The position numbers and the translations under genes are program-made. Below, piece by piece: positions 1 through 64,000 of a stretch of 64,000 nt of DNA. The stretch comes from Halorussus marinus (lineage in GTDB: Archaea > Halobacteriota > Halobacteria > Halobacteriales > Haladaptataceae), in contig NZ_SBIV01000009.1 in NCBI RefSeq assembly GCF_004765795.1, positions 1-64,000 on the forward strand. The letters are read 5' to 3'. The number at the start of each line of letters is the position of its first letter. The stretch's first letter is position 1. The notes under the pieces are model-generated. The model was not told the DNA's origin. It ran no database searches and saw nothing but the letters and a program-made list of their open reading frames with translations.

Positions 1-881
1 TGCTCAACGGCGACAACCTCTACGATCCCGGCGCCGTCGACGCGCTGTTCGCCGACGGTCCGACCATCGGCGCAGTTCGGGTCGACGACCCGTCGAACTA
101 CGGCGTGCTCTCGACCCGCGACGGGCTGGTCACCGACGTGGTCGAAAAGCCCACGGATCCGCCGACGACGCTGGCGAACGCCGGCGCGTACGCGTTCCCC
201 GCGGAGGCGACCGCGTGGCTCGATGTCCCCGCGAGCGAGCGCGGCGAACACGAGCTCACCGACGTGCTCGCGCGAGTGGTCGACGAGTACGAGGTGGGGT
301 ACGTCGAACTCGATCGGTGGCTCGACGTGGGCCGGCCGTGGGAACTGCTCGCGGCCAACGAGTGGAAGCTGGGCGAGCTCGACCGCGAGCTTCGGGGCGA
401 GGTCCACGAGGACGCCGACCTCCGGGGGAGCGTCGTGGTCGAGGCGGGCGCGAGGGTCGACGCCGGAGTCGTGGTCGAGGGGCCGGCGTTGATCCGAAGC
501 GGGGCGAGCGTCGGTCCGAACGCGTACGTTCGCGGGGCGACCTTGATCGGCGAGGACGCCGAGATCGGGCACGGGGTCGAACTCAAAAACAGCGTGGTGG
601 GCCGGGGGACGCACGTCGCACACCTGAGCTACGTCGGCGACAGCGTGCTGGGGCGGGACGTGAACTTCGGTGCGGGGACGAACGTGGCGAACCTGCGTCA
701 CGACGGGAAGGCGGTCGAGTTCACGGTGAAAGGCGAGCGGGTGTCGACGGGGCGCCGGAAGTTCGGGGTGGTGGCTGGCGACGGGGCCAAGACCGCGATC
801 AACACCAGCCTGAACGCCGGGGTGAAGCTGTCGGCCGGCGCCACCACCGCGCCCGGCGAGACCCTCACTCGCGATCGGTGA
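1..881 (+). CDS. glmU: GlmU-like bifunctional sugar-1-phosphate nucleotidylyltransferase/acetyltransferase (5' partial)
   Basis: The reading frame is open from the window edge (first full codon at 3), so the N-terminus with the nucleotide-binding motif is missing. The visible part begins inside the nucleotidyltransferase domain with LNGDN and later has VVEKP and ELTDVL, typical of sugar nucleotidylyltransferases. From about codon 130 it turns into hexapeptide repeats of a left-handed beta helix (VVVEAGARVDAG, NAYVRGATLIGEDAEIGHG) and ends with a GlmU-like trimer region (NFGAGTNVAN). Such archaeal proteins make UDP-N-acetylglucosamine or related nucleotide sugars in the cytoplasm. The exact sugar cannot be read from the sequence. 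Confidence 0.85.
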   Translation, partial: LNGDNLYDPGAVDALFADGPTIGAVRVDDPSNYGVLSTRDGLVTDVVEKPTDPPTTLANAGAYAFPAEATAWLDVPASERGEHELTDVLARVVDEYEVGYVELDRWLDVGRPWELLAANEWKLGELDRELRGEVHEDADLRGSVVVEAGARVDAGVVVEGPALIRSGASVGPNAYVRGATLIGEDAEIGHGVELKNSVVGRGTHVAHLSYVGDSVLGRDVNFGAGTNVANLRHDGKAVEFTVKGERVSTGRRKFGVVAGDGAKTAINTSLNAGVKLSAGATTAPGETLTRDR

Positions 882-902
882 TCGGAGTCGCGAGCGCACC
901 CC

Positions 903-1346
903 TCAGTCGGGGTCGTCGACCTCGGTCACCTTCGCGGTGTGCCACGCGTTCGCCGCGAGGTCGTCGAACGCGCCGCGGGCGGCCGGACCCATCGCGAACT
1001 CGCCGTGGTAGGCGTCGGGCTCGCCCGCCGCGCCGGTCGCGGTCCGGACCGCGTCGGCGATCGACTCGTAGTTGTCGCCGATCACGTCGCCGATCAGGAC
1101 GGGCAGGCCCGCGCGCTCACAGAGCTCCCGGGCGGCCTCGCGACCGACGTACACCCGATCGGCCGGCCGGTCGGCGAAGACGAGCGCGAACGGCGTTTCG
1201 CCGAACTGGGCGTCAAGGAACGAGCGGGCTGACTCCTCGCCCCACGCGATGGCACCGACGCCGTCGAGTCGCCGGAGCGCCGAGGCGGCCGCCGAGCAGA
1301 ACGGACACTCCCCGTCGTAGACGAGCACGGCCTGATAGTCGGACAT
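903..1346 (-). CDS. DCC-family thiol-disulfide oxidoreductase (DUF393)
   Basis: Protein of 147 aa with the family signature near the N-terminus: YDGECPFC, with Cys14 and Cys17 forming a CxxC that resembles a thioredoxin-like active site. The family is predicted to exchange thiols and disulfides; substrates are not established. I chose ATG 1346 because an ATG at 1373 adds nine residues before the usual start of the family. It lies just upstream of, and in the same direction as, no obvious partner except the ferredoxin gene that precedes it on the minus strand, so the pair may be co-transcribed redox genes. Confidence 0.8.
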   Translation of the reverse strand: MSDYQAVLVYDGECPFCSAAASALRRLDGVGAIAWGEESARSFLDAQFGETPFALVFADRPADRVYVGREAARELCERAGLPVLIGDVIGDNYESIADAVRTATGAAGEPDAYHGEFAMGPAARGAFDDLAANAWHTAKVTEVDDPD

Positions 1347-1394
1347 GCGCGTGCGTACGACCTCGGGGGACAAAAGCGGAGTCGCCGGCTGTCC

Positions 1395-1757
1395 TCAGCG
1401 TTTCGATCGGCCCGGGGGTTCGTCGATCGCCGCCCGATGGTCCAGCATCTCGTCGTACTGACACGCCCGGATCCGCAGGTCCGACTCGGGCGTGGCGGTG
1501 CAGGGCAGGATGAGATCGGCCTCGGCGTCGGCCTCGAAGTAGCGCCGGGCGTCCGACTGGTCGACCTCGCCCGCCAGCAGTTCGGCGGCGCAAGTGGTAC
1601 ACCACCCCTGCTGGCAGTCCGCTGGGAGCCAGACGCCGGCGTCGCGGGCGGCCGCGAGGACGTACTCGGAGTCGGCGACGTCGAGTTCGACCGTCTCGCC
1701 GGCCGCGGCCGCGTCGCAGTCTTCGGGAACTTCGATGACGACGCTGTAGGTACTCAC
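1395..1757 (-). CDS. Plant-type [2Fe-2S] ferredoxin
   Basis: Protein of 120 aa with the classical [2Fe-2S] ligand set: Cys48, Cys53, Cys56 (C-x4-C-x2-C) and Cys86 in the ILPC segment. It should carry single electrons between cytoplasmic oxidoreductases. Unlike the main halophilic ferredoxin it lacks the long acidic N-terminal insertion, so it is one of the smaller ferredoxin paralogues. The gene is upstream of the DCC-family thiol protein on the same strand (49 nt apart). A specific partner enzyme cannot be named from the context. Confidence 0.88.
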   Translation of the reverse strand: MSTYSVVIEVPEDCDAAAAGETVELDVADSEYVLAAARDAGVWLPADCQQGWCTTCAAELLAGEVDQSDARRYFEADAEADLILPCTATPESDLRIRACQYDEMLDHRAAIDEPPGRSKR

Positions 1758-1884
1758 GCGCTCGGATACCGGACAAACGCGGATGAAAGTGTCGGCCGGA
1801 GCGTGCCGGCGTCGGCCGGCCGGCGACCGCCGATCCCGGCGGTCGGTCGGCGGATTCGGACTCCGCCGAGGCGCCTCCGAGCCG

Positions 1885-2544
1885 TCAGGCCGAGTCGTTG
1901 ATCCGGCGGTTCGTCGAGTACGGCGCGTCGCCGGGTTCGCCCCGGACGAAGTGGCCCGCGGGATTGATCTCGCCGTCGCGCTCCATGCTGAGGAGCTCGA
2001 TGAACCACGCCTCGTGTTCGACCTCCTCCTGGAGGATGCGACTCGCCATGTCGTAGGTCCGCGGGTCCTTCCCGTGGGTCATGTCGCAGATCTCGCTCCA
2101 GGTCCGGATCGCACACCGTTCGGCCTCGAGCAGGACTTCGAGGATGCCCTCGGCGTCGAGCTGTGAGAGGTCCGGCGTCTCGCCCTCGAACGGCACCGGG
2201 AGTTCGGCGTGCGGACACGACGCCCGCCCCATGAAATCGCCGATGTCGCCGGGCAGGCTCCCCCCGAGTTCGTACACCCGGGGCGCGACGAGCTCGAAGT
2301 GTGCGCGGTCTTCGAGCCGGGCGTCCTCGGTGATCTCCTTGTAGTCTTCGTGGCCCGCGAGATGCATCCGGAGATTCGTGTAGTAGTAGTATGTGCTGAA
2401 CTCCGCGCCGATCGCGTCGATGAGCCGCTCGCGGAGTTCCTCCGGGTCGAGCCCGCGCTCGCGAAGCGCCTCCATCCCCACGCGCTTGTCGGTCGATCCC
2501 GGTTCGACGCTGCCTGAACCGTGCCGTCGGTCGTCGTCTGCCAT
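1885..2544 (-). CDS. Dps-like thioferritin (DPSL family)
   Basis: Ferritin-like four-helix protein of 219 aa. It carries the DPSL-type features known from Sulfolobus and Bacteroides: [20 protein letters not shown] and a C-terminal EEVEHEAWF segment that supply ferroxidase ligands, plus two cysteines in [10 protein letters not shown] that define the thioferritin class. The family oxidises and stores iron while consuming peroxide, protecting DNA. I chose ATG 2544 because GGGGGAG sits 6-7 nt upstream; an ATG at 2568 is possible but would put that Shine-Dalgarno-like sequence inside the gene. It is one of three ferritin-superfamily genes in the window. Confidence 0.87.
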
Positions 2545-2699
2545 GTGTTCTCCCCCGACGCACGGCACGACTCAGACGCCCTTAATGGTTCTTCCCAGCG
2601 AGGAAACACGAGTCGACGGGCGCGAGGAGTTCGAGACGGCGTCCGGTCGGGGTCGGGACACGTCGTGTGCGCCGAATTCGGGCCGTGAAAAACGCTTAA

Positions 2700-2867
2700 C
2701 TGCGCTCCGGCGGCCCCGAGACAGTCGGCGCCGGGTGCGAGACCGTCGACGTGTCGGTCGGCGACCGCGCCGAGGGCGCCCTCACGGTCACACTCTCGCG
2801 ACCCGACGCCCGAAACGCGCTCGACGCCTACCTCGAAGACCGCGAGCCAGAGTGCGACGAGAGGTGA
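2700..2867 (+). pseudogene. Enoyl-CoA hydratase/isomerase remnant with a large internal deletion
   Basis: The frame opens after a TAA at 2697-2699 and runs to TGA 2865-2867. From GTG 2751 it reads only 38 residues. The first part (GALTVTLSRPDARNALDA) is the characteristic N-terminal strand and loop of crotonases. It passes directly into AYLEDREPE, which matches the usual last residues of haloarchaeal enoyl-CoA hydratases. About 200 middle residues, including the oxyanion hole and catalytic Glu, are absent, yet the frame is kept. A repeated gacgcc-type hexamer near the junction could have mediated the loss. No start ATG remains; ETVGAGCETVDV upstream may be the old N-terminus. Recognition is from memory of the family. 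Confidence 0.65.
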
Positions 2868-3620
2868 TCAGCGCATCAGTTCGCCGCCGTTGACGTTGAG
2901 CGTCTCGCCGGTGACGAACCCGGCGTCCCGGAGGTACGCCACCGCGTCGGCGATGTCGGCCGGCTGGCCGTAGCGCTCGACCGGGATCGCCGCCAGTTCG
3001 TCTTCTTTCTCGTCTTCGGTCCGGTCGGCGGTCATGTCGGTCTCGACGTGGCCCGGCGCGACCGCGTTGACCCGGATCTCGGGCGCGAAGTCGCCGGCGT
3101 GGCTCTTGGTCAGTCCGAGCAGGCCGGCCTTCGAGGCGGCGTAGTGACACTCGACCGGCGCGCCGGTGTACGCCAGAATCGAGGAGACGTTCGCCACCGA
3201 CGGCGTCGGGGCGTCGTCGGCCTCCCGGTCGGCGGCCTCCCGGAGGTGGGGCAGGGCGGCTTTCGTCACGTTGAACGCGCCGTTGACGTTGGTGTCCATC
3301 ACCTGATCGAAGTCCTCGGCCGAGAGCGACTCGGTGTAGACGTGCTGGTCGACGCCCGCGTTGTTCACGACGTGATCGAGCCCGCCGAACGCCGAGACGG
3401 CCTCCGCGACGAGGTCGTCGGCGTCGGCCGGGTCGCCGACGTCCGCCCGAACCGTGATCGCGTCGGCGTCGGTCTCGGTCTCGATGCGGTCGACGACCGA
3501 CCGCGCTCGGTCGCCGCTCTGTACGTAGTTGACAGCGACGTCGTAGCCGTCGCGTGCGAACCGCTCGGCGATCGCCTTCCCGATGCCTCGCGAGGAGCCG
3601 GTGACGAGTGCTGCTGGCAT
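2868..3620 (-). CDS. SDR-family oxidoreductase, FabG-like 3-oxoacyl reductase
   Basis: Classical short-chain dehydrogenase of 250 aa. The nucleotide-binding TGSSRGIG motif is at residues 7-14, NNAG follows at about 90, and the catalytic Ser-Tyr-Lys set is visible (VSSILAY, then YAASK). The last residues, GETLNVNGG, are typical of FabG-type enzymes. It should reduce a 3-oxoacyl or related ketone with NAD(P)H. A basic residue after the first Gly-rich motif (SSR) is compatible with NADPH. Its stop follows directly after the enoyl-CoA hydratase remnant on the opposite strand, suggesting an older fatty-acyl gene pair. Confidence 0.88.
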   Translation of the reverse strand: MPAALVTGSSRGIGKAIAERFARDGYDVAVNYVQSGDRARSVVDRIETETDADAITVRADVGDPADADDLVAEAVSAFGGLDHVVNNAGVDQHVYTESLSAEDFDQVMDTNVNGAFNVTKAALPHLREAADREADDAPTPSVANVSSILAYTGAPVECHYAASKAGLLGLTKSHAGDFAPEIRVNAVAPGHVETDMTADRTEDEKEDELAAIPVERYGQPADIADAVAYLRDAGFVTGETLNVNGGELMR

Positions 3621-3681
3621 ACCGACACCCGGGGTCCCCGGGACCTTGACGCTTATGTCTGATCGGCGTCACTGACCAGAC

Positions 3682-4242
3682 GTGACCGACCCCGATCGGA
3701 CCTCCGACGCCGACCTCGAGGACCTGCTCGACGAACTCGAAGAGCTAGAGGACGCCGTCGACGACCCCCACGAGCGCGAGCAGGTCAGGGAGACGATCCG
3801 GGTCGCCCGTCGGGTCCAGCCGTCCGCGTTCGGCCGGGTCATCCGGGGGTTCGACCGCCACGACGCCGCCGAGGCGCTGGTCGGGAGCGTCGTGTTCGGC
3901 ATCCCCATGCTGGTCGAAGGCGGGACGCTCGAAATCGGGGAGTTCGTCGCGGCGAACCCGACCTCGCTGGTCGTCACCCTCGCCGGCGCCGTCGGCATCG
4001 TGATCGGACTCCTCTACGTCGCCGAGATCCAGCAGGTCGAGATCCACCGGCCGCTGTTCGGCGTGATTCCCAGACGCCTCGCCGGGGTGCTGGGGATCTC
4101 GTTTCTCACGGCGACCGCGACCATGACGGTCTGGGGCCGGGTCGACTGGGCCGAGCCGTGGCTCGCGGTGTGTCAGGTGAGCGTGACGTTCACCGCGATG
4201 GCGATCGGGGCCGCGCTCGGCGACATTCTGCCGGGGTCGTGA
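3682..4242 (+). CDS. DUF2391-like integral membrane protein
   Basis: Protein of 186 aa starting with GTG 3682. Residues 1-50 are very acidic and probably helical (DLEDLLDELEELEDAVDD). They are followed by four hydrophobic segments (around GSVVFGIPMLVEG, SLVVTLAGAVGIVIGLLY, LAGVLGISFLTATATMTVW and VTFTAMAIGAALG). The layout fits the DUF2391 family of predicted membrane proteins, whose role is unknown. It is divergent from the SDR gene, 61 nt away, so the two share a promoter region. Family assignment is from memory. Confidence 0.72.
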   Translation: MTDPDRTSDADLEDLLDELEELEDAVDDPHEREQVRETIRVARRVQPSAFGRVIRGFDRHDAAEALVGSVVFGIPMLVEGGTLEIGEFVAANPTSLVVTLAGAVGIVIGLLYVAEIQQVEIHRPLFGVIPRRLAGVLGISFLTATATMTVWGRVDWAEPWLAVCQVSVTFTAMAIGAALGDILPGS

Positions 4243-4351
4243 GTCGGGTTCGGCAAATTCGGGAGCGTCGCGGGCCGTACCCGGGGGACACAAAGTATAT
4301 CAGCGTGGTGCGGGTAATGGTATCTGTTCCCATAGTGGTTCGTGGTGACGC

Positions 4352-4507
4352 ATGATAGAATGTCCACACTGCGGTTCCGAACTGAATCGGCGGACTAACT
4401 CCCAGACACAGCGGAACGGCGACCCCCTCGGACGCAAGAGTCCGGGCTCGGAACTGGTGTCGTGTCCGGACTGCGACGGCGTGATCGACGGCTTCTCCCC
4501 GCACTGA
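4352..4507 (+). CDS. 51-aa two-CxxC zinc-ribbon protein
   Basis: A short frame from ATG 4352 to TGA encodes 51 residues with two zinc-knuckle pairs: CPHC at residues 4-7 and CPDC near residue 38, separated by a polar linker. This is the pattern of a minimal treble-clef or ribbon zinc finger, common among haloarchaeal microproteins. Codons end mostly in G or C. A TATA-like agtatatc (about 4292-4299) lies upstream, which would give a leader of about 30 nt. Function is unknown; nucleic-acid binding or a scaffold role is possible. Confidence 0.7.
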   Translation: MIECPHCGSELNRRTNSQTQRNGDPLGRKSPGSELVSCPDCDGVIDGFSPH

Positions 4508-4633
4508 TCACCGAGCGCCCGTTTTCTCGTCGAGTACTACCGTCGAGCCTGGCCCGTCGCGGGACCGGTATCGCCGATCTCGGGGGTGGCGCCGCCACAA
4601 CAATAAGGAGCGTGAAGCCGTATACAGTGACGC

Positions 4634-5086
4634 ATGACGAACGAAGAGATCACGCGCCTGCTCAAGAAGGCGTACAGCGACGAGATAGAGACGGTGATGA
4701 ACTACCTCACGAACTCCATCGTGCTCGAAGGGGTCAGCGCCGAGGAGGTCAAAGAGAGCCTCGAAACCGACATTCAGGAGGAGCTTGGCCACGCCGAGCA
4801 GCTCGGCAACCGACTCAAACAACTCGACGAGCGCCCGCCGGCCTCCTACGACTTCGAGGCGCGCCAGGAGAGCCTCCAGCCCCCAGAGGACTCGACGGAC
4901 GTGCTCTCGGTCATCAACGGCGTGCTCGACGCCGAAGAGGACGCCATCGAGACGTACCGGGACCTCGTCGACGCCGCGACCGACGGCGACGACCCGGTGA
5001 CCGAGGACCTCGCGGTCACGATCCTGAGCGACGAGGAGGCCCACCGGACGGAGTTTCGGGGGTTCCGCCGCGAGTATCAGGACTGA
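4634..5086 (+). CDS. Ferritin-like domain protein (bacterioferritin-like)
   Basis: Protein of 150 aa that is almost entirely helical. Helix 1 carries DEIETVMNYL, helix 2 carries EELGHAEQL, helix 3 carries DAEEDAIETY and helix 4 carries DEEAHRTEF. This spacing of E...ExxH...E...ExxH matches the di-iron carboxylate ligands of the ferritin superfamily. It may store or oxidise iron or act as a small di-iron protein. No Cys residues are present. The start ATG lies after gtgacgc with no clear Shine-Dalgarno sequence. Its end faces the Nudix gene across a T-rich stretch. Confidence 0.8.
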   Translation: MTNEEITRLLKKAYSDEIETVMNYLTNSIVLEGVSAEEVKESLETDIQEELGHAEQLGNRLKQLDERPPASYDFEARQESLQPPEDSTDVLSVINGVLDAEEDAIETYRDLVDAATDGDDPVTEDLAVTILSDEEAHRTEFRGFRREYQD

Positions 5087-5111
5087 GGACGCGACCGGCG
5101 GGCCGGCGGCC

Positions 5112-5117
5112 TTTTTT
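5112..5117. terminator. T6 tract between convergent genes
   Basis: A run of six T follows the GC-rich ggccggcggc between the converging ferritin-like and Nudix genes. Oligo-T on the sense strand is the usual archaeal termination signal, and this one reads as a terminator for the plus-strand gene. Confidence 0.5.
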
Positions 5118-5125
5118 CGGCGGTG

Positions 5126-5533
5126 TCACTCCAGAGCGCGTTCGCGCCACGCCACCAGATCCGCCCGATCGCGGGTGTCCTCCGGGAGTTCGTCGAACCA
5201 CCCGGCGTCGGTGATCTCGCCGTCGGGGTCCGAGACTGTCGGCCGGGCCGACTCCGCGCGGGCTTCGAACAGCGGAAGCACGCCTCCCGTCGCGTGGTCC
5301 TCCCACTCGATGTCGACCCGTATCGACAGCGCGAGCCCGTCGAACTCGGCGTCGACGCCCGCCTCCTCGCCGAGTTCGCGCTCGGCGAGCGTCCGGAACC
5401 GCCGCCGGGAGACCCGACGCCGGTAGGTCCGTTCGAGGAAGTCCTCGTGGGCCTCGGTCAGTCGGTGGTAGACGCGCTCGGCGCGCTGGTCGACCCGGGT
5501 CGCGAGATACCAGAGGTCGTCGACCGCCGTCAT
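5126..5533 (-). CDS. Nudix hydrolase-like protein with internal deletion in the Nudix fold
   Basis: From ATG 5533 the frame gives 135 aa. The N-terminus (DDLWYLATRVDQRAE, RRVSRRRF) and the C-terminus (GVLPLFEARAE, WFDELPEDTRDRADLVAWR) match a haloarchaeal Nudix family as I remember it. The middle is abnormal: RFRTLAER joins directly to ELGEEAGV, so only the second half of the Nudix box (RELGEEAGV) survives. The GX5E part, the Gly-Gly strand and roughly 60 residues of beta sheet are absent. The reading frame stays open. It is probably catalytically dead, or the deletion may be an assembly error. No neighbour indicates a substrate. Confidence 0.65.
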   Translation of the reverse strand: MTAVDDLWYLATRVDQRAERVYHRLTEAHEDFLERTYRRRVSRRRFRTLAERELGEEAGVDAEFDGLALSIRVDIEWEDHATGGVLPLFEARAESARPTVSDPDGEITDAGWFDELPEDTRDRADLVAWRERALE

Positions 5534-5746
5534 CGGTCGGGCGGTCGGGACGAGACGACTGGAACCGGGCGGCCGAACGGAGTGAGCGAAACGCTCAGGT
5601 GCCGATTGTACCCCGAGAGACCGAATAAGTCTTCGGTCACCCGGACGAAAGAATGGGCGCAGTTCGGCGCGATCGAGGGCCCTCGGAGCGGCCCCGAGCC
5701 GCGAGCAGGCCCAACGCTTTTGATAGCTTGCGGAGTCTGTGTAGAC

Positions 5747-6139
5747 GTGCGAAACGGTGCGATCCTCCTCGGCGGACTCGCGCAGGCGGTGGTCGTCGGG
5801 GTCCTCCTCGTGGTAATCCGGCCGCCGATGGCGGTCTACGCCGCGACCCCGGCGGTCGCCGGCGCGGTCGGCGGGCTCGCCAGCGACCGGTTCCAGTCGG
5901 AGTACGTCGACTCGGGCGGTGCAGGACTGGTCGGCGGGTTGCTGTCGCTCGTGGTCGTCGGGGCGGTCTCGTGGCGGAACTTGGCCGCGCTCCCGCGGGC
6001 GGTCCAGATCGACCTGACGCTGCTGACGGTGGTGTGGAGCTTCGTGGCGCTCGCGTTCCTGTTGCCGGCCTGTCTGTTCGTCAGCGTGCTGGTCGGGCAG
6101 TTCGGCGTCGTCTTGCGGGAGACGCTGTCGGCCCAGTGA
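5747..6139 (+). CDS. Small haloarchaeal membrane protein (DUF5518-like)
   Basis: Protein of 130 aa from GTG 5747 with about four hydrophobic segments: residues 5-25 (LLGGLAQAVVVGVLLVVI), a Gly/Ala-rich stretch after VYAATPAVAGAVGG, LVGGLLSLVVVGAV, and a C-terminal segment. The Gly-rich first hairpin recalls the DUF5518 family of haloarchaeal membrane proteins, but this is from memory only. A TATA-like gaataagt lies near 5622. The upstream frame is also open over the antisense of the Nudix gene; that extension lacks coding character and was not used. Confidence 0.6.
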   Translation: MRNGAILLGGLAQAVVVGVLLVVIRPPMAVYAATPAVAGAVGGLASDRFQSEYVDSGGAGLVGGLLSLVVVGAVSWRNLAALPRAVQIDLTLLTVVWSFVALAFLLPACLFVSVLVGQFGVVLRETLSAQ

Positions 6140-6203
6140 ATCGTCGGGCGGCGTCGCGGTCGAAATCGGGCCGCTTTTACCCCGCGCCGGGTTACTCGAA
6201 GCC

Positions 6204-6386
6204 ATGAGCTTCGACAAGGAAGACCGCGTCGTGTTGCACGACGAACACAGCGACTACGACGGGCAGGAAGGCGAAATCACGCAGGTCATGGACACGATGT
6301 TCGGCGACAGCACGTACACCGTGAGCTTCGAGGACGGCCAGGAGACCGGCATCCCCGAGGACTCGCTGGAAGCCGCCGAGGAGTAA
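6204..6386 (+). CDS. 60-aa acidic beta-barrel-like small protein
   Basis: Sixty residues, strongly acidic. The alternation of short strands and Gly/Asp turns (RVVLHDEHSDYDGQEGEITQV, TYTVSFEDGQE) suggests an SH3/KOW-like small barrel. I do not recognise a named family, though similar proteins are common in haloarchaea. It is followed by ttttt at 6391-6395, a likely terminator, before the next gene. Confidence 0.6.
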   Translation: MSFDKEDRVVLHDEHSDYDGQEGEITQVMDTMFGDSTYTVSFEDGQETGIPEDSLEAAEE

Positions 6387-6420
6387 CGACTTTTTCACTC
6401 CCCGGTACGTACGCCTCCCA

Positions 6421-6846
6421 ATGGCAGAAGTCCCGTTCCACTACGTCGATCTGCGCGCGTTCTGCTACGCCACCGAAGACGACAAGCGCGTCGAGCAGGC
6501 GCTCCGGACGTTCCTCCCCGAGGAGATCGAGATCGAGCGCGCCGAGAGCGAGGGCCACCACGGCGACCGCATCGTGGTGCTGTCCTCGCGGGTCGAGACC
6601 GCCGACGAGATGCGCCACGTCCTCTCGAAAGTGGCGGAGCTCCCGGACGCAGAGAGACTGCTCTCAGAACTCGACGAGCGAGTCGACGACAACTGCTCGC
6701 TTTTCTTGCGGTTCGACAAACAGGCGGCCTACCGCGGGGAGATCGCGCTCGGGGAGGGCATCACGTTCCGTGCGAAAGTCGAGGCCTACCCCGCCGAGAA
6801 GGCGGCCGCGGTCGAGAACGCCCGCGAGGCGCTCTCGGCGCTGTGA
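6421..6846 (+). CDS. Predicted RNA-binding exosome-subunit-like protein (COG1325 type)
   Basis: Protein of 141 aa starting MAEVPFHYVDLRAFCYATED, the typical opening of the archaeal COG1325 family of predicted exosome-associated RNA-binding proteins. It continues with EGHHGDRI and FLRFDKQAAYRGE, both conserved in my memory of the family. It probably binds RNA and acts in RNA processing or ribosome biogenesis. The ATG follows directly on the promoter-distal T tract, 34 nt after the previous gene. Confidence 0.75.
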   Translation: MAEVPFHYVDLRAFCYATEDDKRVEQALRTFLPEEIEIERAESEGHHGDRIVVLSSRVETADEMRHVLSKVAELPDAERLLSELDERVDDNCSLFLRFDKQAAYRGEIALGEGITFRAKVEAYPAEKAAAVENAREALSAL

Positions 6847-7055
6847 GGGCGGACGATCGGGGACTTCGGCCCGGTTCGGGACGCCGTCTCTCGACGACGG
6901 TCGGGCGAGGGCGATACCGTCACCTCCGGTTCGTGAGTATAAGGTCCCTTAATCAAACATAGTGTCTTAGATGACGTTGACGTCTTGCGGTTTTGCTCGC
7001 GGCGAGCGCGATCGGCGACTCGAATCGTCGGGTCGCGATCTGTCGCAGCGGTACG

Positions 7056-7063
7056 CTTAAATA
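7056..7063 (+). promoter_or_regulatory. TATA-box for leuA
   Basis: cttaaata centred near 7060 is a near-consensus haloarchaeal TATA box. It lies about 30 nt before ATG 7090, so the leuA transcript would start at or a few bases before the ATG. This supports 7090 as the true translation start even though that frame is broken downstream. Confidence 0.6.
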
Positions 7064-7089
7064 GGAGAGTGACCCGAGGTAGGAGTACA

Positions 7090-8317
7090 ATGTCCGACAA
7101 CGACATGTCCTCCTCCGGTACCAGCCGGGGGGATCGAGTTCTTCGAGGGCACGTTAGCTTCCACTACTGACGTCGACTCCGCGCGGGTCTTCGATACGAC
7201 CCTGCGCGACGGTGAACAGGCACCGCGGACGTCTTTCTCCTACGACGAGAAACGCGCCATCGCCGCGACCTTGGACGACATGGGCACCCACGTAATCGAG
7301 GCTGGGTTCCCGGTCAACTCCGACGCCGAGTTCGAGGCCGTCAGCGACATCGCCGCGAGCACGAACACGACCGTCTGCGGGCTGGCCCGCGTGGTCGACA
7401 AGGACGTGGAGGCCGCACTCGACTCCGGCGTCGAGATGGTCCACGTCTTCGCCTCGACCAGCGACGTCCAGCTGGAAGACTCCATGCACGCCACCCGCGA
7501 GGAGGTCGTCGAGCGCTCGGTCGCGGCGGTCGAGCGCGTCACGGAGGCGGGCGCGACAGCGATGTTCTCGCCGATGGACGCCACCCGAACCGACGAGGAC
7601 TACCTCGCCGAGGTGGTCGAGGCGGTCTCGGAGGCGGGCGTCGACTGGATCAACATCCCCGACACCTGCGGGGTCGCCACGCCGGCGCGGTTCGCCGAAC
7701 TGGTGACGACGGTCGACGAGCACACCGACGCGCGCATCGACGTCCACACCCACGACGACTTCGGGATGGCGTCGGCGAACGCGGTCGCCGGCTTCGAGGC
7801 CGGCGCCGATCAGGCGCAGGTCTCGGTCAACGGGATCGGCGAGCGCGCGGGCAACGCGGCCTACGAGGAGGTCGTGATGACCGTCGAGAGCGTCTACGGC
7901 GTCGACACCGGTATCGACACGACCCGGATCACCGAGCTGTCGCGGGCGGTCGAGGAGTACAGCGACGTCCCGGTGCCCGCCAACAAGCCGATCGTCGGCG
8001 ACAACGCGTTCGCCCACGAGAGCGGCATCCACGCCGCGGGCGTCATCGAGAACTCAGACACCTTCGAGCCGGGCGTGATGACTCCCGAGATGGTGGGGGC
8101 AACGCGGGAGTTCGTCCTGGGCAAACACACCGGAACGAACTCGGTCCGCAAGCGACTGGAGGATTCGGGCTTCGAGCCGACCGACGACGAGGTCCGGGAG
8201 ATCACCCGCCGGGTGAAAGACTACGGCGCCGAAAAGAACCGCGTCACGACGACCGACCTCGAACGGTTCGCCCGCGAGGCCGGCGTCGCCCGCGAGGAAA
8301 CGGAGGTCAGCGCCTGA
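7090..8317 (+). CDS. leuA: 2-isopropylmalate synthase, +1 frameshift near the N-terminus
   Basis: HMGL-like synthase that condenses acetyl-CoA with 2-oxoisovalerate (citramalate synthase is an alternative). Visible motifs are FDTTLRDGEQ, EAGFPVNSDAE, NIPDTCGVA, the metal-binding HTHDDFGMA and a GIGERAGNAA segment. ATG 7090 (TATA box 30 nt upstream, ggag 6 nt upstream) reads MSDNDMSSSGTSRG and then hits a stop at 7168. The catalytic frame, open from 7073, has no usable start before ATG 7271, which lies after the essential TTLRDGEQ. Reading the G6 run at 7127-7132 as G5 joins the two as SRGIEFFEGTLAST, giving about 408 aa without the regulatory domain. So this is a homopolymer error, a recent mutation or programmed slippage. 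Confidence 0.85.
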
Positions 8318-8631
8318 TGGCGCCTCGCCGGTTCGCCCCCGTCCGACAGCCGCGCGCGGCGGTCGCCGTCGTTCCGGCGGGTCGCCGGCCCGGCGTGGCA
8401 ACCCCGCGCGCTTCGGGCAACCGTTGCCGAGCGGGCAAGAGTTATTACAGTGGGGCCCGGTACCATTCGACTACAGATGCGACGGTCACTCGCCACTCGG
8501 CCGCTGGCCCGCACGGGGAGCGGCGTGGCCGTCGAGCGCGTGATTATTGTAGGGGCTTGAGCCCCTACTACACCTCTTTTCCGACCCGACTCGCCGCATC
8601 GATTCCGAACAGCACGCCGCGCGCTCGACAG
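8318..8631. other. Long leader/intergenic region upstream of ilvB
   Basis: This 314-nt stretch has no convincing gene. It holds a TATA-like gttatta near 8441-8447, which would give a leader of roughly 230 nt for the ilv operon, and a perfect hairpin followed by a T-rich run (described separately). Long leaders are unusual in haloarchaea, which suggests regulation at RNA level. Confidence 0.5.
8549..8580 (+). promoter_or_regulatory. Hairpin plus U-rich tract (attenuator- or terminator-like)
   Basis: Arms GTAGGGGC (8549-8556) and GCCCCTAC (8561-8568) are exact reverse complements around a TTGA loop; one more pair would close the loop to 2 nt. The hairpin is followed within 8 nt by ctctttt. The arrangement resembles an intrinsic terminator placed between leuA and ilvB, or a palindromic operator. 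An upstream gtggggc near 8452 could compete for the 3' arm (inference). Confidence 0.55.
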
Positions 8632-8703
8632 ATGAATTCGACACACGACGCCAGAACCCAGACGTATCGCACACATCCAACCCCGGAGGTGAGCCGACCG
8701 TGA
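8632..8703 (+). CDS. Possible 23-aa leader peptide overlapping the ilvB start
   Basis: A short frame from ATG 8632 ends at TGA 8701-8703, overlapping the GTG start of ilvB (GTGA). It encodes 23 residues with five Thr and no Ile, Leu or Trp run. The overlap could couple its translation to ilvB. The frame also contains the strong Shine-Dalgarno sequence of ilvB in its last third. There is no independent evidence that it is translated. Confidence 0.25.
   Translation: MNSTHDARTQTYRTHPTPEVSRP
8685..8692 (+). promoter_or_regulatory. Perfect Shine-Dalgarno sequence of ilvB
   Basis: GGAGGTGA is fully complementary to the archaeal 16S 3' end and stands 7 nt before GTG 8700. It decides the ilvB start and shows that ilvB has a leadered transcript, unlike the apparently leaderless leuA. 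Confidence 0.75.
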
Positions 8704-10487
8704 GCGACCCGGTCAGCCCATCGTTCGACGCCGAAACCGAAGCCGAAGCCGAGTTAGAGCCAGAGCCCGGCGAGGACCCGTCGGCGACCGACGCCGAGCC
8801 GGGTCGGACCGGCGCCCACTCGGTCGTCGCGGCGCTCGAAAACGCCGGCGCGGAGGCCATGTTCGGCGTGCAGGGCGGTGCGATCATGCCCGTCTACGAC
8901 GCGCTGTACGACTCGGACCTGCGCCACGTCATGATGGCCCACGAGCAGGCCGCGGCTCACGCCGCCGACGCCTACGGCATCGTCTCGGGCACGCCGGGGG
9001 TCTGTCTGGCGACCTCCGGACCGGGCGCGACCAACCTCGTGACCGGGATCGCGGACGCCGACATGGACTCGGACCCGATGGTCGCGCTCACCGGGCAGGT
9101 GCCGACAGACTTCGTCGGCAACGACGCCTTCCAGGAGACCGACACCACCGGCGTCACCGCCCCGATCACGAAGACGAACTACTTCGCCGACCACGCCGAC
9201 ACGGTCGGCGACACCGTTGGGGAGGCGTTCGCCTACGCCGCCGCGGGGCGACCGGGCCCGACGCTGGTCGACCTCCCCAAGGACGTGACCCAAGACGAGA
9301 CCGCGGTCGAGCCCGGGGACGCGACCGTCCCGGACACCTACGACCCCCAGACTGAGGCCGACGACGAGGCGGTCGCCGAGGCGGCCCGACGGCTCGAACG
9401 CGCCGAAAAGCCCGTCGTCCTCGTCGGCGGCGGCGTCATCAAGGGCGACGCCACCGAGGAGTTGCGGGCGTTCGCCCGCGAGTACGAGATCCCGGTCGCG
9501 ACCTCGATGCCCGCGGTCGGCGCGTTCCCCGAGGACGACGACCTCTCGCTGGAGATGGTCGGGATGCACGGCACCGGCTACGCCAACATGGCGACGACCC
9601 ACTGCGACGTGATGCTCGCGGTCGGCACCCGGTTCGACGACCGGCTCACCGGCGGGGTCGACACGTTCGCGCCCGAGGCCGAGGTGCTCCACGTCGACAT
9701 CGACCCCGCGGAGATCTCCAAGAACGTCACGGCCGACGTGGCGCTGATCGGCGACGCCGCCACCGTCCTCGACCAACTCGACGCCGAGATGGAGCGGGCC
9801 CCTGACTGCCGAGAGTGGCGCTCGCAGTGCTGGACGTGGAAGAGCGAGTACCCGATGGACTACGCCACGCCCGACGACGAGCCCCTCAAGCCCCAGTTCG
9901 TCGTGGAGGCGTTCGACGAGGCGACCGGCGACGACACCATCGTCACCACCGGCGTCGGCCAACACCAGATGTGGGCGGTCCAGTACTGGACGTACACCGA
10001 ACCCCGGACGTGGGTCTCCTCTCACGGGCTCGGGACGATGGGCTACGGCCTGCCCGCGGCCATCGGCGCGAAGTTCGCCGCCGACGACGACCAGCAGGTC
10101 GTCTGCTTCGAGGGCGACGGCTCGTTTTTGATGACGATGCAGGAGCTGTCGGTCGCGGTCCGCGAGAACCTCGACATCACCGTCGCGGTGCTCAACAACG
10201 AGTACATCGGGATGGTCCGACAGTGGCAAGACGCCTTCTACGACGGCCGCCACTCGGCCTCGGAGTACAACTGGTGTCCCGAGTTCGAACCCCTCGCCGA
10301 GGCGTTCGGCGCGCAGGGCTTTACCGTCTCGGACTACGACGAGGTGGCCGACACCGTCGAGGCCGCGCTGGCCTACGACGGCCCGTCGGTCGTCGACGTC
10401 CGCATCGACCCCGCGGAGAACGTCTACCCGATGGTCCCGAGCGGCGGGGCAAACGGGAAGTTCGCCCTCTCGGAGGACCAGCTATGA
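8700..10487 (+). CDS. ilvB: Acetolactate synthase large subunit
   Basis: Thiamine-diphosphate enzyme of 595 aa that joins two pyruvates, or pyruvate and 2-oxobutyrate, in Val/Leu/Ile synthesis. A 40-residue acidic N-terminal extension precedes the core. The catalytic Glu is in MAHEQAAAHAADAYG. The TPP/Mg motif is visible as GDGSFLMTMQELSVAV...NNEYIGMVRQW near residue 480. FAD-domain motifs (LATSGPGATNL, TGQVP) are intact. GTG 8700 is fixed by the strong Shine-Dalgarno sequence. Its stop overlaps the ilvN ATG by 4 nt, so the two subunits are translationally coupled. Confidence 0.95.
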   Translation: MSDPVSPSFDAETEAEAELEPEPGEDPSATDAEPGRTGAHSVVAALENAGAEAMFGVQGGAIMPVYDALYDSDLRHVMMAHEQAAAHAADAYGIVSGTPGVCLATSGPGATNLVTGIADADMDSDPMVALTGQVPTDFVGNDAFQETDTTGVTAPITKTNYFADHADTVGDTVGEAFAYAAAGRPGPTLVDLPKDVTQDETAVEPGDATVPDTYDPQTEADDEAVAEAARRLERAEKPVVLVGGGVIKGDATEELRAFAREYEIPVATSMPAVGAFPEDDDLSLEMVGMHGTGYANMATTHCDVMLAVGTRFDDRLTGGVDTFAPEAEVLHVDIDPAEISKNVTADVALIGDAATVLDQLDAEMERAPDCREWRSQCWTWKSEYPMDYATPDDEPLKPQFVVEAFDEATGDDTIVTTGVGQHQMWAVQYWTYTEPRTWVSSHGLGTMGYGLPAAIGAKFAADDDQQVVCFEGDGSFLMTMQELSVAVRENLDITVAVLNNEYIGMVRQWQDAFYDGRHSASEYNWCPEFEPLAEAFGAQGFTVSDYDEVADTVEAALAYDGPSVVDVRIDPAENVYPMVPSGGANGKFALSEDQL

Positions 10488-11152
10488 CCGAAGGCCTCCA
10501 AGGTCCGGCGCCCGACGAGCGCCCACACCCGGACGGTCGGCGCACCAAGCAGGGAACCCGGATCGACCCCGAGGTCGAGGCCGAGCAGGACACCCGGACC
10601 GCGGTCGTCTCCGCGCTGGTCGAACACGAGCCCGGCGTGCTCGCGAAGGTCTCCGGGCTGTTCTCCCGGCGCCAGTTCAACATCGAGAGCCTGACGGTCG
10701 GACCGACCACCGTCGAGGGCAACGCCCGGATCACGCTCGTGGTCGAGGAGACCGACGACGGCATCGACCAGGTCAAAAAGCAGGTCGAGAAGCTCCGGCC
10801 CGTGATCCAGGTCGGCGAGCTCGACGACGACGCGGTCTGTGCCGAACTCGTGGTCCTGAAAGTCCGGGGCGACGAGCCCGACAAGGTCCACGCGATCACC
10901 CAGATGTACGAGGGCCAGACCCTCGACGCCGGCCCGCGGACCATCACGGTCCAGATCACCGGCGACCAGCAGAAGATCGACGACGCGGTCGACGCGTTCC
11001 GGCAGTTCGGCATCATCGAGATCGCCCGGACCGGCCAGACCGCGCTCGCCCGCGGCGACACGCCGACGACGCCCGGCGAGGAGCCGGGCCACGAGAAAGC
11101 CGCCGAGAAGACGAGAAAAGACGACACCCGAACCGGAACATACGATGACTGA
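10484..11152 (+). CDS. ilvN: Acetolactate synthase small (regulatory) subunit
   Basis: Protein of 222 aa. After an acidic N-terminal tail of about 38 residues comes an ACT domain ([29 protein letters not shown]), where the end product valine normally binds. A second ACT-like domain follows ([39 protein letters not shown]). It activates IlvB and confers feedback inhibition. The start overlaps the ilvB stop (ATGA) and its own stop overlaps ilvC by 8 nt. A charged C-terminal tail after residue 185 is a halophilic extension. Confidence 0.94.
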
Positions 11153-12200
11153 CGAATTCGACACCGAGATCTACTACGACGACGACGCGAACAGCGCGAA
11201 GATAGACGACCGGACCGTAGCCGTACTCGGCTACGGGAGCCAGGGACACGCCCACGCCCAGAACCTCGCCGACAGCGGGGTCGACGTGGTCGTGGGGCTC
11301 CGCGAGAGCTCCGCGTCGCGGAGCGCCGCGGAGGCCGACGGGCTCCGCGTGGCGACGCCGGCCGACGCCGCCGCCGAGGCCGACGTGGTCTCGGTGCTGG
11401 TGCCCGACACGGTCCAGCCCGCGGTGTACGACGACATCGAAGACGGGCTGGAACCCGGCGACACCCTCCAGTTCGCCCACGGCTTCAACATCCACTACGG
11501 CCAGATCGAGCCGCCCGAGGACGTCGACGTGACCATGGTCGCGCCCAAGTCCCCGGGCCACCTCGTCCGGCGCAACTACGAGAACGACGAGGGGACCCCG
11601 GGCCTGCTGGCAGTGTATCAGGACGCGACCGGCGAGGCCAAGTCCGAGGCGCTGGCGTACGCGAAGGCCATCGGCTGTACGCGCGCGGGCGTCGTCGAGA
11701 CCACGTTCCGCGAGGAGACCGAGACCGACCTGTTCGGCGAGCAGGCGGTGCTCTGTGGCGGCGTCACCGAGCTCATCAAGACCGGCTACGAGACGCTTGT
11801 CGACGCCGGCTACTCGCCGGAGATGGCGTACTTCGAGTGTCTCAACGAGATGAAGCTCATCGTCGATCTGATGTACGAGGGCGGGATGCGCGAGATGTGG
11901 GACTCGGTGTCGGACACCGCCGAGTACGGCGGGCTGACTCAGGGCCCCGAGATCATCGACGAGAACGTGCGCCAGAACATGGAGGAGACGCTCGAAGGCG
12001 TCCAGAACGGCGAGTTCGCCCGCGAGTGGATCGTCGAGAATCAGGCCGGCCGACCGGCCTACCACCAGCACAAGCAACGCGACATCGAACACGAGATCGA
12101 GGACGTCGGCGCCGAGCTCCGCGACCTGTTCGCGTGGAGCGAAGACGAGGAGACGGCCGACGAGGAGACCGAACAGGAGCGAGTGAGCGCAGATGACTGA
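11145..12200 (+). CDS. ilvC: Ketol-acid reductoisomerase
   Basis: Class I enzyme of 351 aa that isomerises and reduces acetolactate to dihydroxyisovalerate with NAD(P)H and Mg. The dinucleotide motif [11 protein letters not shown] begins at residue 29. Catalytic-domain motifs are present: [31 protein letters not shown] and [19 protein letters not shown]. The last 30 residues are an acidic tail. It overlaps ilvN by 8 nt at its start and the following small gene by 8 nt at its end, placing it firmly in the operon. Confidence 0.96.
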
Positions 12201-12474
12201 CACACACACCACGGACCGATCGATGCGAGACGTGAGCCACACCCACCCGTACGGCGACCACGGCGCGGTAAACCGACCGTTCGAGCGCGGCCCGATCGTC
12301 GTCGCGGACGGCGGCGAGAGAGTCGACGAGTCCGAATCCGCCGACGACGAGGAGCGATCCGAATCGCCCGAGAAGATGAAAGACGTCGACCACACCCCGC
12401 CGCGGGACGCCGAGAGCGCGAATCGGGTCTTCGAGCGCGGCGGAGCCGAAGAGCCCGTAGAGTCCGAAGAATGA
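12193..12474 (+). CDS. 93-aa acidic protein with an internal duplication, inside the ilv-leu operon
   Basis: Unrecognised small protein starting inside the last codons of ilvC. Two segments are clearly related: residues 11-33 ([11 protein letters not shown]...AVNRPFERG) and about 62-85 ([11 protein letters not shown]...SANRVFERG). Both read M-[RK]-DV-x-HT-x-P then NR-x-FERG, separated by an Asp/Glu/Ser-rich linker. The duplication suggests a short binding motif used twice. Position between ilvC and leuC hints at a role in the pathway or its complex, but no function is known to me. It is probably largely disordered. Confidence 0.75.
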
Positions 12475-12541
12475 ACGTACGATCCGCTTTTCCGGTCGCA
12501 ACGGCGAACAGCCGACGGCGTCCCACGGCGGAGGGGTCCCG

Positions 12542-13963
12542 ATGAGCGAGGGGACCCTCTACGACAAGGTGTGGGACCGCCACAAGGTGACCACGCTCCC
12601 GACCGGACAGGACCAGCTGTTCGTCGGGCTCCACCTCGTCCACGAGGTGACAAGCCCGCAGGCGTTCGGGATGCTTCGGGAGCGCGACATGGAGGTCGCG
12701 TATCCCGAGCGCACCCACGCGACCGTCGACCACATCGTCCCGACCGACGACCTCGACCGGCCCTTCGAGGGGGCGGCCGAGGAGATGATGTCCCAACTGG
12801 AGGAGAACGTCCGGGAGGCCGGCATCGAGTTCTCGCATCCCGGTACCGGCGATCAGGGCATCGTCCACGTCATCGGCCCAGAGCAGGGGCTCACCCAGCC
12901 CGGCATGACGGTCGTCTGTGGCGACAGCCACACCTCCACGCACGGCGCGTTCGGCGCGCTGGCGTTCGGGATCGGCACCTCCCAGATCCGGGACGTGCTG
13001 GCGACCGGTACCGTGGCGATGGAGAAAAAAGACGTCCGACGCGTCCGGGTCGACGGCGAGCTCGGCGAGGGCGTCGAGGCCAAGGACGTGATCCTGGAGA
13101 TCATCCGCCGGCTCGGCACCGACGGCGGCGTCGGCTACGTTTACGAGTACGCCGGCGAGGCGATCCGGAACCTCGACATGGAGGGCCGGATGAGCATCTG
13201 CAACATGTCGATCGAGGGTGGCGCCCGCGCGGGCTACGTCGAGCCCGACGAGACCACCTACGAGTGGCTCCGGGAGACCGACGCCTTCGAAGACGACCCC
13301 GAGCGCTTCGAGGAGCTCAAGCCCTACTGGGAGTCGATCGCGTCGGACGACGACGCCGAGTACGACGACGAGGTCGTCATCGACGGCTCCGCGCTCGACC
13401 CCGTGGTGACGTGGGGCACCACGCCCGGACAGGGCGTGGGGATCGACGACCCGATCCCCGCCCCGGAAGACCTCCCCGAGGACAAACAAGATACCGCCCG
13501 GCGCGCACAGGAGCACATGCGCGTCGAACCCGGCGAGACGATGGCGGGCTACCCGATCGACGTCGCCTTCCTGGGCTCGTGCACCAACGCGCGACTCCCG
13601 GACCTCCGGCGGGCCGCCCGCGTGGTCGCGGGGCGGGAGGTCCACGACGACGTGCGCGCGATGGTCGTGCCCGGCAGTCAGCGCGTGAAGGCCGCCGCCG
13701 AGCGCGAGGGCCTCGACGAGGTGTTCCGCGAGGCCGGCTTCGACTGGCGGGGCGCGGGCTGTTCGATGTGTCTCGGGATGAACCCCGACCAGCTCGAGGG
13801 CGACGAGGCGTGTGCCTCCTCGTCGAACCGCAACTTCGTGGGCCGACAGGGGAGCAAGGAGGGCCGGACGGTGCTGATGAACCCCCGGATGGTCGCCGCG
13901 GCCGCGATCGAGGGCGAGGTCACGGACGTCCGCGACCTCCCCGAGACGGAGGTGAAAGCATGA
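12542..13963 (+). CDS. leuC: 3-isopropylmalate dehydratase large subunit
   Basis: Aconitase-family protein of 473 aa that moves the hydroxyl of 2-isopropylmalate. The [4Fe-4S] ligand cysteines appear in LGSCTNAR and GCSMCLGMN. Substrate and cluster motifs [21 protein letters not shown] and GTVAMEKK are intact. ggagggg lies about 6 nt before ATG 12542. It overlaps leuD by 4 nt (ATGA), with which it forms the active heterodimer. Confidence 0.96.
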
Positions 13964-14586
13964 CCGAGGACGTCGAGACCGTCGAGCGAGTCACCGGGAC
14001 GGGCGTGCCCGTCCGGGGCAACGACATCGACACCGATCAGATCATCCCCGCCCGGTTCCTGAAAGTCGTCACCTTCGACGGGCTGGGCCAGTTCGTCTTC
14101 CAGGACGTGCGGTTCACCGACGACGACGAGCCGAAAGACCACCCGTTCAACGAGGATCGGTTCCGCGACGCCTCGATCCTCGTGGTCAACGCCAACTTCG
14201 GCTGTGGCTCCTCGCGCGAGCACGCCCCGCAGGCGCTCAAGCGGTGGGGCATCGACGCCATCGTCGGCGAGAGCTTCGCGGAGATCTTCGCGGGCAACTG
14301 CCTCGCGTTGGGGGTGCCGACCGTGACCGCCGATCAGGCGGAGATCGAGGCGCTTCAGGAGTTCGTCGACGAGAACCCCGACGCCGAGATCGACGTCGAC
14401 GTGGACGACGAGACCGTCTCGTACGGCGACCGCGAGATCGACGCGACCGTCGACGACGCCCAGCGCCGGGCGCTCGTCGAGGGCGTCTGGGACACGACCG
14501 CGCTGATGAAATCGAACGCCGAGGCGGTCGCGGAGACCGCCGCGAGCCTGCCGTACATCGAGGCCGGCGCGGGAGGCGACGCGTGA
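13960..14586 (+). CDS. leuD: 3-isopropylmalate dehydratase small subunit
   Basis: Swivel-domain partner of LeuC, 208 aa. [16 protein letters not shown] near residue 19 and [15 protein letters not shown] near residue 81 are the family signatures; the latter loop contacts the substrate. The length fits the usual archaeal small subunit plus an extended C-terminal helix. Start and stop both overlap neighbours (ATGA with leuC, GTGA with leuB). Confidence 0.95.
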
Positions 14587-15575
14587 CCGAGACGATCGCG
14601 GTCGTGCCCGGCGACGGCATCGGCCGGGAGGTCACCCCCGCGGCCCGCGAAGTGCTTGCGGCGGTCGATCCGGACTTCGAGTTCGAGACGGCCGAGGCGG
14701 GCGACGAGGTGGCCGAAGAGACCGGCGAACCGCTCCCCGACGCGACCCGCGACCTCGTCGCGAGCGCGGACGCGACGCTGTTTGGCGCCGCCGGGGAGAC
14801 CGCCGCGGACGTGATCTTGCCGCTCCGGCGCGCGGTCGAGTCGTTCGCCAACGTCCGGCCCGTCCGGGCGTACCCCGGCACCGACGCGCTCCACCCCGAC
14901 ACCGATCTGGTCTTCGTCCGCGAGAACACCGAAGGCGTCTACGCGGGCCACGAGACCGAGATTGCGCCGGGCGTAACGACCCTGACACGGGTCGTTACCG
15001 AGGCGGCGTCCGAGGAAATCGCGCGTTACGGCTTCGAGTACGCCGCCGATCGCGAGAAGAGCGTGACCATCGCTCACAAGGCGAACGTGATGCGGACGAC
15101 CGACGGCCTGTTTCTGGAGACCGCCGAGGCGGTCGCCGACGAGTTCGACGTGCCCTACGACGACGCGCTGATGGACGCGCTGGCGATGCATCTGGTCCAG
15201 CGCCCCGAGGAGTACGACGTAGTGGTGTGTCCGAACCTCGCGGGCGACGTGCTCTCGGACCTGGCGGCCGGTCTCGTCGGCGGACTCGGCCTGTTGCCGA
15301 GCGCGAACGTCGGCCCCGAGCGGGGCGTGTTCGAGCCGGTCCACGGCACCGCGCCAGACATCGCCGGCGACGGCGTCGCGAACCCGAGCGCCGCGATGCT
15401 GTCGGCCGCGCTCCTGTTAGAGTACCTCGGCCACGACCGGGCGGGCGAGCGGGTCCGAAGCGCGGTCGAACAGACGCTCTCGACCGGGCCCCACACGCCT
15501 GATCTGGGCGGGTCGGCGACGACGCGAGACGTGACTGACGCGGTGTTGGCGTCGCTCGCGGACTCGGAGAAGTAG
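14583..15575 (+). CDS. leuB: 3-isopropylmalate dehydrogenase
   Basis: Isocitrate/isopropylmalate dehydrogenase family, 330 aa, GTG start overlapping the leuD stop. Motifs: [11 protein letters not shown] at the N-terminus, [12 protein letters not shown] (substrate loop), HKANVM with the catalytic Lys, and [18 protein letters not shown] with metal-binding Asp. NAD preference is suggested by [14 protein letters not shown]. It completes the operon; the product 2-oxoisocaproate only needs transamination to leucine. Isocitrate-type substrates cannot be fully excluded by motif, but context makes LeuB nearly certain. Confidence 0.93.
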
Positions 15576-15597
15576 ACTGTTCTCGCGACCGGCGAAA

Positions 15598-15831
15598 CTA
15601 CCGGAGCGGCTCGCGCCCGCCGATGAGGTTGGTCGTATCGACTGTTTCGGCGCGCGCGCCGCCCTTCTTGACCTCGGTGGCTGTCATGCACTCGAGACAG
15701 CCGAACACTTCGTTGTGGTTGTTCCCGAAGACGCGCGCGAAGTCCCGCGTCACGAACGAACCGCAGCTCTGGCACCGGTTTTCCGCCATCGTGTCGTCGC
15801 CGTTGGTGAGTCTGTTGTCGGTCGTGGTCAT
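15598..15831 (-). CDS. Small haloarchaeal zinc-finger protein (DUF7563-like)
   Basis: Up to 77 aa with CQSCGSFVTRDFARVFG and later CLECM, a CxxC...CxxC arrangement. CGSFVT...ARVF is a recurring signature of a haloarchaeal small zinc-finger family that I associate with DUF7563. Starts at 15831 and 15789 (MAENRC) are both possible; the second is closer to the usual family length. Function unknown. It converges on leuB with a 22-nt gap. Confidence 0.65.
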   Translation of the reverse strand: MTTTDNRLTNGDDTMAENRCQSCGSFVTRDFARVFGNNHNEVFGCLECMTATEVKKGGARAETVDTTNLIGGREPLR

Positions 15832-15982
15832 GCGTAGCGATAGTTACACGCCACTAGAGGCACTTTGTTATCCAGTACCTACACCCCCGTAATCAACCGC
15901 TACCGCGACTGGTAACCGGCTGTTACGGTACGTTCCGACGTTCCCCGGACTCCGGAAACAGCGATCATAATTTAAGTTCGCG

Positions 15983-16042
15983 ATCGGGGAAAGCAGTAGG
16001 CTCGGACTTCCCCCGATTGCTTAACTGTGAAGACGGCCTACT
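15983..16042. promoter_or_regulatory. Two interleaved inverted repeats before the 49-aa regulator-like gene
   Basis: ATCGGGGAAAG (15983-15993) pairs with CTTCCCCCGAT (16007-16017) in 10 of 11 positions. AGTAGGC (15995-16001), inside that loop, is repeated inverted as GCCTACT (16036-16042), just before ATG 16050. Placement over the promoter of a small DNA-binding-like gene suggests operator sites for autoregulation. Confidence 0.4.
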
Positions 16043-16049
16043 CTCGGCG

Positions 16050-16199
16050 ATGCCCGAGATCCAAGTCGACGCGGAAACGATCGAACGGCTCGACAGCCTC
16101 CAGACAGAGGACGAATCGTACGACGAACTCATCAACGAGCTCATCAACATCTACGAGGCCGAGGAGCTGACCCTGTTTCACAGCGGCGACGAGGTGTAG
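16050..16199 (+). CDS. 49-aa VapB/ribbon-helix-helix-like protein (DUF7557-like)
   Basis: Forty-nine residues: a short strand-like start (PEIQVDAETIERLDSL) followed by two helices (SYDELINELINIYEAEEL). This is the form of small haloarchaeal antitoxin-like or RHH proteins, which dimerise to bind DNA. No toxin gene is adjacent, so it is an orphan. A start at 16017 would add an unlikely leader. Its last 22 nt overlap the end of the decarboxylase gene on the other strand. Assignment is tentative. Confidence 0.6.
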   Translation: MPEIQVDAETIERLDSLQTEDESYDELINELINIYEAEELTLFHSGDEV

Positions 16200-16786
16200 C
16201 GGGCGAGCACCGTCTCGCCCGCCCGGACGGCGTCGCCGCGTTCGACCGCGACGTCCGCGCGCTCGACCGACGCCGGCAGGAACACGTCCGCGCGGCTCCC
16301 GAACGAGATGTGGCCGAGTCGGTCGCCGCGCCCGAGGCGGTCGCCGGCCTCGACGTAGGGGTGGATGCGGCGCGCGAACGCGCCGGCGATGAGCGTCACC
16401 TCGTGGTCGTCGAACCGGACGTGGACCTTCTCGTTGCGGTCCGACTCCTTGGTGAACGCCGGGCGATGCTTGCCCGGCTCGTGGTCGACGGCCTCGACCT
16501 CGCCGCCGATCGGCGCGCGGTTGACGTGGACATCGGTCACGTTCATGAACACGCCGACCCGGACCCGGTCGCCCTCCTCACGGACGACCGACACGCGACC
16601 GTCGGCCGGCGCGAGGACGCCGTCGCCCGCGGGCGAGCGGTCCGGATCGCGGTGGAACGCGAGCACCGCCGCCGCCAGCGCGAGCGCCGCGAGGCTCCCG
16701 AGCGGCGAGACCACGACCGCCGGGACGGCGAGCGCGAGCGGGACCGCGGCGTAGCGCCACGCTCCCGGGGCGAATCGTCGCCCCAT
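16178..16786 (-). CDS. asd: Archaetidylserine (phosphatidylserine) decarboxylase
   Basis: Protein of 202 aa in the short archaeal PSD class. An N-terminal membrane hairpin (VPLALAVPAVVVSPLGSLAALALAAAV) is followed by the core motifs SPADG-like VLAPADGRVS, MNVTDVHVNRAP, HVRF and GAFARRIHPYV. The FGSRADV site supplies the Ser that becomes the pyruvoyl cofactor on self-cleavage. It converts archaetidylserine to archaetidylethanolamine in the membrane. Its ATG directly abuts the stop of the upstream 152-aa gene, so the two are likely co-transcribed. Confidence 0.85.
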   Translation of the reverse strand: MGRRFAPGAWRYAAVPLALAVPAVVVSPLGSLAALALAAAVLAFHRDPDRSPAGDGVLAPADGRVSVVREEGDRVRVGVFMNVTDVHVNRAPIGGEVEAVDHEPGKHRPAFTKESDRNEKVHVRFDDHEVTLIAGAFARRIHPYVEAGDRLGRGDRLGHISFGSRADVFLPASVERADVAVERGDAVRAGETVLARYTSSPL

Positions 16787-17245
16787 CTACCGGCTCGCGG
16801 TCTCGCGGACCTGCTCCCACTTGCCCTGGGATTCGAGCCGCTGTTGGAGTTCCTCGGCGTACTCCTGGGCGAGTCGCTCGGCGGCCCGGAGCCGGTCGTC
16901 GTCGACGCCGCCTCCGCCGCCGCCGAGCCCGAGCGCATCCTTGACGGAGTCGAAGACTCCACCCCCGCCGGCGCTCGAACCGCCCCCGCCGCCACCGCCC
17001 ATGGCGTCCATCTGCGAGCGGATGTTCTCCATCTCGGGCATCACCTGTTCGACCTTCGAGGTGTCGGCGACGATCCGGGCGGCCTCGGCGTCGCCGGGGT
17101 CCTCGATCTCGAACTCCACGGCGGTCATGACGAGGCCCCACTCCTGTCGGGAGAACTCCGAGTCCGCGACGCGCTGGGAGAACTCCTGATCTACCGCCAT
17201 CCGGTCGCCGACGATGATGTCTTGCCAGCCGCCTCTGTCGGACAT
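16787..17245 (-). CDS. DUF5799-like haloarchaeal protein with Gly-rich linkers
   Basis: Protein of 152 aa. Residues 1-75 form an apparent folded domain (DRMAVDQEFSQRV, FSRQEWGLVMTAVEFEIED, ARIVADTSKVEQVMPEME). Two glycine runs of six to seven residues follow, around residues 84-112, and a C-terminal charged helix ends the protein. FSRQEWGLVMTAV matches a haloarchaeal family I remember as DUF5799. Function unknown. It immediately precedes the decarboxylase gene with no gap. Confidence 0.7.
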   Translation of the reverse strand: MSDRGGWQDIIVGDRMAVDQEFSQRVADSEFSRQEWGLVMTAVEFEIEDPGDAEAARIVADTSKVEQVMPEMENIRSQMDAMGGGGGGGSSAGGGGVFDSVKDALGLGGGGGGVDDDRLRAAERLAQEYAEELQQRLESQGKWEQVRETASR

Positions 17246-17387
17246 GTTCGAACCCTTGGATTGGGGGGCGTATCAGGGTTTTCCTGCCGGGCGAGCGCCG
17301 GCGCTCGGGTCCCCGTCTCGACCCGTGCTCGACCGGCGTCGGTCGGAGCCACCGCGACCGCCGAGAAAAGCGCGGACGGTCGCCGGC

Positions 17388-17783
17388 TCAGAACGCGTCG
17401 CCGTGGACGGTGACCTCCGCCTCCAGCGACTCCTTGACGGCGTCGCCGACCTTGCAGAGTTCGTCGGCGCGCTCGATTACCTTCTCGGCCTGCTCGTCGT
17501 CGACGTCGGCCTCGGTCTTGACGGCGAACGAGACCGCATCGAGCTTGTCGTCGTCGTTGAGCTCGCCCTCGATGTCGATCTCGATGCGGCCGAGCTCGCC
17601 GACGTCGCGCTGTTCGGCTCCGACGCGGAGCGCGGGGACGTAACACGAGCCGTAGGCCGCGAGCAGGCTCTCTAGGGTGTCGGGGGCCGACTCGCCGGTC
17701 GCGTCGATATCGACGCTGTAGTCGCGGATTTCGTTCTGCGCGGCGAAGCCTTCCTCCGAGATGCTGGTAACTTGTTTCGACAT
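17388..17783 (-). CDS. OsmC/Ohr-family peroxiredoxin-like protein
   Basis: Protein of 131 aa with the two redox cysteines expected for the family: Cys47 in AAYGSCYVPAL and Cys110 in ADELCKVGDAV. OsmC proteins reduce organic hydroperoxides with a thiol donor. A TATA-like aatactta on the minus strand about 34 nt upstream of ATG 17783 suggests a nearly leaderless single-gene transcript. Confidence 0.85.
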   Translation of the reverse strand: MSKQVTSISEEGFAAQNEIRDYSVDIDATGESAPDTLESLLAAYGSCYVPALRVGAEQRDVGELGRIEIDIEGELNDDDKLDAVSFAVKTEADVDDEQAEKVIERADELCKVGDAVKESLEAEVTVHGDAF

Positions 17784-17857
17784 GCGCGTGAACCGACGGT
17801 CGCCACGTCCCTAAGTATTGCTCATCGGGCAGAAACGGTGGTCGGACGCCGGCGGGG

Positions 17858-18583
17858 CTACTCGTCGAGGTCGAGGGTCTCGTCGCCGTCGAGCACCGTC
17901 ACCTCGGCGTCGCTCCCCGTCGCCGCGACCTCGCGGCTGAAGTCCTCGGGGTCCTGTTCGATCGGCGCGAACGTGTCGTAGTGGATCGGAACCGCGTGGT
18001 CGGCGTCGACCCAGTCGACCGCGAGGGCGGCCTGTGCCGGCCCCATCGTGAAGTGGTCGCCGATGGGGACCGCGGCGACGTCGGGTTCGAGGAACGGACC
18101 GATCACGTCGCGCATCTCGCTCATCAGCGAGGTGTCGCCCGCGTGGTAGAACGACTGGCTGTCGGCGTCCGAGACCTGCGTGGGCTTTGTGTCGCTGATC
18201 ACGAAGCCGGCGGGCATCCCGCCGGTCGCGCCGTAGTCGGTGTCCATCCCGTTGGTGTGGTCGGCCCGGACCATCGTGACGAACGCCTCGCCGACCTCGA
18301 CGGTGCCGCCGAGGTTCATTCCCATCCCCCCGACCGCGTCGAAGTCGCCGAACTCGTCGCGACAGTACGAGACGATTTCGGGGGTCGCGACGAGCGTCGT
18401 CCCCTCGTAGCGGTCCACGTCGCCGATGTGGTCGGCGTGGCCGTGCGTGAGCAGTACGTAGTCTGGGTCGAGTTCCTCGGGGTCGGCGTCGGTCTTGGGG
18501 TTGTCGAAGAACGGGTCGACGAGCAGTTCCGTGCCGTCGACGTCGACGTGGAACGTCGAGTGGCCGTAGTAGGTGAGTTGCAT
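17858..18583 (-). CDS. UPF0173-type metallo-beta-lactamase-fold hydrolase
   Basis: Protein of 241 aa with the zinc-binding HGHADH motif at residues 47-52, further ligands in RADHTNG and AGDT, and a late His in [21 protein letters not shown] is the typical start of the UPF0173 family. Substrate is unknown. It is divergent from the iron-boxed Tat/GMC genes; its own TATA-like catttaag is 35 nt upstream, on the far side from the iron box. Confidence 0.85.
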
Positions 18584-18671
18584 GAGTGCGGGCGGACGTA
18601 CGCACGGTTGACACTTAAATGATGCAGGCTATCCGGTCGGACGCCTCCGATCGTCGGGGAAAGTAGCAACG

Positions 18672-18693
18672 CCTAAGTTTTAGGTGTGCCTAA
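18672..18693 (+). promoter_or_regulatory. Iron-box-like operator (site 1)
   Basis: TTAGG-TGTG-CCTAA occupies 18680-18693, ending 10 nt before ATG 18704. A second overlapping inverted element CCTAA-n3-TTAGG lies at 18672-18684. The core is identical in form to sites at 24644 and 27702. The symmetric AGGnnnnCCT form resembles binding sites of DtxR-family iron regulators (SirR/Idr) in Halobacterium; the assignment is an inference. Confidence 0.65.
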
Positions 18694-18703
18694 TCCGTCT
18701 CGA

Positions 18704-19249
18704 ATGGAACTGAGTCGCCGTGACGCGTTAGCCGCGCTCGCCGCGGGCGGCGTCACGGTCGGTGCGACCGCCGCGCTCGACGGTAACCCCTTCGACGGGG
18801 GCGACGAGCCCGCGCCCGACCGACCCTCGCCCGAAGAGCGCCTCGACGCGCTGGTCGCGGTCGCGGACGTCGTCTACCCCGCCGAGGTTTCAGGCGTCGA
18901 GGAGTTCGTCAGGCGGTACGCGCTCGGCCGGGTCGAAGACCGGGAGGGCTACCGAGACGGAATCGTCGACGCGCTCGACACCCTCGACGAGTACGCCCGG
19001 ACGTGGCACGACGCCGACTTCCGGGCGCTCGACGCCGAGACCCGCGAGTCGGTCCTCGACCAGATGGCCGTCGACGACGCCGACCCCGACCCGGACGGCT
19101 CGGACCGCGAGCGGGTCCGCTACTACGCGGTCAACGAGTTGTTGTACGCCCTCTACACCTCCCCGACCGGGGGCGAACTGGTCGGCATCGAGAACCCGCA
19201 GGGCCACCCCGGCGGGGCGACGAGCTATCGGCGGGGGCCCGGCGAATGA
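18704..19249 (+). CDS. Tat-exported gluconate 2-dehydrogenase subunit 3-like protein
   Basis: Protein of 181 aa beginning with a twin-arginine signal (SRRDALAALAAGGVTVGATAAL), so it is probably exported folded. The rest, with LDALVAVADVVYPAEVSGVEEFV and DALDTLDEYARTWHDADF, fits the subunit 3 family of membrane-associated GMC dehydrogenases. ATG 18704 is preferred over GTG 18686, because 18686 lies inside the operator. Its stop overlaps the start of the GMC catalytic subunit (ATGA), so the two form one complex and may be co-exported. Confidence 0.82.
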   Translation: MELSRRDALAALAAGGVTVGATAALDGNPFDGGDEPAPDRPSPEERLDALVAVADVVYPAEVSGVEEFVRRYALGRVEDREGYRDGIVDALDTLDEYARTWHDADFRALDAETRESVLDQMAVDDADPDPDGSDRERVRYYAVNELLYALYTSPTGGELVGIENPQGHPGGATSYRRGPGE

Positions 19250-20877
19250 CCGACGGGACGACCCCCGACCGGACGCCCTCCGAGCGGGCGGACGTCTGCG
19301 TCGTCGGCGCCGGCCCGGCGGGCGCGCTGGTCGCCCACCGACTCGCCAGCGACGGCCGGGACGTCGTGATTCTCGAAGCCGGCGAGCGGTTCGACTTCGC
19401 GGACCGAACCGAACGGATGGAGCGGGCGATCCGACCCGCCCACCACCCACACTCGGTCTGGGAGATGGGCGGCGAGCGCGACGCCTACACCGCCGCCGGC
19501 GAGCGCTCCTACCCGCTGAACGCCGCGCGGGTCAAGGGCGTCGGCGGCACCACCCTCCACTGGCAGGGGATGGTGATGCGGTTTCGCGAGTCGGACTTCG
19601 AGCCGTGGCCGATCGACTACCGGGACCTCCGGCCGTACTACGCCGAGGCCGAGTCCCTGCTCGGGGTCGCGGGGGCCGACGACAACCCCTTCGGGCCGCC
19701 CCGCGAGGAGCCGTTTCCCCTGCCCGCCTTCGAGCCCTCCCACAGCGACTCCGTCTTCGCCGAGGCCTGCGAGCGCCTCGGCGTGGCGATGCACTCGGTG
19801 CCCAACGCGCGCAACTCCGAGGGGTACGACGGCCGGAGTGCGTGCGTCGGCTACGGCACCTGCAAGCCGGTGTGTCCCTCCGGCGCGAAGTACTCGGCCG
19901 ACCACCACGTCGAGAGAGCCGAGTCCGAGGGGGCGCGGGTGATCGACCGCGCGCCGGTCCAGCGCCTCGAACACGACGCGGCTGGCGACCGGGTGACCGC
20001 GGCCGTCTACGCCGCGCCCGACGGTCGGACCCACCGACAGGAGGCCAGAGAGTTCGTGCTGGCGGCGGGCGGCGTCGAGACGCCGCGACTGCTCCTGCTG
20101 TCGGAGTCGTCGGCGTACCCCGACGGCCTCGCAAACTCCTCGGGCGCGGTCGGGCGGTACTTCATGGACCACCTGTTTGCGGGGATGGGCGGGACGATCG
20201 ATCGGGAGACCCGCCAGAACCACGTCGGATTCATCACCAGCGAGTGCCACCAGTTCTACGACGACCCGACCCGGGGGACCGACGGACCGGCCGGCGGGGT
20301 CCCCGAGTGGTCGGGCGACGGCCCCGAGCCCGGGCCGCTCAAACTGGAGTTCCTGAACTACGCCGGGCCCTCGCCGGTCGAGACGGCGCTCGCCGGCGAC
20401 GAGTGGGGCGACGACCTGCTCGACTCCCTCCGAGAGTCCTACGGCGACTCGATCGCGATGGGCGGGCTGGTCGGCCAGCGCCCTCGGAAGGAAAACCGGA
20501 TCGCGCTGGACCGCTCGACCACCGACGACCACGGCAACCCCGTCCCCGAGATCCACTGGCAACTCGACGACCGCACCGAGGCGACCCTCCGGCGCGCGAA
20601 CGAGATTCAGGCCGCGATCCTCGACGAGCTCGGCGTCGAGGTCTCGTGGACGGTCGGCCCAGAGGCCACCGGGCCGGCGTTCCACCACATGGGGACGACC
20701 CGGATGGGTCTCGACCCCGAGTCGAGCGTCGTGAACCCCCGGCTCCGGACCCACGACCTCCGGAACCTCGCGATCGCGTCGAGCGGCGTCTTCGTCACCA
20801 GCGGCGCGCTCAATCCGACGCTCACCATCGCGGCGCTCGCGCTGAAGGCCGCCGACCACGTCGACGAGCGCCTCTAG
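19246..20877 (+). CDS. GMC-family oxidoreductase (gluconate dehydrogenase-like flavoprotein)
   Basis: FAD enzyme of 543 aa. The ADP-binding VVGAGPAGALVAHRLA begins near residue 18, GVGGTTLHWQGM is the second FAD motif, and FHHMGTTRMG...SGVFVTSGALNPTLTI is the C-terminal FAD/catalytic region. Cys200, Cys206 and Cys210 (C-x5-C-x3-C) lie where related FAD glucose dehydrogenases hold a 3Fe-4S cluster. It likely oxidises a sugar or polyol outside the cell together with the Tat subunit 3. No cytochrome c gene follows, so the electron acceptor is unknown. The iron-box promoter agrees with an Fe-S cofactor or iron-sparing control. Confidence 0.85.
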   Translation: MTDGTTPDRTPSERADVCVVGAGPAGALVAHRLASDGRDVVILEAGERFDFADRTERMERAIRPAHHPHSVWEMGGERDAYTAAGERSYPLNAARVKGVGGTTLHWQGMVMRFRESDFEPWPIDYRDLRPYYAEAESLLGVAGADDNPFGPPREEPFPLPAFEPSHSDSVFAEACERLGVAMHSVPNARNSEGYDGRSACVGYGTCKPVCPSGAKYSADHHVERAESEGARVIDRAPVQRLEHDAAGDRVTAAVYAAPDGRTHRQEAREFVLAAGGVETPRLLLLSESSAYPDGLANSSGAVGRYFMDHLFAGMGGTIDRETRQNHVGFITSECHQFYDDPTRGTDGPAGGVPEWSGDGPEPGPLKLEFLNYAGPSPVETALAGDEWGDDLLDSLRESYGDSIAMGGLVGQRPRKENRIALDRSTTDDHGNPVPEIHWQLDDRTEATLRRANEIQAAILDELGVEVSWTVGPEATGPAFHHMGTTRMGLDPESSVVNPRLRTHDLRNLAIASSGVFVTSGALNPTLTIAALALKAADHVDERL

Positions 20878-21746
20878 GCGAGCCGCCGCCAGCACGCGAC
20901 GAGCGCGACTGCCGGGAGTCCGAACGCGAGCGCGTACGGCGCGGCGTACGCCGTCCCGACAGCGAGCGCGCGCACGGCGACCCCGACCCCGTTCACCGAT
21001 TCGAGAAACGCCGCGATCGGGCCGGTGTCGTACCACGCCGTCGGCTCGGTCGTCGGCGCCTTGGGGCGCTCCTCGGCCAGTTCGACGGTGATCGTCGAGT
21101 ACCGGACCTGCCGTTCGAGCGCCTCGCGAGACGCCTCTGCGCGTTCGATCTCGGTCTGGACGTCCGAGAGCTCTCGCTGGACCGCGAGCACCGTCTCGGT
21201 GTCGTTAGCCGACTCGTAGAGCGTCCGGAGTCGGTCGCGCTCGGCCCGGAGGTTCTCCAATCGAGCGTCGAGGTCGACCAGCCTGTCGGTCACGTCCGTC
21301 GTGTGCGTGCTCGCCGACCGGACCTCTCCCTCGGCCTTCACGCGGTCGAGGAGCGCCGAGTAGTTCTCTGCCGGCACCCGGAGAGTCAGTTCGCCGACGG
21401 TCCACCTCCGGTCGTCGCCGCGGACCCGCTCGGTGGCGTCGCCGACGAAGCCGCCGCGGCGCTCGGTCGCCGCGGTGAGGTTCGAACGGGCGGCGTCGAA
21501 GTCTCCGACGGTCAGCGACACCTCGCCGGTCCGGATCAGCGCCCGATCTCGGGACTGAGACGCGCTCCGATCGGCCGAGTCGCCCGACTCCGCGCCACCG
21601 CCGTCACCGCCCGCCGCCTGCGTCGCCTGATAGCTCGCGTTGGCCGCGCTCTCGGCCGCATCGCCGCCGCTCCCCGAACAGCCTGCGAGGACCACCAGCG
21701 AGGCGACGAGGAGCACGAGGACCACCCGTTTTTTCGTGACTGACAT
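20874..21746 (-). CDS. DUF4349 lipoprotein
   Basis: Protein of 290 aa. A signal peptide ends at a lipobox (VVLAGC, Cys near residue 22), followed by a Ser/Gly/Ala-rich linker. The DUF4349 domain then contains TGEVSLTVGDFDAARSNL and a long coiled coil from DLDARLENLRAERDRL to ERAEASREALERQV. A C-terminal transmembrane helix (about 265-285) ends in RRLA. It is anchored at the outer face of the membrane; role unknown. It overlaps the GMC gene end by 4 nt on the opposite strand. ATG 21746 was chosen because the hydrophobic signal begins just after it. Confidence 0.8.
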   Translation of the reverse strand: MSVTKKRVVLVLLVASLVVLAGCSGSGGDAAESAANASYQATQAAGGDGGGAESGDSADRSASQSRDRALIRTGEVSLTVGDFDAARSNLTAATERRGGFVGDATERVRGDDRRWTVGELTLRVPAENYSALLDRVKAEGEVRSASTHTTDVTDRLVDLDARLENLRAERDRLRTLYESANDTETVLAVQRELSDVQTEIERAEASREALERQVRYSTITVELAEERPKAPTTEPTAWYDTGPIAAFLESVNGVGVAVRALAVGTAYAAPYALAFGLPAVALVACWRRLA

Positions 21747-21839
21747 GTCCCGAGACTGGACGCCCGACCGAAATAAGCGTCCGGGAGACTGAAACGGACG
21801 TTTCACCCACTGCTACGGGTCGGTCACGGGGACGGACCG

Positions 21840-22805
21840 CTATGCGAACTCCGGCACGACGTGGTCCTCGTAGACGTCGAAGAAGGCCTCCTGATCCGGC
21901 CCGATCTGGTGGACGTAGACGTGGTCGTACCCGGCGTCGACGAACTCTCGGACGCTGTCGACGTGGGTCTGCGGATCGGGGTCGGTGACGATGCTGTCTG
22001 CCGCCCGGACGTCGTCTTTCGAGACCAGTTCGGTCGCCTGCTCGAACAGTTCGGGGGTCTCCAGTTCGGTCGCCAACTGACCCGGCAGGAGGCTGTTGGG
22101 CCAGTACCGGTGGGCGGTCTCGACCGCCTCGTCCTCGTCGTCGGCGTAACACACCGTCAGTTGGCCGAACGCCGGCCCCTCGCCGCCCTCGTCCCGGAAC
22201 GTCTCGACCACGTCCTGCGGGCCGACCGACCAGAAGCCGTCGCCGATCTCGGCGGCCTTCCGTGCGGTCCTCTCGCCGTACGCCGAGACGCAGATGGGCG
22301 GCGACTCCTCGGGCGTGGTGAACAGGCGGGCGTTCTCGACGGTGTAGTGGTCGCCGTAGTGGGTAACCGTCTCGCCCGACCAGAGTTTCCGGATCACCGC
22401 GACCGCCTCTTCGAGCATCTCCAGTCGGACGCGGTGGGTCGGCCAGTGGTCGCCGAGGACGTGCTCGTTGAGGTTCTCGCCGGTCCCGACTCCGAAGTAG
22501 AACTGCTGGCCGCCGTCCTCGAACATGTCGGCGACGGTCGCGGTCGCCTGGGCGACGATCGCGGGGTGGACCCGCACCGACGGACAGGTGACGCCGACCC
22601 CGACGTCGAGGCGCTCGGTCTCGCGGGCGACCCCGCCGAGAGTCGTCCAGACGAACGGCGCGTCGCCCTGCTCGCCGATCCAGGGGTGGAAGTGATCCGA
22701 GATCGAGACGAAGTCGAAGCCGACCGACTCGGCGCGGACGGCGTGATCGACGAGGTCGTTCGGCGGGTGTTCTTCGCTCGAAAGGGTGTATCCGAACTCG
22801 ACCAT
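21840..22805 (-). CDS. F420-dependent LLM-class oxidoreductase (G6PDH-like subfamily)
   Basis: Luciferase-like TIM-barrel protein of 321 aa. EFGYTLSSEEH, SDHFHPWI, FYFGVGTGENLNEH and YIGENRDGFW-like IGDGFWSVGP are characteristic of the F420-dependent glucose-6-phosphate dehydrogenase-like group. It probably transfers hydride between coenzyme F420 and an unknown substrate. ATG 22805 is the family-like start; an upstream ATG adds six residues. It is divergent from the amidase gene. Confidence 0.82.
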   Translation of the reverse strand: MVEFGYTLSSEEHPPNDLVDHAVRAESVGFDFVSISDHFHPWIGEQGDAPFVWTTLGGVARETERLDVGVGVTCPSVRVHPAIVAQATATVADMFEDGGQQFYFGVGTGENLNEHVLGDHWPTHRVRLEMLEEAVAVIRKLWSGETVTHYGDHYTVENARLFTTPEESPPICVSAYGERTARKAAEIGDGFWSVGPQDVVETFRDEGGEGPAFGQLTVCYADDEDEAVETAHRYWPNSLLPGQLATELETPELFEQATELVSKDDVRAADSIVTDPDPQTHVDSVREFVDAGYDHVYVHQIGPDQEAFFDVYEDHVVPEFA

Positions 22806-22942
22806 AGAACGGCCACGCCCCACTGGTCAAAGAGCGCTGTGGCCCCCTCTCGCTCGATGTCATAACCGTTGGGGAAACCCCGAGAATAGTGAAATCGTGT
22901 CCACTGTTTAAGAGACTCACAACCGAAGGGACACACGTACCC

Positions 22943-24250
22943 ATGGCACAACACGAAATCCAGCAGGAACTGTCGGTCGATCAGTACACGCTCGGACTCG
23001 TCGGCCCGGACCAAGAGTGGGCCGGGGCGGTCGCCGACGGCGGCACCATCAGGACCCACACGCCGCCGGCGTGCTGGGGCCCGATGATCACGCCCGAGTT
23101 CAGGGGCGGCCACGAGGTCACCCGACCGGTCCGAGTCGAGAACGCCGAAGTCGGCGACGCGATCGCGCTGAAGATCCGCGACGTCGAGGTGACGAGCGTC
23201 GCGACGAGCACCGGGAGCATGGCCGAACGCGAGGACGCGTTCGGCGACGACCCCTTCGTCGATCACCGGTGTCCGGAGTGTGGCACCGAGTGGCCCGAGA
23301 GCGTGGTCGAGGGCACCGGCGAGGACGCGATCAGGTGCGCCGAGTGCGGCGCGAACGCCTCCTCGTTCGGGTTCGAGTACGGGTACACGGTCGCGTTCGA
23401 CGACGACCGGACCGTCGGCCTGACCGTCGGCGAGGAGGGCGCCGACGACCTCGCGAACGACGCCGAGGGGGCGATGGCGCTACCGGACAACTCCCGCCAG
23501 CACCCGATCTTGCTCTACAAGCCCTCCGAGATCCCGGGGACGCTCGGGCACCTGCGGCCGTTCATCGGGAACGTCGGGACCACCCCGCCGATCGAGATGC
23601 CCGACTCCCACAACGCGGGGGACTTCGGGCAGTTCCTCATCGGCGCCGAGCACGACTGGGGGCTCGAAGACGAGGACGAACTCGCCGAGCGCACCGACGG
23701 CCACATGGACATCAACGCGGTCCGGGAGGGCGCGGTCCTGATCTGTCCGGTCAAAGTCGACGGCGGGGGCGTCTACGTCGGCGACCTCCACGCCAATCAG
23801 GGCGACGGGGAACTGTCGCTACACACCACCGACGTGAGCGGCCGGACGGAGATCGAGGTCGAGGTTATCAAGGACCTCGACATCGACGGCCCGGTGTTGT
23901 TGCCGAACGAGGAGGACCTGCCCCACATCAGCAAGCCCTACACCGACGAGGAGATCGAGACCGGCCGGCGACTCGCCGACCAGTACGGCGTCGACGAGGT
24001 CCGCGAGACCGGCCCGATCCAGGTGATCGGTAGCGGCGCGACGATCAACGAGGCGACCGAGAACGCCTTCGACCGGGCGGGGACGCTCCTCGACATGACC
24101 GAAGGCGAGGTCCGCGCGCGGTGTACGTTCACCGGCGGCGTCGAGGTGGGTCGGCTTCCGGGCGTCGTCCAGCTCGACATGCTGGCGCCGATGGACCGGC
24201 TCGAAGCCCGCGGGCTCGCCGAACACGTCCGGTCGCAGTACGACCTCTGA
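22943..24250 (+). CDS. Acetamidase/formamidase family protein with a zinc-ribbon insert
   Basis: Protein of 435 aa of the FmdA/AmdA family that hydrolyses short amides to ammonia and acid. Family motifs: CWGPMITPEFRGGHEVTRPV, PPIEMPDSHNAGDFG and VYVGDLHANQGDGEL. Cys110/Cys113 (CPEC) and Cys132/Cys135 (CAEC) form an apparent zinc ribbon inserted into the N-terminal half. ATG 22943 (acccATGG) gives the family-like N-terminus; the codons before it look non-coding. Neighbours give no hint to the natural amide. Confidence 0.82.
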   Translation: MAQHEIQQELSVDQYTLGLVGPDQEWAGAVADGGTIRTHTPPACWGPMITPEFRGGHEVTRPVRVENAEVGDAIALKIRDVEVTSVATSTGSMAEREDAFGDDPFVDHRCPECGTEWPESVVEGTGEDAIRCAECGANASSFGFEYGYTVAFDDDRTVGLTVGEEGADDLANDAEGAMALPDNSRQHPILLYKPSEIPGTLGHLRPFIGNVGTTPPIEMPDSHNAGDFGQFLIGAEHDWGLEDEDELAERTDGHMDINAVREGAVLICPVKVDGGGVYVGDLHANQGDGELSLHTTDVSGRTEIEVEVIKDLDIDGPVLLPNEEDLPHISKPYTDEEIETGRRLADQYGVDEVRETGPIQVIGSGATINEATENAFDRAGTLLDMTEGEVRARCTFTGGVEVGRLPGVVQLDMLAPMDRLEARGLAEHVRSQYDL

Positions 24251-24256
24251 GCCGGC

Positions 24257-24538
24257 TCACGCCGCGGGGTCGCGGACGGTTCCGCCCTGCACGGCAGGGA
24301 ACACCGTCAGGTCGGCGTCCGGCGGGCAGTCCTCGTCCGGTTCGACGCGCTCGCCGTCGACCGAGAGGCGCACGCTCGGTCTGAGGTCGCCGTCGTCGGC
24401 GTAGAGGTGGTCGGCCGCCCCGGGGTGGGCGTCGACGAACGCGGCGGCCGCCTCCGCGACGGTTCCGCCGGCGAACTCGACGCTGACCGTCTTCGCTCCG
24501 GTCACACCGCGTAGCGGACCGTACACGGTAACTCGCAT
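24257..24538 (-). CDS. MoaD/SAMP ubiquitin-like protein with residues after the Gly-Gly
   Basis: Beta-grasp protein of 93 aa: MRVTVYGPLRGVTGAKTVSV start, and FPAVQGG near the end, as in MoaD/ThiS-like and SAMP proteins that form thiocarboxylates or conjugates in haloarchaea. The active Gly-Gly is at residues 85-86 but is followed by seven residues (TVRDPAA), so the tail must be removed before activation. An insertion around residues 42-60 is longer than in classical MoaD. Adjacent to the amidase end, 6 nt apart, convergent. Confidence 0.75.
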   Translation of the reverse strand: MRVTVYGPLRGVTGAKTVSVEFAGGTVAEAAAAFVDAHPGAADHLYADDGDLRPSVRLSVDGERVEPDEDCPPDADLTVFPAVQGGTVRDPAA

Positions 24539-24631
24539 GGGTCGACCCACGGGCCGCTCCCAGTAAAACCACCGACCCCAGCGCCCGTCGGTGGCGGCGG
24601 GGTCCGCGTTCGGTTGCCGAAGATCCGAAAG

Positions 24632-24657
24632 CACTTTACTGTTTTAGGTGGGCCTAA
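24632..24657 (+). promoter_or_regulatory. Promoter and iron-box-like operator (site 2)
   Basis: A TATA-like ctttact (about 24634-24640) is followed by TTAGG-TGGG-CCTAA at 24644-24657, 5 nt before ATG 24663. With a leaderless start at the ATG the operator would lie between the TATA box and the start site, a position suited to repression. Confidence 0.65.
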
Positions 24658-24662
24658 ATAAC

Positions 24663-24746
24663 ATGACGAGAGCAATCGACGGGTTCGAGAACGCGGGGCG
24701 TCGGACGGACGCCCACGGACCGATGGGGTGGGACGGCGATGACTGA
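24663..24746 (+). CDS. 27-aa small ORF at the head of the iron-boxed operon
   Basis: ATG 24663 is at the distance from the TATA box expected for a leaderless transcript. The frame codes for 27 residues rich in Gly, Asp and Arg (starting MTRAIDGFEN) and its TGA overlaps the ATG of the flavoprotein by 8 nt. The overlap suggests translational coupling, so it may be a leader or a true microprotein. No homologue is known to me. Confidence 0.45.
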   Translation: MTRAIDGFENAGRRTDAHGPMGWDGDD

Positions 24747-25722
24747 CGCCGACCGACCCGAGCGCGCGCCCGGAGCCGACCGGGACGTCGCGGTCGTCGG
24801 CGGCGGGCCCGCGGGCTGTTCGGCGGGCGTGTTCCTCGCCCGCGCGGGCCTCGACGTCGCGATCTTCGATCGCGGACGCTCCTCGCTCAAGCGCTGTGCC
24901 CACCTCGAAAACTACCCCGGGTTCCCGGCCGGGATCGACATCGAGACGCTGTACGACCTGCTTCACGACCACGCCGAGACCGCCGGCTGTGACGTCGTCG
25001 CCGATCTGGTCGAGTCGGTCGACCGCGCCGACCGCGGCGAGGGGTTCGTCGTGACCCCCCAAGAGGGCGACCCGATCGACGCCCGGCGAGTCGTCGCCGC
25101 GACCCGCTACGGCGGCGAGTACCTCCGCGGGCTCGACGACGAGGCGGCGATGTTCGAGACCCACGAGCACGCCGGTGAGCGCCACGAGAGCTTCGACGGT
25201 GCGTACGCCGACCGCGACGGCACGACGCCGGTCGACGGGCTCTACGTCGCCTCGCCCTCCGAGGCGGCCGACACCCAGACGGTGATGGCGGCGGGACGGG
25301 GCGCCCGGGTGGCCCGCCGGGTCGTCGCCGACGCGCGCATCGACGACGGGTGGTGGGAGGACGTCGCCGACGGCGTCGACTGGGTCCGCCGCGAGGCCGA
25401 ACTCGACGACGAGTGGACCGACCGCGAGACGTGGGTCGAGTGGTTCGACGACTACCGCGCCGAGGACGCGCCGGTCGATCCCGGCTCCGACCGCTACGAG
25501 CGGGTCCGGGCGGCGGCCATCGACGACGCCCGATCGTCGTACGTCGGCCCGGCGGAGATCGAGTCGCGGGCCGCGGCCGGCCACGAGGCGCTCGCGCGCC
25601 ACCTCGACGCGGATGCGATCGTCGACGCGGTCGACGAGACGGCGCTCCTCGCGGCGATGGACGACGAAGTGGTCCGCGAGTACGTCGACGCCGACGCCGA
25701 TCGACCGGAGGTCGGCGAGTGA
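24739..25722 (+). CDS. Truncated thioredoxin-reductase-like flavoprotein with novel C-terminal domain
   Basis: Protein of 327 aa. The FAD-binding VVGGGPAGCSAGVFLARAG starts near residue 19 and HLENYPGFPAGID is a family segment. The NADPH domain and the CxxC redox centre of thioredoxin reductases are absent. LYVASPSEAADTQTVMAAG supplies the second FAD contact. From about residue 190 an acidic, Trp-rich helical domain follows (DDGWWEDVADGVDWV, WVEWFDDYRAED) that I do not recognise. It is paralogous to the gene at 26934 and overlaps the FecCD permease start by 4 nt. A role in reducing or releasing iron is suggested by the operator and neighbours only. Confidence 0.75.
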   Translation: MTDADRPERAPGADRDVAVVGGGPAGCSAGVFLARAGLDVAIFDRGRSSLKRCAHLENYPGFPAGIDIETLYDLLHDHAETAGCDVVADLVESVDRADRGEGFVVTPQEGDPIDARRVVAATRYGGEYLRGLDDEAAMFETHEHAGERHESFDGAYADRDGTTPVDGLYVASPSEAADTQTVMAAGRGARVARRVVADARIDDGWWEDVADGVDWVRREAELDDEWTDRETWVEWFDDYRAEDAPVDPGSDRYERVRAAAIDDARSSYVGPAEIESRAAAGHEALARHLDADAIVDAVDETALLAAMDDEVVREYVDADADRPEVGE

Positions 25723-26846
25723 CGATGGCGGGCGAAACGCCGGACGCGACCCCCGTTCGCGAGCGGTGGTCGTCGTGGTTCGACGGCCCGCTGTTCGCCC
25801 TCTGTGTGGCGAGCGTCGCGGTCGTCGTCGCGGGCGGACTCGTGCAGGTCAGCTACGGCGCCTTCTCGATGACCGTCGCCGAGGCCTGGCGGGCGGTGTT
25901 CAACCCCGCGGTGGTGTTCGACCGATTGGCGTGGGAGGCGTTCCTGTTTGGCGCCGAAGTGCCCGAGATGAGCAAACAGAGCCTCATCGTCTGGAACATC
26001 CGACTCCCGCGGGTGTTCGTCGCCGTCCTCGTCGGGATGAACCTCGCGGTCTCGGGCGCGATCTTTCAGGCGGTCACCCGCAACGAGCTCGCGAGTCCGT
26101 TCATCCTCGGGGTCTCCTCGGGGGCGGGACTGATGATCCTGCTGACGCTCGTCGTCTTCTCGGGGCTGGCGACGTTCCTGCCGATCATCGCGGCCCTCGG
26201 GGGCTCGATCGCCTTCCTGATCGTCTACGCCATCGCCTGGAAGAACGGGACCTCCCCGGTCCGGCTCGTTCTGGCCGGCGTGATCGTCGGGACGGTCTTT
26301 CAGAGCCTCCAGACCGCGATGTTCTTCTTCGCCGACGACATCGGCGTCGTCCAGTCGGCGATCGCGTGGACCACGGGGTCGCTGACCGGCACCGACTGGG
26401 AGCAGGTACGGATGGCGCTACCGTGGAGCGCGCTCGCCATGGCGCTCGCGTTGGTCAGCTCCCGGCAGTTGAACGTGCTGTTGCTCGGAGAGAGCACCGC
26501 CAAGTCGCTGGGGATGAACGTCGAGAAGGTCCGGTTCGGCCTCTCGGGGGTCGCGGTGCTCGCGGCGGCCGCCAGCATCGCGGTCGCGGGCATCGTCGGC
26601 TTCGTCGGTCTGATCGTTCCCCACATGGTCCGGAACATCGTCGGCACCGACTACAAGAAGCTGGTGGTGGGCTGTGTGTTCGCCGGACCGGCGCTGATGG
26701 TGGGCGCCGACGTCGGTGCGCGCCTCGGGATGAGCGTTCTCACCGGCGCGGACGTCCAGATTCCGGTCGGCATCGTGACGGGGCTGGTCGGCGGCCCGTA
26801 CTTCCTCTACCTGATGCGGCGTCAGGACGAGATGGGCGAGATCTGA
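25719..26846 (+). CDS. FecCD-family iron-siderophore ABC transporter permease
   Basis: Polytopic protein of 375 aa. Family motifs: NIRLPRVFVAVLVGMNLAVSGAIFQAVTRNELASPFILGVSSGAG, then LGMNVEKVRF and the EAA-like cytoplasmic loop FVGLIVPHMVRNIVGTDYKKL. About nine to ten membrane helices are expected. GTG 25719 (ggaggt 6 nt upstream, overlap with previous stop) is preferred to ATG 25725. It imports ferric siderophores, heme or cobalamin with a binding protein and ATPase, neither of which is encoded nearby. Context and operator favour iron. Confidence 0.9.
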   Translation: MTMAGETPDATPVRERWSSWFDGPLFALCVASVAVVVAGGLVQVSYGAFSMTVAEAWRAVFNPAVVFDRLAWEAFLFGAEVPEMSKQSLIVWNIRLPRVFVAVLVGMNLAVSGAIFQAVTRNELASPFILGVSSGAGLMILLTLVVFSGLATFLPIIAALGGSIAFLIVYAIAWKNGTSPVRLVLAGVIVGTVFQSLQTAMFFFADDIGVVQSAIAWTTGSLTGTDWEQVRMALPWSALAMALALVSSRQLNVLLLGESTAKSLGMNVEKVRFGLSGVAVLAAAASIAVAGIVGFVGLIVPHMVRNIVGTDYKKLVVGCVFAGPALMVGADVGARLGMSVLTGADVQIPVGIVTGLVGGPYFLYLMRRQDEMGEI

Positions 26847-26933
26847 GGACTCGCCACGCGTCCGAACCCCGTCGGGAACGACCCGACGGAGCTATCGGTC
26901 CCGAGCGCGTCGACACGCTCGAACCACCCACCC

Positions 26934-27677
26934 ATGACAACTGCACCCGATCAGGACGCGTACGACGTGATCGTCGTCGGCGGCGGAGTCGCCGGCCTCT
27001 CGGCCGGGACGTTCACCGCCCGGAACGGACTCGACACCCTCGTCGTCGACGCGGGCGGGTCCATCCTCCGGCGAAACGCGCACCTCGAAAACTTCCCGGG
27101 GTTTCCCGCCGGCGTCGACCCCCGTCGACTGCTCGATCTGCTGGGCGAGCAGGCCGAGCGGGCCGGCTGTGAGCGCCTGCAAGCGGAAGTCGCCCGGGTC
27201 GAGTCGACCGCCGACGGGTTCGTCGTCGAAACGACCGACAGACACGGCTTTCGGGGCGAGTACGTCGTCGCCGCGACCAAAAACGAGACCGACTACCTCG
27301 CCGACGTCGACGGCGTCGGGATCGTCGACCGCGGGAAGACGTTCGTCGACACCGACGAGCGGGGCCGGACCGGCGTCGACGGCCTGTACGCGGCCGGGCG
27401 CCTCGCAGAGAAGCCCCATCAGGCGGTGGTCAGCGCCGGCCACGGCGCCGAGGTCGCGGTGACGTTGCTCGAAGACGACGACCGACCGTTCTACCACGAC
27501 TGGGTCGCCCCGGAAGGGTACTTCACCGACCGGGGCCGGGACCTCCCGCCGGGTTGCGAGGAGATCGACGACGACGAACGTCGCGACCGAGACGCCGAGT
27601 CGCGCCGGGTACTGCGCGAGCGCTTCGACGGGCCACAGCCCGACGACCAAGAGACCCACCCGAGCCTCACGGAGTGA
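26934..27677 (+). CDS. Truncated thioredoxin-reductase-like flavoprotein, paralogue
   Basis: Protein of 247 aa with VVGGGVAGLSAGTFTARNGLD near residue 14, HLENFPGFPAGVDP and the FAD-contacting LYAAGRLAEKPHQAVVSAGHG. Like the gene at 24739, with which it shares the HLEN-[YF]-PGFPAG segment, it has no NADPH domain and no CxxC pair. The C-terminus is short and different (FYHDWVAPEGYFTDRG). It follows the permease by 87 nt on the same strand. The pair may be iron-responsive reductases working on imported ferric complexes (inference). Confidence 0.75.
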   Translation: MTTAPDQDAYDVIVVGGGVAGLSAGTFTARNGLDTLVVDAGGSILRRNAHLENFPGFPAGVDPRRLLDLLGEQAERAGCERLQAEVARVESTADGFVVETTDRHGFRGEYVVAATKNETDYLADVDGVGIVDRGKTFVDTDERGRTGVDGLYAAGRLAEKPHQAVVSAGHGAEVAVTLLEDDDRPFYHDWVAPEGYFTDRGRDLPPGCEEIDDDERRDRDAESRRVLRERFDGPQPDDQETHPSLTE

Positions 27678-27690
27678 GCGGCGAACCGGA

Positions 27691-27715
27691 CCCTTTTTGT
27701 TTTAGGCATACCTAA
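27691..27715 (+). promoter_or_regulatory. Promoter and iron-box-like operator (site 3)
   Basis: TTAGG-CATA-CCTAA at 27702-27715, preceded by cctttttg, which may act both as terminator T-tract of the upstream gene and as an A/T-rich promoter element. The next ATG (27725) is 9 nt after the operator, the same geometry as sites 1 and 2. Confidence 0.65.
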
Positions 27716-27724
27716 AGACGCGTA

Positions 27725-27892
27725 ATGGCCGCTGGTACCCAGTCGCGTCGAGACGCCGACTCGGGCCCGACCCCCGACGAGGGCCCCGAAATATCCGTCT
27801 GCGAGAGCTGTCCCGGAACGACGGTGTTCCTCGAATCGGGCAACACCGATGGGTGGATCTCGACCGACACGACCGCCGCCGTCACCCGGTGA
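27725..27892 (+). CDS. 55-aa Cys-pair protein under the iron-box promoter (DUF7331-like)
   Basis: Fifty-five residues, acidic and disordered at the start, then SVCESCPGTTVFLESGNTDGWISTDTTAAV. The CxxC pair could bind a metal. The ending NTDGWISTDT resembles a family of haloarchaeal microproteins I remember as DUF7331. It has its own iron-box operator and ends 100 nt before the dpsA stop on the opposite strand. A regulator or metal-binding role in iron stress is possible. Confidence 0.65.
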   Translation: MAAGTQSRRDADSGPTPDEGPEISVCESCPGTTVFLESGNTDGWISTDTTAAVTR

Positions 27893-27992
27893 ACCGGACG
27901 AACTCACGAAAAATCGACCGACGTCGAACGAAAAGCTCGGTCGAGCCTCGCTGGCTATTTTGGAACTCGTTCGAGACGACAGCGCCCGTCGT

Positions 27993-28538
27993 CTAGCGGG
28001 TCGCCGACTCGACCACGAGGGAGTCGTCTTCGAGGTAGTGTTCGATGTGGTGGGCGTGCTCCTCGATGACTTCGAGCTGTTCGCGGAGCATCTCGCCGGT
28101 CGCGTAGTCGCCGAGCCCCTCGGCGAGTTCGACGTGCTGGCGGTAGCTCTCGATGATGTCGCCCATCATTTCGAGGTCGTTCGCGAGCGACGTCCGGACG
28201 TCGTAGACGTCCTCGTCCTCGGGCTCGACGGTCGCGTGGGCCGCGAGAGTCGTCATGTTGGCGTGGGGAACCCCGCCCAGCGCCTGGAGGCGCTCGGCCA
28301 CCTCGTCGGCCGCGTCCTCGACGTCCTCGTAGACCTCTTGGAGGAAGACGTGGACGTCGAGGAACTCGGCGCCCTCGACGTTCCAGTGGTGCTTGTGGAG
28401 CTGGTGGTACAGGACGTACGCGTCCGCGAGGTCGGCGTTCAGCGCTTCGACGATCTGTTCGGCCTTCTCCTCGTCGAGACGGAGCGAGTTCTCCTCGACG
28501 GTACCTGCCTCTTGTCGGACGGTTTTCTGGGTGTTCAT
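27993..28538 (-). CDS. dpsA: DNA-protecting ferritin DpsA
   Basis: Protein of 181 aa, close in length to Halobacterium DpsA. Ferroxidase ligands are in LYHQLHKHHWNVEGAEFLDVHVFLQEVYEDVEDAADEVAER. It forms a 12-mer that oxidises Fe(II) with peroxide and mineralises iron. ATG 28538 fits family length; a TATA box (minus strand cgtataagg, about 28566-28573) lies 30 nt upstream and a TTAGG half-site just beyond it. Location beside the iron-boxed genes fits iron homeostasis. Confidence 0.93.
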   Translation of the reverse strand: MNTQKTVRQEAGTVEENSLRLDEEKAEQIVEALNADLADAYVLYHQLHKHHWNVEGAEFLDVHVFLQEVYEDVEDAADEVAERLQALGGVPHANMTTLAAHATVEPEDEDVYDVRTSLANDLEMMGDIIESYRQHVELAEGLGDYATGEMLREQLEVIEEHAHHIEHYLEDDSLVVESATR

Positions 28539-28691
28539 TACAGTTCGTACTACACCGTCAAGCCCCTTATACGTTCCTAATTCGGAAAACAATCTTTCGG
28601 GTTGTCTAAAACTCGTTTTCGTTCGGAGAACCGCGCGACGGTCTCGGACGGCTCACGACCGGGCGAAGGCCCCGGCGTCCGGTCCGGTTGA

Positions 28692-31226
28692 TCAGTCGCT
28701 CGGCGTGCCACCGGGCGAATCGGCCTCGACGAGCGAACTCGCCCCGACGCGACGGGCCCAGATCAGCAGCATGCTCGGGAACACGAACACGCTCACGACG
28801 AACGACAGCGAGAGCCCGAGCACGACGAGCATCCCGAAGGCCCGGATCTGGGGACTGACGTGAAGCAGTAGCGTCCCGAACGCGCCCCCGGAGGTGAGCG
28901 TGCTCCCGAGCAGGGCGCCGCCCGTGCCGGTGACCGCGTTCCTGAGCGCGGCGACCGGCGCGTGGCCCCGATCGAGCTCCTGCGCGAAGCGGTCGCTGAC
29001 GTGGATGTTGTAGTCGACCCCGAGCCCGACGATCAGGCTCATCAGCAGGGCGGTCACGAACGTCACCGGCGTGCCAGACAGATACATCCCGCCGAGCACC
29101 AGCCCGATGACGAGTCCGATCGGGACGACCGTGAGCGCCCCGAGGGTCGCGCTCCCCTCGGTGAGCCGGTAGCTGATCGCGAGCACGATCCCGATGACCC
29201 CGAGCGCGAGCAACATCGTCCGGACGATGCCGTCGGCCATCTGGCCGAGTTCGGCGTTCGCGAACGTCGCCTGTCCGACCGGGGTCGCGGTCAGCGCCTC
29301 GCCGGCCTCGACGGTGGCCGCGATCCCGTGCATCGCCTCTGCGCGATCGTCGACCTCGAGGCCCTGCTCGACCGGCACGAGCACTCGGAGCGAACGGAAC
29401 TCCCCGCCGCGCCGTTCGAGCACCTGACTCGCGCGCTCGGGGGCGGCGTCGTACAGCGCGGCGTACACTGCCTCCACGTCTCGCTCGGGCACGCCGTCGC
29501 CGTCGGTGTCGGCCGCCCGGAGCGTCTCGGCGAACTCGCGGTCGGTCGCCGCGACCGACCGCATGACCGACAGCGGCGAGACCACCGCGGCGCCCCCGCC
29601 GCGTTCGAACACCGCGTCCCGACCGTTCGCGTCTTCGACCCCGGCGGCGACCCGGTCGAGCGCCGCGGGGTCGGTCACCTCGCCCTCGACCAGTATCATG
29701 GTCATCCGGCGATTCCGGTCGGCCGACTGGTAGGCGTCCTCGACGTACTGCTGATGGCGGTAGTACGGGTCGTCGGTGGCCTCCCACGCGAGAGGCCCCG
29801 GGAGCTCGGTCTTCCACTCGGCGACGTCGCTCGACGTCTGGTAGGCCTGCCGGTCGATGTCGGTCCACGCGACCGCGCCGCCGGCGCCCGCGACGACCGC
29901 GAGCACGATCACGACCGGCGCCGCCTTCCGGGCGGCCGCGACGCCGGCGCCCAACACCGGTCGCAGGTACCGGCCCTTACCGAGCGCGGGCTTGCGCCGG
30001 TCGAAGCCGACCCGTTCGAGGAGTCCGTCGACGCTCACCTTCAGCGCGGGCACGAGCGTCGTGAACACCACGAGCGCGGAGACGACCCCGAGCGTGATCC
30101 CGACCCCGAGCTGTCTGATGACCCCCATCGGGCTGGTGATGTTCGCGAGGAAGCCGACCCCCGCGGTCACCGTCACCAGCACGAACGCGACCCCCACCGA
30201 CGACAGCGCCCGACCCATCGGGCGTCGAACGCCCTCGTCGGCGCCGCGCTGTTCGCGGTAGCGCATGAAGACGTGCAGCCCGTAATCGATGCTCAGTCCC
30301 GTGATCAACACCGGGCCGATGATCGCGGTCATCCCGGCGGGGATCGACAGCCAGCCGAGGATTCCGAACATCCACAGGACCGACACCACCACGCCGACGA
30401 AGCCCACGACCACGTCCGCGAGGTCACGGTAGGCGAACCCGAGGACCGCGAGGATGAAAAGCAACGCCGCCGGGAGGATCAGCTCCGCGGTGTCGGCGTT
30501 CTGTTGGCGGTAGTAGGAGGCCGCGGCGTGATCGCCCGTGGTGAAGTAACCGGCTTCCGAGCGCTCCTGGGCGGCCTCGTACAGCGCCCGCTGAGCGTCG
30601 GCGGGCGGAGCCGGCGCCCGGTTTGTGGCGCCGTCGGCCGTCTCGAACTCGAAGACCATCCGGCGGCTCTCCGCGCTCGCGGTTCCGGGCTCGTAGCTGT
30701 CGGGCACGAGTTGGAGCGCCGCCGAGCCCTCGGCGAGCGAGTCGGCGACGAGCTGTCGGACCTCGCGGTCGCTCAGCCCGTCGAGCGCCCGGATCTGTGC
30801 GTCGAGCCCGGCACTCGGGTCGCCGGCCGCCCGCTTGCCGACGACGTTCGAGACGCCGAGGACGCCGTCGCCGGCGAGCGCGCCCGCGACCGACTCGTTG
30901 TCCCGCACCGCCCGCTGGTAGCGCAACGATGCGACCAGCGAGTCCTTCGAGAGGACGTTGCCGCCGTCGGTCCGGACGTAGACCGAGGACCTCGTGGTGT
31001 TTGCGGTCCGGTTCTCCTCGCCGCCGTAGTGGCGGCTCATGTAGTCGGCTTTCTGTGCGACCTGCGTGTCGCCGAACGCGTCGCTGTCGGTCTGGGCCGA
31101 CCCCTGCATCTGGAGCTGGGTGATCCCGCCCGCGACGCCGGCGGTCAACAGCAACATCACGACGAGGACCGCGCGGTTGCGGTCGGTCACGACGTCGACG
31201 AGTCGATTCAGCGTGTCTCGTATCAT
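28692..31226 (-). CDS. RND-superfamily (MMPL-type) exporter
   Basis: Protein of 844 aa with two repeats of one membrane helix, a large external domain and five helices. Helix 1 (AVLVVMLLLTAGVAGGI) is near residue 20. The first cluster of helices (about 255-400) has GPVLITGLSIDYGLHVFMRYREQRG; the second (about 660-830) has MSLIVGLGVDYNIHVSDRF. The paired GLSIDYGLH and GLGVDYNIH motifs supply the proton-relay Asp residues. It probably exports lipids or hydrophobic compounds using the proton gradient. It is divergent from a SIMPL lipoprotein gene, 174 nt apart. Confidence 0.9.
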   Translation of the reverse strand: MIRDTLNRLVDVVTDRNRAVLVVMLLLTAGVAGGITQLQMQGSAQTDSDAFGDTQVAQKADYMSRHYGGEENRTANTTRSSVYVRTDGGNVLSKDSLVASLRYQRAVRDNESVAGALAGDGVLGVSNVVGKRAAGDPSAGLDAQIRALDGLSDREVRQLVADSLAEGSAALQLVPDSYEPGTASAESRRMVFEFETADGATNRAPAPPADAQRALYEAAQERSEAGYFTTGDHAAASYYRQQNADTAELILPAALLFILAVLGFAYRDLADVVVGFVGVVVSVLWMFGILGWLSIPAGMTAIIGPVLITGLSIDYGLHVFMRYREQRGADEGVRRPMGRALSSVGVAFVLVTVTAGVGFLANITSPMGVIRQLGVGITLGVVSALVVFTTLVPALKVSVDGLLERVGFDRRKPALGKGRYLRPVLGAGVAAARKAAPVVIVLAVVAGAGGAVAWTDIDRQAYQTSSDVAEWKTELPGPLAWEATDDPYYRHQQYVEDAYQSADRNRRMTMILVEGEVTDPAALDRVAAGVEDANGRDAVFERGGGAAVVSPLSVMRSVAATDREFAETLRAADTDGDGVPERDVEAVYAALYDAAPERASQVLERRGGEFRSLRVLVPVEQGLEVDDRAEAMHGIAATVEAGEALTATPVGQATFANAELGQMADGIVRTMLLALGVIGIVLAISYRLTEGSATLGALTVVPIGLVIGLVLGGMYLSGTPVTFVTALLMSLIVGLGVDYNIHVSDRFAQELDRGHAPVAALRNAVTGTGGALLGSTLTSGGAFGTLLLHVSPQIRAFGMLVVLGLSLSFVVSVFVFPSMLLIWARRVGASSLVEADSPGGTPSD

Positions 31227-31400
31227 CGGACACGCGGACCGACGACACGGTACTCAAAAAAGCCGGAACCACAGTTTCAGACTCAGCAACTGCGGGCCGC
31301 CCGGTTCGATCGGGGTCGAGGCGCGCGATCCAACCGTGAGTCAAACGCGCGTTTCACCTTACGGAGCGTATTAGGCCACAGCCGGCGTCTATCGACATGT

Positions 31401-32171
31401 ATGTCGACGAAACGAACCGTCATCTCGGTTTTCGCGGCCGTCCTCCTGACCGCGGGCTGTCTCGGCGCCGCCGCCCCGCTCGGCGGTGCGGACTCGCCCG
31501 CCCCGAACTCGACCGCCCCGCCGACCAATCAGACCGGCGCCGACGCCACGGTCAGGGTCGGCGCGTCCGGCGAAGCGACCGCCGATCCCGACCGCGCGGT
31601 CGCGGCCGTCGGCGTCGAAGCGACCGCGGCCGACGCCGAGACCGCCCGCCAGCGGGTCGCCGAGAACGTCTCGACGCTCCGGGACGCGCTCGCGGCCGCC
31701 GGGATCGAAGACGATCAGGTGACGACCCGCCACTACGCGATCCGACAGGTCCACGAGTCGGAGCGCTCGGAGTCGACGCCCACGCGCTACGAGGCCGTCC
31801 ACTCGTTCGAAGTGCGCATCTCGGACGTCGACGCGGTCGGGTCGGTCATCGAGACGGCGGTCGACAACGGCGCGACGAACGTCGGTCGCGTCGAGTTCAC
31901 CCTCTCCGAGGAGACCCGCACCGACCTCCGCGAGGAGGCGCTGGCCGCCGCGATGGACAGCGCTCGGGGCGACGCCGAGACCCTCGCGTCGAACGCGAAT
32001 CTCAGCCTCGCCGGCGTCACGTCGGTCTCGACATCCGACGTGCGCGTCCAGCCCTACCGCGCGGAGGCCGAGATGGCCGCCGACGGCGCGGCGACGAGCA
32101 TCGAGTCGGGCCCCGTCTCGGTCCACGCGCAGGTGCAGGTCGCCTACGCGGCGACCGAAGCGTCCGAGTGA
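31401..32171 (+). CDS. SIMPL-domain lipoprotein
   Basis: Protein of 256 aa. A signal peptide ends at LLTAGC (Cys near residue 20), followed by a Ser/Pro/Thr linker. The SIMPL (DUF541) domain begins at TVRVGASGEATADPDRAVAAVGVEA and includes DNGATNVGRVEFTLSEETRTDLREEAL. Such exported domains are oligomeric and of unknown role. The long open frame upstream on this strand is antisense to the RND gene and was not included. Start ATG 31401 directly precedes the hydrophobic signal. Confidence 0.85.
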   Translation: MSTKRTVISVFAAVLLTAGCLGAAAPLGGADSPAPNSTAPPTNQTGADATVRVGASGEATADPDRAVAAVGVEATAADAETARQRVAENVSTLRDALAAAGIEDDQVTTRHYAIRQVHESERSESTPTRYEAVHSFEVRISDVDAVGSVIETAVDNGATNVGRVEFTLSEETRTDLREEALAAAMDSARGDAETLASNANLSLAGVTSVSTSDVRVQPYRAEAEMAADGAATSIESGPVSVHAQVQVAYAATEASE

Positions 32172-32192
32172 CGACCGCGGGGCGGGGTCGGA

Positions 32193-33896
32193 CTACCGGT
32201 CGACCGACCCGAGCACGATGTCGAGACTCCCCAGCGACGCCACCAGATCGGGGACGTACTCGCCCTCCGACATCGCCTCCAGCGCGTGGAGGTTGTTGAA
32301 ACACGGGCTTCGGATCTTGAACCGGGCGGGCTGGGAGGTGCCGTCCGACCGGATGTAGATGCCCATCTCGCCCTTCGCGGCCTCGACCGCCCGGTAGATC
32401 TCGGTGTCGGGGTCGGGCTTGATCGTCCGGGGGACGTTCGACTGGATCGTCCGCTCGTCCTCGGGCCAGTCTTCGAGCAGGTCGAGACACTGCCGGATGA
32501 TCTTCGCGGACTCCTCGACCTCCTGTAGTCGGACCAGCACGCGGGCGTAGTTGTCGCCGTGGGGCTCGGTCACGACGTTCCAGTCGAGCTCGTCGTAGTA
32601 GCCGTAGGGGTCGTCTCGCCGGAGGTCGTAGTCGACGCCCGATCCGCGGGCGACCGGCCCGGTACAGCCGTAGGCCTTGGCGGTCTCGGCGTCGATGACG
32701 CCGGTGTCGACCGTCCGCTTCTGGAAGATCTCGTTTCGAGTCATCATGTCGTGGTACTCCTCGACGTGCTCGGGCAGTTCGTCGAGGAAGTCCCGGACCT
32801 TGGCGAACCACTCCTCGCGTGGCTCGGGGATGTCCCAGACGACCCCGCCGAGCCGGAAGTAGTTGAACATCATCCGCTGGCCCGTGAGGTCTTCGAGGAT
32901 GTTCTGGACGATCTCCCGGTCCCGGATCGCGTACATGAAGATGGCGGTGAAGTCGCCGTACACGTCGAGCGCGAACGTCCCGGCCGCGATCATGTGGCCC
33001 ATGATGCGACCGAACTCCACCGCCATGGTCCGGAGGACTTGGGCGTACTCCGGGACGTCGATGTCCGCGAGGTCCTCCGCGACGCGCGCGTAGGCCCACT
33101 CGTTCGGGATGTTCGCGGTGTAGTCCCACCGGTCGGGGTAGGGCATGATCTGGTACCGGTAGTTTTTGGTCTGACACATCTGCTCTTCACACCGGTGGAG
33201 GTAACCGATGTCTGGGTCGACGTCGGCGACCTGCTCGCCGTCCAGCACCGTCTTGAGGTGGAGCACGCCGTGGGTCGCCGGGTGGTGGGGCCCGATGTTG
33301 AGAAACATCGTGTCGGAGTCCGACGACCCGTCCGATTCCTCGCCCGAGGCGGTCTCGCGCTTGGTTTCGGCGAGGGGGTTGACGTGCTCTTTCAGCGTCA
33401 CCACCTGCGGCCGGTCCTGATCGTAGTCTTTGCTTAAGGGGTGGCCCTGCCACGTCTCGGGCAGGAGGATGCGCCGGAGATCGGGGTGGCCCTCGTACTC
33501 GATACCGACGAGGTCGTAGGCCTCTCGCTCGTGCCACTCGGCGGTCTTGTACACGCCCGAAGCCGATCGGTGGACCGGGCGCTCGCGACCCACCGGGACG
33601 ACGACGTTGACCTCCTGAGTGGGATCGTCGTACTTCCGGAGGTGATAGATGCTCTCGTAGCGGTCTTCGTACTCTTGAGCCGTGAGACACGAGAGGTGGT
33701 CGAACCCCGCCTCTCGCTTGAGCGCCCCCAGAACGCTCTCGACGTCGTCGGGTCGGATCACGAACGACTCGGCGTTGAGGTGGGTCTCACGCCTCACCAC
33801 CCGGTCGCCGAGCATCGCCTCGATGGCGTCGCAGTCGACGCGTTCGAGTCTCGGTACCTCCGCCGCGCCGGAGTCGGTCTCTGATGGGTCACTCAT
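32193..33896 (-). CDS. nuoCD: NADH-quinone-oxidoreductase-like subunit CD fusion (lone gene)
   Basis: Protein of 567 aa. Residues 1-170 match NuoC (YHLRKYDDPTQEVNVVV, TAEWHEREAYDLVGIEYEGHPDLRRIL). From about residue 197 it is NuoD: FLNIGPHHPATHGVLHL, DIGYLHRCEEQ, GCTGPVARGSG. It is a peripheral subunit near the quinone site of complex I. The known haloarchaeal arrangement is a nuoA-B-CD-H-I-J-K-L-M-N cluster. Here no other nuo gene is adjacent on either side, so it is a duplicate or a displaced gene. Confidence 0.92.
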   Translation of the reverse strand: MSDPSETDSGAAEVPRLERVDCDAIEAMLGDRVVRRETHLNAESFVIRPDDVESVLGALKREAGFDHLSCLTAQEYEDRYESIYHLRKYDDPTQEVNVVVPVGRERPVHRSASGVYKTAEWHEREAYDLVGIEYEGHPDLRRILLPETWQGHPLSKDYDQDRPQVVTLKEHVNPLAETKRETASGEESDGSSDSDTMFLNIGPHHPATHGVLHLKTVLDGEQVADVDPDIGYLHRCEEQMCQTKNYRYQIMPYPDRWDYTANIPNEWAYARVAEDLADIDVPEYAQVLRTMAVEFGRIMGHMIAAGTFALDVYGDFTAIFMYAIRDREIVQNILEDLTGQRMMFNYFRLGGVVWDIPEPREEWFAKVRDFLDELPEHVEEYHDMMTRNEIFQKRTVDTGVIDAETAKAYGCTGPVARGSGVDYDLRRDDPYGYYDELDWNVVTEPHGDNYARVLVRLQEVEESAKIIRQCLDLLEDWPEDERTIQSNVPRTIKPDPDTEIYRAVEAAKGEMGIYIRSDGTSQPARFKIRSPCFNNLHALEAMSEGEYVPDLVASLGSLDIVLGSVDR

Positions 33897-34053
33897 TGTG
33901 AATCACTGCGGCGGGACGGCCCGCGACCCGGGCGTGGTCGGTCGCGGCGTCGTTCCCACTCCCCGATAGGGCTACCCGGCTGACGCCATTAGGACTACCG
34001 TCTGTCTCCGGTCGGTTCGTCCGCGAAAAATTGTCCGGTTCCGAGTCGCGGGC

Positions 34054-34827
34054 TCAGTACTGCGGTTGCTCGCGACGCTCGTCGCGTCGCCCGCCGCTCT
34101 GAGGTCCCTCCCGGTGGCGCTTTGACTCCCCGCCGTGGCGCTCGCCGGCTTGGTGGCCCTCGCTACGCATCGCGGTCTGCTGGACCGGGCTCAAACTGCC
34201 CTCGGAGCGCCCGCCGTACTGATTCTGCTCGCCGCGGCTCTGTTGGCCGTGCTGAGGCTGTTGACCGTGCTGGCCCTGCTGACTCTGTCGCTCGTGCTGG
34301 GGCTGTTGACCGTGCTGGCCGTGGACGGACTGGCCACGTTCGCCGTGCTGGCCCCTTTGGCCGCCCTGTCGCCCGGTCTGTTGGTGCTCGCCCCGCCGGC
34401 CGGACTGCTGGCCACGCCGTCGGCCGTACCGCCGGCTCCGACCGCCGCCCTGCTGGTGCTGACCTGCCTCGCGGTGCTGGCCGCCCTGCTCGCCCACCTG
34501 CTGGCGGCCGTGTTCGTCGATGTCTCGCCGGCCGCGCTGGTGCTGGCCGGGGTGATGGCCGCCCTGCTGGCCGTGCTGGGACTGTCGCGACTGCTGGCCG
34601 CGCTGGGATTGGTGGTGCTCACCGCGCTGGGACTGCTGGCGGCGACCGCCCTGCTGTTCGTGACCGCGCTGGCGTCGTCCCCGTCCGGTCGACTCGCTTC
34701 GTCGGCTCTCCGTGCTTCGTTTTCGGCCGCCGCCGGAGTACCGGCCACCCTCGTTCTGTCGGTTCCCCCGGTCGCGACGGTTCTGTTCGCCGGTCGTTCC
34801 CCGCTGATTCTGATTCTGTCGTGCCAT
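34054..34827 (-). CDS. Basic Gln/Gly/Arg/His-rich low-complexity protein
   Basis: Unrecognised protein of 257 aa. By my count about 57 Gln, 54 Gly, 47 Arg and 20 His make up some 69 percent; acidic residues are about 24, Cys, Trp and Phe are absent. Short repeats are visible (GQHGQQPQH twice, many QQGG and RGQ units). The last 55 residues (SLSPVQQTAMRSEGHQAGERHGGESKRHRE) are less repetitive. The frame uses G/C-ending codons, and GGAGGT stands 7 nt before ATG 34827, so it is a real gene on this strand. Strong positive charge is odd for a haloarchaeon. RNA binding, condensate formation or desiccation stress are possibilities only. Confidence 0.75.
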   Translation of the reverse strand: MARQNQNQRGTTGEQNRRDRGNRQNEGGRYSGGGRKRSTESRRSESTGRGRRQRGHEQQGGRRQQSQRGEHHQSQRGQQSRQSQHGQQGGHHPGQHQRGRRDIDEHGRQQVGEQGGQHREAGQHQQGGGRSRRYGRRRGQQSGRRGEHQQTGRQGGQRGQHGERGQSVHGQHGQQPQHERQSQQGQHGQQPQHGQQSRGEQNQYGGRSEGSLSPVQQTAMRSEGHQAGERHGGESKRHREGPQSGGRRDERREQPQY

Positions 34828-34932
34828 CGTTCGGACCTCCGTCGGGAGGGTCGCCACGATTTTGCTTATGTGTAGTGGGCGGAGGCTGACAACACGCGCC
34901 ACGGGCGTCGGGTCCCGACCGTCGCAGGTGGG

Positions 34933-34942
34933 CACTCTTAAG
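34933..34942 (+). promoter_or_regulatory. TATA-like box of hisC
   Basis: ctcttaaga centred about 28 nt before ATG 34967 predicts a leaderless hisC transcript. Confidence 0.45.
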
Positions 34943-34966
34943 ACGCGGCGCACACACCTCTCGGAC

Positions 34967-36040
34967 ATGGAACCACGGGATCTCTCTTCGCACACCGTGT
35001 ATCAGGCCGGACGGGGCGTCGAGGAGGTGGCCCGCGAACTCGGGCTCGACCCCGACGACCTGGTGAAACTCGCGTCGAACGAGAACCCCTTCGGCCCGAG
35101 CCCGGCCGCCGTGGAGGCGATCAAGGCGGCGGCCGAGTCGGCCAACTCCTACCCGAAGGCCTCCCACGCCGACCTGACCGAGAAGCTCGCCGACGAGTGG
35201 GGCGTCGCTCCGAGCCAGATCTGGCTCGGCAACGGCGGCGACGGGGTGCTCGATTACCTCGCGCGCGCGGCGCTCGACCCCGGCGACAGAGTGCTGGTCC
35301 CCGAGCCCGGGTTCGCCTACTACGCGATGAGCGCGCGCTTTCACCACGGCGAAGTCGCCGAGTACCGCCTCTCGAAGGCCGACGACTTCGCGCTCGACGC
35401 CGAGACGGTCCTCGGCGACTACGACGGCGAGCGCGTCGTCTACCTCACCAGCCCGCACAACCCCACAGGCGGGCGATTCTCGCTCGACGCCGTCGCGACC
35501 ATCGCCGACGAGACCGACGAGGAGACGCTCGTGCTCGTCGACGAAGCTTACGGCGAGTTCGCCGACGGGCCGAGCGCGGTCGAACTCGTCGACGAACGCG
35601 ACGACGTGGCGGTCCTCCGGACGTTCTCGAAGGTGTACGGGCTCGCCGGCGTCCGACTCGGGTACGGCGTCGTCCCCGAGGAGTGGGCCGACGCCTACGC
35701 CCGAGTGAACACGCCGTTCGCCGCCAGCGAGATCGCGTGTCGGGCGGGCCTCGCGGCGCTCGACGACGGCGCCCACGCCGAGAAGACCGTCGAGACCGCG
35801 GCGTGGGCCCGAGAGTACATGTCCGAGACGCTCGACGCGCCGACGTGGGAGAGCCACGGCAACTTCGTGCTCGCGGAGGTCGGGGACGCCGAGGCGGTCG
35901 CCGACGAACTCCAGCGTCGAGGCGTCATCGTCCGCGATTGCAGTAGCTTCGGGCTCCCCGAGTGCGTCCGGATCACCTGCGGCACGAAAGCCGAGACGCG
36001 GCGGGCGGTCGCCGAGTGCAACGAGGTGCTCGCGGAGTGA
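34967..36040 (+). CDS. hisC: Histidinol-phosphate aminotransferase
   Basis: Class I/II PLP aminotransferase of 357 aa. KLASNENPFGPSP near residue 28, SPHNPTGG near 160, VDEAYGEF and the PLP-binding Lys in RTFSKVYGLAGVRLGYG are the HisC motifs. It makes L-histidinol phosphate from imidazole acetol phosphate. It is the first gene of a three-gene overlapping set with a nucleotide-kinase-like gene (GTGA overlap) and a CDP-alcohol transferase; other his genes are not in the window. Confidence 0.93.
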   Translation: MEPRDLSSHTVYQAGRGVEEVARELGLDPDDLVKLASNENPFGPSPAAVEAIKAAAESANSYPKASHADLTEKLADEWGVAPSQIWLGNGGDGVLDYLARAALDPGDRVLVPEPGFAYYAMSARFHHGEVAEYRLSKADDFALDAETVLGDYDGERVVYLTSPHNPTGGRFSLDAVATIADETDEETLVLVDEAYGEFADGPSAVELVDERDDVAVLRTFSKVYGLAGVRLGYGVVPEEWADAYARVNTPFAASEIACRAGLAALDDGAHAEKTVETAAWAREYMSETLDAPTWESHGNFVLAEVGDAEAVADELQRRGVIVRDCSSFGLPECVRITCGTKAETRRAVAECNEVLAE

Positions 36041-36543
36041 GCGTCGCGGTCACAGGCACCCCCGGCACCGGGAAGACCTCCGCGGTCGAGGCCCTCGACA
36101 CCGACCTCGACGTGGTCCACCTCAACGAACTGATCCGCGAGGCCGACCTCTGGACCGAGCGCGACGCCGATCGCGACAGCCTCGTCGCCGACCTCGACGC
36201 GGTTCGCGAGCGCCTCGCCGGTCGCGAGGAGCTCCTCGTGGAGTCGCACCTCGCGCACAATCTGGACGTCGACCGGGTCGTCGTCCTCCGGTGTCACCCC
36301 GAGGAGCTACGACGGCGCCTCACAGAGCGGGGCGAAGCCGACGAGAAAGCCGCCGAAAACGCAGAGAGCGAGGCGCTCGACGTGATCCTCTCGGAGGCCG
36401 TGGCCGAGCACGGCATCGAGAACGTCTACGAGATCGAGACCACCGACCGGACGCCCGAGGAGGTCGCCGGGGAGATCGCGGCGGTGCTGGCGGGCGAACG
36501 CGAACCGAGCGCCGGCGAGGTCGACTACCTCGAATACCTATGA
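36037..36543 (+). CDS. Adenylate kinase-like P-loop protein (Fap7/AK6 type)
   Basis: Protein of 168 aa from GTG 36037. Walker A GTPGTGKTS is at residues 7-15, VESHLAH follows a predicted NMP-binding loop, and CHPEELRRRLTERG forms the lid. The small size and RSYRRLT-like lid suggest the AK6/Fap7 class, which phosphorylates AMP/dAMP and assists 18S/16S rRNA maturation in eukaryotes and archaea. Both ends overlap neighbours by 4 nt. Confidence 0.8.
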   Translation: MSVAVTGTPGTGKTSAVEALDTDLDVVHLNELIREADLWTERDADRDSLVADLDAVRERLAGREELLVESHLAHNLDVDRVVVLRCHPEELRRRLTERGEADEKAAENAESEALDVILSEAVAEHGIENVYEIETTDRTPEEVAGEIAAVLAGEREPSAGEVDYLEYL

Positions 36544-37148
36544 CTCTCGACCAGCTCCGACCGGTCGCCGACCGACTGCTCGGGCCGTTCGTCTCGCTGT
36601 CGACCCGGCTCGGGCTGACCCCCGACGCGATCAGCGTGGTGGCGTTCGCGCTGGCGGCCGCGGCGGGCGCGACCTTCTACCGCGGCGGCGCCGAGCCGGC
36701 GTGGTACCTCCTCGGCGCGGTGCTCGTGTTCCTCAACGGCTGGCTCGACCTGCTCGACGGCGCGCTGGCCCGCGAACTCGGCACCGACTCGGTGGCGGGC
36801 GACATGCTCGATCACGTCCTCGACCGCTACGCGGATATCGTCATCATCGCCGGGCTGGCCGCCGGCGTCGACCGATACGCGCTCGGCCTCGCCGCGGTGA
36901 CGGGCGTCCTGATGACCTCCTATCTCGGCACGCAGGCGCAGGCGGTCGGGCTCGATCGGGTGTACGGCGGACTGCTCGGTCGGGCCGATCGGCTCGCGCT
37001 CGTCGGCGCTACCGGCGCGCTCGCGGCGTTCGTGACCGCGACGCCCGGCGGCGTGTCGCTGGTCGGCTGGCTACTGGTCGTGTTCGCGGTCGTGGGTCAC
37101 TTCACGGCGCTCCAGCGGTTCTACTACTCGTGGCGGGCGCTCGCCTGA
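36540..37148 (+). CDS. CDP-alcohol phosphatidyltransferase family protein
   Basis: Membrane protein of 202 aa with the catalytic signature D-G-x2-A-R-x8-G-x3-D-x3-D seen in LLDGALARELGTDSVAGDMLDHVLD, which binds the CDP-activated lipid and Mg. About six hydrophobic helices follow. It attaches a polar head group to a CDP-archaeol-like lipid; glycerol phosphate or inositol phosphate are likely acceptors. It overlaps the kinase gene (ATGA). Confidence 0.88.
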   Translation: MTLDQLRPVADRLLGPFVSLSTRLGLTPDAISVVAFALAAAAGATFYRGGAEPAWYLLGAVLVFLNGWLDLLDGALARELGTDSVAGDMLDHVLDRYADIVIIAGLAAGVDRYALGLAAVTGVLMTSYLGTQAQAVGLDRVYGGLLGRADRLALVGATGALAAFVTATPGGVSLVGWLLVVFAVVGHFTALQRFYYSWRALA

Positions 37149-37186
37149 CCGGCCGAACACGCCGCCGGCGTCGCCGCCCGCAGCGT

Positions 37187-37196
37187 GGAATTTAAG
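37187..37196 (+). promoter_or_regulatory. TATA-like box of the MBF1 gene
   Basis: gaatttaaga centred about 29 nt before ATG 37221, giving an essentially leaderless transcript. Confidence 0.45.
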
Positions 37197-37220
37197 AGCG
37201 CACGCGAACTACCTCCGGGC

Positions 37221-37745
37221 ATGGTTCAGTGTGAGATGTGTGGTGCCGAGACGGGCTCGCCGAAGACCATCAAGGTCGAGGGGGCCGAGTTGGACGTTTG
37301 CGACAACTGCTCGGACTTCGGGACCGAGGTGAAGACCCAGCAGGACACCGGCTCCACGTCGACGAAGTACTCGACGTCCTCGTCGTCCTCGGGCGGCTCG
37401 TCGTCGCCGAGTACTTCGTCGAGTTCGTCGCGGTCGCGGCGCTCGGACATGTTCGACGACATGGACGAGATCGCCCAGGACTACGACGAGCGCGTCCGGA
37501 ACGCCCGCGAGACCGCGGGCCTGAGTCAGGAGGATCTCGCCAACGACCTCAACGAGAAGGCCAGCCTCATCCGGAAGATCGAGCGCGGCGACATGCTCCC
37601 CAGCGACGAGGTCCAGGAGAAGCTCGAATCCGAACTCGACATCAGCCTCACCGCCGGCGCCTCCCCCGACGAGGACGAAGACTGGGACGGCGGCAGTTCG
37701 ACCGGCGAGTACACCCTCGGCGACGTCGTGAAGCGGAAGGACTAG
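37221..37745 (+). CDS. Multiprotein bridging factor 1 homologue (HTH, Zn ribbon)
   Basis: Protein of 174 aa. An N-terminal zinc ribbon uses Cys4/Cys7 (CEMC) and Cys27/Cys30 (CDNC). A Ser/Thr-rich linker (about 44-78) leads to a Cro/XRE helix-turn-helix (VRNARETAGLSQEDLANDLNEKASLIRKIERGDMLPSD, shown by key parts). An acidic tail ends in GEYTLGDVVKRKD. Archaeal MBF1 associates with the ribosome and may link translation with transcription. Confidence 0.9.
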   Translation: MVQCEMCGAETGSPKTIKVEGAELDVCDNCSDFGTEVKTQQDTGSTSTKYSTSSSSSGGSSSPSTSSSSSRSRRSDMFDDMDEIAQDYDERVRNARETAGLSQEDLANDLNEKASLIRKIERGDMLPSDEVQEKLESELDISLTAGASPDEDEDWDGGSSTGEYTLGDVVKRKD

Positions 37746-37750
37746 GCCAC

Positions 37751-37801
37751 GAGCTTTTCTTCGGGCGCGCCGAAAGACGCGGCGCGCCCTTGCAAAAGCT
37801 C
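37751..37801 (+). terminator. Long two-part hairpin after the MBF1 gene
   Basis: Arms GAGCTTTT (37751-37758) and GGGCGCGCC (37763-37771) pair exactly with GGCGCGCCC (37781-37789) and AAAAGCTC (37794-37801), with 4-nt internal loops and a 9-nt apical loop. It begins 6 nt after the stop and probably terminates or stabilises the MBF1 transcript. Confidence 0.6.
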
Positions 37802-37802
37802 G

Positions 37803-37970
37803 ATCAAAACCACTGCGGGCCTCCCGCTGGTCGGCCCTCGGACCGCTCGCTCACTGCGTTCGCTCGCGGAACTACTGGTACTCTCTTTGTGGACTGTTGG
37901 GGTTCGCTCGTTCGGCTTTGGTTCTGCGGTCGCACCCGATCGGCTCTCTTCGTTCTCGCAACCTATTAGT
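37803..37970. repeat. Possible dispersed repeat or decayed element between MBF1 and tpiA
   Basis: The sequence cactgcgggcctcccgctgg (37822-37841) followed by gctcgctcactgcgttcgct (37856-) lacks coding character and resembles short intergenic repeats I have seen in haloarchaeal genomes. No second copy exists in this window, so its repetitive nature is unproven. Confidence 0.3.
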
Positions 37971-37994
37971 CGCGGCCCGGCGGACACTTCGGGT

Positions 37995-38639
37995 ATGCAA
38001 ATCGTCGTCAATCTCAAGGCGTACCCCTGCGACCCGGTCGAGATCGCGACCGCCGCCCGCGACGCGAGCGAGGCGGCCGGCGTCCCGATCGCCGTCGCGC
38101 CACAGGCCGCCCACATCGAACGCGTCGCCGAGACGGGCGTCGAGACGTGGGCCCAGCACGTCAGCGGCGTCGAGCACGGCAGTCACACCGGCTCGACGCT
38201 GGCGGAGGCCGCCGCCGAGGCGGGAGCGACCGCCACGCTTCTCAACCACTCCGAGCGCCGGCTGACGCTCGCGGACATCGACGACGCGCTGTCGGCGGCC
38301 GACCGCGCGGGCCTCGAGACCTGCGTCTGTGCGAACAACCCGGCCCAGATCGGCGCGGTCGCCGCGCTCGGCCCCGACGCGGTCGCGGTCGAGCCTCCCG
38401 AGCTCATCGGCTCAGGCACGCCGGTCAGTCAGGCCGACCCCGACGTGGTGACCGACGCGGTGGCGGCCGCCGAGGCGGTCGACGACTCGGTGTCGGTCTA
38501 CTGCGGCGCGGGCATCTCGACCGGCGAGGACCTGGTGGCCGCGGGCGACCTCGGCGCGGAGGGCGTCTTGCTCGCCAGCGGCGTCGCGAAGGCAGACGAC
38601 CCCGAGGCGGCGCTCGAAGAGCTGGTCGCGCCGCTGTAA
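37995..38639 (+). CDS. tpiA: Triosephosphate isomerase (archaeal short form)
   Basis: Protein of 214 aa, the size of the tetrameric archaeal enzyme. N6 and K8 (VVNLKAY) bind substrate, LNHSERRL holds the catalytic His, VEPPELIG holds the catalytic Glu, and [10 protein letters not shown] and [12 protein letters not shown] bind phosphate. It interconverts dihydroxyacetone phosphate and glyceraldehyde 3-phosphate. Confidence 0.95.
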
Positions 38640-38803
38640 CGCTGTCGGAGGCTGTCGAGAGGGCGACCCGCCGATTGGTCGGCGTCACGAAATTTGGCAG
38701 TCGGCGCGTCGACTTCGAGCCGGCGCTCTCGGGCGTTCGATCGGCCTTCGAGCACAAGTCGGCGTTCGCGAGTCGTTAAAAGACGCTCACGGACGGGGGC
38801 GAC

Positions 38804-39931
38804 CTACTCGTCGGTCGCGTCGGTCTCCTCGTCCGAGCCGGGGCCGCCTGCGCGCTCGGCCCCGTCGGCCTCGGCGTCGCCGAGTATCCCGGCCACGTCG
38901 GCGTGGTCGTACAGCAGATCGCGCATGATCTCGACCGTCTCGGCGTCCCGAGTGCGCCCGCTCCGGACCACGTCCTCGGCGCGTTCGACGGTCGTCAGGG
39001 TGTCCGACTGGACCAGCAGGATGGGGACGCCCTTCTCCTCGGCCTTCCCGACCACGGCGCCCGGCGGCCGGAACCCGCCGGTCAGGATCAGACACTTCAC
39101 GCCCGGCGCTTCGAGCGCGACCCGCTGGAGGTCGGGGCGGTCGCCGCCGGTGATGAGCGCGGCGTCTTTCGTCCGCCGGAGATGTCGGAGCGCCGAGTCG
39201 CCCGACATCGCGCCGACGAGGAATCGCTCGACGAAGGCGTCGGCCGGCGCGTCGGTCAGCCGCTCGGCCGACAGCTCCTCGGCGAGGGCCGCGACGGTGA
39301 CCCCCGCCAGCTCCTGTTCGCGCGGGACCACCCCGAGCACGGGCACGTCCCGGCCTTCGAGGAACGGCACGACCTCGGTGTCGAGGTCGTCGAAGCTCGC
39401 GTCCGGGACCGCATTGAACAGGACGCCGAGCAGTCGGTCGCCGACGTCGTCGGCCGCCGCGAGCACGTCGTCGACGTCGCCGGCCTGTCCGTACTCCGAG
39501 AGCAACAGCACCTCGGCGTCGAGCAGGTCGGCGACCTCGGGGTCGGTCAGGCCGACGATGCCGCCCGTGGTGAGCTTCCCGCCGCCCTCGACGATCATGA
39601 GGTCTTTGTCCGCGGCGAGCGCCTCGAAGCTCTCCCGGACGCCCTCCCGGAGCTCGTCGGGGTCCTCGCGGCCGCGGATCGCCTGCTCGACGAACGTCGG
39701 CGAGTAGACGACCGGTTCGAGCTCGTGCATCTCGGCGTCCAGATCGAGCAGTTCCCGGGCCAGCATCGGGTCTTCGTCTAAGGTCTTGCCGACGTTGCTC
39801 TGGAGCCGGGTGCCCTTGGGTTTCATGTAGCCGACCGACTGGCCGCGCTCGGCCGCGAGCTTCGCGAGCGCGAGCGCGACCGCGGTCTTGCCTGTGCTGT
39901 CTTCTGTCGCGGTGACGAGTATGGTTTTCAT
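38804..39931 (-). CDS. BioD-like/DRTGG phosphotransacetylase-family protein
   Basis: Protein of 375 aa. An N-terminal P-loop domain (ILVTATEDSTGKTAVALALAKL) resembles dethiobiotin synthetase. The C-terminal half has a DRTGG-like domain (LVGAMSGDSALRHLRR, KCLILTGGFRPP). Such proteins are commonly encoded beside ADP-forming acetate-CoA ligase in haloarchaea, and here the genes overlap by 4 nt (ATGA). It may regulate or assemble the ligase. It probably does not make biotin. An acidic tail ends the protein. Confidence 0.8.
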   Translation of the reverse strand: MKTILVTATEDSTGKTAVALALAKLAAERGQSVGYMKPKGTRLQSNVGKTLDEDPMLARELLDLDAEMHELEPVVYSPTFVEQAIRGREDPDELREGVRESFEALAADKDLMIVEGGGKLTTGGIVGLTDPEVADLLDAEVLLLSEYGQAGDVDDVLAAADDVGDRLLGVLFNAVPDASFDDLDTEVVPFLEGRDVPVLGVVPREQELAGVTVAALAEELSAERLTDAPADAFVERFLVGAMSGDSALRHLRRTKDAALITGGDRPDLQRVALEAPGVKCLILTGGFRPPGAVVGKAEEKGVPILLVQSDTLTTVERAEDVVRSGRTRDAETVEIMRDLLYDHADVAGILGDAEADGAERAGGPGSDEETDATDE

Positions 39932-42090
39932 AGCTCCTCCCTATCTACGGTGAGTCGCACGTCCACGGCGTCGACCCCGTCGGGGCCGGCGACGAGGGGG
40001 TTGACGTCCAGTTCGAGGATCGCGGGGAAGTCGGTCACGAGCTGCGAGAGCCGCTGGAGGCTCTCGACGATGGCTTCCCGGTCGGCGGGGTCGCGTCCGC
40101 GCGCGCCCCGGAGCAGGGGCGCCGACCGGATCCCGTCGACCATCTCGGTCGCCTCGCGCTCGCTGACGGGCGCGACCCGCGTCTCGGTGTCTTCGAGAAT
40201 CTCGACGAAGATGCCGCCGAGCCCGAACAGCAACAGCGGGCCGAACTGCGGGTCGCGGTTCATCCCGATGATGGTCTCGGTGCCGGCGTCGAGGTCGACC
40301 ATCTCCTGAACCTGAACGCCCAAGATCTCGGCGTCGGGCTGGTAGTTGCGCGCCCGGGTCACGAGGTCCTCGAAGGCGTCGTAGACGTCCTCGTTCGGGA
40401 CACCGACCCGGACGCCCCCGATGTCGGACTTGTGGAGGATGTCCGGGCTGACGATCTTCATCACGACCTCGCCGTCGATGCCCTGAGCCGCCTCGACGGC
40501 GTCCTCGGGGGTCTCGGCGATGGTGCCGTCGGGCGTCGGGATGCCGTAGGCGTCGAGCAGGTCCATGGCCTCGACGCCGAGGCGGTTGTCGCCGCGCTCG
40601 TCGGCGCGCTCCAAGATCTCGCGGGCGCGCTCGCGGTCCACGTCGAACCGCTCGGGGGCCTCGTACTCGCGGTCCCGGACGTTCCGGTACCGGACCATCG
40701 CGTCGAGGCTCCCGACCGCCCGGGCCGGGTCGAAGTAGTTAGGGATGCCGCCCTCACGCAGGATCTCGCGGGCGGAGTCGGTGCGCTCGCCGCCCATCAG
40801 GACCGACGCGATCGGCTTGCCGTGCTCGGCCTGCAGGTCGGTGATCACCTCCGCGAGGTCGTCGAAGTCGATGACCGCGGTCGGGGCCGAGAGCACGACC
40901 GCCGACCCCACGTTGTCGTCGGCCAGCGCGAGGTCGAGCGCCTCGGCGAACCGGTCGACGTCGGCGTCGCCGATGGCGTCGATCGGGTTGTAGATGTTGG
41001 CCTCGTCGGGCATCGCACCCGAGAGCGCATCGAGGGTCTCCTCGGAGAACGAGGCGAGCGAGAGCGCCGAGTCGCCCACCGCGTCGGTGGTCATCACGCC
41101 CGGACCGCCCGCGTTTGTCACGATCGCCACGTCGTCGGAGTCTGGCAACGGCTGGCCCGACAGGATCTGGGCGAAGTCGAACAGCTCCTGGACGTTCTCG
41201 ACCCGGAGGACGCCGGCCTGTTCGAGCCCGGCCTCGTAGGCCTGCTCGCTCCCCGCGAGCGTTCCGGTGTGCGAGGAGACCGCCTGTGCGCCGGCCTCGG
41301 TCCGGCCGGACTTGACCATCACGATCGGCGTGTCCTCGGTCGCCTCGCGGGCGGCGTCGATGAACTCCGCGCCGTTCTCGACGCCCTCCAGATAGCCGAG
41401 GATGACGTCGGTGTCCGGGTCCTCGGCCCACGCCTCGACGAAGTCGGTCTCGTCGAGCACCGCCTTGTTGCCGAGCGAGACCACGTCCTTGAAGCCGATG
41501 CCCTGATCGTTGGCCCAGTCGAGGACCGCGGTGATGAACGCGCCCGATTGGCTCATGAACGAAATCGAGCCCGACAGCGCGTTCTCGGGGCCGAACGTGG
41601 CGTTCAGCCCGACCGGCGTGCTCATCACGCCGAGGCTGTTGGGCCCGACCAGATTCAGGTCGTACTCCTCGGCGACCGCGGTGAGTTCTCGCTCGCGGCT
41701 GGCGCCCTCGCTTCCGGTCTCGCCGAAGCCGGCGGTGATGACGACCACGTTTCGAACCCCGGCCTCGCCACACTGCTCGACCGCCTCGACCGCGATCGAC
41801 GGCGGCACGACGACGACAGCGAGGTTCAGTTCGCCCGGTACCGACTCGATATCGGGGTAACAGTCCAGTCCCAACACGTCGTCGTAGTTCGGATTCACCG
41901 GGACCGTCTCGCCCGCGAAGTCGGCGACGAGGTTGTCGACGATGGCGCGGCCGATGGACCCCTCGCTCTCGGTCGCGCCGACGACGGCGACCCGATCGGG
42001 GTCGAACAGTCCCGACAGCCCGCCGGTCGCCCGGCCGGCGTCCGAGGCCTGCGTCTCTTCGCTATCCAGACCACCCGTGTTCTCGTCCAC
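39928..42090 (-). CDS. acd: Acetate-CoA ligase (ADP-forming), single-chain
   Basis: Protein of 720 aa with the alpha and beta parts fused. The CoA-binding start (FDPDRVAVVGATESEGSIGRAI) is followed by the succinyl-CoA-ligase-like domain whose active His is in MVKSGRTEAGAQAVSSHTGTLAGS. The ATP-grasp part (AMDLLDAYGIPTPDG, VMKIVSPDILHKSDIGGVRVG) is C-terminal. It makes acetate and ATP from acetyl-CoA, ADP and phosphate. It is upstream of and overlaps the BioD-like gene. Confidence 0.93.
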   Translation of the reverse strand: MDENTGGLDSEETQASDAGRATGGLSGLFDPDRVAVVGATESEGSIGRAIVDNLVADFAGETVPVNPNYDDVLGLDCYPDIESVPGELNLAVVVVPPSIAVEAVEQCGEAGVRNVVVITAGFGETGSEGASRERELTAVAEEYDLNLVGPNSLGVMSTPVGLNATFGPENALSGSISFMSQSGAFITAVLDWANDQGIGFKDVVSLGNKAVLDETDFVEAWAEDPDTDVILGYLEGVENGAEFIDAAREATEDTPIVMVKSGRTEAGAQAVSSHTGTLAGSEQAYEAGLEQAGVLRVENVQELFDFAQILSGQPLPDSDDVAIVTNAGGPGVMTTDAVGDSALSLASFSEETLDALSGAMPDEANIYNPIDAIGDADVDRFAEALDLALADDNVGSAVVLSAPTAVIDFDDLAEVITDLQAEHGKPIASVLMGGERTDSAREILREGGIPNYFDPARAVGSLDAMVRYRNVRDREYEAPERFDVDRERAREILERADERGDNRLGVEAMDLLDAYGIPTPDGTIAETPEDAVEAAQGIDGEVVMKIVSPDILHKSDIGGVRVGVPNEDVYDAFEDLVTRARNYQPDAEILGVQVQEMVDLDAGTETIIGMNRDPQFGPLLLFGLGGIFVEILEDTETRVAPVSEREATEMVDGIRSAPLLRGARGRDPADREAIVESLQRLSQLVTDFPAILELDVNPLVAGPDGVDAVDVRLTVDREEL

Positions 42091-42132
42091 GTTCGACGGT
42101 TCGCCGGAGTCGCGCTTAAAAGTGGCGTCACG

Positions 42133-42354
42133 TTACAGCGCCGCGGGAATCGACGCCGGCGGGGCGAGGCCCACCGGCGCGACCGAGCCCTCGTCGTCGC
42201 GTCGGTGATCGCGGACGTAATCGAGTCGTAACCGAACACAGGTCGACCCGGACTCGTGCTGGGCCGAGTCGTCGGGGCCGCGGGCCGACCGGTCGGCGAG
42301 CAGTCGGCGTCGCGGTCGCCGGTAACGCGAATTATTCACTCGGGACGAAATCAA
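42133..42354 (-). CDS. Possible 73-aa basic small protein
   Basis: A minus-strand frame in the 339-nt gap between acd and pckA. Codons in its middle end mostly in G/C. The product is Arg-rich at the start (RYRRPRRRLLADRSARG) and ends with SVAPVGLAPPASIPAAL. It is not recognised, and overlapping promoter elements of pckA argue against it. Otherwise this gap holds only promoter sequence. Confidence 0.35.
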   Translation of the reverse strand: MISSRVNNSRYRRPRRRLLADRSARGPDDSAQHESGSTCVRLRLDYVRDHRRDDEGSVAPVGLAPPASIPAAL

Positions 42355-42394
42355 GAATTCGGACGGTTCGACGGCGTGAAGCTGGTAAATGGTG

Positions 42395-42405
42395 CATAAT
42401 TATAC
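42395..42405 (+). promoter_or_regulatory. TATA-box of pckA
   Basis: cataattatac centred about 30 nt before ATG 42430 is a strong archaeal TATA box; the pckA transcript is probably leaderless. Confidence 0.6.
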
Positions 42406-42429
42406 GTCCGCATCTGCTGGGTTCACTCG

Positions 42430-43941
42430 ATGTCAGAATCCGGGAAGACAGCCAAACCACTGTCGACGGCGCTCCCCGACCCCGAGGACGCGGACAACGT
42501 CGAGTACGACCCGTCGCTCGACCGACTCAGAGCACTCTCGTCGCACCTCGAAACCGAGACGGCCTTTGGCTCGCCGTCGTACGTCAGCGACGAGCGCTCG
42601 CGCAACGCCGACCGGACGAAAAACGCGGTCGACGACGACTTCGGCGCCGGCGACTACGCACACGTCGAGGCCGCCGTCGAGTACGCCCGCTCGAACGAGA
42701 TGGTGTGTCTCGACCGCCGGATGGGCCGCCACCCAGACCACTCGTACGTCTGCCGGCTCTACGTCCCGGCCGAGTACGGCCGGATCGCGCTGGCGTGGGC
42801 GAAGCTGTTCGAACCCGTCGAGGGCAACCCCGAGCCGGACTTCCGGACGGTGCAGGTGCCCGACGCCGACGAGACCGCGATCCGAATCCTGCCCGAGGAG
42901 GGGCTGACCGCGGTCCGCGGGAGCGACTACACCGGCGAGGCCAAAAAGTCGTTCCTCCGGCTGTTCATGTTCTACGCGAAGAAGAAGGGCGGGCTCGGGC
43001 TCCACGCCGGGAGCAAGCGCGTCACCCTCGAACGCGACGGCGACCTCGAGGAGGTCGGCCAGCTGTTCCTCGGGTTGTCGGCCACCGGGAAGTCGACGCT
43101 GACCGCACACGGCCTCTGGCTCGACGCCCCCGAGTCCGCGACCATGCTTCAGGACGACGTCTGTGCGCTGTTGCCCGACGGCACCGTCGCGGGCAGCGAG
43201 GGCAACGGGCTGTACGTCAAGACCATCGGCCTCGACGCCGACGAACAGCCCGCGATGTACGAGGCGGTGACCCACGAGTCGGCGGTGCTGGAGAACGTCG
43301 ACGTGGCAGACGACGGGACCGTCGACTTCGACAGCGATCGGCACACCGCGAACGGCCGGGCGGTCATCGAGCGCGACCACCTCGCGTCGGCGGGCGAGGA
43401 CGTCGATCTCGACTCGGTCGATCAGATCTTCTTCATCACGCGCAACCCGACGATGCCGCCGGTCGCGAAGCTCTCGCCCGAACGGGCCGCCGCGGCGTTC
43501 ATGCTCGGGGAGTCCATCCAGACCAGCGCGGGCGACCCCTCGAAGGCCGGCGAGTCGATCCGCGTAGTCGGCACCAACCCCTTCATCGTCGGGTCGAAGG
43601 GCGAGGAGGGCAACCGCTTTCGGGAACTGGTGGCGGATCTCGACGTCGACTGCTTCGTGCTCAACACCGGCCACCTCGGCGCGAAGTCGAAAGACATCGG
43701 CGTCGCCGAGTCGGTGACGCTCCTCCGGGAGATCGCGCGGGGCACCGTCGAGTGGGAGTTCGACGACACCCTCGGGCTGACGATCCCCAGCGAGGTGCCC
43801 GGAATGGACGTCTCGGCGTTCTACGTCCCCGACCACGTCGAGGAGTTCGACCGCGAGCAAGAGCGGATGCGGACCGAGCGCCGGACCCACCTCGACACCT
43901 TCGCGGACCTCGCCGACGAGATCCGGGACGCGGTGTACTAG
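42430..43941 (+). CDS. pckA: Phosphoenolpyruvate carboxykinase (ATP)
   Basis: Protein of 503 aa. The phosphate-binding loop is LGLSATGKSTLTAHG near residue 216. LQDDVCALLPDG supplies the Mg-binding Asp pair. GSEGNGLYVKTIGL and FFITRNPTMPPVAKLSPERAAAAFMLG are family motifs. It decarboxylates oxaloacetate to PEP with ATP for gluconeogenesis. The first 60 acidic residues are a halophilic extension. Single-gene transcription is suggested by its own strong promoter and the convergent gene after it. Confidence 0.93.
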   Translation: MSESGKTAKPLSTALPDPEDADNVEYDPSLDRLRALSSHLETETAFGSPSYVSDERSRNADRTKNAVDDDFGAGDYAHVEAAVEYARSNEMVCLDRRMGRHPDHSYVCRLYVPAEYGRIALAWAKLFEPVEGNPEPDFRTVQVPDADETAIRILPEEGLTAVRGSDYTGEAKKSFLRLFMFYAKKKGGLGLHAGSKRVTLERDGDLEEVGQLFLGLSATGKSTLTAHGLWLDAPESATMLQDDVCALLPDGTVAGSEGNGLYVKTIGLDADEQPAMYEAVTHESAVLENVDVADDGTVDFDSDRHTANGRAVIERDHLASAGEDVDLDSVDQIFFITRNPTMPPVAKLSPERAAAAFMLGESIQTSAGDPSKAGESIRVVGTNPFIVGSKGEEGNRFRELVADLDVDCFVLNTGHLGAKSKDIGVAESVTLLREIARGTVEWEFDDTLGLTIPSEVPGMDVSAFYVPDHVEEFDREQERMRTERRTHLDTFADLADEIRDAVY

Positions 43942-43948
43942 CCCGCGA

Positions 43949-44170
43949 TCACTCCGCGTTTCGCGAGCAGGTGTCGATCCCGAACAGTGCGTTCACGCCG
44001 CAGAACTGCGTGGCGGCGTTGAACAGCAGTCCGCCGCCCGCGAGCGCCGCGACGACCGCGAGGGGACCGCGACCGGTGACCGACGCGACGACCGCGAGTC
44101 CGGCCAGCGCCGCGCCGGCGACGCCGCGGGCGAGGCGGTCTGTGCCGCCGACGTTTTTCCGTAGTGGCAT
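43949..44170 (-). CDS. DUF2892 small membrane protein
   Basis: Protein of 73 aa with RLARGVAGAALAGLAVVA and GPLAVVAALAGGGLLFNAATQFCGVNALFGIDTC, two membrane segments with the CP-type loop (FCGVNALFGIDTC) seen in the DUF2892/YgaP membrane family. The family often accompanies sulfur-transfer proteins, but none is encoded here. It converges on pckA, 7 nt apart. Confidence 0.82.
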   Translation of the reverse strand: MPLRKNVGGTDRLARGVAGAALAGLAVVASVTGRGPLAVVAALAGGGLLFNAATQFCGVNALFGIDTCSRNAE

Positions 44171-44232
44171 AGACGCTACTGAGGACCGAACGCAGTTAAC
44201 GGTACTCCCGGCGGAAGTGGCCCCGAAGTAAT

Positions 44233-44436
44233 ATGTGTGCAAAGAGTCAAGAATCGGCCATGTCCGAGAACGACGCCGAGTGGGTCGGCTTACTGACCAC
44301 CGGGCTGGCCGTGTTCGTCGTCGCCCACCTGTTGCTCGCGGATACGATCTGGTACCTGCAGTACGGATCGTACGCGGTCGCGTTCGCACTGCTGTTGGCC
44401 GCCATGGTTCGATCCGACGCGGCCGAGACGGCGTGA
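44233..44436 (+). CDS. Small two-helix membrane protein
   Basis: Up to 67 aa; hydrophobic segments GLLTTGLAVFVVAHLLLADTIWY and YAVAFALLLAAMV indicate two membrane passes. ATG 44260 (MSEND) is an alternative start giving 58 aa. Not recognised. It is divergent from the DUF2892 gene (62 nt), so both may share a promoter region. Confidence 0.6.
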   Translation: MCAKSQESAMSENDAEWVGLLTTGLAVFVVAHLLLADTIWYLQYGSYAVAFALLLAAMVRSDAAETA

Positions 44437-44470
44437 GCGCAGTGACTCCGCGCTCGGACTTCAGCCGACG

Positions 44471-44878
44471 TTACGCCGCGCGGTCGTGGGCCCGTCGGAC
44501 CGCCCGCTCTAAGGCCTCCCGATCCGGGGAAAATCGGAGATGCGAGTCACAGTCACAGTCCGACGCCCCGAGGCCCGCGATCGGCTCGGCGTCGAGCGCG
44601 CCGCTGACCGCACACTCGACGTCGGCGTCCGCGGTCCTGACGGCCTCGACGATCCGGCTCGCGGGGTGGCCCAGCAGGTAATCGACGTGCCAGTGGCGGG
44701 CGTCGCGCTCCCCGCGGGCGAGTTCGCGGTGGCGCTCGACCCGCGCGAACCCGCCCGGACCGAACGCGCTCCCGGTGTAGGCGTACCAGCCCGCCGGGAG
44801 GTCCCGGGCGCCCGCGGCGCCGAACTCGACGGTGGCCGACTCGCGGAGTTCCACCACGAGCGTGTAAGTGCCTTTCAT
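44471..44878 (-). CDS. GIY-YIG-like DUF123 endonuclease-domain protein
   Basis: Protein of 135 aa. KGTYTLVVEL at the start, GWYAYTGSAFGPGGFARVERH and RHWHVDYLL correspond to the DUF123 family, a GIY-YIG-like nuclease fold (G-x-YAYTGS). A Cys/His cluster (CDCDSH) near residue 110 may bind metal. DNA repair has been suggested for such domains. It starts 2 nt after the stop of the upstream DUF4149-like gene, so they are co-transcribed. Confidence 0.78.
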   Translation of the reverse strand: MKGTYTLVVELRESATVEFGAAGARDLPAGWYAYTGSAFGPGGFARVERHRELARGERDARHWHVDYLLGHPASRIVEAVRTADADVECAVSGALDAEPIAGLGASDCDCDSHLRFSPDREALERAVRRAHDRAA

Positions 44879-44880
44879 AC

Positions 44881-45306
44881 TCAGAGGTGCGAGAGGACGA
44901 GCGCCCCGCCGACCGCGAGCATCGTCAGGCCGTTCAGCGCGACCGACTGCTTGTGGTACTGGGCGAACGCGTCCTCGCCGGCCCGGTCCATCTTCGGCAC
45001 GAGCACCCACCGGGCGTACGCGGCGTTGGCCGCGCCGATCCCGGCGAGCGCGAGCACGCCCAGCCGGTTCGAGTCGAACTCCCCAGACAGCCCGGCGGCG
45101 ACCGCCCCGAGGCCCGCGATGGCGCCGAGCGCGACGCCGAAGACGTAGTACTTGGGGAAGATGGCGTTGACCACCCGCCCGGCGTCGTCGCCGAGCACGT
45201 CGAAGACGGTGGGCGCGCCCACGAACGAGAAAAACAGCATGCTCCCGAGCCAGACGCCGAGCGCGGCGTCGACGACGACCGCGAGCGCGGTTTGTGCGAG
45301 GCTCAT
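44881..45306 (-). CDS. DUF4149/TMEM205-like membrane protein
   Basis: Protein of 141 aa with four predicted membrane helices. VWLGSMLFFSFVGAPTVFDVLG, GRVVNAIFPKYYVFGVALGAIAG and a final VALNGLTMLAVGGALVL match the DUF4149 pattern (x-FFSFVxAP; F-P-x-YY). Function unknown. ATG 45306 was chosen because the first helix begins immediately after it. Confidence 0.78.
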   Translation of the reverse strand: MSLAQTALAVVVDAALGVWLGSMLFFSFVGAPTVFDVLGDDAGRVVNAIFPKYYVFGVALGAIAGLGAVAAGLSGEFDSNRLGVLALAGIGAANAAYARWVLVPKMDRAGEDAFAQYHKQSVALNGLTMLAVGGALVLSHL

Positions 45307-45355
45307 GCCCGGCGGTTGGGAGCCCGCCCAAATCAACCGTTTGGAACCGGCCGAG

Positions 45356-45832
45356 CTACTCGGCCACGTCCGCGACCGTGCCGCCCGAGAGGTCGACGAG
45401 CGTCTCGGGGTCGATCGGGAACACCGCCTCGGGCGTGCCGGCGGCGGCCCACACCGTCTCGAAGGTGGTCAGCGTCTCGTCGACGTACACCGGCACGTCG
45501 GCGTCGTGGCAGAACGGCGGCACCCCGCCGATCGACCACCCGAGGACCGACTTGATCTCGGCGGCGTCGGCCATCCCGACCGCCTCGGGGGCGACGCCCC
45601 TGTGCTCGGCGACCTTCGCCTCGCTGACCCGGTTGGCGCCGCTGGTGACGACGACGACGAGCGAGTCGTCGGCCCGCATCGCGATACTGCTGGCGATCTG
45701 GGCCACGTCGCAACCGATCGCCTCGGCGGCGTCGGCGGCGGTCTTGGTCCCCTCGGGGAACTCTTCCACGTCGGGGTCGAAGCCGTACTCCCTGCTCGCG
45801 CGCTCGGTGAACTCGCTCGCTCGCTGGTGCAT
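45356..45832 (-). CDS. YbaK/EbsC-family aminoacyl-tRNA deacylase
   Basis: Protein of 158 aa. AAEAIGCDVAQIASSIAMRADDSLVVVVTSGANRVSEAKVAEHRG (key parts) and IGGVPPFCHDADVPVYVDETL fit the YbaK/ProX editing domain: the Lys in SEAK and the Gly-Gly-Val-Pro-Pro loop form the active site. It removes mis-charged amino acids, for example Ala or Cys from tRNA-Pro. Single gene by appearance. Confidence 0.87.
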   Translation of the reverse strand: MHQRASEFTERASREYGFDPDVEEFPEGTKTAADAAEAIGCDVAQIASSIAMRADDSLVVVVTSGANRVSEAKVAEHRGVAPEAVGMADAAEIKSVLGWSIGGVPPFCHDADVPVYVDETLTTFETVWAAAGTPEAVFPIDPETLVDLSGGTVADVAE

Positions 45833-45914
45833 GGCACAGAGTAGCGAGCCCCGGGTTCAAATAGGTCGGGCGAAACGGCAAACCGCGCGGCTCGGTCGAC
45901 CGACTCCTCCCGGC

Positions 45915-46730
45915 TCACTCCGGGGGCGCGTCCCAGTCGTCGCCCCGATCGACCGGGTCGTACCCGAGGACCTCGCGAGCGTGATCGAGGTCGACCCACC
46001 GGCGGTCCGGGTCGTTGTCGCTGACGCCGTAGAAGACGTCGAACTCCACGCGCTCGTCGGCGAGACAGCACTCGACCATGTGGGCGAAGTCCCGGCGGGA
46101 CTGCCAGGTCCCCTTCAGCCGGGCGACCATCCGGTCGTACTCCGCGCTGTCGCGCTCCCACCGGCCGTCCTCGACGCCGCGCTCGGCGTCGCCGTAGGGG
46201 TGGTCGTACTCGGGGTCCCGGATGCTACAGATCCGGAGAGCGTACACCCGGAGGTCGCGGTTCTCGGCGTAGAATCGCGCGAAGTCCTCGCCGGCGGCCT
46301 TCGAGGCGCCGTACGGCGAGTCGGGGCGGACCGGGTCGGCGTGGTCGACGCTCAGTTCGAAGTCCCGCGAGTAGATCTCGGGCGCGTTGTCGACCTCGTA
46401 CATCCCGACGGCGTGGATCGAGGAGGCGAACACGAAGCGTTCGACGCCGGCGTCGGCGGCGGCTTCGAGCGCGTTCTGGGTGCCGACGACGTTGTTCTCT
46501 AACACGTCGGGCCACGTCCCGTCGGTGCTGGGGTAGGCCGCGAGGTGGACCACGGCGTCCTGACCGTCGAAGGCCGGACGGATCGCGTCGTAGTCGCTCA
46601 CGTCCGCGACGACCGTCTCGCGGTCGGGGTGGTCCTCGCGGTCGAGCAGCGTGAACTCGTGGTCGTCGCCGAGGGAGTCGGTGACGGCGGTGCCGACGGT
46701 GCCGTGCGCGCCGGTGAGCAAGACGTCCAT
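45915..46730 (-). CDS. NAD-dependent epimerase/dehydratase-family protein (Azf-like)
   Basis: Extended SDR of 271 aa. LLTGAHGTVGTAV at residue 4 binds NAD; HLAAYPS, SSIHAVG and the catalytic YGASKAAGED (Tyr-x3-Lys) follow. The order and sequence recall the haloarchaeal NAD-dependent glucose-6-phosphate dehydrogenase (azf) group, but I cannot separate this from general nucleotide-sugar epimerases. A Trp-Arg insert around residues 180-200 (DGRWERDSAEYDRMVARL) is unusual. Confidence 0.8.
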   Translation of the reverse strand: MDVLLTGAHGTVGTAVTDSLGDDHEFTLLDREDHPDRETVVADVSDYDAIRPAFDGQDAVVHLAAYPSTDGTWPDVLENNVVGTQNALEAAADAGVERFVFASSIHAVGMYEVDNAPEIYSRDFELSVDHADPVRPDSPYGASKAAGEDFARFYAENRDLRVYALRICSIRDPEYDHPYGDAERGVEDGRWERDSAEYDRMVARLKGTWQSRRDFAHMVECCLADERVEFDVFYGVSDNDPDRRWVDLDHAREVLGYDPVDRGDDWDAPPE

Positions 46731-46827
46731 ACAATCTGCGGGAGCGACACGCCCTTAGTTCGGTCGGGGAAAACCTGCCCCAATCCAAAGGGAAAACTGT
46801 TTGAAATCGCTGGCCGCACTCCGAGGC

Positions 46828-48603
46828 ATGCAAGTCCGTATCAGCGACGGGGCGACCGACGACGAGGCCGCCGCCATCGCGGCGGCGCTCGCCCGCCACG
46901 TCCGCGACGAGGTGGAAGTGTACGTCGGGGACGCAGACGCCCCCGCGGTCGTCCGCGACCGGCCGACCGCCGGATCGACCGAGCGCCCGACGGCCGGCGT
47001 CGAAGCCGACCACGCCGACGGCCTCGGCCCCACCGACCGCGAGGAGCGCCTGTGGGACGAGATCGAGGACATCGAACTGGGCGGCCCCGAGAAGTACAAA
47101 GCGCGCCTCGACGAGCAGGGCAAGCTGTTCGTCCGGGATCGGCTCGACCTCTGGTTCGGCGAGGACGGACTGCTGTTCGAGGACGGGAAGTTCGCGAACT
47201 TCGACGCGTGGCACCCCGACAGCCCCGAAGTCGAGGCCGACAACGACGACCGACTCCCGGGCGACGGCCTGCTGACCGGCGCCGCCGAGTTCGAGGGCCG
47301 ACAGCTCCACTTCATGGCCAACGACTTCACGGTCAAGGCGGGGTCGATGGCCCAGAAGGGCGTCGAGAAGTTCCTCCGGATGCAACAGCGCGCGCTGAAG
47401 TCGGGCAAGCCCGTCCTCTATCTGATGGACTCCTCGGGCGGCCGCATCGACCAGCAGACCGGCTTTTTCGCCAACCGCGAGGGCATCGGGAAGTACTACT
47501 ACAACCACTCGATGCTCTCCGGGCGGGTGCCCCAGATCTGCGTGCTCTACGGGCCCTGCATCGCGGGCGCGGCCTACACGCCGGTGTTCGCGGACTTCAC
47601 GATCATGGTCCGGGACATGTCGGCGATGGCGATCGCCTCCCCCCGGATGGTCCAGATGGTCACCGGCGAAGACATCGAACTCGAGGAGCTGGGCGGCCCG
47701 GACGTCCACGCCCGCCAGTCGGGAAGCGCCGACCTCGTGGCCGACGACGAGGAGCACGCCCGCCAGCTCGTCGCCGACCTCGTCTCCTATCTCCCCGACA
47801 GCGCCGACGAGAAGCCGCCCCAAACCGAAGGGACGCCCCCGTCGAAGGCCCCCGAGGGAATCGACTCGATCGTGCCCCAAGAGCCCAACAAGGGCTACGA
47901 CATGACCGACGTGATCGACCGGGTGATCGACGCGGGGTCGTACTTCGAACTCAAGCCCGAGTACGGCAAGGAGATCATCACCGCGTTCGCCCGGATCGAC
48001 GGCCGGCCGGTCGGCATCGTCGCGAACCAGCCCGCCCAGCGGGCCGGCGCAATCTTCCCGGACGCCGCCGAGAAGGCCGCGGAGTTCATCTGGACCTGCG
48101 ACGCCTACGATATTCCGCTCCTGTACCTCTGTGACACCCCCGGCTTCATGGCGGGCTCGCAGGTCGAGAAAGACGCCATCCTCGAGAAGGGCAAGAAGTT
48201 CATCTACGCCACCTCCTCGGCGACCGTCCCCAAGCAGACCGTCGTCGTCCGGAAGGCCTACGGCGCGGGCATCTACGCGATGGGCGGCCCCGCCTACGAC
48301 CCCGAGAGCGTCCTCGGACTCCCGTCGGGTGAGATCGCGATCATGGGGCCCGAAGCCGCCATCAACGCGGTCTACGCCCGGAAGCTCGCCGAGATCGACG
48401 ACGAGGACGAGCGCGCCCGCAAAGAGCAAGAGCTCCGCGAGGAGTACCGCGAGGACATCGACGTCCACCGGATGGCGAGTGAGGTCGTCATCGACGAGAT
48501 CGTCCCGCCGAGCACCCTGCGGACCGAACTCGTCAACCGGTTCGACTTCTACGAGGGCATCGAGAAGGACCTGCCCGACAAGAAGCACGGCACGATCCTG
48601 TAA
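46828..48603 (+). CDS. pccB: Acyl-CoA carboxylase carboxyltransferase subunit with extra N-terminal domain
   Basis: Protein of 591 aa. The carboxyltransferase halves show GAAEFEGRQLHFMANDFTVKAGSM, MDSSGGRIDQQ, GPCIAGAAYTPVFADF and, in the C-half, GRPVGIVANQP, LCDTPGFMAGSQVEKDAI and KAYGAGIYAMGG. It transfers carboxyl from biotin to propionyl- or acetyl-CoA. The first 60-70 residues (MQVRISDGATDDEAAAIAAAL, VEVYVGDADAP) are an added domain reminiscent of the small epsilon-like subunit PccX of Haloferax. No biotin carboxylase gene is nearby. ATG 46828 is preferred over TTG 46801. Confidence 0.88.
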   Translation: MQVRISDGATDDEAAAIAAALARHVRDEVEVYVGDADAPAVVRDRPTAGSTERPTAGVEADHADGLGPTDREERLWDEIEDIELGGPEKYKARLDEQGKLFVRDRLDLWFGEDGLLFEDGKFANFDAWHPDSPEVEADNDDRLPGDGLLTGAAEFEGRQLHFMANDFTVKAGSMAQKGVEKFLRMQQRALKSGKPVLYLMDSSGGRIDQQTGFFANREGIGKYYYNHSMLSGRVPQICVLYGPCIAGAAYTPVFADFTIMVRDMSAMAIASPRMVQMVTGEDIELEELGGPDVHARQSGSADLVADDEEHARQLVADLVSYLPDSADEKPPQTEGTPPSKAPEGIDSIVPQEPNKGYDMTDVIDRVIDAGSYFELKPEYGKEIITAFARIDGRPVGIVANQPAQRAGAIFPDAAEKAAEFIWTCDAYDIPLLYLCDTPGFMAGSQVEKDAILEKGKKFIYATSSATVPKQTVVVRKAYGAGIYAMGGPAYDPESVLGLPSGEIAIMGPEAAINAVYARKLAEIDDEDERARKEQELREEYREDIDVHRMASEVVIDEIVPPSTLRTELVNRFDFYEGIEKDLPDKKHGTIL

Positions 48604-48609
48604 TCGGGG

Positions 48610-49041
48610 TCACTCGCCCCTCAGGGCGTCGGCCAACACCGCCAGCGCCAGCCCCAGCAGTCCCACGTCGCGGGCGATCACGTCGCCGAAGCGCCCGGAC
48701 GTCGCCCACACGACCGCGAGGTAGCCGATCGTGGCGGTCAGCGACGCGGCGGCCACCGACGCCGCGACGCCGGTGTACCGGTCGGCGACCAGTAGCAGGG
48801 CGAACCCGATTTCGAGCCACCCGTTGACGAGCATGAACGCGACGGGCGAGACGACCAACAGCGGTGCGAGCCAGTCGACGACGTACACCGCCCACGCCCC
48901 GGGGTTCAGTAGCTTGTGGACACCCGCCGCGAGCAACATCCCGCCGAGCCCCCACCGCGCGAGCGTCGGGGACGGCGGGAGCGCCCGGGCCGCTCGGTCG
49001 GCCACCGATTCGAGCACCGACGAACCGTCGCTGGTCGACAT
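48610..49041 (-). CDS. DoxX-family membrane protein
   Basis: Protein of 143 aa with about four helices: GLGGMLLAAGVHKLLNPGAWAVYV, LLVVSPVAFMLVNGWLEIGFALLLV, AASLTATIGYLAVVW and VGLLGLALAVLADAL. The first helix with a G-x3-K-L-x2-P pattern fits DoxX-like proteins, which include thiosulfate-quinone oxidoreductase subunits and redox-associated membrane proteins. Substrate unknown. Confidence 0.78.
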   Translation of the reverse strand: MSTSDGSSVLESVADRAARALPPSPTLARWGLGGMLLAAGVHKLLNPGAWAVYVVDWLAPLLVVSPVAFMLVNGWLEIGFALLLVADRYTGVAASVAAASLTATIGYLAVVWATSGRFGDVIARDVGLLGLALAVLADALRGE

Positions 49042-49315
49042 GCGGCCGGCTACGGACCCGGCCGCCGAAAGTCCCGCGGTCGAGCGACGCCACCCCCCGG
49101 CGCGGGCTCGGAGCCCTCGAACGAGGCGCGTAACGCCGAGTTGTCCGCCGAAACCGACGCTACAGGGGGCGTCGCCCGGATCGGGGCGGCGAGCGCGACG
49201 GTCGGTTCGGCCGGGTTAATCCGGCGTGTCACCGACTAAGGAGCCTCATAACAATCCGGGAGCCCGTCCTCTTTGCGTCCGTGAGGCGGAGCGCTCGCGC
49301 CCGCACCTGATATCT

Positions 49316-49687
49316 ATGGGCTCTGACGGACGCTACTGGCCGACGGCGACTCGGACGTACCACCGCGCGACCGACCCCTTCTCGAGGGCGAGCCGCGCCG
49401 AGCGAGCGCTCTGGGCGCTCGTGGCGGTCGGGCTCGTCGGCGATCTCGCCACGACCTACTACGGCCTCCAGCTCGGGCTGGTCGAGTCGAACCCGGTCGC
49501 CCGGGCCGCGATCGAGCGGTTCGGGTTCGCGGCGATGGGCGGGCTCAAACTGTTCGCGCTGGGCGTCGGGGTGGGCTGTCGCCGCCTGCTTCCCGACAGC
49601 CACGGCGCGCTGGTGCCGGCCGGGCTCGCGGTCCCGTGGCTGGCGGCCGCGGGTATCAACCTCTCGCTGTACGCGGCCGTGCTCTGA
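49316..49687 (+). CDS. DUF5658-like membrane protein
   Basis: Protein of 123 aa. ALWALVAVGLVGDLATTYYGLQLGLVESNPVARAAIERFG is the recognisable part: D-x-x-T-T-x-x-G-L...E-x-NP is typical of DUF5658. Two further helices follow (GGLKLFALGVGVGCRRLL and LAVPWLAAAGINLSLYAAV). Function unknown. ATG 49316 follows 274 nt of sequence in which I see no gene or clear element. Confidence 0.72.
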   Translation: MGSDGRYWPTATRTYHRATDPFSRASRAERALWALVAVGLVGDLATTYYGLQLGLVESNPVARAAIERFGFAAMGGLKLFALGVGVGCRRLLPDSHGALVPAGLAVPWLAAAGINLSLYAAVL

Positions 49688-49703
49688 GAAGACTGAAGCC
49701 GCG

Positions 49704-50171
49704 CTACTGGTTTGTCTGCTTCAGCGACAGGACCGTCCGGTCGAACTCACAGACCAGCGTCTCCTCGTCGTCGTCTCGGTCCACCGTGAACGCCTCGACG
49801 TGCATCGTCACGACGCCCCGTTCGCCGTCGGAGGTCTCGCGCTTGTCGGTCACGGTCGACTGCGCCCGGATGGTGTCGCCGTGGAAGACCGGGTTGGGGT
49901 GTTCGACCCCGTCGTACGAGAGGTTCGCGACGATCGTCCCGTCGGTGGTCTCGGGGATCGAGAGCCCGACCGCGAGACTCATGGTGTAGAGCCCGTTGAC
50001 GAGCCGGTCGCCGAACTCCGTGTCGGCGGCGAAGTCGGCGTCGAGGTGGAGGGGCTGTTGGTTCATCGTCATATCGCAGAACCGCTGGTTGTCGCTCTCG
50101 CTCACCGTCCGGCGTTTCTCGTGTTCGATGGTCTCGCCGACCTCGAACTCCTCGTAGTACAGTCCCGTCAC
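49704..50171 (-). CDS. MaoC-family dehydratase
   Basis: Hot-dog-fold protein of 155 aa. YYEEFEVGETIEHEKRRTVSESDNQRFCDMTMNQQPLHLDADFA (key parts) includes the hydratase signature with Asp and His (D-x4-N-x-PLHLD). NPVFHGDTIRAQSTV follows. It hydrates 2-enoyl-CoA or related substrates such as mesaconyl-C4-CoA. The start is GTG 50171, since no in-frame ATG precedes the conserved N-terminus closely. The CitE-like lyase gene lies 1.4 kb away, separated by a beta-propeller gene. Confidence 0.82.
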   Translation of the reverse strand: MTGLYYEEFEVGETIEHEKRRTVSESDNQRFCDMTMNQQPLHLDADFAADTEFGDRLVNGLYTMSLAVGLSIPETTDGTIVANLSYDGVEHPNPVFHGDTIRAQSTVTDKRETSDGERGVVTMHVEAFTVDRDDDEETLVCEFDRTVLSLKQTNQ

Positions 50172-50330
50172 GACCGGGGGGTCGGCGCGCTCGGTCAAAA
50201 ACCCCGCCGGTTCGACGCCGGTGGCGCGCTCGCTTCCCGAGTATGGAGCGCCTACGACGGCGGTAATCGGCCCATAACAAAGGGTACGTCGGCGGTAACT
50301 CGGGATGCAGTCCGGTAACCGAGACAATCC

Positions 50331-51545
50331 ATGTCCGAAGACCGACGCCAGTTCGTGTGGGCGCGACCCGGAGGGGAACGTGAGCGCGCCGACTCGCCCG
50401 CCGGCCGGAACGCGGTGCCGAGGACACCGCAGGGCGACCAGCCCCCGGTCGGCGACAGCTCGGACGCACGCGGGGACCGACCCCCGCGTGTGCGTCCGGC
50501 GACGGGCGGCGCGACCGGGCGCGAAGCGGCGCGCCCGCCGAACGCGGCGTCGAGGGGCCCGACTGGCCGCCGATCGGACGATCCCCGAGTGCGGTTTCGA
50601 TTCCGGGCCCGCGGCCCGGTCGAGGTCGCATCCGCCGCGGGGGACCGAAGCGTGTACCTCGGTTGCGCGGACGGCTACGCGCGTGCGCTTGCCCCGGACG
50701 GCTCGGTCCGTTGGACCGTCCGGCTTGGCGGACGCGTCTCCGCGCCGTCGGTCGCCGACGGACTCGTCTACGCGGCGGCCGCCGACGGGACGGTGGTCGC
50801 GCTCGATCCGGCGACCGGGGAGCGCCGGTGGACGTTCGCGACCGGCCGGGAACTGCGGGCCGGGCCGGTCGTCGCCGACGGGACGGTGTACGTCGCGGGC
50901 GACGGCGGTCGGGTAACGGCCCTCCACGCCGAAGACGGGACGCGGGCCGGGAGCTTCCGGAACGCGGCCCGAGCCATCTGTGCGCTCGCGGTCGACGGCG
51001 ACCGCCTCTTTCTCGCGGGTCTCGACGGCGGCGCGTACGCCCACGACCGAACCGACGGTCGGGAACGCTGGCGGGTCGCGCCCGACGCGGCGGTCCACGG
51101 CGCCCCGACCGTCGAGGGCGAGACGGCCTACGTCGGCACCGTCGACGGCGGTCGAATCCGCGCCGTCTCCGCCGTCACGGGCCGAGAGCGGTGGCGATTC
51201 GACGCCGGCGCCGGCGTCTGGGCGTCACCCGCGGTCGTCGGCGACGCCGTCGTCGCGGGGAGCGCCGACGGCGCCGTCTACGCGCTCGACGCTCCAGACG
51301 GCGCCGAGCGATGGCGCATCGAGACCGGCGCCCGGATCTGGGCGTCGGCGGTCGTCGCGGACGGCACCGCGATCGTCGGCAACGAAGCGGGAGTCGTCTA
51401 CGCGATCGACATCGAGACCGGCTCCGTCGAGTGGCGCCATCGGCCCGGGGAGGCCGTGGTCGCGCCGGCCGCCGTCGCGGACGCGACGGTGTACGTCGCC
51501 GACCGCGGCGGGGCCGTCAGTGCGCTTTCGAAGGACGTACGTTGA
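50331..51545 (+). CDS. PQQ-like (BamB-type) beta-propeller protein
   Basis: Protein of 404 aa. Residues 1-85 are basic, Pro/Arg/Gly-rich and disordered. Residues about 95-400 hold seven to eight blades of the type ALDPATGERRWTFATG, AVSAVTGRERWRFDAG, ALDAPDGAERWRIETG, AIDIETGSVEWRHRPG. No signal peptide or lipobox is visible although most archaeal members are exported. It may be a scaffold or sensor. It lies between MaoC and the CitE-like gene, which could otherwise be direct neighbours. Its stop is 27 nt before the lyase start. Confidence 0.82.
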   Translation: MSEDRRQFVWARPGGERERADSPAGRNAVPRTPQGDQPPVGDSSDARGDRPPRVRPATGGATGREAARPPNAASRGPTGRRSDDPRVRFRFRARGPVEVASAAGDRSVYLGCADGYARALAPDGSVRWTVRLGGRVSAPSVADGLVYAAAADGTVVALDPATGERRWTFATGRELRAGPVVADGTVYVAGDGGRVTALHAEDGTRAGSFRNAARAICALAVDGDRLFLAGLDGGAYAHDRTDGRERWRVAPDAAVHGAPTVEGETAYVGTVDGGRIRAVSAVTGRERWRFDAGAGVWASPAVVGDAVVAGSADGAVYALDAPDGAERWRIETGARIWASAVVADGTAIVGNEAGVVYAIDIETGSVEWRHRPGEAVVAPAAVADATVYVADRGGAVSALSKDVR

Positions 51546-51571
51546 AGGCCGGCCCGATCCGTTTTTTCGAT

Positions 51572-52429
51572 ATGGCTCGCAGAACGCTCCTGTTCACGCC
51601 GGGCGACCGCCCGGAGATGCTCCGCAAAGCGCCGAGCGCCGGCGCCGACGTGATCGTGTTCGACCTCGAAGACGCCGTCGCGCCGGGCCGGAAAGACGAG
51701 GCCCGCGAGGCGATACACGCGGTGCTGGCCGACCCCGAGTTCGCCCCCGACTGTGAGGTCTGCGTTCGGCTCAATCCGACCGGCATCGCGGCCGACGACG
51801 ACCTCAGCGGCGTGCTCGGCGAGGGCGCGGGCGAGACGCTCGACTCGGTGATGTTGCCCAAGACCGAGTCGCCCGACGACGCCGAGACGCTCGTCCGACT
51901 CCTCGACGAGCGCGACGCCGACGTTCCGATTCTGGCGCTGGTCGAGACCGCCGCCGGCGTGCTGGCGGCCCGGGAGATCGCGGCGGTGTCTGCGGTAGAC
52001 GCCCTCGCGTTCGGCGCCGAGGACCTGTCGGCCGACGTGGGCGCGACCCGAACGACCGAGGGAACGGAAGTGCTCTACGCCCGCGAGCACGTCGTCCTCG
52101 CGGCGAGCGCGGCCGGCGTCGACGCCATCGACACGATTCATACGGACATCGAGGACACCGATGGACTCGCCGAGGCGACCGAGTTCGCGATTCAGTTGGG
52201 GTACGACGGCAAGATGACGATCCACCCCGCGCAGGTACCGGTCGTCAACGAGGCGTTCACGCCCGACCCCGATCGGATCGAGTGGGCCGAGCGCGTCCTG
52301 TCGGCCAAGCGCGAGGCCGACGCCGACGACAGGGGCGTCTTCCGGGTCGACGGCGAGATGGTCGACGCGCCGCTGGTCGCACAAGCTAAGCGGGTGCTCG
52401 CGTACGCCCGCGCCGCCGACGAGGCCTGA
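51572..52429 (+). CDS. HpcH/HpaI-CitE-type lyase (malyl-/citramalyl-CoA lyase-like)
   Basis: TIM-barrel protein of 285 aa. LLFTPGDRPEMLRKA at the start, VIVFDLEDAVAP with Mg-binding Glu/Asp, VRLNPTG, MLPKTES, LVETAAGVLAA and FGAEDLSADVG are CitE/Mcl signatures. KMTIHPAQV is typical of the C-terminal active-site region. It cleaves a 3-hydroxyacyl-CoA such as beta-methylmalyl-CoA or citramalyl-CoA. Neighbouring MaoC and glutamate dehydrogenases suit a methylaspartate-cycle role, but substrate is not settled. Confidence 0.88.
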   Translation: MARRTLLFTPGDRPEMLRKAPSAGADVIVFDLEDAVAPGRKDEAREAIHAVLADPEFAPDCEVCVRLNPTGIAADDDLSGVLGEGAGETLDSVMLPKTESPDDAETLVRLLDERDADVPILALVETAAGVLAAREIAAVSAVDALAFGAEDLSADVGATRTTEGTEVLYAREHVVLAASAAGVDAIDTIHTDIEDTDGLAEATEFAIQLGYDGKMTIHPAQVPVVNEAFTPDPDRIEWAERVLSAKREADADDRGVFRVDGEMVDAPLVAQAKRVLAYARAADEA

Positions 52430-52449
52430 AACGCAGTCGATCGCCGGTC

Positions 52450-53751
52450 TCAGGGCCAGAGCCCGCGGACGCTCTTCGCCTCGGCGATCCGGTCGAGCGC
52501 GACGATGTAGGCGGCGTCGCGCCAGCTCACGTCGCGGGCTTCGACCTCGGCTCGAACGTCGTTCCACGCCGAGAGCATGTGGTCTTCGAGCTCCTCGTTG
52601 ACGCGTTCGAGCGACCACTGGCGACGGTTGATGTCCTGGAGCCACTCGAAGTACGACACCGTGACTCCGCCGGCGTTCGCGAGGATGTCGGGCACCACGT
52701 CGATGCCCCGCTCTTCGAGGATCGAGTCGGCGGCGAAGGTGGTCGGACCGTTGGCGCCCTCAACGACCACGTCAGCATCGACGTCGCCGGCGTTGTCGGC
52801 GGTGATGACGTTCCCGATCGCGGCCGGGATCAGCACGTCCACGTCGAGTTCGAGGATCTTCTCGTTCGAGAGCTTCTCGGGGGCGTCGTGAGTCATGACC
52901 GCTTCGGGCTGTTCCTCGTGGGAGGGGACCGCGTGGGTGTCGAGGCCGTCGGGGTCGTAGATCGCCCCATTGACGTCGCTGACCGCGACGACGTTCGCGC
53001 CCCAGTCGTCGAGCGCTCGGGCCGCGTTGGCTCCCACGCTCCCGAACCCCTGGACCGCCACCGTCGTCTCTTCGAGGTCCTGATCGTAGTAGTCGACGAC
53101 CTCGCGGGCGATGATAGCGACGCTCCGACCGGGAGCCTCCTCGCGGCCGTAGCTCCCGCCGATCACGGGCGGCTTGCCCGTGACCACGCCGGGGATCGTC
53201 TCGCCTTCCTGCATCGAGTAGGCGTCCATGAACCACGCCATCGTCTGGGCGTCGGTGCCCATGTCCGGCGCCGGGATGTCGCGTTTCGGGCCGATCGCGT
53301 CGCGGATCTCCTCGGCGAACCGGCGGGTGAGTCGCTCTTTTTCCTCGGTGCTCAGTTCCTTGGGGTTCACGACGATCCCGCCCTTGCCGCCGCCGAACGG
53401 CAGGTCCATCACCGCACACTTCCAGGTCATCCACATCGACAGCCCCACGCACTCTTTCTCGCTCACATGGGGGTGGAAGCGAAGCCCGCCCTTGTACGGG
53501 CCCCGGACGTCGTCGTGCTGGGCGCGGTAGCCCGTGTACACGTCGACGCTCCCGTCGTCGCGCTTGAGCGGCACCGCGACCCGGTGGACCTTCGTCGGGT
53601 GTTTGAGTCGCTCGATCACGCCGGGATCGACGTCGAGGTGGGCCGCGGCGTGCTCGAGTTGGCGGCGCGCGGTTTCGAGCGCGGACTCGGGCGCTTCGGT
53701 CTCCTCGTCGGTCCCGTGCTGTTCCGTGGATTCGGTTTTGCCTGAAGACAT
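52450..53751 (-). CDS. gdh: Glutamate dehydrogenase (paralogue 1)
   Basis: Hexameric-type Glu/Leu/Phe/Val dehydrogenase of 433 aa. [23 protein letters not shown], the catalytic region [35 protein letters not shown] and the nucleotide motif [12 protein letters not shown] are intact. It converts glutamate to 2-oxoglutarate and ammonium. ATG 53751 gives an acidic 28-residue extension. It is divergent from a second glutamate dehydrogenase gene. Confidence 0.93.
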
Positions 53752-54058
53752 GGTGTGTAGTCGCGTCGTCCGCCGACTCGCTGGGCTCGCCGCCCGGTCG
53801 GAGCGGCGAGCGTGTCGGTCCGGCGCGAGTCGCGCTGGCGGCGCGTCGTGGGGCAAAGGTTTCCGTAGCCGTATAAAATATTAATGCTATAGTTACGACT
53901 TAGGGCCTTATACACACACGTATGACGGATGCAGAATCGTAATCGTATTAACCGAAACGCCCGCTCGCGACCGTCTATGGCGCCGAGGCGGCCACTGGTT
54001 TCGGAAACGGTATCAGTCCCCGTCGTGACGGAGTAGGTGACGCCAGACAGTACCACCC
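53752..54058. promoter_or_regulatory. 307-nt divergent promoter region of the two gdh genes
   Basis: No gene is seen here. An A/T-rich block, gtataaaatattaatgctat from 53871 and cttatacac near 53907, offers TATA boxes; on the minus strand it would place the start about 100 nt before the upstream gdh ATG. A second candidate, gtattaacc near 53945, faces the plus-strand gene. Long leaders for both genes are implied. Confidence 0.45.
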
Positions 54059-55315
54059 ATGTCCGAGCAAGCAAACCCCTTCGAGAGCCTACAAGAACAG
54101 ATCGACGACGCCGCCGCGTACGTCGACGCCGACGACGACGTGCTGGCGCGTCTGAAACACCCTGAACGCGTCCTCGAAACCAACCTCTCGGTCGAGATGG
54201 ACGACGGTTCGGTCGAGGTGTTCAAGGCGTTCCGATCCCAGTTCAACGGCGACCGCGGCCCGTACAAGGGCGGCATCCGATACCACCCGGGCGTCTCGCG
54301 CGACGAAGTGAAGGCGCTCTCCGGGTGGATGGTCTACAAGTGCGCCATCGTCGACATCCCCTACGGCGGCGGCAAGGGCGGCATCGTCATCGACCCCAGC
54401 GAGTACAGCGAGGCCGAACTCGAACGGATCACCCGGTCGTTCGCGACGGAACTGCGGCCCCTGATCGGTGAGGACCGCGACATCCCCGCGCCCGACGTCA
54501 ACACCGGCCAGCGCGAGATGAACTGGATCAAAGACACCTACGAGACGCTGGAAAACACCACCGAGCCCGGCGTCATCACCGGCAAGGCCCTCGACAGCGG
54601 CGGGAGCGAAGGCCGGGTCGAGGCCACCGGTCGGTCGACGATGCTGACCGCCCGCGAGGCGTTCGACTACCTCGACAAGGAGATCGAGGGCGCGAGCGTC
54701 GCGGTGCAGGGCTACGGGAACGCCGGCTGGATCGCCGCGAAGCTCATCGACGACCTCGGTGCGAACGTCGTCGCGGTCAGCGACTCCAGCGGCGCCGTCT
54801 ACGACGAGGCGGGCTTCGATCCCCGCGACGTCAAAGACCACAAGAACGAGACCGGTAGCGTCACCGGCTACCCCGGTGCCGACGAGGAGTTCACGAACGA
54901 GGAACTGCTCACGCTCGACGTCGACCTGCTGGTCCCCGCCGCGCTGGAGAACGCCATCGACGGCGACCTCGCGGCCGACGTCGCGGCCGACGTGGTGGTC
55001 GAGGCCGCCAACGGGCCGCTCACGCCCGAGGCCGACGACGTGCTCGCCGACACCGACACCTACGTCTTCCCCGACATCCTCGCGAACGCCGGCGGGGTCA
55101 CGGTGTCGTACTTCGAGTGGGTCCAGAACCGCCAGCGGTTCTACTGGACCGAAGCGCGCGTCAACGAGGAACTCGAACGGGTCATCACTGACGCCTTCGA
55201 CGAACTGGTCGCCACCTACGACGAGACCGACGCTCCGACGATGCGAACCGCCGCGTACGCCGTCGCCATCGATCGCGTGCTCGGCGCGTACGAAGAGGGC
55301 GGCAACTGGCCCTGA
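54059..55315 (+). CDS. gdh: Glutamate dehydrogenase (paralogue 2)
   Basis: Protein of 418 aa with [61 protein letters not shown] and [14 protein letters not shown]. The dinucleotide loop (GYGNAG) differs from GFGSVG of paralogue 1, so coenzyme preference (NAD versus NADP) may differ. The two enzymes share their domain plan but differ at many conserved-neighbour positions. Start ATG follows ccaccc without a Shine-Dalgarno sequence. Confidence 0.92.
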
Positions 55316-55564
55316 AGCGGGGCTCTTTTGCACCCGTGCTCTTAATAGGTAGAGGCGGCCGAGATCATGTAGGCGTCGGAGTCCCGTCGTGTTCTTCTCG
55401 ATAGTCCGGACCGTCATCACCGCGGCGGATCGAACAGGACGACGTGAAAGTGAGGATGAGGATCTGGCCTCGATTTACCAAAATGTCTGTTCTGTGTTAT
55501 CGTTTGGATGGCGCCGTCCCCGTGAACGCCGAAACGTGACGGATGGCGGGTCGGGGCTCGGGGC

Positions 55565-56707
55565 TCACAGCCCGAGTTCGCGACCGATGACTAAGTGCTG
55601 GATCTCGCTGGTCCCCTCGCCGATCTCCATGAGCTTCGCATCCCGGAGGAACCGCTGGGGTGCAAAGTCCTCGGTGTAGCCGTAGCCTCCGAGCACCTGG
55701 ACGGCGTCTTCGGCCACCTCGCGGGCGGCCTCGCTGGCGTCGAGCTTCGCGAGGGCGCTCTCGTGGCTCACGCGCTCGCCCTGATCGTACGTCCAAGCGG
55801 CCTTGCGGGTCAGCAGGCGGGCCCGCTCTACCTTCCGGTCCATCGAGACCACCTTGTTTCGGATCGCGTCGAACTCCGAGATCGGGTGGCCGAACTGCTC
55901 GCGCTCGGTACTGTAGGCCTTGGCGGCCTCGAACGCCCCCTGAGCGAGCCCGGTCGAGAGCGCGGCGATCGAGATGCGACCGCCGTCGAGGGTCTTTTTG
56001 GTCTGGTCCCAGCCCTCGCCCATCTCGCCGAGAAGCCGGTCCTCGGAGAGGCGCACGTCGTCGAGCCGGATCTCGCAGGTCGGCGAGGCGTTTAACCCCA
56101 TCTTGTCCCAGACGGTGGTGACCTCGAAGCCGTCGTCTTCCTCGGGGTCGACGATGAACGTCGAGATGCCGTCGTAGCCGGCCTCCGAATCGGTGACCGC
56201 CTTCACGAGCACCGAGCCGGCGACGTTGGCGTTGGTGATGAACTGCTTGGTGCCGTTGAGCACCCACTCGTCGCCGTCCCGTTCGGCGGTGGTGTCCATG
56301 TCGCTGGCGTCCGACCCCGAGCCGGGTTCGGTCAGCGCCCACGCGCCCAGATGCTCGCCCTCCGCGAGCGGCCGGAGCCACCGCTCTTTCTGGGCGTCGG
56401 TGCCGAACAGCTCGATCGGCTTGGTCGCAAGCGAGACGTGGGCGGCGTACGAGAGCCCGACGGAGCCCGAGACCCGGCCGAGCTCCTCGGCGACCAGCGA
56501 GTACATGAGCTGGTCGCCCCCGAGCCCGCCGTACTCCTCGGAGACCGGCACGCCCATCACGTCGAGGTCCGCGAGCTGATCGAAGATCTCGGCGGGAAAG
56601 CGGTGTTCGTCTTCGATCTCCTGTGCGATGGGTTCGATCTCCGCCTCGCAGAACTCCCGGACGGTGTCCCGGATCATCCGATGCTCGTCGGGAAGGCTGA
56701 AGTCCAT
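55565..56707 (-). CDS. Acyl-CoA dehydrogenase
   Basis: FAD enzyme of 380 aa. MDFSLPDEHRMIRDTVREF at the start, GAWALTEPGSGSDASDM and FITNANVAGS near residue 125-165 bind FAD and substrate. The active Glu lies in the C-terminal region containing QVLGGYGYTEDFAPQRFLRDAKLMEIGEGTSEIQ (key residues Gly-Gly-Tyr-Gly-Tyr and EGTSEIQ). It desaturates an acyl-CoA; chain length is unknown. ATG 56707 matches family N-termini. A 249-nt gene-free gap separates it from gdh. Confidence 0.93.
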   Translation of the reverse strand: MDFSLPDEHRMIRDTVREFCEAEIEPIAQEIEDEHRFPAEIFDQLADLDVMGVPVSEEYGGLGGDQLMYSLVAEELGRVSGSVGLSYAAHVSLATKPIELFGTDAQKERWLRPLAEGEHLGAWALTEPGSGSDASDMDTTAERDGDEWVLNGTKQFITNANVAGSVLVKAVTDSEAGYDGISTFIVDPEEDDGFEVTTVWDKMGLNASPTCEIRLDDVRLSEDRLLGEMGEGWDQTKKTLDGGRISIAALSTGLAQGAFEAAKAYSTEREQFGHPISEFDAIRNKVVSMDRKVERARLLTRKAAWTYDQGERVSHESALAKLDASEAAREVAEDAVQVLGGYGYTEDFAPQRFLRDAKLMEIGEGTSEIQHLVIGRELGL

Positions 56708-56845
56708 GGGCAAAAATTGCGCGAGCGACGTATTAAAAACAGCGAAGGGTCGGGCGCCGGCGGGCCGCGACTCTGATCTCTCGGAGCGTGGGGCTCGAAC
56801 GCCCGGAGTCCGAAACGTTTTGCGAGTCGCCGGAGACGACACGCC

Positions 56846-57787
56846 ATGGCGAGCGCGCTGGAGACGGTTCGAACCGCGATCGAGTGGCTGGCGGCCTCGG
56901 CGGTCGCCGACCTGCTGGCGGCGACGCTGATCGTGATCCTCGGGTGGTACCTCGGCCGGCTCGCGGTCCGGGTCGTCGGCCGGTCGGTCGCCCGGCGGTT
57001 CCAGCGACCGAGCCTGACCAAGACGGTGTTAGGCGCGATTCGGGGGGTCGTGATGATCGGGGCGGTGATCGCGGCCGCGCGCGTCCTGAACTTCCGGGGG
57101 ACCGAGATCCTGCTGTCGGTGACCGTGTTCTCGGCGGTGCTTGGCCTCGTGCTCGCGCCGATCGTCGGGAGCGTCATCAACGGCCTGTTCATCCTCGCCG
57201 ACCAGCCCTACGAGATCGGCGACATGATCGAGCTGGTCGACCGGGGCAAACAGGGGTACGTCGAGGACATCACGATCCGGTACACCAAGATCTTCACGTT
57301 GGAGAACACGTTCCTCGTGATTCCGAACGCGAACATGCGCGAGCGCGACGTCATCAACTACTCCGCGGAGGACACCCGGTCGCGGCTCTCGCTCACCCTG
57401 CTGGTGACCTACGAGAGCGACGTCGAGGCGGCCCGCGCCATCATGGAGCGGGCGGCCCGCGAGACGACCGAGGTCGTCGAGGGCGGACCGGACATCCGCG
57501 TGGGGAGCGCGCGCTACCCGTCGGCGCCGGTCACCTACATCAAAGAGTTCGCCGACCACGGGGTGTTGCTCGACCTGCGCTACTGGGTCAAAGAGCCCTA
57601 CTACATGGGTCGAGTCGAGTCGAAGCTCAACGAACGCATCTGGGACGAACTCGAGGGCGCGGACGTCGAGATCGCCTACCCCCACAGCCACCTCGTGTTC
57701 GACGAGACCAGCGGCACCGCTCGGGTCGAGATCGACCGCGACGGGCCACACCGATCGGCTCGGGGGGAGTCCGACGCCTCGGACTGA
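56846..57787 (+). CDS. MscS-family mechanosensitive channel
   Basis: Protein of 313 aa with three predicted helices (about 20-40, 65-85, 92-118). The pore helix and beta domain motif appear in VFSAVLGLVLAPIVGSVINGLFILADQPYEIGDMIEL and the strand VEDITIRYTKIFTLENTFLVIPNANM. It opens under membrane tension to release solutes during osmotic down-shock. An acidic C-terminal tail completes it. Confidence 0.88.
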   Translation: MASALETVRTAIEWLAASAVADLLAATLIVILGWYLGRLAVRVVGRSVARRFQRPSLTKTVLGAIRGVVMIGAVIAAARVLNFRGTEILLSVTVFSAVLGLVLAPIVGSVINGLFILADQPYEIGDMIELVDRGKQGYVEDITIRYTKIFTLENTFLVIPNANMRERDVINYSAEDTRSRLSLTLLVTYESDVEAARAIMERAARETTEVVEGGPDIRVGSARYPSAPVTYIKEFADHGVLLDLRYWVKEPYYMGRVESKLNERIWDELEGADVEIAYPHSHLVFDETSGTARVEIDRDGPHRSARGESDASD

Positions 57788-57806
57788 GGCCGCCGGGAAC
57801 CCGGCG

Positions 57807-58208
57807 TCAGGACTCGACGGTGAGGACCTCGGCGTCGAGTTGCTCGCGCAGAAACCGCTCGATGTCGGGGTTGGCGGTCAGCGCCCGGAACATCCGTCGC
57901 CACCGCCCGACCTGCTTGTGGCCGATGACGACCACGTCCGCCCGCTCGGCCGCGACCTCTTCGAGGATCGTCTCCTCGACGAGGAACCCCTCTCGGACCA
58001 CGTAGCGCGTCCGCGAGAGGCCCTCGAACGCCGATTCGACCGCGCGCTTTAACTGCCCGCGGGTCACGTCCCGACCCCTGTGGTAGAGGTTGACGTGGAG
58101 GACGGTGAGCGTGGCGTCGCGCTGGTCGGCCACGCGGATCGCCTCCGCGAGGGTCCGTCTGGAGTGGCGAGTCAGCGGGTACCGGACGGGGACGACGACG
58201 CGAGTCAT
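57807..58208 (-). CDS. Universal stress protein family member
   Basis: Protein of 133 aa. VVVPVRYPLTRHSRRTLAEAI at the start and ADVVVIGHKQVGRWRRMF...FLREQLDAEVLTVES fit the UspA fold. The ATP-binding G-x2-G-x9-G-S/T motif is not intact (GHKQVGRWRRM without the final Gly-Ser), so it may not bind ATP. ATG 58208 preferred to 58220. Confidence 0.78.
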   Translation of the reverse strand: MTRVVVPVRYPLTRHSRRTLAEAIRVADQRDATLTVLHVNLYHRGRDVTRGQLKRAVESAFEGLSRTRYVVREGFLVEETILEEVAAERADVVVIGHKQVGRWRRMFRALTANPDIERFLREQLDAEVLTVES

Positions 58209-58235
58209 GTCGGCTCTCACGCCGCCAAAGCCCTT

Positions 58236-59618
58236 CTATCGCTCGGCTCCGGGCGTCCGGCCGGCCGCCCCGGCGGTCTCGACGATCCGGCCGTCGACGG
58301 TCGGGTCCACGCCCGTCTCCCGGGCGTACTCGACGAGCACCTCGTACTGGATCCCGTGGCGCTCGACCCGGAGGTCCTCGCCCAGCGAGGGGAACTCGTC
58401 GTCGGTGTGGAGCACGTAGTCCGAGAGCGCGACCGAGTAGGTCCGGTCGGGATCGAGGGGGTCGCCGTCGACCCGGACGGACTCGACGGTGCAGGCGGTC
58501 GGGTCCCACGCGATCTGGGCGCCGCTGATCTGGGCGTGCCACCAGTCCGGTTCGGCGAAGTCGAGGTCCGGGCCCGCGGCCCACTCGAACGCCGACCGGA
58601 GCGCCGATCCCGGCACCTCGGCGACGACGACCCGCTCCTCGAAGGGGATGACGCTCACCAGATCGGCCGCGGTCACCTCGCCCGCGATCGCGTCGCCGGT
58701 CCGGACCCCGCCGGCGTTCTGGAGGCCGACCGCGGCGCCGGTCGCCCACCGGTAGGCGTCGGCGACGAAGTTGCCCAGTCGGTTCTCCCCCCCGAACAGC
58801 GTGGTCTCGGCGCGGTCGATGGGGTCGGCCACCTCGCCGACGGTCTCGTCGAGGCCGGCCTCGGCGAGGCGGGCGCGCATCGCCGACGCGACCGCCTCGT
58901 CGACCGGGGCGTCCGCGACCGGGTGGCGAGTCACCTCGCCGGTCGCCAGGTCGACTTCGAGGACGACCGACCCGCCGTCGCCGGGTCGGGTGAGCAGCGT
59001 GCCGTCGATCCGGTCGCGGCGCTCTGTCGGGACGTGACCGCCGAGGATGGCGTCGGCGTCGACCGCCCGCGCAAGGTCTTCGTCGCCCCGGCCGAGGTGC
59101 GAGAGCACCACCGCGTAGTCGGCGTCGAGGCCCGCGAGCGCCTCGCGAGCGCCCGCGATCGGGTCGCGGAACTCCAGATCGGTCGCGAAGGGGTTGAGCG
59201 AGGCGGTCCGCGGGGTGGTGACGCCGACGAACCCCACCGTCGCGGCGCCGGCGTCCAGCGTCGTCGCGGGCGCGACGCCGACGTCGGCGCCGAACTGTCC
59301 GCCGTCGCCCGTCCGCACGTTCGCGCTCACCCACGTCTGGGGCGAGTCGGCGATCAGTTCGGCAAGCGCCGCCCGGCCGTGGTCGAACTCGTGGTTGCCG
59401 AACGTCTCGACGTCCGGGTCGACCGCCTCGTAGAAGTCAAGCGCCTGCGCGCCCTCCTCGACGAGCGCGAGCACGCCCGGGGAGGTGTTGTCGCCCGATC
59501 CGACGATCAGGGTGTCCTCGTCGGCGCGCTCTCGGAGCAGTCCGGCGAGCCGACCGGCCCGTTCGGGGGAGTCGTAGACGTTCTCGACGTCGGAGTAGTG
59601 GAGGAGGCGGGGCGCCAT
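58236..59618 (-). CDS. 5'-nucleotidase/cyclic phosphodiesterase-family metallophosphatase
   Basis: Protein of 460 aa. N-terminal calcineurin-like domain: LLHYSDVEN, SGDNTSPGV, FGNHEFDHG and LSHLGRGDED supply metal ligands. C-terminal 5'-nucleotidase domain has LGNFVADAYRWATGAAVGLQNAGGVR and IPFEERVVV. Most family members are exported, but no signal peptide is present, so it may act in the cytosol. The first metal motif has Tyr-Ser-Asp (HYSDVEN) in place of the common Thr-x-Asp-x-His; Asp is retained, His is not. Confidence 0.85.
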   Translation of the reverse strand: MAPRLLHYSDVENVYDSPERAGRLAGLLRERADEDTLIVGSGDNTSPGVLALVEEGAQALDFYEAVDPDVETFGNHEFDHGRAALAELIADSPQTWVSANVRTGDGGQFGADVGVAPATTLDAGAATVGFVGVTTPRTASLNPFATDLEFRDPIAGAREALAGLDADYAVVLSHLGRGDEDLARAVDADAILGGHVPTERRDRIDGTLLTRPGDGGSVVLEVDLATGEVTRHPVADAPVDEAVASAMRARLAEAGLDETVGEVADPIDRAETTLFGGENRLGNFVADAYRWATGAAVGLQNAGGVRTGDAIAGEVTAADLVSVIPFEERVVVAEVPGSALRSAFEWAAGPDLDFAEPDWWHAQISGAQIAWDPTACTVESVRVDGDPLDPDRTYSVALSDYVLHTDDEFPSLGEDLRVERHGIQYEVLVEYARETGVDPTVDGRIVETAGAAGRTPGAER

Positions 59619-59709
59619 TACCGATCCGTTGTCAGGGTCGCGGTATGACTCCTTCGAGACGGTCCCGGAGTCAGTACGCCTAAGCCCCTCGACCGACTAC
59701 GCGGGTGTG

Positions 59710-59949
59710 ATGAACGCGACCACGACCGGCGACGGCGAGACGGTGTACGTCGCCCGCGAGGAAGACGAGCGCGGCTCGAAGGGGCCGTTTTTCGTCGTCT
59801 ACCGCGGCGAGGACCGCGAGCGCCGGTACGGCTACTTCTGTGGCAACTGCGAGCGGATCGACAACGCGATGGACGCGATGGGTCGCATCGAGTGTAACGT
59901 CTGTGGCAACATCCGCAAGCCGACCGAGTGGGACGCCGCCCACGAGTAG
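59710..59949 (+). CDS. Small zinc-binding haloarchaeal protein (DUF5816-like)
   Basis: Protein of 79 aa with CGNC and CNVC pairs (YFCGNCERIDNAMDAMGRIECNVCGN), a zinc ribbon. GPFFVVYRGEDRERRYGYFCGNC is the best conserved part as I remember the family (DUF5816). ATG 59710 was used; GTG 59707 is immediately before it. Function unknown. Confidence 0.72.
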   Translation: MNATTTGDGETVYVAREEDERGSKGPFFVVYRGEDRERRYGYFCGNCERIDNAMDAMGRIECNVCGNIRKPTEWDAAHE

Positions 59950-59991
59950 CCCGGCCACTCGACTTTTACTCGGCGTCGCCGAACGACCACT

Positions 59992-60525
59992 ATGTCAGAG
60001 GTACGCGAGGGCGTCGTCGAGGAACTCGACGAGCACAGCGAGACGATGACGCTTCGGGAGTTCGTCCAGACGGTCGAGCGACGTCACCCGAGCGATCGAC
60101 GCGGGATCGACCCGGATCTGCTGGCGGCGTACGCCGAGGCGGTCTACTTCGACGTCGATCTCGGGGCGCTCGACGACCGGGTGACCGACAGCGAGTCGTG
60201 GTCCGAGGGCGAACGCTTCTACGAGGTCGGCGACGGACGGATCAGCGCGTACCCGCCCGACTGGCACGACGCGATGGACGGGATCGACGACATCCGCGAC
60301 GTGGTCGAACTCATCCAGACCGAGGTCGCCGACGCCGAAGGCGACATGTGGGGTGCGGTCACCGAAGAGCGCGGCGTCCCCGAGTCGAAGGTGCTGGCGG
60401 TCGGCGAGACCGTCGCGAACATCGACAGAGAGGCCGCCCGCGAGCGAATCAAGGAACTGCGCCAGAACGGCGAGATCGAGGAGTTCGCGTCCCAACACCG
60501 GAATCCGACGATCCGTCTCTCGTAG
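59992..60525 (+). CDS. DUF5797-like haloarchaeal protein
   Basis: Protein of 177 aa. The last 60 residues (MWGAVTEERGVPESKVLAVGETVANIDREAARERIKELRQNGEIEE) look like a winged-helix element, so nucleic-acid binding is possible. The first part is acidic and of unknown fold. I associate the whole with DUF5797, with moderate certainty. Confidence 0.68.
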   Translation: MSEVREGVVEELDEHSETMTLREFVQTVERRHPSDRRGIDPDLLAAYAEAVYFDVDLGALDDRVTDSESWSEGERFYEVGDGRISAYPPDWHDAMDGIDDIRDVVELIQTEVADAEGDMWGAVTEERGVPESKVLAVGETVANIDREAARERIKELRQNGEIEEFASQHRNPTIRLS

Positions 60526-60582
60526 CCCGGGCCGGTCGGTCGCAAGAAAGTTTATTACCCCGTCGGTCGTAGCCGAACGTGG

Positions 60583-60906
60583 ATGCCCACTGTTAGCACA
60601 CCACCCGTCGAGGAGGCGCGGTCCATCTTCAGCGAACTGGGCTACACCGTCTCCGGCGGCGAGGGGAGCGAGTTTCGGGCCGAGCGGAAGTGGCGTTCCG
60701 TCCGCGTGACCGCGCTGGCGGAGTCCGACGAGACGCCGGACGACGGCGACATGCGATGCTTCGTAACCTGGGACGACCACGCGCCCGAGCTCCGGCGGAA
60801 ACTCCGACGGCTCGATCCGACCTACGAGTGGGCAGTGATCGGCGTCCGCGAGTCCGGCGACTACGAGGTGGCGCGCGCGCCCCCCAGCGCCGCACCCGCG
60901 GTCTGA
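60583..60906 (+). CDS. 107-aa conserved-looking haloarchaeal protein (DUF7116-like)
   Basis: Protein of 107 aa with an alpha/beta pattern (EEARSIFSELGYTVSGG, VRVTALAES, DMRCFVTWDDHAPELRRKLRRLDPTYEWAVIGV, key parts). One Cys only. Possibly DUF7116; I am not certain. A TATA-like gtttatta about 29 nt upstream of ATG 60583 predicts a leaderless transcript. Function unknown. Confidence 0.62.
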   Translation: MPTVSTPPVEEARSIFSELGYTVSGGEGSEFRAERKWRSVRVTALAESDETPDDGDMRCFVTWDDHAPELRRKLRRLDPTYEWAVIGVRESGDYEVARAPPSAAPAV

Positions 60907-60924
60907 AACGACGCCGTTTTCGGT

Positions 60925-62115
60925 TTATCGGTCGCCCAGCGCCGCGGCGGTCGCGGCCAGCCCCGACTCGACGTCGACGTCCGCGCCCTGAGCGTCGAGC
61001 GCGTCGCCGAGCGCGGCCATGAGGTACGACACGGTCTCGGCGCGGGCCGAGTAGCCCATACAGCCGATCCGGAAGATATCGCCGTCGAGGTCGCCCAGGC
61101 CGGTCGCGATTTCGAGGTCGTACTGGTCTAACAGATACCCCGTCACGTCGGTGTCGGTCACGCCGTCGGGGACCCGGACGGCGTTGAGGCTCGGGAGCCA
61201 GTAGTCGTCGGGGGCGTTCATCTCGAGCCCCATCGCCTCGACGCCGGACTTGAGCGCGCCCGCGACGTCGCGGTGGCGCGCCCACCGCTGTTCGATGCCC
61301 TCCTCGGCGACGAGCCGGAGCGCCTCGCGGAGCGCGTAGACGTTGGTGATCGGCGCGGTGTGGTGGTAGGCCCGGTCTTCGCCCCAGTACCCCTCCAGAA
61401 GCGAGAGATCGAGGTACCACGAGCGGGCCTCCTCCTCGCGGGAGAGCACCTTGTCCATCGCGCGGTCGTTGAGCGTCAGCGGGCTCGCGCCCGGCGGACA
61501 CGACAGGCACTTCTGGGGGCCCGAGTAGGCCACGTCGATCCCCCAGTCGTCGACTTTCAGCTCGACGCCGCCCAGCGACGTGACCGAGTCGGCGATCACC
61601 AGGGCGTCGTGGTCGTGGGCCACGTCGGTCAGTTCGGGGACGTTCGGCTGGAGCACGCCCGTGCTGGTCTCGGCGTGGACGAACCCGAACACGTCCGGCT
61701 GGTGCTCGTCGAACGCCGCGGCCACGTCGGCGGGGTCGAGGGGCTCGCCCCACGGCGCGTCGACGTGGACGACGTCGCCGCCGGCGCGCTCTGCCATCGA
61801 CGCCATCCGACCGCCGAAGTAGCCGTTGGTCGGCACCAGCATCGTGTCGCCGGGCTCGACTACGTTGGCGACGGCGGCCTCCATCGCGGCCGACCCGGTC
61901 CCCGAGACCGGGATCGTCCACTCGTTGTCGGTCCGGAACGTGTAGCGCAAAAGCTCCTGAACCTCGTCCATGATCTCGACGAACGACGGGTCGAGGTGGC
62001 CGACCAGCGGCGTGCTCATCGCCCGGAGCACGCGGGGATGCACTTCGCTGGGACCGGGACCCATCAGCGTCCTGTCCGGGGGTGTCAGCTCGCCAACGGC
62101 AGGTTTCTCTACCAT
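60925..62115 (-). CDS. Class V aminotransferase (serine/alanine-glyoxylate type)
   Basis: Fold-type I PLP enzyme of 396 aa. LMGPGPSEVHPRVLRAMSTPLVGHLDPSF at the start, SGTGSAAMEAAVANVVEPGD, DSVTSLGGVE and the PLP-binding Lys in YSGPQKCLSCPPG are typical of alanine-glyoxylate and serine-glyoxylate aminotransferases (PucG-like). It transfers an amino group to glyoxylate. Start ATG 62115 follows taccatggg on the opposite strand. Confidence 0.88.
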   Translation of the reverse strand: MVEKPAVGELTPPDRTLMGPGPSEVHPRVLRAMSTPLVGHLDPSFVEIMDEVQELLRYTFRTDNEWTIPVSGTGSAAMEAAVANVVEPGDTMLVPTNGYFGGRMASMAERAGGDVVHVDAPWGEPLDPADVAAAFDEHQPDVFGFVHAETSTGVLQPNVPELTDVAHDHDALVIADSVTSLGGVELKVDDWGIDVAYSGPQKCLSCPPGASPLTLNDRAMDKVLSREEEARSWYLDLSLLEGYWGEDRAYHHTAPITNVYALREALRLVAEEGIEQRWARHRDVAGALKSGVEAMGLEMNAPDDYWLPSLNAVRVPDGVTDTDVTGYLLDQYDLEIATGLGDLDGDIFRIGCMGYSARAETVSYLMAALGDALDAQGADVDVESGLAATAAALGDR

Positions 62116-62704
62116 GGGCCGTGATACCGCCCCCGGCGACTAAAAGACTTCCACCCGACCGCGGGGATTATTCGGCTGTTGTCGCGGGGCGTCGGTCGGG
62201 TAACGCGGGATTGATGGACAGCCACTCGACCTGTCGCCGAGAAACAATCTGTTTCCCGAGCGAACGGGCGCGAACGGTCACGCCCGTTTATTCGGGATAC
62301 CGGTGTAGCCGAGAGCGCCCGGGGATGAACGGGGGCGTCCGCCGGGCGAGAGTTCCCAACGACACGACCGGACTGCGGGAGACGCGCGGCGCCGACCGAC
62401 GACCCGGCGGACGCGGTCCGGCCCGTCCGGGACCGATCACATGGGGGAGGGGTCGGTCCCGACGCGGCGGGGCCGTCGTCACGGGGGACGGCGGGTCGCC
62501 GGTCGGCGCCGTTGCGCTCCGTACCGAGCCGTCGAGATCGAGGGGCCGAAGCGACCGGCGGCGGGCGAACCGTCGTCCGCCGGCCGGCGCATTTTCCGAT
62601 TTCGGTGCGCGGGAGTCGAGCGTCGAGGCGCGCTGTTTTCAGACCGGTCGGGACCGAACGGGCGACAAGAGACTTATATCGCCCGAGCGCCAATCGACTA
62701 CTCC
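62116..62704. other. Gene-poor region between the aminotransferase and the DUF457 protein
   Basis: This 589-nt stretch contains open frames only of the random high-GC type, rich in Arg and Pro with no family resemblance. It holds one strong hairpin (62255-62296, listed separately) and a TATA-like acttatat near 62672-62679 that belongs to the next gene. Confidence 0.5.
62255..62296. other. Strong hairpin in the gene-poor region
   Basis: CCCGA (62255-62259) and AACGGGCG (62263-62270) pair with CGCCCGTT (62281-62288) and TCGGG (62292-62296) around a symmetric 3-by-3 internal loop and a 10-nt apical loop. It could be a small-RNA element or a terminator. There is no U-tract. Confidence 0.45.
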
Positions 62705-63667
62705 ATGATGGTCGGCCACGCGATGGTGGCGTTCGCGCTCGCCACCGCCGTCGCGGCGCGGCGGTGGCCCGCCGAGCGAGCGCTGGCGTTCGGCGTCGTG
62801 GCCGGCGGGTTCGCCGCGGTCCCCGACGTCGACATGGCGTACGCGATGTTCGGGCTCGCGCAGGCGGGCCTGGGCGGCGTCTGGGAGATGACGTCCGCGT
62901 TCTGGGGGAGTTCGACGCTAGTCCACCGCGCGGTCACCCACTCGCTGGTCGTCGGCGCGGTCGGTGCGGTCGGGTTCGGACTCGCCGCCTGCGAGAGGTG
63001 GCCGGCCCGGCTCCTCGCGGTCGGGTTCGCGAGCGCCCTCGTCGCGGTCGCGTTCGCGACCGGGGGCGGACTCGCGGGCGCGATCATGACGCTGTTCGTA
63101 CTCTCGGGGCTCGCACTCGCGGTCGTCGCGGCCGGAACCACCGATCTCGGGCCGCGTGCGGTGGTCGTCGCCGCGCTCGTCGGGCTGTTGAGCCACCCCT
63201 TCGGCGACGTGTTCACCGGAACCCCGCCCGCGTTCCTCTATCCGTTCGAGCCGAGCCTGCTCGACGCCCGGGTGGTGTTGCACGCCGACCCGACGCTGAA
63301 TCTGGTGGGCGTGTTCGGGATCGAACTCGCCACCATCTGGGCGGCGGGCTACGTCTACCTCCGGGCGACCGACCGCCGGCTGTTCGCCCACGTCGACGCC
63401 CGCGCGGCGGTCGGGATCGCGTACGCCATCGCGGCGGTGGTGTTGCCCGCGCCCTCGGTCGACGGCTCCTATCAGTTCGTGTTCTCGATTCTGGCGCTCG
63501 GTTTCGTAGGCGTCGCGCCCCAACTGCTCCCGTCGCGGTCGATCCTGACCGCCGAGTGGCACGAGACGGTAACGTGGGCGCTGACGGGGCTGGGCGCGGT
63601 CAGCGTCGCGACGCTGGCGTACACGCTGACCTACCTCGCGTCGACGGGGTCGGCGTATTTCTTGTAG
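62705..63667 (+). CDS. YdjM/DUF457-type membrane-bound metal-dependent hydrolase
   Basis: Polytopic protein of 320 aa with MMVGHAMVAFALATAVAARRW, FAAVPDVDM and STLVHRAVTHSLVVG. The spaced His/Asp residues (GHAM, PDVD, HRAVTHS, LSHPFGDVFT) are the putative metal ligands of the YdjM/LexA-regulated DUF457 family. About eight helices. Substrate unknown. TATA-like cttatat about 30 nt upstream of ATG 62705. Confidence 0.8.
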   Translation: MMVGHAMVAFALATAVAARRWPAERALAFGVVAGGFAAVPDVDMAYAMFGLAQAGLGGVWEMTSAFWGSSTLVHRAVTHSLVVGAVGAVGFGLAACERWPARLLAVGFASALVAVAFATGGGLAGAIMTLFVLSGLALAVVAAGTTDLGPRAVVVAALVGLLSHPFGDVFTGTPPAFLYPFEPSLLDARVVLHADPTLNLVGVFGIELATIWAAGYVYLRATDRRLFAHVDARAAVGIAYAIAAVVLPAPSVDGSYQFVFSILALGFVGVAPQLLPSRSILTAEWHETVTWALTGLGAVSVATLAYTLTYLASTGSAYFL

Positions 63668-63716
63668 AACCCCGAGACCCTCACATTTCTTGTAGCGGGA
63701 GTGAGAACCCCGGCGT

Positions 63717-64000
63717 ATGGCACGCCGCGCGCCGACGCTAGAGAGCGTGGTCGAAGACGAGCGAGTGAACGCGGGGCTCGCGTGGCTACTCGTCGCGTTC
63801 ATCCTTCTCGTGGTCGTCGAGAGCGCTCTCGACGGCGACTTCCTCTGGGCGGGGTTCGCGGCGTTCGTCGCGGGGGTGGCGATCGCCCCGGCCGCGATCT
63901 ACCGCGATCCCAACGCGATGCTCCCGTGGGAGGTGCTCGTGCTCGCCGCGCTCCCTCTGCTCGGCCGGGCGCTCGCGACGATGGTGCTCACCTCGCGGGT
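63717..64000 (+). CDS. Membrane protein, 3' partial
   Basis: Frame from ATG 63717 runs off the window. The 94 visible residues contain at least three hydrophobic segments (GLAWLLVAFILLVVVESAL, FAAFVAGVAIAPAAIY, VLVLAALPLLGRALA). Charged N-terminus RRAPTLESVVEDERVN. Not recognised; the layout of acidic start and successive helices is common among haloarchaeal membrane proteins. Confidence 0.6.
   Translation, partial: MARRAPTLESVVEDERVNAGLAWLLVAFILLVVVESALDGDFLWAGFAAFVAGVAIAPAAIYRDPNAMLPWEVLVLAALPLLGRALATMVLTSR

Follow-up and report, generated by a model that had tools for sequence, protein, structure and literature searches.

A basic, predicted-disordered Gln/Gly/Arg/His-rich protein encoded divergently from hisC in Halorussus and its relatives

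Acidic proteomes are a textbook hallmark of salt-in archaea, which raises the question of whether a strongly basic, low-complexity reading frame in Halorussus marinus is a gene at all and, if so, what kind of protein it encodes. The frame lies at 34054..34827 on the minus strand of a 64,000-nucleotide stretch of DNA (positions 1 to 64,000 of contig NZ_SBIV01000009.1, hereafter the window), and its translation comprises 257 residues and a stop codon. A preliminary description had put the joint share of Gln, Gly, Arg and His at about 69% and the basic residues at about twice the acidic ones; recomputed counts (Q57, G54, R47 and H20, or 69.3%; 49 K+R vs 24 D+E) confirm both. The pI of 11.8, against a median of 4.4 for 45 roughly called window genes that is merely indicative because the gene call favoured acidic ORFs, agrees with its portrayal as an unusual basic low-complexity gene. 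Gln averages 2.2% in those genes and peaks at 7.2%, and the K:R ratio is ~0.04 in the window protein vs 0.28 in the window genes. Codon use and a GGAGGT sequence, both previously cited as expression signals, hold up as well: codon choice in the ORF and in the other window genes is near-identical for Gln (CAG, 0.86 and 0.86), His (CAC, 0.95 and 0.95) and Glu (GAG, 0.80 and 0.81), and the Shine-Dalgarno GGAGGT (34835..34840, minus strand) stands 7 nt 5' of the ATG, with G-rich equivalents in the orthologues. Orthologue N-termini of the form M(A/S/T)xxN support the ATG at 34827, rather than the in-frame GTG at 34995, as the start codon.

The composition is not generic to GC-rich reading frames. 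Among 2,849 mechanically defined ORFs with a minimum length of 150 aa, drawn from 1.38 Mb (the window plus 80 haloarchaeal loci, so that the statistics describe loci rather than whole genomes), at least 18% Gln together with at least 12% Gly occurs in five, the window ORF and four Halorussus orthologues. A spurious ORF or slippage product of CAG/GGC-rich DNA, with the true function on the opposite strand or in RNA, might still be suspected, as the opposite strand likewise has a long open frame and repeat number changes fast. However, mean pairwise variation at codon positions 1/2/3 is 0.07/0.05/0.27 in the C-terminal block, 0.09/0.02/0.42 in the RYSxGGR block and 0/0/0.25 in the QRHEVGQN block, and this third-position bias argues for purifying selection on the protein in the minus-strand frame. 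The hydrophobic opposite-strand ORF (34135-34875, plus strand) is therefore dismissed as a mirror artefact of a frame with free third and constrained first and second positions. The conserved start, Shine-Dalgarno sequence and promoter, the presence of the gene in 28/28 genomes and the lack of any ORF of similar composition outside the family also speak against a spurious ORF, which we regard as extremely improbable and which the codon-position pattern refutes. On this sequence evidence, ORF 34054-34827(-) is a real, conserved and uncharacterised gene.

Plain BLAST with the whole protein gave no significant or convincing match in relatives, as expected for a low-complexity sequence, and orthologues were recovered by synteny and by a profile spanning 32 positions of the C-terminal core (profile A1). 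A Q/R-rich counterpart divergent from hisC is found in all 28 family genomes (18 Halorussus, nine Haladaptatus and one Halomicrococcus-like genome, G018), among them G011, which is fragmentary, and G017, which lacks the core; in G023 the copy has a frameshift, and nuoCD in that draft genome is split too. hisC, at 34967..36040 on the plus strand of the window, is thus the constant landmark of the gene in Halorussus, Haladaptatus and G018. Downstream lies a nuoCD paralogue (32193..33896, minus strand; Pfam PF00346 and PF00329), and in 13 Halorussus congeners a Q/G/H/R-rich ORF is always present upstream of nuoCD. A functional link to nuoCD is nevertheless rejected because hisC always adjoins the gene and nuoCD does not: nuoCD was undetected beside it in G001 and G015, where the core is present and the gene is divergent from hisC, and in G018 and the examined Haladaptatus loci, making nuoCD a neighbour in most Halorussus only and not ancestral to the locus. 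The window nuoCD is a second copy outside a nuo operon, 77% identical to the other copy (G000:C1:51803-53422), and many haloarchaeal genomes searched have two nuoCD matches. Further along, an MMPL/RND-like transporter gene (28692-31226, minus strand) adjoins one for a probable lipoprotein (~31415-32171, plus strand), which may be of the SIMPL/DUF541 type. Relatives of the window protein were not found on plasmids or viral contigs, nor was any literature on such a protein in Halorussus among open-access papers.

The gene also has a conserved promoter block, TGTCAG followed by CTCCGCCCACTACACATAAG (34863..34891, minus strand), whose TATA-like ATAAG end lies ~35-40 nt from the ATG. In an alignment of 14 spacers to the hisC gene, the block, TGTCAGNATCCGCCCAGTACACATAAGGA, is conserved in 14 Halorussus at ~35-65 nt 5' of the start codon. 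A genus-wide scan allowing up to three mismatches located it at this gene in 16/18 Halorussus genomes and at three sites elsewhere, each with three mismatches, two of them upstream of a His-rich paralogue present in G004 and G014. The block is nearly private to the Q/G/R/H gene, at about one per Halorussus genome. The paralogue (L281:1556-2092 and L282:1556-2230, reverse complement of locus) starts with MARNTxSRWGG and contains RQYGGGD and a poly-His tract, which comprises 12 His in L281.

Family members range from 119 to 429 aa, and their repeat body, in which short repeats (e.g. GQHQQ[ST]) drift, evolves freely. The N-terminal motif RYSGGGR (34723..34743, minus strand) recurs as RYSxGGR across 14 aligned Halorussus orthologues. 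The C-terminal core, EQNQYGGRSEGSLSPVQQTAMRSEG... (34135..34230, minus strand), is the most conserved segment, the one captured by profile A1 and by codon-position variation, and reads NQYGG-SSESGF-SPVQQTMMRG in most members. The preliminary description had named C-terminal conservation among close relatives as a test of the gene, and such conservation is found; the core is not strictly required, since it is missing in G017, G019, G021 and G025. The G017 orthologue (L283:571-1356, reverse complement of locus), which lacks it, is 43% glutamine. What stays constant across the family is hydrophilicity (GRAVY between -2.0 and -2.8, the window protein being at -2.38), few hydrophobic residues (AVILMFWC 3-11%), Arg replacing a near-excluded Lys, and Tyr placed in [RQ]YG. 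In the 27 proteins pooled, RYG, which occurs in the window protein at residues 133-135 (34423..34431, minus strand), was observed 55 times vs 4.1 in composition-preserving shuffles (13-fold) and QYG 25 times vs 7.3, whereas RGG (41 vs 36.2) and GRG (38 vs 36.0) are at expectation; given the non-independence of related sequences, the figures characterise the family and should not be read as probabilities. The "RGG-like" label of the preliminary description is therefore wrong, RYG being enriched instead. The basicity that it stressed stands in so far as all 27 intact members, the window protein included, have a pI of 9.3-11.9, but its strength is not a conserved trait, as net charge runs from ~+2 to ~+37. 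Taken as a whole, the earlier interpretation is partly supported.

AlphaFold2, run with 14 orthologues, returned a mean pLDDT of 41.9 and a pTM of 0.14, with residues 214-217, inside the core, as the sole secondary structure (a helix); because the alignment is shallow, this is evidence, not proof, that the protein is intrinsically disordered. Neither the window protein nor the scanned relatives matched any Pfam-A family (KGG, LEA_5 and gamma-type SASP included) at E values up to 10, and NCBIfam gave none for the window protein. Several known kinds of disordered protein nevertheless invite comparison. Hydrophilins and LEA-like desiccation proteins are defined by composition, with high glycine, extreme hydrophilicity and disorder (PMC4190154), and the window protein resembles them in its 21% Gly, its GRAVY and its predicted disorder. 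It differs in that the basic family is rich in Gln, Arg and His and has no LEA Pfam match. The KGG proteins YciG and YmdF of E. coli and Salmonella are short-motif, glycine-rich, disordered stress proteins under RpoS control (PMC7161692), but the basic family has neither the KGG motif nor the Pfam match, and its f1 locus lacks a catalase neighbour. FET-type low-complexity domains (FUS, EWSR1) likewise combine a Q/G/S-rich spacer with candidate stickers, Tyr and Arg; in contrast, the basic family has few Tyr, RYG rather than SYGQ, unenriched RGG, and no RRM or zinc finger. Q/N-rich prion-like domains are marked by few charged residues, and the window protein has 22% Q, 2% N and 18% R. The family is a new one of a known general kind, the disordered, hydrophilic, low-complexity protein.

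A likeness in motif comes from small acidic proteins of other haloarchaeal families, which share the core with the basic family and differ in size, pI and genomic place. Outside Halorussus, profile A1 retrieved the proteins of G018 and of the Haladaptatus-type genomes, followed by two small acidic proteins of family f5 (E 1.9e-4 and 0.005 per genome), one of which reads MSDDDHGDENHGDKEEVQGEYGGEKDTQYDEDDQNQYGGDDDDVSAVEQTEMRM... A profile of the acidic cores (A3) finds further acidic members in families f4 and f7, e.g. DVNQYGGGDQDIDAVEQTERRED, and also recovers the window protein (E 0.0019), along with G015 and two genomes of Haladaptatus type. Profile-profile comparison of the basic and acidic cores (hhalign) gave a probability of 95%, and the top match of a reversed-profile control had E 1.3, in a pooled ORF set partly gathered with the profile itself. 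The common core is NQYGG-x(4-6)-x-x-V-[EQ]-Q-T-x-x-R, with NQYGG-DVDAVEQT-R as the acidic form. The acidic relatives are 60-105 aa long, contain up to 46% D/E, have a pI of ~4.1 and lie in different genomic places with no Pfam match; those of L225-L229 and L235-L238 (~60-105 aa) carry QYGGGxxDVDAVEQT, several with an EW(V/L)ExE...PDD end. Homology of the acidic and basic core proteins is probable but not proven, since the core is short and further acidic members get low scores from the basic profile. The flanks around the core may have switched charge. We give roughly an even chance to a single haloarchaeal disordered family with two opposite charge states around a core of ~20 residues, NQYGG...V[QE]QT..R: very small acidic members in several families, and long basic Q/G/R/H members in Halorussus-Haladaptatus, the flanks of the latter having been charge-inverted and lengthened several-fold with the core retained, against the salt-in acidic bias. 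A DNA pattern for PV[EQ]QT[MATV]M matched in 14/195 genomes; in 13 the match falls in the basic protein, and in the other, G111, it lies in an ORF adjoining an acidic core protein; the same neighbour ORF, with SPVEQTMM, occurs in G244. Small acidic ORFs with an SPVEQTMM motif lie immediately upstream of the acidic NQYGG-VEQT protein (L174:7720-8037 and L223:1065-1346, both plus strand). At another locus, a DUF2243 membrane protein (L173:8712-9281, plus strand) begins 1 nt after the acidic core protein and is followed by a convergent Mn-catalase gene (9570-10436, minus strand; Pfam). Within one family, members of two genera have Mn-catalase or DUF2243 genes next to acidic relatives, an arrangement that recalls the yciGFE-katN operon of the KGG proteins and that we treat as a lead only; the Mn-catalase loci of inspected Halorussus genomes contain no NQYGG gene.

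For the basic protein, we tentatively favour, at slightly less than an even chance, a hydrophilin-like, sticker-and-spacer disordered protein that would act in the high-KCl cytoplasm as a protectant or as a scaffold for condensates. Gln, Gly, His and Ser would form a solvated spacer free to vary in length, the arginines and the recurrent Arg-Tyr-Gly would serve as weak multivalent stickers, and the C-terminal core NQYGG...SPVQQT.MR could serve as a short docking site, either for a partner or for the protein itself; as water activity falls, macromolecules, possibly RNA, would be kept dispersed or reversibly condensed. Supporting this reading are a real gene, purifying selection on its motifs, predicted disorder, hydrophilin-like composition, RYG enrichment and the near-private promoter block; the enriched RYG motifs in a chain predicted to be disordered match the multivalent sticker motifs that a phase-separating sticker-and-spacer protein would call for. 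Counting against the reading, tyrosine is sparse (4/257 in the window protein), which would make cation-pi cross-linking weak unless a partner contributed; the core is absent from G017, G019, G021 and G025; and the f1 locus neighbours, hisC, adk and, in most Halorussus, nuoCD, offer no tie to stress genes.

A narrower role, in which Arg-rich disorder would contact RNA or ribosomes directly, in line with the RNA binding that the preliminary description suggested for an RGG-like protein, fits the Arg content of 8-29%, the near-exclusion of lysine and a pI above 9 in 27/27 intact members. We consider it unlikely: RGG and GRG are unenriched, Pfam and NCBIfam reveal no RNA-binding domain in a protein with a mean pLDDT of ~42, some orthologues carry a net charge of merely +2 or +3, and electrostatic binding is screened at molar KCl. 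The strong conservation of the core, with its codon-level constraint, and the similar core in small acidic proteins of other families would suit an adaptor whose linear motif docks a specific partner while the low-complexity body is a solubilising linker only; yet several f1 members have lost the core or retain it in degenerate form while keeping the Q/R-rich body, which makes such an adaptor rather improbable. That histidine stretches buffer Ni, Co, Cu or Zn is very doubtful, since a number of members contain no more than 2-4% His and conservation does not extend to the poly-His tracts, even though His reaches 11% (range 2-11%), three orthologues have 9-His tracts and the paralogue with the same promoter block has one of 12.

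The family is unusual in being basic in a salt-in archaeon and in having possible charge-inverted relatives. Basic, predicted to be disordered, almost free of lysine and found throughout its lineage behind a conserved promoter block of its own, the protein is a structured exception to the acidic-proteome rule. Molar KCl screens charge and should leave Arg-Tyr and glutamine contacts dominant, and the protein may offer a natural system for studying disordered-protein self-association or cell protection under those conditions. Should the homology with the acidic relatives be genuine, the two forms would provide a matched pair for the effect of net charge on a disordered protein.
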